From Candidatus Poribacteria bacterium (GTDB taxonomy: Bacteria; Poribacteria; DTPJ01; WJIO01), in contig WJIO01000047.1 of NCBI GenBank assembly GCA_014730235.1, positions 1 to 13,477 on the forward strand: a stretch of DNA of 13,477 nucleotides. Direction: 5' to 3'. The notes below the pieces were generated by a model. That model did not search any database, was not told where the DNA came from, and worked only from the letters and a program-made list of their open reading frames with translations. How positions within the stretch are numbered: the stretch's first letter is position 1; each line of letters opens with the position of its first letter. The position numbers and the translations under genes were made by a program. This document shows positions 1 through 13,477 of the stretch, one piece after another.

Positions 1-1
1 A

Positions 2-760
2 ATTGCCATGTCTCAGGCAAAGAAATATGATACTAACATTATTTGTCCTATACTTGAAAAACAGGGAGATACGGTTTATAATTCGGCAGTTGTTATAGAT
101 CGCAAGGGCCAGGTTGTGGGTGCATACCACAAACTGCATCCTGTTACCACAAGCTTTGACTTTACTGTATTTGAAAGCGGTGTGACTCCCGGTAGGGAAC
201 TAAAGGTTTTTGATCTGGATTTTGGCCGCATTGGTATGCTTATCTGCTTTGACATTCAGTGGCCTAAAGACTGGGCAAAGCTGGGAGAAATGGGAGCGGA
301 AATAGTCTTCTGGTCGTCAGCCTATGACGGAGGTATTCCCCTGCAAACCAGGGCCTGGGAAAATCACTACTACGTGGTTTCGTCTGTAAGAACCCATCGA
401 GCCCGGATAATTGATATTACCGGTGAGATACTGCTTATGGGCGGTTCGCGAACTCCGGTTCTTGGTATGGAGATAGATCTGGAAAAGAAGTATTTCCACA
501 GCGATTTTAACGCTTCACAGATACCGGCTATTAAAGAAAAATATGGACGAGATGTAATTGTCAAGTATTACCATGACGAAGGTGGAATAACTGTTGAGTC
601 AAATAATGAAAAGGTTACGGTGCCGGATTTGATGAAAGAATTCGATCTGGAACTGGTTCCCGACTATATAGCGCGTCATGATAAAGCTGAAATTTTTACA
701 AGAGAGGGCAAAAATCCTGAACCCCAGGAACCCAGAAAAACAAAAGCACAGTATGTGTAA
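2..760 (+). CDS. Nitrilase/carbon-nitrogen hydrolase family protein, 5'-truncated by window edge
   Basis: A nitrilase-superfamily amidase or amidohydrolase, expected to hydrolyse a non-peptide C-N bond in the cytoplasm; the substrate cannot be read from sequence. Numbering from the Met encoded at position 8, the catalytic Lys is K42 in GAYHKLHP and the nucleophilic Cys is C80 in GMLICFDIQWP, with the usual spacing and a FESG segment (E56) between. The first catalytic Glu lies upstream of the window. The frame stays open to the window edge and the visible start matches the middle of the fold (NIICPILEK strand), so the Met at 8 is probably internal and the gene partial. After the core there is an extra tail of about 80 residues ending in a charged, Pro-rich stretch. 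The next gene follows after 43 bases on the same strand. Family call firm, function unknown. Confidence 0.88.
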   Translation: MAMSQAKKYDTNIICPILEKQGDTVYNSAVVIDRKGQVVGAYHKLHPVTTSFDFTVFESGVTPGRELKVFDLDFGRIGMLICFDIQWPKDWAKLGEMGAEIVFWSSAYDGGIPLQTRAWENHYYVVSSVRTHRARIIDITGEILLMGGSRTPVLGMEIDLEKKYFHSDFNASQIPAIKEKYGRDVIVKYYHDEGGITVESNNEKVTVPDLMKEFDLELVPDYIARHDKAEIFTREGKNPEPQEPRKTKAQYV

Positions 761-803
761 TTAATCGCTGTAAAGTGAATTTGCAACATATCAAGGTGGT
801 ATA

Positions 804-1823
804 ATGAATCCTGAAACCATAGATATATTATCATCAGATGATTTAATTGAGATTCGTGAATATCATTTTTCCAGGCTTACTGAGCTTTATTCAGGTAAAA
901 AACCTGAGCGCGTGTTTTGTCTTAACGGTATAGGTGCAGGAACATCTGTCGATGCCTATAAAGAGCCGGAAAAATGGGTGGAAGGAGCACTGGATAATCT
1001 GGCAACAGTTGCAGAAAAAGGTATAGACCGAAAGCTTTTCCGCCCCCTTGTTATAGAGTATGGTGTTTATGGAGTCCACTTCATAGATCGGATATTCAGG
1101 GCTAATGTATATTTTCATGGAGATCAATGGTGGGTTGACCTGCTGGAAAATCCAGTAGGAACGCTGGAATATCCCGACCTGGAAAAAGACGAAACATGGA
1201 ATCTTGCCAAAAGGGCTGCAAAGGCTTTCGTGGACACCGGTGTCAAAGCACCTCTTTTCGGGCTTCCAACTCTTTCCAGTGCCCTTAATATCGGTGTGAA
1301 TTTATACGGTGAAAAATTGCTTATATCCATGCTGACCGATCCCGAAGCTGCGAGACATGACCTGCAAATAATCAATGATTTAATTTGTGATCTCCATCGC
1401 TGGTACTTGGAAAACATACCTTTGCAGCAGTTGCAAATGGTGGTGGCGGGGCATCGTACTCAGCCAAGGGGATATGGTCAGCTATGCGGATGCACATGTC
1501 ATTTACTCTCAGCAGGATTATACAGAGACTTTATAGCACCCCTGGACGATCAATTGCTTTCGGTATATCCCAACGGCGGGATGATACATCTCTGCGGGAT
1601 ACACACCCAGCATATACCTGTATGGAGAGAAATGAAGTCAGTCAGGGCTATACAGGTCAATGACAGAGCCAGCGAGGATCTGGAGACATATTTTAACGAA
1701 TTAAGAGACGACCAGATAATATACCTGAATACAACCCCGACAATGACTCCAGATCGGGGTATAGAGATAACCAATGGTAGAAGATTGGTTTTAGTCGGGG
1801 AATTTCCCGAATATTGTCAATAA
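804..1823 (+). CDS. Uroporphyrinogen decarboxylase-like (UroD/MtaA-type) protein
   Basis: A 339-residue protein of the UroD superfamily, which holds haem-pathway decarboxylases and the zinc-dependent methyltransferases that pass methyl groups between corrinoids and thiols (MtaA/MtbA/CmuA type). I favour the methyltransferase-like side: GGMIHLCGIHTQHI carries the H262-x-C264 zinc-type pair at the position typical of MtaA-like proteins, followed by a strand and VNDRASEDLE. An unusual CGCTC cluster (C228, C230, C232) lies just before it, and a further Cys (C338) sits at the C-terminus, where MtaA-like proteins often have their third ligand. The N-terminal RPLVIEYGVYGVHFIDRIFRA segment lacks an obvious canonical UroD substrate-arginine motif. 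An AAGGTGGT ribosome site precedes the ATG. Neighbours are a nitrilase-like gene upstream and a HIT gene 9 bases downstream, suggesting an operon. No corrinoid protein is visible, so the substrate is open. Confidence 0.75.
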   Translation: MNPETIDILSSDDLIEIREYHFSRLTELYSGKKPERVFCLNGIGAGTSVDAYKEPEKWVEGALDNLATVAEKGIDRKLFRPLVIEYGVYGVHFIDRIFRANVYFHGDQWWVDLLENPVGTLEYPDLEKDETWNLAKRAAKAFVDTGVKAPLFGLPTLSSALNIGVNLYGEKLLISMLTDPEAARHDLQIINDLICDLHRWYLENIPLQQLQMVVAGHRTQPRGYGQLCGCTCHLLSAGLYRDFIAPLDDQLLSVYPNGGMIHLCGIHTQHIPVWREMKSVRAIQVNDRASEDLETYFNELRDDQIIYLNTTPTMTPDRGIEITNGRRLVLVGEFPEYCQ

Positions 1824-1832
1824 AGGTGAAAT

Positions 1833-2324
1833 ATGCGAAAAAATCTTTTTGTACCCGGCAAGCTGGAATATGCCAGGGGAAAAAATAGACCTGATGTGGA
1901 TTGCATACTCTGTGCGATTGTAGCAGAAAGCGATAAAGTGGAAAAATTGGAGGTATACAGATCGGAGCTTTTTGTGGTTTCCCTGAATATATATCCATAT
2001 ACACCAGGTCACATGATGGTATTTCCAAAACGACACGTTAAAGACATCAGGGAATTAACTGATGAAGAAATAACAGAACTTCACATAGTAAGAAAGCTAT
2101 GTCTCGATGTACTGGATCAAATTTATACACCTCATGGTTACAACTTGGGTTATAATATGGGTGATGCCGCCGGAGCAAGTATCCAGCACCTGCATCTGCA
2201 TATTGTACCAAGATACCATAAGGAAACAGGATTTATTGATATTATCGCCGGTGCTAAAATAATTGTGGAAGATCCAAATGTAAGTCTTGCGAAAATCAGG
2301 AAGGGTTTCACAAAGATGAAATAA
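1833..2324 (+). CDS. HIT family protein (Ap4A phosphorylase/hydrolase-like)
   Basis: A 163-residue histidine-triad protein, expected to act on nucleoside phosphates or dinucleoside polyphosphates through a covalent nucleotidyl-His intermediate. The signature reads QHLHLHIVPRY, with H119, H121 (the catalytic middle His) and H123. An N-terminal CILC pair (C24, C27) and H68 in the PKRHV segment fit the structural zinc site found in many HIT proteins, and YPYTPGHMMVFPKRHV is the typical HIT strand pair. The version GASIQHLHLHIVPRY resembles the longer Ap4A-phosphorylase-like HIT proteins of actinobacteria and Thermotogales more than plain HinT. The Shine-Dalgarno AAAGGTG overlaps the TAA stop of the preceding gene, so translation is probably coupled. 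The product ends before a transposon-like element whose hairpin could terminate the operon. Confidence 0.9.
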   Translation: MRKNLFVPGKLEYARGKNRPDVDCILCAIVAESDKVEKLEVYRSELFVVSLNIYPYTPGHMMVFPKRHVKDIRELTDEEITELHIVRKLCLDVLDQIYTPHGYNLGYNMGDAAGASIQHLHLHIVPRYHKETGFIDIIAGAKIIVEDPNVSLAKIRKGFTKMK

Positions 2325-2328
2325 ATCT

Positions 2329-2351
2329 GGCTTTTCCAAGTTTAGTTTAGA
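2329..2351 (+). repeat. Possible degenerate solo terminal repeat of the GGCTCTTCC element family
   Basis: Immediately after the HIT stop codon, GGCTTTTCCAAGTTTAGTTT and three more bases align without gaps to the terminal repeat of the elements described below, with about 17 of 23 identical positions. It lies only 7 bases before the left end of the 2359-2478 copy. It may be a relic of an older copy into which the newer one inserted. No matching right end is visible, so chance or partial erosion is possible. Confidence 0.35.
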
Positions 2352-2358
2352 AATAATT

Positions 2359-2478
2359 GGATCTTCCGGGTTAAGTGTGGTTATAATTGAAAATTCCCTC
2401 AGCTTGTCATTCCTGCGGAAGCAGGAATGACAGCATAAAGAAGTTTTTTATCTTTACCACACTGAACCCGGAAGATCC
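2359..2478. mobile_element. MITE-like non-autonomous element, copy A (120 bp)
   Basis: A 120-bp palindromic element between the convergent HIT and recJ genes. Its left end (2359-2381, beginning GGATCTTCCGGG) and right end (2456-2478) are inverted copies matching at 22 of 23 positions. The flanks are AAATAATT (2351-2358) and AAATAAAT (2479-2486), a 7-of-8 match that looks like an 8-bp target duplication with one change. Inside is a GTCATTCCTGC hairpin. The sequence between ends and hairpin (for example TATAATTGAAAATTC on the left) recurs in the copies at 10302 and 11634. It encodes nothing. Termini beginning GG with 8-bp AT-rich duplications are what I know of the ISL3 family; that assignment is inference. 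Confidence 0.85.
2405..2432. repeat. Inner hairpin of copy A, possible bidirectional terminator
   Basis: TGTCATTCCTGC and its exact reverse complement form a 12-bp stem with a GGAA tetraloop. On the + strand it is followed 8 bases later by AAGTTTTTTATC, so it could end HIT-operon transcripts. It lies between convergent genes, where a two-way terminator would be useful. This short palindrome type is widespread in intergenic regions of many bacteria. The termination role is inferred. Confidence 0.5.
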
Positions 2479-2590
2479 AAATAAATTAAAGAAATTAAGG
2501 CTTAATCTCTGCATAAATCATGACGACTCCCCCTCTTATATCTTAGTCATTATTTTATGAAAAATTTTTATAATATTTTCGCAAATTTGC

Positions 2591-5146
2591 TTATGTTATT
2601 ACCTCTAGAAGGATTTTACGAATATCATCAGCCGTTTTTCGGGATATAAAATGTGAGAATTTCTCCCATTCCCGTTTTAGTTTATCACCCGTTAAATAAA
2701 TTTGTGATTGGCTTAAATCACGCTTCTGATCTCCTGTATCTAAAAGTGAAACAGCAGTTTTACCATTCTCCTGGTGTCGTTTTACCAGTTCTATCTCTTC
2801 AAATACAGATATGGATTTAGAAACGATTAGATCTTTTGCCCCTTCCAGATTTATATTCATGGCTATATCTTCTATGTAAATCTTGTTGCTGTTCCTGCTT
2901 TCAGCTAATTCTTTTGCCTTTCTGTATACATTGGCAAGAATTTTACGATCCGGGTATTCCTGATTTAATAACATGGTAAGGTAATCTATATCTTTGTTGT
3001 TAAATATAAGGTGGACATATATTGGTTCGTCAGTTTCTATGGCTGGAACGCAGAACTTAATAAATAACTCCCTTGTTGGAACAGGATGACAGAATACCAG
3101 ATGTTTAAGCTCTGGAAGGGTTTCTTCAAAGGGCACACTTGAAGCTATTACATCAATTTCCCCCTGGGAAAAATCTCTTTTTATATTAAATTTCTCCTCT
3201 TCTGGTGTTATATTATAGCATGATACCAGCTTGGTTTTTGCCGAATATTTAGCTATGATTTTACCCAGTTGATCAACAGCCGCATCGTCCCGCACATACA
3301 TTAATATTTTTTCATCCATACTCAGCAGTTTTTTTATGTGTTTTTCTTTGTCAGGTATATTGCGTCGATCTGCTATCTTAAGCTGGGAAAGATCCATAAT
3401 TTCTGCCGATGCAGCCATTAGTTTATATTCATCCTCTATATTATTTATAATTATCTCATTAATAACCAGTTGGACAAAACGGTTTCCATTCCATTCATTA
3501 ATATTTGGTCGGCAGGCTACATCAATGGTTACACTGGAATCATAAAGCTCTTTTTCTAACTCACCTTTTCTGAAAGCTATGGATCTAAAGGCGAATTTGC
3601 CATCTGACAGAGTTAATTGCAGATGTGCGTCGTTGTTGCCAACTGTTCTGGGGTAGCCCTGTAATGAAAGGCCATGAATTGATACCTGTGGACTTGGATT
3701 ACCCAATCCATAAGGTTCAAGTAAGTTCAGATTTTCCACTGCTGCTTCTGAAAGTTGATCCAGGGATGTCTCCATATCAATAATCACCTTAGGGCTTAAG
3801 TCTTCTGGTGTAAGCACCTCATCCATAACATTGGAAAATTCCTGGCGGAATTTTCCAATGTTATGTTTTGCTATGGATAATCCCGCAGCAGCTTTGTGTC
3901 CCCCAAAGGTTTCCAGGAGATGAGAGCATCTTTGCAGAGCATGGAAAATATCAAATTCCGGTATACTTCGGGCTGATCCTCGTCCTTCATCTCCTTCGAG
4001 GGATATAACAATGGCCGGCCTATAGTATCTTTCCTGAAGCCTGGAAGCTACTATACCCACAACCCCGGGATGCCATCCATCGTCAGCTAATATTATACCC
4101 TTTTCCCTGGACAAATCATATTTCTTAAGCTGATCAATAGCCGCATTCAGAATATTGCGTTCAATATTCTGTCTTTCTTTGTTTGCTTCATCCAGCTTTT
4201 TTGCAATGTCCAGGGCTTCTTCATAAGAATCGGTTGTAAGTAGTTTTACCGCGCAGTGGGCGGTATCAATACGGCCTGCGGCGTTTATTCTTGGCCCTAA
4301 TCTGAAACCTACAGTCCAGCTATTTACCGATCCTTCATTAACTCCTGCTACTTCACAAAGGGCCCTTATACCTGTGCGTTCCATTTTATTCAGAATATCC
4401 AGGCCGTATTTGGCGATGATCCTGTTTTCACCGATGAGAGGAACTACATCGGCAATAGTTCCCAGAGCTACAAGATCAAACTGCTTTTTCAGGAAATCCT
4501 GATTATCACCTGTGTTATCTCCAAGTAATCCTTGGACCAGCTTAAAGGCAACTCCAACACCAGCTAACTCACAAAACGGATAATGACAGGATTGGAGTTT
4601 TGGATTTATAACCACAAGGGCCGGAGGAATTTCTTCACCAGGTTCATGGTGATCTGTAATAATTAAGTCAATTCCTGCTTCATTGGCTATTCGTACTTCG
4701 TCAATTGCGCTGATGCCGCAGTCCACTGTTATAAGCAGATTACAACCTTTGCTACTCAAATCCTTTATTCCTTCAGAACTGAGACCGTAACCCTCATCCA
4801 GACGGTGAGGTATATAATAATCCACGTTAGCACCAAGATGTCTAAGGCATGTAAGCAAGAGTGATACGGATGTGGTTCCATCAACATCATAATCACCATA
4901 AAGCCATATCTTTTCGCCTTTATCTATAGCCCTTTTAATACGGTCAACGGCATCGGATATACCGTTCATCATTGAAGGAGGATGAAGATACGAAAGCTTC
5001 GGATAAAGGAATCGCCGGCCTTCGTCAGAATCTTTTATACCCCTGTTTACCATAAGTTGAGCGATTAAATATGGTATATTGAGTTCAGAAGCCAATTTCT
5101 TGCTGAGTTCTTCATCAGGTTTTTTAGACTGCCATATTTTTCTCAT
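2591..5146 (-). CDS. recJ: Single-stranded-DNA-specific 5'-3' exonuclease RecJ, long form
   Basis: RecJ degrades single-stranded DNA 5' to 3' in recombinational and mismatch repair. All DHH/DHHA1 motifs are present: GDYDVDG (84-90), VDCGI (from 141), the DHH triad in ITDHHEPGE (165-167), LGTIADVVPL (D233), GPRINAAGRID (285-293), WHPGVVGIVASR (358-369) and the DHHA1 substrate motif GGHKAAAG (415-422). An OB-like region follows. At 851 residues it is much longer than the E. coli enzyme (about 577) and longer than the roughly 780-residue Firmicutes type; the last 280 or so residues are a divergent C-terminal extension. The ATG at 5146 is supported by the typical N-terminus (RKIWQSK...LMVNRGI), although no clear Shine-Dalgarno precedes it. 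It lies 35 bases after an 89-codon gene and is probably co-transcribed with it and the HAD gene. Confidence 0.96.
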   Translation of the reverse strand: MRKIWQSKKPDEELSKKLASELNIPYLIAQLMVNRGIKDSDEGRRFLYPKLSYLHPPSMMNGISDAVDRIKRAIDKGEKIWLYGDYDVDGTTSVSLLLTCLRHLGANVDYYIPHRLDEGYGLSSEGIKDLSSKGCNLLITVDCGISAIDEVRIANEAGIDLIITDHHEPGEEIPPALVVINPKLQSCHYPFCELAGVGVAFKLVQGLLGDNTGDNQDFLKKQFDLVALGTIADVVPLIGENRIIAKYGLDILNKMERTGIRALCEVAGVNEGSVNSWTVGFRLGPRINAAGRIDTAHCAVKLLTTDSYEEALDIAKKLDEANKERQNIERNILNAAIDQLKKYDLSREKGIILADDGWHPGVVGIVASRLQERYYRPAIVISLEGDEGRGSARSIPEFDIFHALQRCSHLLETFGGHKAAAGLSIAKHNIGKFRQEFSNVMDEVLTPEDLSPKVIIDMETSLDQLSEAAVENLNLLEPYGLGNPSPQVSIHGLSLQGYPRTVGNNDAHLQLTLSDGKFAFRSIAFRKGELEKELYDSSVTIDVACRPNINEWNGNRFVQLVINEIIINNIEDEYKLMAASAEIMDLSQLKIADRRNIPDKEKHIKKLLSMDEKILMYVRDDAAVDQLGKIIAKYSAKTKLVSCYNITPEEEKFNIKRDFSQGEIDVIASSVPFEETLPELKHLVFCHPVPTRELFIKFCVPAIETDEPIYVHLIFNNKDIDYLTMLLNQEYPDRKILANVYRKAKELAESRNSNKIYIEDIAMNINLEGAKDLIVSKSISVFEEIELVKRHQENGKTAVSLLDTGDQKRDLSQSQIYLTGDKLKREWEKFSHFISRKTADDIRKILLEVIT

Positions 5147-5181
5147 TTTATTTCGGATGGAATTAATTGGAGATTTATTTA

Positions 5182-5451
5182 TTACTCTTGAGCTTCCGCA
5201 TTAGCTTGTTCCGCTTGAGGTGGTTGCTCTTCCTGGGGTTGTTGTGCTGGTGCAGCTTGTTCTGTTGGAGGTGTGGCTCTCCAGGCCTGTTCAAGCTTAT
5301 CCAGATGTTCCAGCAAAGCATAAACCTGTGAAGCGAGATGTGCGGCTGTTAGATTTTCATCCATAACGCCTTCAACGCTTTCCTTTACCGCTTCTTTTGC
5401 CTTAACGATATCTGATATAAGGTTATAATCAATCTGTGACATTAACATCAT
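5182..5451 (-). CDS. Small hypothetical protein with Pro/Gln/Ala/Glu-rich tail (89 aa)
   Basis: I do not recognise this protein. The first 60 residues look helical (repeated KAKEAVKESVEG and HLASQVYALLEHLDKLEQAW patterns), with no Cys and no membrane segment. From about residue 60 the chain turns into a low-complexity, probably disordered tail rich in P, Q, A and E. A strong AGAGGAG ribosome site precedes it. The ATG at 5451 is only 4 bases from AGGAG, the next ATG at 5448 is 7 bases away and a third is at 5442, so the true start may be one or three codons later. It lies 19 bases after the HAD stop and 35 before recJ, so it is probably in their operon. The good ribosome site and tight spacing make it a credible gene. 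Confidence 0.72.
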   Translation of the reverse strand: MMLMSQIDYNLISDIVKAKEAVKESVEGVMDENLTAAHLASQVYALLEHLDKLEQAWRATPPTEQAAPAQQPQEEQPPQAEQANAEAQE

Positions 5452-5470
5452 TTTTCTCCTCTATTTTGTT

Positions 5471-6295
5471 TCATAATATTTGTTCAATAATCTGAGCTAC
5501 TCCACTATCTTCATTGGACGGAGCTATTATTAAATCATCAAATCTTCCTGTCATATCTTTCTTGATTTCATCTGAGGCGTTATCCATAAGCACCTTGCCG
5601 CCTGCAACTTCCAGCATTGGTAGATCGCTGTAATTATCACCAAAGGCCATGGTCTGTTTAATTGGTATATTCAGTATTCTGCAAAGCTCAATAAGGGCTT
5701 TACCTTTGTCAACGCCTTTTGCATTAAGCTCTACATATTCAGGATTTGTCCGGGTTATATTAGCTTCATTCCCCCACTTCTGGACAAACTGCTGGTAGAC
5801 TTGTTCCCGCATTTCGGGCTTTACAATGGTAATCAGCTTGGTAGGTTGAGTATTTTCAATTATTTGATAGAAATCACGGGCAAAGGTAAAGGTTGCTCCG
5901 GTCTGATTATGGTATATATCAGTGTATTTATCCTGTTTCATAGCAAGAATTTTATCGGGATAATGAACAGTCAAACACCATCCCATATTTCTGGTGAATT
6001 CCATAACCCTGTCAACCATACCCGAAGGTATTGGTATATGATAAAGCAGTTCCCGTTTTCCGTCAATCTTTTCACCGCATACAATAGCACCAACGCAGGC
6101 TATAATTGGATCGTAGATTTCAAGTATATCTGAAAAGTTATCTATGGTTTCCACCTCCCGACCTGAAGCCAGTATAACATATATACCTTTTTTCTGGCAT
6201 TCTTTCAGGATTTCGTAGTTGCGGTGTGGTACTTTATGCTCATTGTCAAGAAGGGTTTTATCCAGATCAATGGCTAAGAGTTTATACTTGGACAT
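5471..6295 (-). CDS. Cof-type HAD-IIB family phosphatase
   Basis: A 274-residue haloacid-dehalogenase phosphatase of the Cof/YidA type, cytoplasmic, normally acting on sugar phosphates, nucleotide-like phosphates or other phosphometabolites. Motif I is D10-L-D12-K-T14 (AIDLDKTLL; the usual Gly is Lys here), motif II is S44 in LASGRE, motif III is K197 in AKGVDKGKAL and motif IV is GDNYSDLPML with D220, N221 and D224. Residues of roughly 85-185 form the type-IIB cap. The length and the KGVDKGKAL signature are normal for the family. The start has a GAGGATGGA ribosome site. It heads the probable HAD - 89-aa - recJ operon, 92 bases after the sulfatase stop; substrate is not deducible. Confidence 0.93.
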   Translation of the reverse strand: MSKYKLLAIDLDKTLLDNEHKVPHRNYEILKECQKKGIYVILASGREVETIDNFSDILEIYDPIIACVGAIVCGEKIDGKRELLYHIPIPSGMVDRVMEFTRNMGWCLTVHYPDKILAMKQDKYTDIYHNQTGATFTFARDFYQIIENTQPTKLITIVKPEMREQVYQQFVQKWGNEANITRTNPEYVELNAKGVDKGKALIELCRILNIPIKQTMAFGDNYSDLPMLEVAGGKVLMDNASDEIKKDMTGRFDDLIIAPSNEDSGVAQIIEQIL

Positions 6296-6387
6296 ATTTC
6301 CATCCTCAGATTTATTCTTGTATTTAAATTACGAAACTAAATGGATTAATGCTTTTATTCCGGATAAAATAACAAAACATTAAAATA

Positions 6388-7779
6388 TCAGTATGCACCA
6401 GTTCTCAACGGAAATTGTTTTTCCGCATCAAACCAACGGGATAGCATTTCATGCCTCATCATATTCAGAATATCCTCATAATTTTCATCGTTTGCCAGGT
6501 CATTCAATTCATATGGATCATTTTTAAGATCGAATAAAATCTCTCTACCCTTATTGTTACGACAGTATTTATATTCCAGAGTGCGGACAGTTCGCCATGA
6601 TATTCTGAATGGGTCTTTGAATTCCATGAGTATAGAGTTTCTTGGTTTATATTCCTGCTTCTGTAATGCCGGTTTAATGGAGTGTCCCTGAACAATTCGG
6701 GGTGTTTGTATACCGCAGTAGTCAAGTATAGTGGGAACAATATCAACCTGTTCCACAAGATGGTCTATAACCATCCCCGGATCAATAACTCCCGGATAAC
6801 TTATTAAAAATGGCACATGTATGCAACTATCGTATCCCGGCGCGCCCTTACCTGTCAAAGCATGATCCCCCAGGTGTTCACCGTGATCTGACAGAAATAT
6901 CATCATTGTATTATCCCTAAGCCCCTCTTCTTCCAGGGTTTTCATTATCCGTCCAATCTGGTCGTCTATATGGGTTATCAGGGCATAATAATAAGCTACC
7001 ATTTTCTTTAACTGCTCAGGTGGAATATCGGCGGCACGTCCTCTATCATTCTCACTCATGCGGGGAAGCGGCATATTCTCTATATCATACATATGCACAA
7101 ATCGGGCGGGTGGGTTTATAGGGGCGTGAGGTGCATATATACCCGCAAAGGCGAAGAATCTATCATCTTTATGCTGTTTTATGTATTCGCATGTTTCAGA
7201 AGCCACAAAAGCGGTATGAGTCAAATCCTCATCTGATTCCCATATATACGGCGTTAAAGCTCCTCGAGGTGGTTTATTGTTATCCGGTTGGTTAGCGGCT
7301 GGAGGAAGAGCTACCCGGCAGTTATATACCTGATCCGGCGCAATGCTTTCCACCCATTTAATATAAGCATCGTCATAACATCCCGGTTCATCCGACAAAA
7401 TCAAAGTATCAAAACCATAATCGGGATGGGGATCTTTGTGATCCCGGTTGGAATGATTCCAGAAGTGCAACTTGCCGATATTGGCCGTATGATAACCATA
7501 AGGCTTGAGAATTTTGTTTACTGTAAGGGTATCCTCAGGCAATTGTATGCCGTTGCATGTGCATCCCAGAGCTGATGGATATTGTCCAGTCATGAGACTC
7601 ATGCGACTGGGCATACATACCGGATTATTGGTGAAGCAGTTGGTAAAAACCGCGCCTTCTGATGCCATTTTATCCAGATTTGGAGTATGTATAAGATCAT
7701 TACCTGTGCATCTTAATGTATCCCATCTCTGTTGATCTGTATGGATTATAAGGATATTTGGTCGTTTTAAAGAACGCAT
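6388..7779 (-). CDS. Formylglycine-dependent sulfatase (arylsulfatase family)
   Basis: A 463-residue sulfatase that hydrolyses sulfate esters using a Cys-derived formylglycine. The maturation motif is C55-M-P-S-R59 in NPVCMPSRMSLMTGQ. Metal and active-site residues follow: D15 (IIHTDQQRWD), K103 and H105 (IGKLHF), H218 (YAPHAP), D298-H299 in FLSDHGEHLGDH and K311 (TGKG). There is no signal peptide: the N-terminus MRSLKRPNILII enters the core directly, so the enzyme is probably cytoplasmic. The frame can extend to a GTG at 7809, but I chose the ATG at 7779 because GGAGGAT lies 5-6 bases upstream and the protein begins as family members do; the GTG would overlap a hairpin arm. It follows the SPI and Gfo/Idh/MocA genes on the same strand, which suggests breakdown of a sulfated sugar or sugar derivative. 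Confidence 0.94.
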   Translation of the reverse strand: MRSLKRPNILIIHTDQQRWDTLRCTGNDLIHTPNLDKMASEGAVFTNCFTNNPVCMPSRMSLMTGQYPSALGCTCNGIQLPEDTLTVNKILKPYGYHTANIGKLHFWNHSNRDHKDPHPDYGFDTLILSDEPGCYDDAYIKWVESIAPDQVYNCRVALPPAANQPDNNKPPRGALTPYIWESDEDLTHTAFVASETCEYIKQHKDDRFFAFAGIYAPHAPINPPARFVHMYDIENMPLPRMSENDRGRAADIPPEQLKKMVAYYYALITHIDDQIGRIMKTLEEEGLRDNTMMIFLSDHGEHLGDHALTGKGAPGYDSCIHVPFLISYPGVIDPGMVIDHLVEQVDIVPTILDYCGIQTPRIVQGHSIKPALQKQEYKPRNSILMEFKDPFRISWRTVRTLEYKYCRNNKGREILFDLKNDPYELNDLANDENYEDILNMMRHEMLSRWFDAEKQFPLRTGAY

Positions 7780-7782
7780 CAG

Positions 7783-7789
7783 ATCCTCC
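7783..7789 (-). promoter_or_regulatory. Ribosome binding site deciding the sulfatase start
   Basis: GGAGGAT on the minus strand sits just upstream of the ATG at 7779. It lies inside the longer reading frame that would begin at the GTG at 7809, so it favours the shorter protein. Confidence 0.75.
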
Positions 7790-7808
7790 AGAAAAACTCT
7801 GTAAAACA

Positions 7809-7846
7809 CATAGAGGGCAGGCTTTTATAAAAGCCTGCCCTCTATG
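7809..7846 (-). terminator. Perfect 18-bp-arm hairpin between SPI and sulfatase genes
   Basis: CATAGAGGGCAGGCTTTT (7809-7826) and its exact reverse complement (7829-7846) are separated by two bases. It lies 19 bases after the stop of the upstream TIM-barrel gene. The minus-strand side is followed by only a weak T run (GTGTTTTAC), while the opposite strand has AAATTTTTAT. It is probably a transcription terminator or an mRNA-stabilising stem partly insulating the sulfatase gene. It is not related to the GTCATTCC repeats. Confidence 0.65.
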
Positions 7847-7865
7847 AAATTTTTATATGAACTTA

Positions 7866-8882
7866 TTATTCATCGGCAAAGGCTGCATCAAAAGCTGTGG
7901 CTGACGGCTCAAAGTCCAAGACTTTCACAAATTCACAGGCTTCTGCCGCACCATGTTCTCTATCCATTCCCGAGTCTTCCCATTCTACGCTCAGGGGGCC
8001 TTGATAGTTAATATCGTTAAGGGCCCGCATGATCTCTTCAAAATTTACACTTCCGCGACCCAGAGAACGGAAATCCCAGAATCTGCGGTGATCGCCAAAC
8101 CCCAGATGTCCACCAAATACACCGGACAGCCTAGGAACTTCTGACCAGTATACGTCCTTCATATGGACATGGTATATGCGATCGCTGAAATGGCGGATGA
8201 ATTCAACATAGTCAACGCCCTGATAGCCTAAATGGCTTGGGTCGTAGTTAAAACCAAAGGCTTCCCTTCGTCCAATAGCTTCCAGAGCCCTTTCGGCTGT
8301 TACAATATCAAAAGCTATTTCTGTGGGATGGACTTCCAGACCAAATTTGATGTTCACCTCATCAAATACATCCAGAATAGGGTTCCATCTTTCTGCAAAT
8401 TCTTCGTATCCGGCATCAATCATACCGGGATCTGTCGGTGGGAAAGAATAAAGCAGGTGCCAGATACCTGAGCCGGTAAAGCCATTTACCACAATGTCAT
8501 GTCCAGCGGCTTCTGAAAGTTTTCTTGCTGCCCGGGCTACATTTTTAATCTGTTCAGCAGCCCTTTTGTTGACGCCGGCAGGATCACCATCACCCCATAT
8601 TTCAGGAGCGAGAATTTCCTTGTGTCTTTCATCAATACGGTCACATACAGCCTGACCTGTAAGATGGTCACTAATAGACCATACTTTCATGCCTTTTTTA
8701 TCCAGCATGTCCAACAAGTTTTTGCAATAATCGGAATCTTCCAGGGCTTTTTCTGCTTCAAAATGACCACCCCAACAGGCCAATTCTACACCATCATAAC
8801 CAAAACTTTTTGCCTTATCTACTACTTCTTCAAGAGATAAATCTGCCCACTGTCCGGTGAACAGAGTCACTGGTCTTGCCAT
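7866..8882 (-). CDS. Sugar phosphate isomerase/epimerase family (AP endonuclease 2-like TIM barrel)
   Basis: A 338-residue xylose-isomerase-like TIM-barrel protein of the kind annotated as sugar phosphate isomerase/epimerase. Members isomerise or epimerise sugars, inositols or keto-sugars using a divalent metal. Metal-ligand candidates are E183 (GLEVHP), D214 and H217 (NYDPSHLG), H238/H240 (YHVHMKD) and E300 (SVEWED), all in order and spacing of the family. The N-terminus [33 protein letters not shown] is typical. The frame extends to an ATG at 8915, but the ATG at 8882 has AGGAG 8 bases upstream and the conserved start, so I use it. It follows the Gfo/Idh/MocA gene by 53 bases on the same strand; this pairing is common in inositol or unusual-sugar catabolism. 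No signal peptide. Confidence 0.93.
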
Positions 8883-8890
8883 TTTTTTCA

Positions 8891-8895
8891 CTCCT
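8891..8895 (-). promoter_or_regulatory. Ribosome binding site deciding the SPI start
   Basis: AGGAG on the minus strand lies 8 bases before the ATG at 8882, which supports that start over the in-frame ATG at 8915. Confidence 0.7.
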
Positions 8896-8903
8896 ATTAA
8901 TAA

Positions 8904-8930
8904 ATCACAGATCACGAATTACTGATCACT
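8904..8930. repeat. Short ATCAC-rich spacer repeat
   Basis: Within the 53-base gap between the Gfo/Idh/MocA and SPI genes the word ATCAC occurs three times (8904, 8911 and 8925). The whole stretch resembles GATCAC/CAGTGATCAG filler sequence that I recall from intergenic regions of several bacteria. It could be a small dispersed repeat; nothing else in the window matches it closely. Confidence 0.3.
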
Positions 8931-8935
8931 GTTTA

Positions 8936-10099
8936 CTACATATCACTTATATCAACCCATGTCTTTTCCTGAGCAGATTTTACCACAGCATCCAGAACTT
9001 CCTGGCATTTAACACCATCCACAAAACTTGGGCTGGGCATTTCATCATTGGCAATAGCCTGCATCAGGTTGTATACCTGATGTATAAAGGTATGTTCATA
9101 ACCGATTATATGAGCTGCTGGCCACCAGGCTTCTATATATGGATGAGATGGGTCAGTTGCCTGTATAAGCCTGAAACCCTGAAGGCCTTCGGGATCGTCG
9201 CAGTTGTAGTATTCCAGTTCGTTCATGCGTTCCAGGTTAAATACAACACTTCCCTTGCTTCCGTTTATCTCAAATCTGTTGTGGTTCTTTCTTCCGGCGG
9301 CAAATCTTGTGGCTTCAAAGGAACCCAGAGCGCCATTTTCAAATCTAGTAAGGAATAAAGTCGCATCATCTACGGTTACTTTACCTTTACCGCCAGTGGC
9401 TTTAGCAACAAGACCTCCGGTTGTTCCAACTTCTGTAAGTGGACGTTCTTTGATAAAGGTCTCTTCCATTCCTACTACAGATTTAAATTCACCCACCAGA
9501 AAACGGGCTAAATCTATTATATGGGCGTTTAAATCACCGTGAGAACCGGAACCAGCAACATTTTTATCCAGACGCCAGACTATAGGGAAATCAGGATCAA
9601 CTATCCAGTCCTGAAGATAAACACCCCTGAAGTGATATATTTTACCAAGCACGCCATCATCAATCATCTTTTTTGCCAGGGCTACGGCTGGCGCTGTACG
9701 ATAATTGAAGTTAATCATATGCTTAACGCCGGCTTCCTCAGCAGCCTGGAGCATTTCTCTTGCATCAGCCAGATTCAGCGCCAGAGGCTTTTCACAGAAT
9801 ACATGCTTGCCATTTTCAATAGCACCCATTGCGATCTCTTTATGGGCGTTGCTGGGAGCTGTTACATCAATCAGATCAATGTCATCCCTTTTAGCTAAAT
9901 CTTTCCAATTTGTTTCATAACTTTCCCAGCCAAATTTTTCTGCAGCGGCTTTGACACCTTCTTCGTTTCTACCACAGATGGCCTTCATAACCGGTTCTGC
10001 ATCCATGTCAAAAAACATGGCTACATCGCTGTAAGCGTTGCTGTGGGCTTTGCCCATGAATTTGTAGCCTACAAGCCCTACATTGACTTTCTTAGCCAT
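8936..10099 (-). CDS. Gfo/Idh/MocA family NAD(P)-dependent oxidoreductase
   Basis: A 387-residue dehydrogenase related to glucose-fructose oxidoreductase and myo-inositol dehydrogenase, expected to oxidise or reduce a sugar or cyclitol with NAD(P). The Rossmann start is [19 protein letters not shown] (about residues 5-23), with a Y-K-F insertion in the glycine loop instead of the usual GxGxxG. CEKPLALN (102-109) carries the conserved EKP lysine, and [18 protein letters not shown] (183-200) holds the D189...H193 catalytic-type pair. No signal peptide or Tat motif, so cytoplasmic. An excellent AAAAAAGGAGG site precedes the ATG. It is the first gene of the run leading to the TIM barrel and the sulfatase, and has a promoter candidate about 120 bases upstream. 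Confidence 0.95.
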
Positions 10100-10157
10100 T
10101 TATTTTTTCCTCCTTTTTTCATACTAAAAAACAGTTTCTGGAGTTTAATTATCAAGC

Positions 10158-10173
10158 ATCAGATTGCTCTGAT
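10158..10173. promoter_or_regulatory. Possible operator palindrome upstream of the Gfo/Idh/MocA gene
   Basis: ATCAGA-TTGC-TCTGAT is a perfect 6-bp inverted repeat with a 4-base centre. It lies in the leader region between the promoter candidate and the start codon, where a sugar-responsive repressor could bind. It could equally be a weak mRNA hairpin or chance. Confidence 0.3.
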
Positions 10174-10218
10174 TGCCAAAAGCTATCAAATGATATGCTA
10201 TTATATACCTTTTTGACT

Positions 10219-10247
10219 AGGATACTAAAAAGGATTAATAATGTCAA
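10219..10247 (-). promoter_or_regulatory. Sigma-70-type promoter candidate for the Gfo-SPI-sulfatase group
   Basis: On the minus strand a perfect -35 TTGACA (10242-10247) is followed by 17 bases and TATCCT (10219-10224; 4 of 6 against TATAAT). This predicts a leader of roughly 110 bases. A perfect TATAAT (10200-10205) lies further downstream but has no good -35. Confidence 0.45.
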
Positions 10248-10301
10248 TAATTTTTTCTGAACCTCAGATATGAGTTTGAAAAAGGGGAAAATGATATTTT
10301 T

Positions 10302-10442
10302 ATTTCTTCTGGGTTTAGTGTGGTTATAATTGAAAATTCTCTCAGTTTGTCATTCCTGCTTCAAGCTTTTTTAAAAAGCTTGAAGCAGGAATGACAGCGT
10401 AAAGAAGTTTCTTATCTTTACCCCAGTCAAGCCGGAAGAGCC
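10302..10442. mobile_element. MITE-like non-autonomous element, copy B (141 bp)
   Basis: A second copy of the element seen at 2359-2478. It is flanked by a perfect 8-bp duplication ATATTTTT (10294-10301 and 10443-10450), which fixes both ends. The left end (10302-10324) has lost the terminal GGC (reads ATT) but continues TCTTCTGGGTTTAGTGTGG; the right end (10420-10442) reads GGCTCTTCCGG when reversed. The two match at about 15 of 23 positions, so this copy is older or more diverged than copy A. Outside the hairpin the interior is nearly that of copy A (TATAATTGAAAATTC on the left; TAAAGAAGTTTCTTATCTTTAC on the right). No coding capacity. Confidence 0.85.
10348..10396. repeat. Perfect 24-bp-arm inner hairpin of copy B
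   Basis: The arms 10348-10371 and 10373-10396 are exact reverse complements around a single central T. The outer part is the shared TGTCATTCCTGC; the inner part (TTCAAGCTTTTT) is unique to this copy, so the stem is twice as long as that of copy A. Paired changes on both arms imply that the hairpin itself, not just its sequence, is kept or was formed by copying one arm. Confidence 0.8.
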
Positions 10443-10493
10443 ATATTTTTTAAACTTGCTTAAATACGTTTGCAATATTAATATTCTCTATAT

Positions 10494-10676
10494 CTATTTT
10501 ATTGCAGCCCAGGTTATAGCAAGCTTATCAACTGGTTTTACAGCTAATACTCCCTCTGCACCAATATTCATGTAGGTATTTATCTGTTCTTCAGTAAAGC
10601 ACTCGTTGGCCATGATTAATTCATCAATGATACCCTCCATGAATCTGGCTCCACCACAGCTTTTTCCGATAATAAT
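10494..10676 (-). pseudogene. C-terminal remnant of a LamG/concanavalin-like domain protein
   Basis: The translated segment GGARFMEGIIDELIMANECF followed by TEEQINTYMNIGAEGVLAVK looks like the end of a LamG-type lectin domain (FxGxIDEvxIxNxALxxxxI), and the last residues AVKPVDKLAITWAAIK match the tail type that I recall from LamG proteins of Poribacteria. Only about 60 residues survive; the rest of the domain and the start are missing. Upstream in the same frame the sequence is endonuclease III DNA read out of frame, so homology starts near 10667-10676. It overlaps the 3' end of the endonuclease III gene (in another frame, same strand). A free-standing 77-codon frame from an ATG at 10727 exists but has no sensible domain start, so I call it a broken gene. 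Confidence 0.6.
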
Positions 10677-11301
10677 CACAATATCGACTGATCTTACACT
10701 TTTCACATCTGGGTTTCCTGCTGACACAAACGGACTGGCCGTGAAACATAATTAAATGGGAAAAGGCCGACCAGTTTTTCTTTGCCACCACTTCCATTAG
10801 ATCCTCTTCCATCTTATCAGGAGTTTTCTTATCCGTCAACCCCAAACGTTCTGATACCCTTACCAGATGGGTGTCCATTATTATTCCTGGCTTGTCATAG
10901 CAGTTTACCAGAAGCATATTGGCTGTCTTGCGCCCAACTCCGGGAAGAGATATCAGGTCATCCATATTATCAGGCACTTTACTGTCAAATTTTTCTATCA
11001 AAGTTTTGCAGCAAAGCTTAATGCGATTGGCCTTTCGGCTATATGCACCGGTGCTGAAAATTTCTTCTATAAGTGTATCCTTATCCGAATCTATATAGTC
11101 CTGAGGTGTTTTGTATTTATCAAACAGGGTTTCTGTAACCTCGTTTACCCTTTCATCGGTGCATTGAGCAGCCAGTATACTGGCTATAAGTAATTCAAAA
11201 GGGGTGGAGAAATTTAACCTGGGGCCAGCGTCGGGATATTCCTGTTCAAGTATGGGAATCATCTCCCTTACGTGCTTCTGCCGGGTTCGCTTTGTATACA
11301 T
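10624..11301 (-). CDS. nth: Endonuclease III (DNA glycosylase/AP lyase), altered C-terminus
   Basis: Removes oxidised pyrimidines and cleaves at abasic sites in base-excision repair. The helix-hairpin-helix is LPGVGRKTANMLL with the catalytic Lys, followed by the catalytic Asp in IMDTHLVRVSERLGL. The [4Fe-4S] loop is intact as C-x6-C-x2-C-x5-C (CVSRKPRCEKCKISRYC). The frame opens at a TTG at 11361, but that codon overlaps a promoter -35. The ATG at 11301, preceded by GGAGGT 10 bases away, gives the normal MYTKRTRQKHVREM start and about 225 residues. After the last cluster Cys, family members end within about ten residues; here DYYRKK continues into about 11 residues (LWWSQIHGGYH) read from the LamG remnant in another frame. 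The native stop seems to have been lost in a rearrangement. The core should still work. Confidence 0.93.
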   Translation of the reverse strand: MYTKRTRQKHVREMIPILEQEYPDAGPRLNFSTPFELLIASILAAQCTDERVNEVTETLFDKYKTPQDYIDSDKDTLIEEIFSTGAYSRKANRIKLCCKTLIEKFDSKVPDNMDDLISLPGVGRKTANMLLVNCYDKPGIIMDTHLVRVSERLGLTDKKTPDKMEEDLMEVVAKKNWSAFSHLIMFHGQSVCVSRKPRCEKCKISRYCDYYRKKLWWSQIHGGYH

Positions 11302-11311
11302 AACAGGATTT

Positions 11312-11317
11312 ACCTCC
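11312..11317 (-). promoter_or_regulatory. Ribosome binding site supporting the nth start at 11301
   Basis: GGAGGT on the minus strand lies 10 bases before the ATG at 11301. The spacing is slightly long but no better start with a site is present. Confidence 0.55.
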
Positions 11318-11332
11318 AGAGAATGTTGTATT

Positions 11333-11361
11333 GTTATAGTGGAAGTGAAAAGAAAAGACAA
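11333..11361 (-). promoter_or_regulatory. Promoter candidate for nth
   Basis: TTGTCT (11356-11361), a 17-base spacer and TATAAC (11333-11338) lie on the minus strand. This predicts a short leader of about 25 bases before the ATG at 11301. The -35 lies 18 bases from the end of element copy C, so that insertion stopped just short of the promoter. Confidence 0.45.
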
Positions 11362-11379
11362 GACAAACTATGAATTTTT

Positions 11380-11551
11380 GGTTCTTCCGGGTTTAGTATG
11401 GTAAGGATTTCGCAGAAATTACATAAGAATATATTTTTTGAGCATTTACATCCGTTTCTTTATGCTGAAATCTTATAAATATTGGTTTTAGAAATCTTTT
11501 AGAATTATCAGCAATTTTTTTCATTTTCACCAGACTTAACCCTGAAGAGCC
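11380..11551. mobile_element. MITE-like non-autonomous element, copy C (172 bp, different interior)
   Basis: The left end (11380-11402, GGTTCTTCCGGGTTTAGTAT...) and right end (11529-11551, which reversed starts GGCTCTTCAGGG) pair at 19 of 23 positions. A perfect 8-bp duplication GAATTTTT flanks it (11372-11379 and 11552-11559). The ends belong to the same family as copies A, B and D, but the AT-rich interior of about 126 bases shows no resemblance to theirs and lacks the GTCATTCC hairpin. It encodes nothing convincing. It therefore shows that the ends alone define the mobile unit. It sits just upstream of the nth promoter. Confidence 0.85.
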
Positions 11552-11633
11552 GAATTTTTAGGGAATATATCATAATTTGTGTTTTTTCACAATAAGCAAG
11601 TTTAACGTCCAAATTTATGTCCGTGAAAACTTT

Positions 11634-11754
11634 GGCTCTTCCGGTTTGAGTATGGTAATAATTTGAAAATTCCCTCAGCTTGTCATTCCTGCGAAAGCAG
11701 GAATCCAGAAGCATCAGCACAAATAATGGATTCTTGCTTTCGCAGGAATGACAA
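11634..11754. mobile_element. Partial MITE-like element, copy D (left end plus inner hairpin)
   Basis: The left terminal repeat (11634-11656, GGCTCTTCCGGTTTGAGTAT...) and the adjoining TTTGAAAATTCCCTCAGCTT match copies A and B. After the inner hairpin the sequence departs from the other copies and no right terminal repeat or duplication of the flank AAAACTTT is visible. It is thus a one-ended, probably truncated copy, 74 bases beyond the duplicated flank of copy C. The remaining 158 bases up to the next gene show nothing I can identify beyond AT-rich sequence and that gene's ribosome site. Confidence 0.7.
11680..11754. repeat. 28-bp-arm inner inverted repeat of copy D
   Basis: Arms 11680-11707 and 11727-11754 are reverse complements at 27 of 28 positions, around a 19-base loop. 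Each arm contains TGTCATTCCTGCGAAAGCAG or its reverse complement, a palindrome class common in intergenic DNA of many bacteria. A smaller self-complementary hairpin (ATTCCTGC-GAAA-GCAGGAAT) is nested in the left arm. The pattern looks like the copy A hairpin duplicated in inverted orientation. Confidence 0.8.
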
Positions 11755-11912
11755 ATTTTGTAATTTACCATCATTATAAAGGTATTTTCTAAACACATTT
11801 TTCATTTTTTAACGATTACAATTTAAATTTACTGGTTTGTTTATGCCTGCAAATCATTGTTTTATTGGCTGCTCTGATGTAATATATTTTATACCAGAAT
11901 GGAGGTAACAAA

Positions 11913-12959
11913 ATGGAATACAGGATGCTGGGAAATACGGGAATTAAAGTTAATCCTCTGGGATTAGGCACAGAACATCTGGAAAGAAAACAAAAAAATA
12001 TAGAGCAAGTTATGGATGATTTCATCGAAGCTGGATTAAATTATATTGATCTGCTTTATGTTGAACCCGAATACTGGGACGAATATGGTTTTATATACCG
12101 CAAATACAGAGAAAAATTTACAGCCGCTATACATTGGGGTCCAAATCACGATCTGGAATATTCCAAAAAATGCCTTGATAATATGCTTTTATCTCTGGGT
12201 AGCGGTTATGCCGAGGTGGTAATGATTACCGTTGTGGACGATGACGAGGCATGGAATGGCTGGGGACTGAGATCTCTGGAGATCCTGAACAAATACAAAG
12301 AAAAAGGAAAGATCGGATTCATAGGTATGAGCGGTCATACGACTTCCGTTGCTGAGAAGGTTGTTAGAAGCGATGCAATTGATGTGTTAATGTTCCCGGT
12401 CAATCCCATGAATTATGTTTACAGTGTTGGAGTTAAAGAGCTTTTTCAGCTATGTAAAAAAATGGGTGTGGGTCTGGTGGGTATGAAGCCCTACGGTGGA
12501 GGCACAATGCTTTACCTTGACGGAAAAGCAACAGGTATAACACCAGTCCAGAGCATCTCTTATGCCCTTTCTTTACCTGTATCCACAATAGTTCCCGGGG
12601 TTAAAAATTCGAAAGAACTTAAGTCTACTTTAAAATACCTAGAAGCTAGCGAAGATGAAAAAGACTATTCTTCCATCATGGACAATATACATGAATCAAT
12701 GGCAGGACACTGCACCTATTGTAACCACTGTCTGCCATGTCCACAGGATATTGATATTGGCTCTGTAATCTGTCTTACAGATTGGGCAAAGGCTGGTCTT
12801 AATGACTCTCTGGTAAATTCTTACGCTAAACTTTCAGCTAAAGCATCGGATTGTATCGAATGTGGACAATGTGTGGAACGCTGCCCTTTTGATGTTGATA
12901 TTATTGAACGGCTGAAAAAGGCAACAGAGGTTTTTGAAGTGGGGAATAATTCTTACTAA
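11913..12959 (+). CDS. Aldo/keto reductase-like protein with two C-terminal [4Fe-4S] motifs
   Basis: A 348-residue protein: residues 1 to about 255 are an AKR (beta/alpha)8 barrel (MEYRMLGNTGIKVNPLGLGT start, IGMSGHTT around 137-144, STIVPGVKN near 224-232). Residues 267-324 form a ferredoxin-like tail: C267-x2-C270-x2-C273-x2-C276-P, then C314-x2-C317-x2-C320-x3-C324-P. Iron-sulfur AKRs of this type are common in anaerobes; their electron partner and substrate are mostly unknown. The putative catalytic Asp is D46 (NYIDLLYVEPEY) with Y49 nearby. Where ordinary AKRs have a strand ending in TK, this one reads FTAAIHWGP, so the catalytic Lys seems replaced (by H74 or its neighbours). GGAGGT lies 6 bases before the ATG. 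It is monocistronic as far as seen and converges with obg 18 bases away. Confidence 0.9.
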   Translation: MEYRMLGNTGIKVNPLGLGTEHLERKQKNIEQVMDDFIEAGLNYIDLLYVEPEYWDEYGFIYRKYREKFTAAIHWGPNHDLEYSKKCLDNMLLSLGSGYAEVVMITVVDDDEAWNGWGLRSLEILNKYKEKGKIGFIGMSGHTTSVAEKVVRSDAIDVLMFPVNPMNYVYSVGVKELFQLCKKMGVGLVGMKPYGGGTMLYLDGKATGITPVQSISYALSLPVSTIVPGVKNSKELKSTLKYLEASEDEKDYSSIMDNIHESMAGHCTYCNHCLPCPQDIDIGSVICLTDWAKAGLNDSLVNSYAKLSAKASDCIECGQCVERCPFDVDIIERLKKATEVFEVGNNSY

Positions 12960-12977
12960 TCAAAATTTTTAATTCAA

Positions 12978-13477
12978 TCAATATGATAGAATGAATTCCA
13001 CATCATTCACAACTACCGTATCACCTTCTTTTGCCCCGGCATCTTTCAGGGCTTTTATGACCCCCATCTGCTTCAGCTTGTAATGCAGAAGGGCCAGGGC
13101 TTCCTGGTTCTTCATATCAGTCATAACAACAGCCCTGCGAACTGCCCGACCGTGGATGGTAAACGTGGAATCTTCCCTGGTTATTATAGTACTGGAATCA
13201 TGTTCTTTATTATATTCAACAATTTCTTGTTCTGGTTCGACCTCATCTCGTATATCCGGTGTATTTTCAAGCAAATTCCATGCGGAGAAAACCAGTTGCT
13301 CCAAACCCTGACCGGTAGCAGCAGAGACTGGTATAATCTCTACAGTATCGCCTACGTATTCTTTAAGCATTTGCAGGCCGGTTTCTGCAATGGGTAAATC
13401 CATTTTGTTGGCGGCTATTATCTGAGGTAATCTGGAAAGTCCGGGATCATAAAGGTTGAGTTCAGCGTTAATATTAT
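12978..13477 (-). CDS. obg: GTPase Obg (CgtA), C-terminal part, 5'-truncated by window edge
   Basis: Obg is an essential GTPase that binds the large ribosomal subunit and links ribosome maturation to stress responses. The frame runs open to the window edge and upstream of the internal ATG at 13403 encodes INAELNLYDPGLSRLPQIIA followed by ANKMDLP, the typical Obg stretch leading into the G4 motif (NKMD). IPVSAATGQGLEQLV is the G5 region (SAATG). From about the middle comes the Obg-specific OCT domain (FTIHGRAVRRAVVMTDMKNQ to ALKDAGAKEGDTVVVNDVEF). The N-terminal glycine-rich Obg fold and the P-loop lie outside the window. The stop lies 18 bases from that of the convergent AKR gene, with no evident terminator between. 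The Met at 13403 is internal, not the start. Confidence 0.95.
   Translation of the reverse strand, partial: NINAELNLYDPGLSRLPQIIAANKMDLPIAETGLQMLKEYVGDTVEIIPVSAATGQGLEQLVFSAWNLLENTPDIRDEVEPEQEIVEYNKEHDSSTIITREDSTFTIHGRAVRRAVVMTDMKNQEALALLHYKLKQMGVIKALKDAGAKEGDTVVVNDVEFILSY

What the first reader, a model, noticed from the sequence alone, without database searches (positions are those of the whole stretch)
2351..11754. A family of small non-autonomous elements with 23-bp inverted ends and 8-bp target duplications
Copies at 2359-2478, 10302-10442 and 11380-11551, plus a one-ended copy at 11634, share termini of the GGCTCTTCCGGGTTTAGTG type. Flanks are duplicated: AAATAATT/AAATAAAT (7 of 8), ATATTTTT/ATATTTTT and GAATTTTT/GAATTTTT. 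Exact 8-bp duplications around two independent copies are strong evidence of transposition. GG-starting ends and 8-bp AT-rich duplications are features I associate with the ISL3 family; no transposase is present here, so the assignment is inference.
Basis: partly seen in the sequence, partly recalled or inferred. Interest (0 to 1): 0.75.

Follow-up and report, generated by a model that had tools for sequence, protein, structure and literature searches.

The report
ISL3-type miniature transposons, mosaic copies
The window carries short gene-less jumping DNA elements that occur several hundred times in this bacterium; they were most likely moved by a borrowed ISL3-family transposase, and the odd "one-ended" copy is a patchwork of three different element families.

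Summary
Copies lie at 2359-2478, 10302-10442 and 11380-11551, with the stated flank duplications. Genome-wide there are 942 ends within 3 mismatches of the 23-bp terminus (control 0). In 1.57 Mb sampled I found 179 inverted pairs. Of these, 62 have exact 8-bp duplications (0.87 expected) and 93 have at most one mismatch. The duplications are 91% A+T, and only 10 of 86 sites fall in ORFs (73% for AT-matched random sites).

The ISL3 assignment is supported: relatives in the same phylum carry near-identical ends, and in one of them this end type abuts a PF01610 ORF. The own genome has three contig-edge ISL3 fragments, but no autonomous parent was found. A Microcystis MITE with GGCTCTTCG ends and 8-bp duplications is already published, so this is a new member of a known kind.

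Beyond the finding:
- Many copies sit inside a second MITE family (9-bp duplications) and moved with it; a related element without the insert gives an empty site.
- The copy at 11634 is a B/A/C mosaic; 16 A/C hybrids were found (0.6 expected).
- The two ends of a copy share private mutations more than chance, consistent with hairpin-templated correction.

The parts
2359..2478 (+). Family A MITE copy, 120 bp (the main size class), 23-bp inverted ends, central TTGTCATTCCTGC-GGAA-GCAGGAATGACA hairpin
   Evidence: folds as one long hairpin, -38.8 kcal/mol, z -11
2351..2358 (.). left target duplication AAATAATT
   Evidence: 7 of 8 match with 2479-2486
2479..2486 (.). right target duplication AAATAAAT
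10302..10442 (+). Family A MITE copy, 141 bp class (hairpin extended by TTCAAGCTTTTTTAAAAAGCTTGAA); left GG degraded to AT
10294..10301 (.). target duplication ATATTTTT
10443..10450 (.). target duplication ATATTTTT
11380..11551 (+). 172-bp element sharing only the terminal ~23 bp with the main class (different interior, no core hairpin)
11372..11379 (.). target duplication GAATTTTT
11552..11559 (.). target duplication GAATTTTT
11608..11633 (+). degraded left end of a family B MITE (CCAAGCATAAAATTTATGTCCGTGAAAACTTT type), the host of the A insertion at 11634
11634..11755 (+). left half of a family A MITE plus the extended shared core hairpin; no A right end
11756..11819 (+). right half of a family C MITE, ending in CATTTTTTAACGATTAC; makes 11634-11819 an A/C hybrid
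2329..2351 (+). possible relic of another A end (6 mismatches of 23); at this score chance matches occur
   Evidence: background rate

Best explanation
These are ISL3-type MITEs: about 120-bp (range mostly 119-205) gene-less elements whose 23-bp GG-starting inverted ends are recognised by an ISL3-family DDE transposase encoded elsewhere. That enzyme inserts them into AT-rich, mostly intergenic 8-bp targets, which become duplicated. Shown: the ends, the 8-bp duplications, the target bias, several hundred copies, and an empty-site counterpart. Inferred: that an ISL3 transposase did it, since no autonomous parent with exactly these ends was found in the fragmented assembly. Some copies also spread as passengers inside a second MITE family (B, 9-bp duplications). 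The unpaired copy at 11634 is a mosaic made by recombination at the core hairpin that families A and C share (junctions shown, mechanism inferred).
For: Copy number: 942 ends against control 0. Transposition: 62 of 179 exact 8-bp duplications against 0.87 by shuffling, and 57 of 137 outside family B. Target preference: duplications 91% A+T with A-rich starts and T-rich ends, genome 59% A+T; 10 of 86 sites in ORFs of 150 aa or more, against 73% of AT-matched random sites. ISL3 link: PF01610 is present in the same genome as three contig-edge fragments, two of them with IS ends GGTTCATCCGGTTAATGCGTAG and GGATTCATCCGGGAAATGCCG. A complete 1306-bp ISL3 element with a 404-aa transposase and perfect 24-bp ends of the first type was found in a Bacteroidetes MAG. 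G048 right end GGTTCATCAGACTTAAGTGGGG abuts a PF01610 C-terminus, and three other G048 contig edges carry GGCTCTTCAGAGTTAAGTGTGG with homologous subterminal sequence. Published precedent: Microcystis MITE, GGCTCTTCG ends, 8-nt repeats, ISL3 transposases with the same ends (PMC11448079). Empty site: B elements without the insert (L122, L161) against filled ones (L195), whose insert is flanked by AAAACTTT/AAAACTTC.
Against: No intact ISL3 element bounded by the exact MITE ends was found in the sampled part of the genome, in the other held genomes of the phylum, or (exact pattern) in genome contigs and viral contigs; plasmids and phages gave no blastn match. The two ISL3 IS ends in the same genome match the MITE terminus only in the outer ~13 bp. 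In G048 the left and right IS ends are on different contigs. There is no congeneric genome for orthologous empty sites.
Confidence: 0.88

Rival explanations
1. The elements are MITEs but were moved by a transposase of another family that also makes 8-bp duplications (for example IS66, IS256 or IS1595 groups); the resemblance of the ends to ISL3 is convergence.
For: No autonomous parent with the exact ends was found in the genome.
Against: The ends match phylum relatives' IS ends over most of 23 bp, and in G048 that end type abuts a PF01610 ORF. A published ISL3 MITE has the same GGCTCTTC start. GG starts and AT-rich 8-bp duplications fit ISL3 (own knowledge).
Confidence: 0.09
2. The repeats are a host-maintained structural element (REP, terminator or small RNA-like hairpin) that spread by other means, and the 8-bp repeats are coincidental.
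For: Strong hairpins, intergenic location, and pairing between arms preserved through shared mutations. The central core also occurs in another family.
Against: Exact 8-bp duplications about 70 times above chance, none at 9-12 bp. No Rfam match. An element class with the same ends but an unrelated interior (11380-11551) also has an exact duplication.
Confidence: 0.02
3. For the 11634 copy: a simple truncation of a MITE by deletion, not a hybrid.
For: One-ended copies are common: 112 unpaired A ends at 5 mismatches or fewer in 1.57 Mb, some of which are certainly deletions or degraded.
Against: The DNA to its right up to 11819 is the right half of family C, joined at the shared core. Sixteen A/C hybrids were found against 0.6 expected by chance placement, and 15 of 16 lack an 8-bp duplication.
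Confidence: 0.1
4. For the end-to-end shared mutations: inheritance from subfamilies rather than correction between the two arms.
For: Some shared variants (e.g. GGGTTTGGTG) occur in several copies.
Against: Rare variants are shared between the two ends of one copy 8 times against 0.84 by shuffling, and 0 times between one end and the opposite end of the nearest related copy. The excess remains after removing family B composites (8 against 0.72, 0 of 2000 shuffles).
Confidence: 0.3

Closest known systems
187-nt MITE of Microcystis aeruginosa PCC 7806 attributed to ISL3-family transposases (PMC11448079)
   Same: GGCTCTTC-starting inverted ends, 8-nt flanking repeats, stem-loop structure, no transposase, mostly intergenic, ISL3 elements with matching ends in the genome
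   Different: About 31-33 identical copies there; here several hundred diverged copies (median 9 mismatches of 120 to the nearest sampled copy), a different size and interior, nesting in a second MITE family, and A/C hybrids
ISL3-family insertion sequences (complete 1306-bp element L149, 404-aa transposase with PF01610, PF14690, PF13542)
   Same: GG-starting inverted ends with GGTTC.TCCGG outer motif
   Different: The window elements carry no transposase; inner parts of the ends differ from L149; L149 shows no exact 8-bp duplication
ISL3-type elements of the phylum relatives G004, G029, G048
   Same: Ends GGCTCTTCAGAGTTAAGTGTGG / GGTTCTTCAGGGTTAAGTGTGG are 2-3 mismatches from the window's family; G029 also has short derivatives (270-571 bp) with such ends
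   Different: The interior of the G004 element is not assembled; consensus differs at positions 9, 11 and 23
Template-switch correction of quasipalindromes (e.g. PMC8604942, PMC7202029)
   Same: Homogenises inverted-repeat arms and inverts the spacer, which matches the shared end mutations and the random orientation of the loop seen here
   Different: Described from yeast genes and E. coli reporters; here only inferred from sequence patterns

Membership tests
MITE (non-autonomous DNA transposon derivative) | Short, no transposase gene | tested here: met
   Mostly 119-205 bp, no ORF of transposase type
MITE (non-autonomous DNA transposon derivative) | Terminal inverted repeats | tested here: met
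   23-bp inverted ends in 179 pairs
MITE (non-autonomous DNA transposon derivative) | Target site duplication of fixed length | tested here: met
   62 of 179 exact 8 bp against 0.87 expected; none at 9-12 bp
MITE (non-autonomous DNA transposon derivative) | High copy number | tested here: met
   942 ends in 5.53 Mb
MITE (non-autonomous DNA transposon derivative) | Empty-site counterpart | tested here: met
   Family B elements with and without the A insert; not testable at orthologous loci, no congeneric genome
ISL3-derived element | Inverted ends that begin with GG | tested here: met
   G at position 1 in 115 and at position 2 in 109 of 128 ends
ISL3-derived element | 8-bp, AT-rich target duplication | tested here: met
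   91% A+T
ISL3-derived element | Same ends bound an ISL3 (PF01610) transposase gene | tested here: inconclusive
   Related ends abut PF01610 in G048 and in the own genome, but no intact element with the exact ends was found
ISL3-derived element | Mobilised in trans by an ISL3 transposase | not testable with these tools
   Needs an experiment

The most novel reading that the evidence does not exclude
The palindromic core (GTCATTCCTGC-loop-GCAGGAATGAC) is a shared exchange module: unrelated MITE families A and C carry it, template switching keeps its arms and the outer ends matched and flips its loop, and recombination at it keeps producing hybrid elements and, with them, chromosome rearrangements.
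Probability: 0.35. Interest if true: 0.55.

Novelty: new member of a known kind. Interest (0 to 1): 0.42.

Why it matters
It documents an ISL3-type MITE family with several hundred copies in one genome and shows MITEs nesting and travelling inside another MITE family, with duplications of different lengths (8, 9 and 5-6 bp) that let each step be read separately. The excess of shared mutations between the two ends of one copy and the random loop orientation offer a natural data set for testing template-switch correction in bacterial palindromes. The A/C hybrids mark places where repeats may have rearranged the chromosome.

Tried and rejected
(1) Autonomous parent in the own genome: PF01610 gave only three contig-edge fragments, PF14690 none; long-range inverted ends with matching flanks gave only near-matches, mostly between ends of separate short elements. 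(2) Exact-pattern scans of genome contigs and viral contigs and blastn of phages and plasmids: nothing. (3) search for related loci with the own ISL3 fragment gave seven loci (Bacteroidetes, Desulfonatronum) with GGTTCATCCGG-type ends where an end could be read, but not the MITE parent. (4) The sixteen '7-bp duplications' first looked like a variant duplication length; most proved to be copies inside family B, all derived from one insertion. (6) Rfam: no match in the window. (7) Papers with ISL3 family plus 8 bp plus AT-rich: none held.
Full report
OBSERVATION. The three complete copies and their flanking duplications are at the stated coordinates. The window lies on contig 411 of a 451-contig assembly of 5.53 Mb. 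A search for GGNTCTTCCGGGTTNAGTNTGGT with up to 3 mismatches gives 463 forward and 479 reverse ends in that genome, and 0 for the reversed control. I could not load the whole genome, so I fetched stretches totalling 1.57 Mb. These hold 179 inverted pairs at 45-260 bp, dominated by lengths 119-122 (87 pairs), 141-142 (19) and 160-165 (26). Sixty-two pairs have exact 8-bp flank duplications and 31 have one mismatch; shuffled flanks give 0.87 and 4.5. No exact match of 9-12 bp occurs. From the end counts I estimate about 500-600 element equivalents genome-wide (inference).

TARGETS. Duplications are 91% A+T (genome 59%), typically starting with A and ending with T. After joining the flanks in a script, 10 of 86 sites lie in ORFs of 150 aa or more, against 85% of random and 73% of AT-matched random sites. 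In the window all copies lie between genes; the neighbouring genes are of the carbon-nitrogen hydrolase, HIT, RecJ, HAD hydrolase, sulfatase, xylose-isomerase-like, GFO/IDH/MocA, HhH-GPD and aldo-keto reductase families.

ANATOMY. The main class reads GGTTCTTCCGGGTTTAGTGTGGTTATAATTGAAAATTCTCTCAGCTTGTCATTCCTGCGAAAGCAGGAATGACAGCATAAAGAAGTTTCTTATCTTTACCACACTGAACCCGGAAGAACC (consensus). A single strand of the 2359 copy folds into one long hairpin, -38.8 kcal/mol, z -11. Other classes keep the ends and change the interior, including the 172-bp copy at 11380-11551.

WHICH TRANSPOSASE. The own genome holds only three PF01610 fragments, all at contig edges, as expected when multi-copy IS collapse in a short-read assembly (inference). 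Two of them reach an IS end: GGTTCATCCGGTTAATGCGTAG and GGATTCATCCGGGAAATGCCG. The first is the end of a complete 1306-bp ISL3 element in a Bacteroidetes MAG. They share the outer ~13 bp pattern with the MITE. Closer are phylum relatives. G004 has seven contig-edge ends of the types GGTTCTTCAGGGTTAAGTGTGGG and GGCTCTTCAGAGTTAAGTGTGGT. G048 has three contig edges with GGCTCTTCAGAGTTAAGTGTGGGAA(T/C)GAAA.TTGCTA, and the homologous opposite end GGTTCATCAGACTTAAGTGGGGGTATGGATCTTGCTA lies about 50 bp from a PF01610 C-terminus. This ties the end type to ISL3. A published Microcystis MITE with GGCTCTTCG ends and 8-nt repeats was assigned to ISL3 on the same grounds (PMC11448079).

NESTING (family B). 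A subset of A copies has constant flanks, GTGAAAACTTT on one side (42 ends). These belong to a second family with CCAAGCATAAAATTTATGTCC inverted ends. Of 27 B pairs (163-315 bp), 15 have exact 9-bp duplications and none has exact 8- or 10-bp ones; most contain an A element at the same internal site. The simplest reading is that A jumped into B once and the composite then spread with B's own duplication length. Two B elements without A (L122:4167-4331 with an exact 9-bp duplication, and L161:18857-19021) read ...AAGACTTCTGAACAGG.TAAAAAC, whereas the filled copy L195 reads ...AAAACTTT[A]AAAACTTCTGATACAGACTAAAAAC. This is an empty-site counterpart with an 8-bp duplication matching in 7 of 8. The naked elements are diverged relatives, not the very donor.

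HYBRIDS (family C). The DNA right of 11755 matches a third family with GTAATCGTTAAAAAATG inverted ends and 5-6 bp duplications (16 of 31 exact at 5 bp against 0.64, and 7 of 31 at 6 bp against 0.38, by shuffling). Of 31 C pairs, 21 carry the core hairpin found in 163 of 179 A pairs. Sixteen elements have one A end and one C end, mostly joined through the core, against 0.6 expected by chance; 15 of 16 lack an 8-bp duplication. The window's 11634-11819 element is one of these, with a relic of a B end at 11608-11633. Recombination or template switching at the shared core is the likely origin (inference).

END-TO-END CORRECTION. Rare variants (10 or fewer among 358 ends) are shared by both ends of one copy 8 times (shuffle mean 0.84, maximum 4 in 1000 shuffles) and never with the opposite end of the most similar copy. 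The excess survives removal of B composites. The window's 2359 copy has GGATCTTCC at both ends. The loop (GAAA or TTTC relative to the arms) occurs 50:31, and nearest neighbours agree no more than by chance (41 of 81, 52% expected). Arm homogenisation together with spacer inversion is the described signature of template switching between inverted-repeat arms (PMC8604942). I did not prove single events.

AGE. Among 52 exact 120-bp copies the nearest sampled neighbour differs at a median of 9 positions (minimum 4), so the main expansion is not recent (inference).

VERDICT. A real, abundant ISL3-type MITE family, a new member of a known kind, with well-resolved nesting and hybrid formation. Organism name not established: the tools give genomes without names.

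Noticed in passing
L184:5724-5919, L211:6215-6425, L183:5089-5321 and 24 other pairs: Second MITE family (B): CCAAGCATAAAATTTATGTCC inverted ends, 9-bp target duplications, usually carrying a family A element inside; transposase family unknown.
   Followed up: partly
window 11756-11819; e.g. L068:2888-3011, L125:11155-11277: Third MITE family (C): GTAATCGTTAAAAAATG inverted ends, 5-6 bp duplications, shares the GTCATTCCTGC core hairpin with family A.
   Followed up: partly
L122:4167-4331, L161:18857-19021: Family B elements without A carry a different palindromic core, TCATTGCGA(A/G)GAACGGAGTGAC(G/A)AAGCAAT...ATTGCTTCGCTTT.CT.GCAATGA, so cores may be exchangeable cargo.
   Followed up: no
G029: L127-L129, L226-L228: A relative in another family of the phylum has its own 270-571 bp derivatives with GGCTCTTCAGAGTTAAGTGTGG ends.
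   Followed up: partly
L105:10844-11005, L175:5533-5776: A further palindromic insert (CTTGTAGGGACACGG...CCGTGTCCCTACAAG) replaces or extends the core in some elements.
   Followed up: no
L065:1-200: ISL3 transposase fragment ending in a different IS end (GGATTCATCCGGGAAATGCCG), a second ISL3 type in the same genome.
   Followed up: no

Follow-up and report, generated by a model that had tools for sequence, protein, structure and literature searches.

The nth gene of this Candidatus Poribacteria genome raises the question of how a conserved repair gene came to end in DNA that, in another frame of the same strand, reads as the C-terminus of an unrelated, presumably secreted protein. The gene lies on the minus strand of the window, by which we mean the whole 13,477-nucleotide stretch analysed, and runs from ATG 11301 to TGA 10626-10624 (10624..11301, 225 aa); TTG 11361 could serve as the start of a longer reading. 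Its product scores 241.1 bits with the endonuclease III model TIGR01083, for which the curated cut-off is 211.7 bits, over profile positions 2-192 of 192. As expected of endonuclease III (Nth), the HhH-GPD domain is complete (Pfam), and sequence reading together with a pattern search finds four of four cysteines kept in the [4Fe-4S] loop C-x6-C-x2-C-x5-C, CVSRKPRCEKCKISRYC. When the product is aligned with E. coli Nth, the helix-hairpin-helix LPGVGRKTAN and the D of MDTH line up, and the closest solved chains are those of endonuclease III. By sequence, nth is a bona fide endonuclease III, and it is set apart by nothing but the 11 residues that follow CDYYRKK.

A second, divergent Nth-like protein is encoded in the same genome (G000, C271:33116-33733) and scores 117 bits, below the TIGR01083 cut-off. 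A scan of genome contigs for Nth found distant relatives only. Nth proteins above the cut-off occur in few genomes of the phylum, which suggests that the canonical nth has been lost or replaced in much of it.

The 3' end of the nth frame reads ...CEKCKISRYCDYYRKKLWWSQIHGGYH / ...CVSRKPRCEKCKISRYCDYYRKKLWWSQIHGGYH before the TGA, with the cluster cysteines followed by CDYYRKK, LWWSQIHGGYH and the stop in that order, so that the continuation of about 11 residues described in the initial annotation can be read directly in the sequence. The tail with its TGA occupies 10624..10659 on the minus strand. The closest nth compared comes from G001, a genome in the same order; it shows 58% identity over 212 residues and has the C-terminus CDYYKQV-stop. 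The two can be aligned up to window residue K233 (base 10663), and in this comparison at order level the stop of G001 comes one residue past the aligned end. The Nth proteins of relatives terminate within a few residues of the same point, and a tail like LWWSQIHGGYH is absent from all the other Nth C-termini inspected. The alignment of relatives proposed with the initial annotation thus puts the end of nth homology at K233, and the tail that it took to be foreign is shared by none of them. A conserved Nth body whose end is missing from its relatives is the pattern of C-terminal extension by stop displacement.

Counted from the last cluster cysteine, 17 residues remain to the stop, and across the Nth proteins read this number varies from 5 to 63. 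Because the 17-residue tail falls within that range, the enzyme probably still works and no effect on activity is expected. A tail kept by selection, affecting the repair enzyme through stability or partner binding, seems to us highly improbable; if true, a dead gene, read in a different frame, would have given rise to new protein sequence.

The bases that encode the tail also score as LamG in another minus-strand frame. This second frame is open for 77 codons, from GTG 10727 to TAA 10496-10494, with the product IIIGKSCGGARFMEGIIDELIMANECFTEEQINTYMNIGAEGVLAVKPVDKLAITWAAIK. A search of the genome itself, 451 contigs with 5.53 Mb in total, gave matches to the final 60 residues of this product at 78 places including their own. 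The best non-self match has an E value of 1.9e-9, and nearly all of these places are the C-terminal ends of frames of ~250-290 codons. The genome holds 92 Laminin_G_3 places, mostly single-domain frames of that same length, and its LamG family counts about 80 members. On the window sequence the Pfam Laminin_G_3 model alone gives 12.3 bits, which is not significant against a cut-off of 27.6, and the genome's own paralogs were therefore needed to show LamG identity. A LamG profile of 262 positions built from 27 of these paralogs gives 66 bits (E 9e-20) over positions 197-261 of 262, and the stop follows directly after position 261; scored residue shuffles (n=1,506) reach at most 7.4 bits with the same profile. 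The paralog matches and the profile score relative to the shuffles therefore identify the 77-codon frame as the 3' fifth of a LamG gene, as had been supposed from the sequence before any search of the genome. An accidental LamG resemblance beside a lineage-specific nth tail could draw on the sub-threshold Pfam score, but this reading is refuted by the paralog profile score and the shuffles, the more so with a stop directly after the match, and we give it practically no credence.

The remnant of the LamG (concanavalin A-like) gene spans 10494..10670 on the minus strand and comprises ~58 codons and its own stop. Compared with the genome's LamG family (PF13385) it has the C-terminal strands and the terminal motif and is without about four fifths of the protein, the missing first ~200 codons including the start. 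Upstream of the remnant the same frame contains stops. The 27-paralog profile, run over all frames of the window, finds nothing LamG-like outside this stretch, so the 5' part of the gene is gone. With family similarity and an incomplete domain, the remnant is, as judged from its sequence, not a functional family member, and is presumably dead. We also considered the 77-codon frame as a conserved stand-alone protein, which would have told against a remnant, and rejected this since whole family members have ~250-290 codons, with a typical size of ~260 aa, and the upstream part of the frame adds almost nothing to the LamG score.

The position of the join follows from the two homologies. Trimming the LamG frame codon by codon shows that the profile score rises mainly from codon 10670 (IG of IIIGKS) onward, with almost nothing gained upstream of 10676. 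Since the nth alignment ends at base 10663 and the LamG score rises at 10676-10670, the join lies within 10676-10660, an interval on the minus strand (10660..10676) whose bases may come from either parent. The initial annotation had placed a junction near 10665 between nth's last codons and the end of an unrelated gene; the mapped interval contains that point, with nth homology stopping at 10663 and LamG homology starting at ~10670. The overlap TATTATCGGAAAAAG would suit a microhomology join. A palindromic repeat at ~10296-10450 was considered as the cause of the join and rejected, as its place is not at the junction but ~40 bases past the LamG stop.

We consider it very probable that a rearrangement joined nth's last native codons to part of a LamG gene on the same strand. 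The break would have fallen after CDYYRK or CDYYRKK of nth, with the LamG 3' fifth joined there, and the event would have cost nth its original stop and the LamG gene its first ~200 codons. Because the nth and LamG frames differ, nth would then be translated for 11 codons out of frame, ending at a chance TGA. The earlier proposal that nth takes its stop codon from the LamG gene is thus right as to place, the TGA lying inside LamG DNA across two codons, ATT GAT, of the LamG reading, but not as to frame, for it is not LamG's own TAA. The simplest route would be an illegitimate deletion, though the sequence would also fit the breakpoint of an inversion or translocation, or an insertion.

Downstream of nth in G001 is a flavin-reductase gene, whose homolog here (74%) lies on another contig, C262. 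In this comparison of two genomes, then, the genes 3' of nth are not in the same order, which is what a breakpoint at this place would predict. The same observation implies that nth or its neighbour has moved, and so could also be accommodated by nth having been inserted into a LamG gene by transfer or transposition instead of being joined to it by loss of intervening DNA. Against such an insertion, the LamG profile finds no LamG 5' part upstream of nth anywhere in the window, where repeats and an opposite-strand gene are found instead, and with the best nth match in the same order no transfer from afar is needed. We regard insertion as very unlikely, and retain a joining of the two gene ends by rearrangement.

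A single draft assembly, in 451 contigs, is the source of the join, and two fragments wrongly joined near 10660-10676 would produce the same sequence with no fusion in the organism. Draft status of this kind favors such a chimera, as does contig C244, which ends inside a LamG gene at a homologous position (...DPLWIGAR); moreover, one putative gene fusion in a published search for C-terminal extensions proved to be a replicated assembly error (PMC4494051). However, we looked for a DNA copy of the remnant or of the junction as a sign of duplication or misassembly and found none elsewhere in the assembly, and the end of C244 has no common string of at least 10 bases with the window. In addition, the stretch that both parents could supply is at most ~17 bases, which would be short for a k-mer join. 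A chimera is thus unlikely, and we infer that the join is present in the organism and not in the assembly alone. In our view the join is genuine, an ordinary accident in a decaying genome.

Several LamG genes of this genome are broken or truncated. A search for the orphaned 5' half found two without a C-terminus, on C244 and C262, of which the former is simply cut by the contig end. The gene on C262 (L077, G000:C262:16325-17600) is broken after about 200 codons and is followed by what appear by eye to be IS3-type transposase-like fragments. The best matches of both genes among the 27 paralogs differ from those of the window remnant, a weak test in that each of the three pieces represents another part of the domain, and neither could be tied to the junction as its missing half. 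With other LamG genes damaged, one of them beside transposase-like remnants, breakage in this large family is therefore not unusual here.

Prokaryotic stops are said to shift between related genes, as Vakhrusheva and colleagues reportedly found. The nth join is one more instance of the known C-terminal extension by stop displacement. Stop-codon displacement in prokaryotes is described, according to the passage of PMC4161906 that cites it, by Vakhrusheva et al. 2011. As in that description, the gene loses its stop and gains a downstream one with the C-terminus alone changed, whereas here the new end is read, in a different frame, from the remnant of a gene that a rearrangement would have placed next to nth. 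In yeast and fly, de novo C-termini have arisen by stop loss (PMC4494051), and there too a short new coding stretch is added to an old protein. In those eukaryotic cases the added sequence is non-coding DNA just downstream and is still polymorphic, while nth, a bacterial gene seen with this end in one genome, has gained formerly coding DNA read out of frame. The locus provides a well-mapped example of a conserved bacterial gene that survives rearrangement in its last codons, and it illustrates that annotated C-termini can be accidental.

The window also carries a dispersed palindromic repeat, TTGTCATTCCTGC...GCAGGAATGACAA, with copies at 10296-10450, 11374-11409 and 11628-11760. Its 13-base core has 585 occurrences genome-wide and the reversed control has 0, and its arrangement is like that of MITE- or REP-type elements. 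Rfam has no match in the window, the repeat included.

The end of the LamG remnant, AVKPVDKLAITWAAIK / VLAVKPVDKLAITWAAIK (10550-10497 of the window, minus strand), is a copy of a C-terminal tag of about AVEPxDKLxTTWGxIK. The same tag also ends non-LamG proteins of the genome, whose N-termini appear signal-peptide-like by eye; loci with the tag in LamG and non-LamG proteins include L107:304-1035, L108:331-981, L109:810-109 and L110:262-1083. No Pfam or NCBIfam model covers it in the proteins scanned, and the strings TTWGEIK, TTWGKIK and TTWGRIK were not found in print in the literature searched. A single-cell study of poribacteria has noted C-terminal sorting domains of the Por type with no accompanying Por machinery (PMC3909097). 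A 20-residue consensus of the tag has 29-131 matches per genome in each of the 24 genomes of the phylum that were searched, and the same search gives 0 matches in 13 genomes of other phyla. The tag resembles a signal for sorting or anchoring, specific to this phylum and so far undescribed; it matters more than the join, as it may mark an undescribed protein-sorting route.
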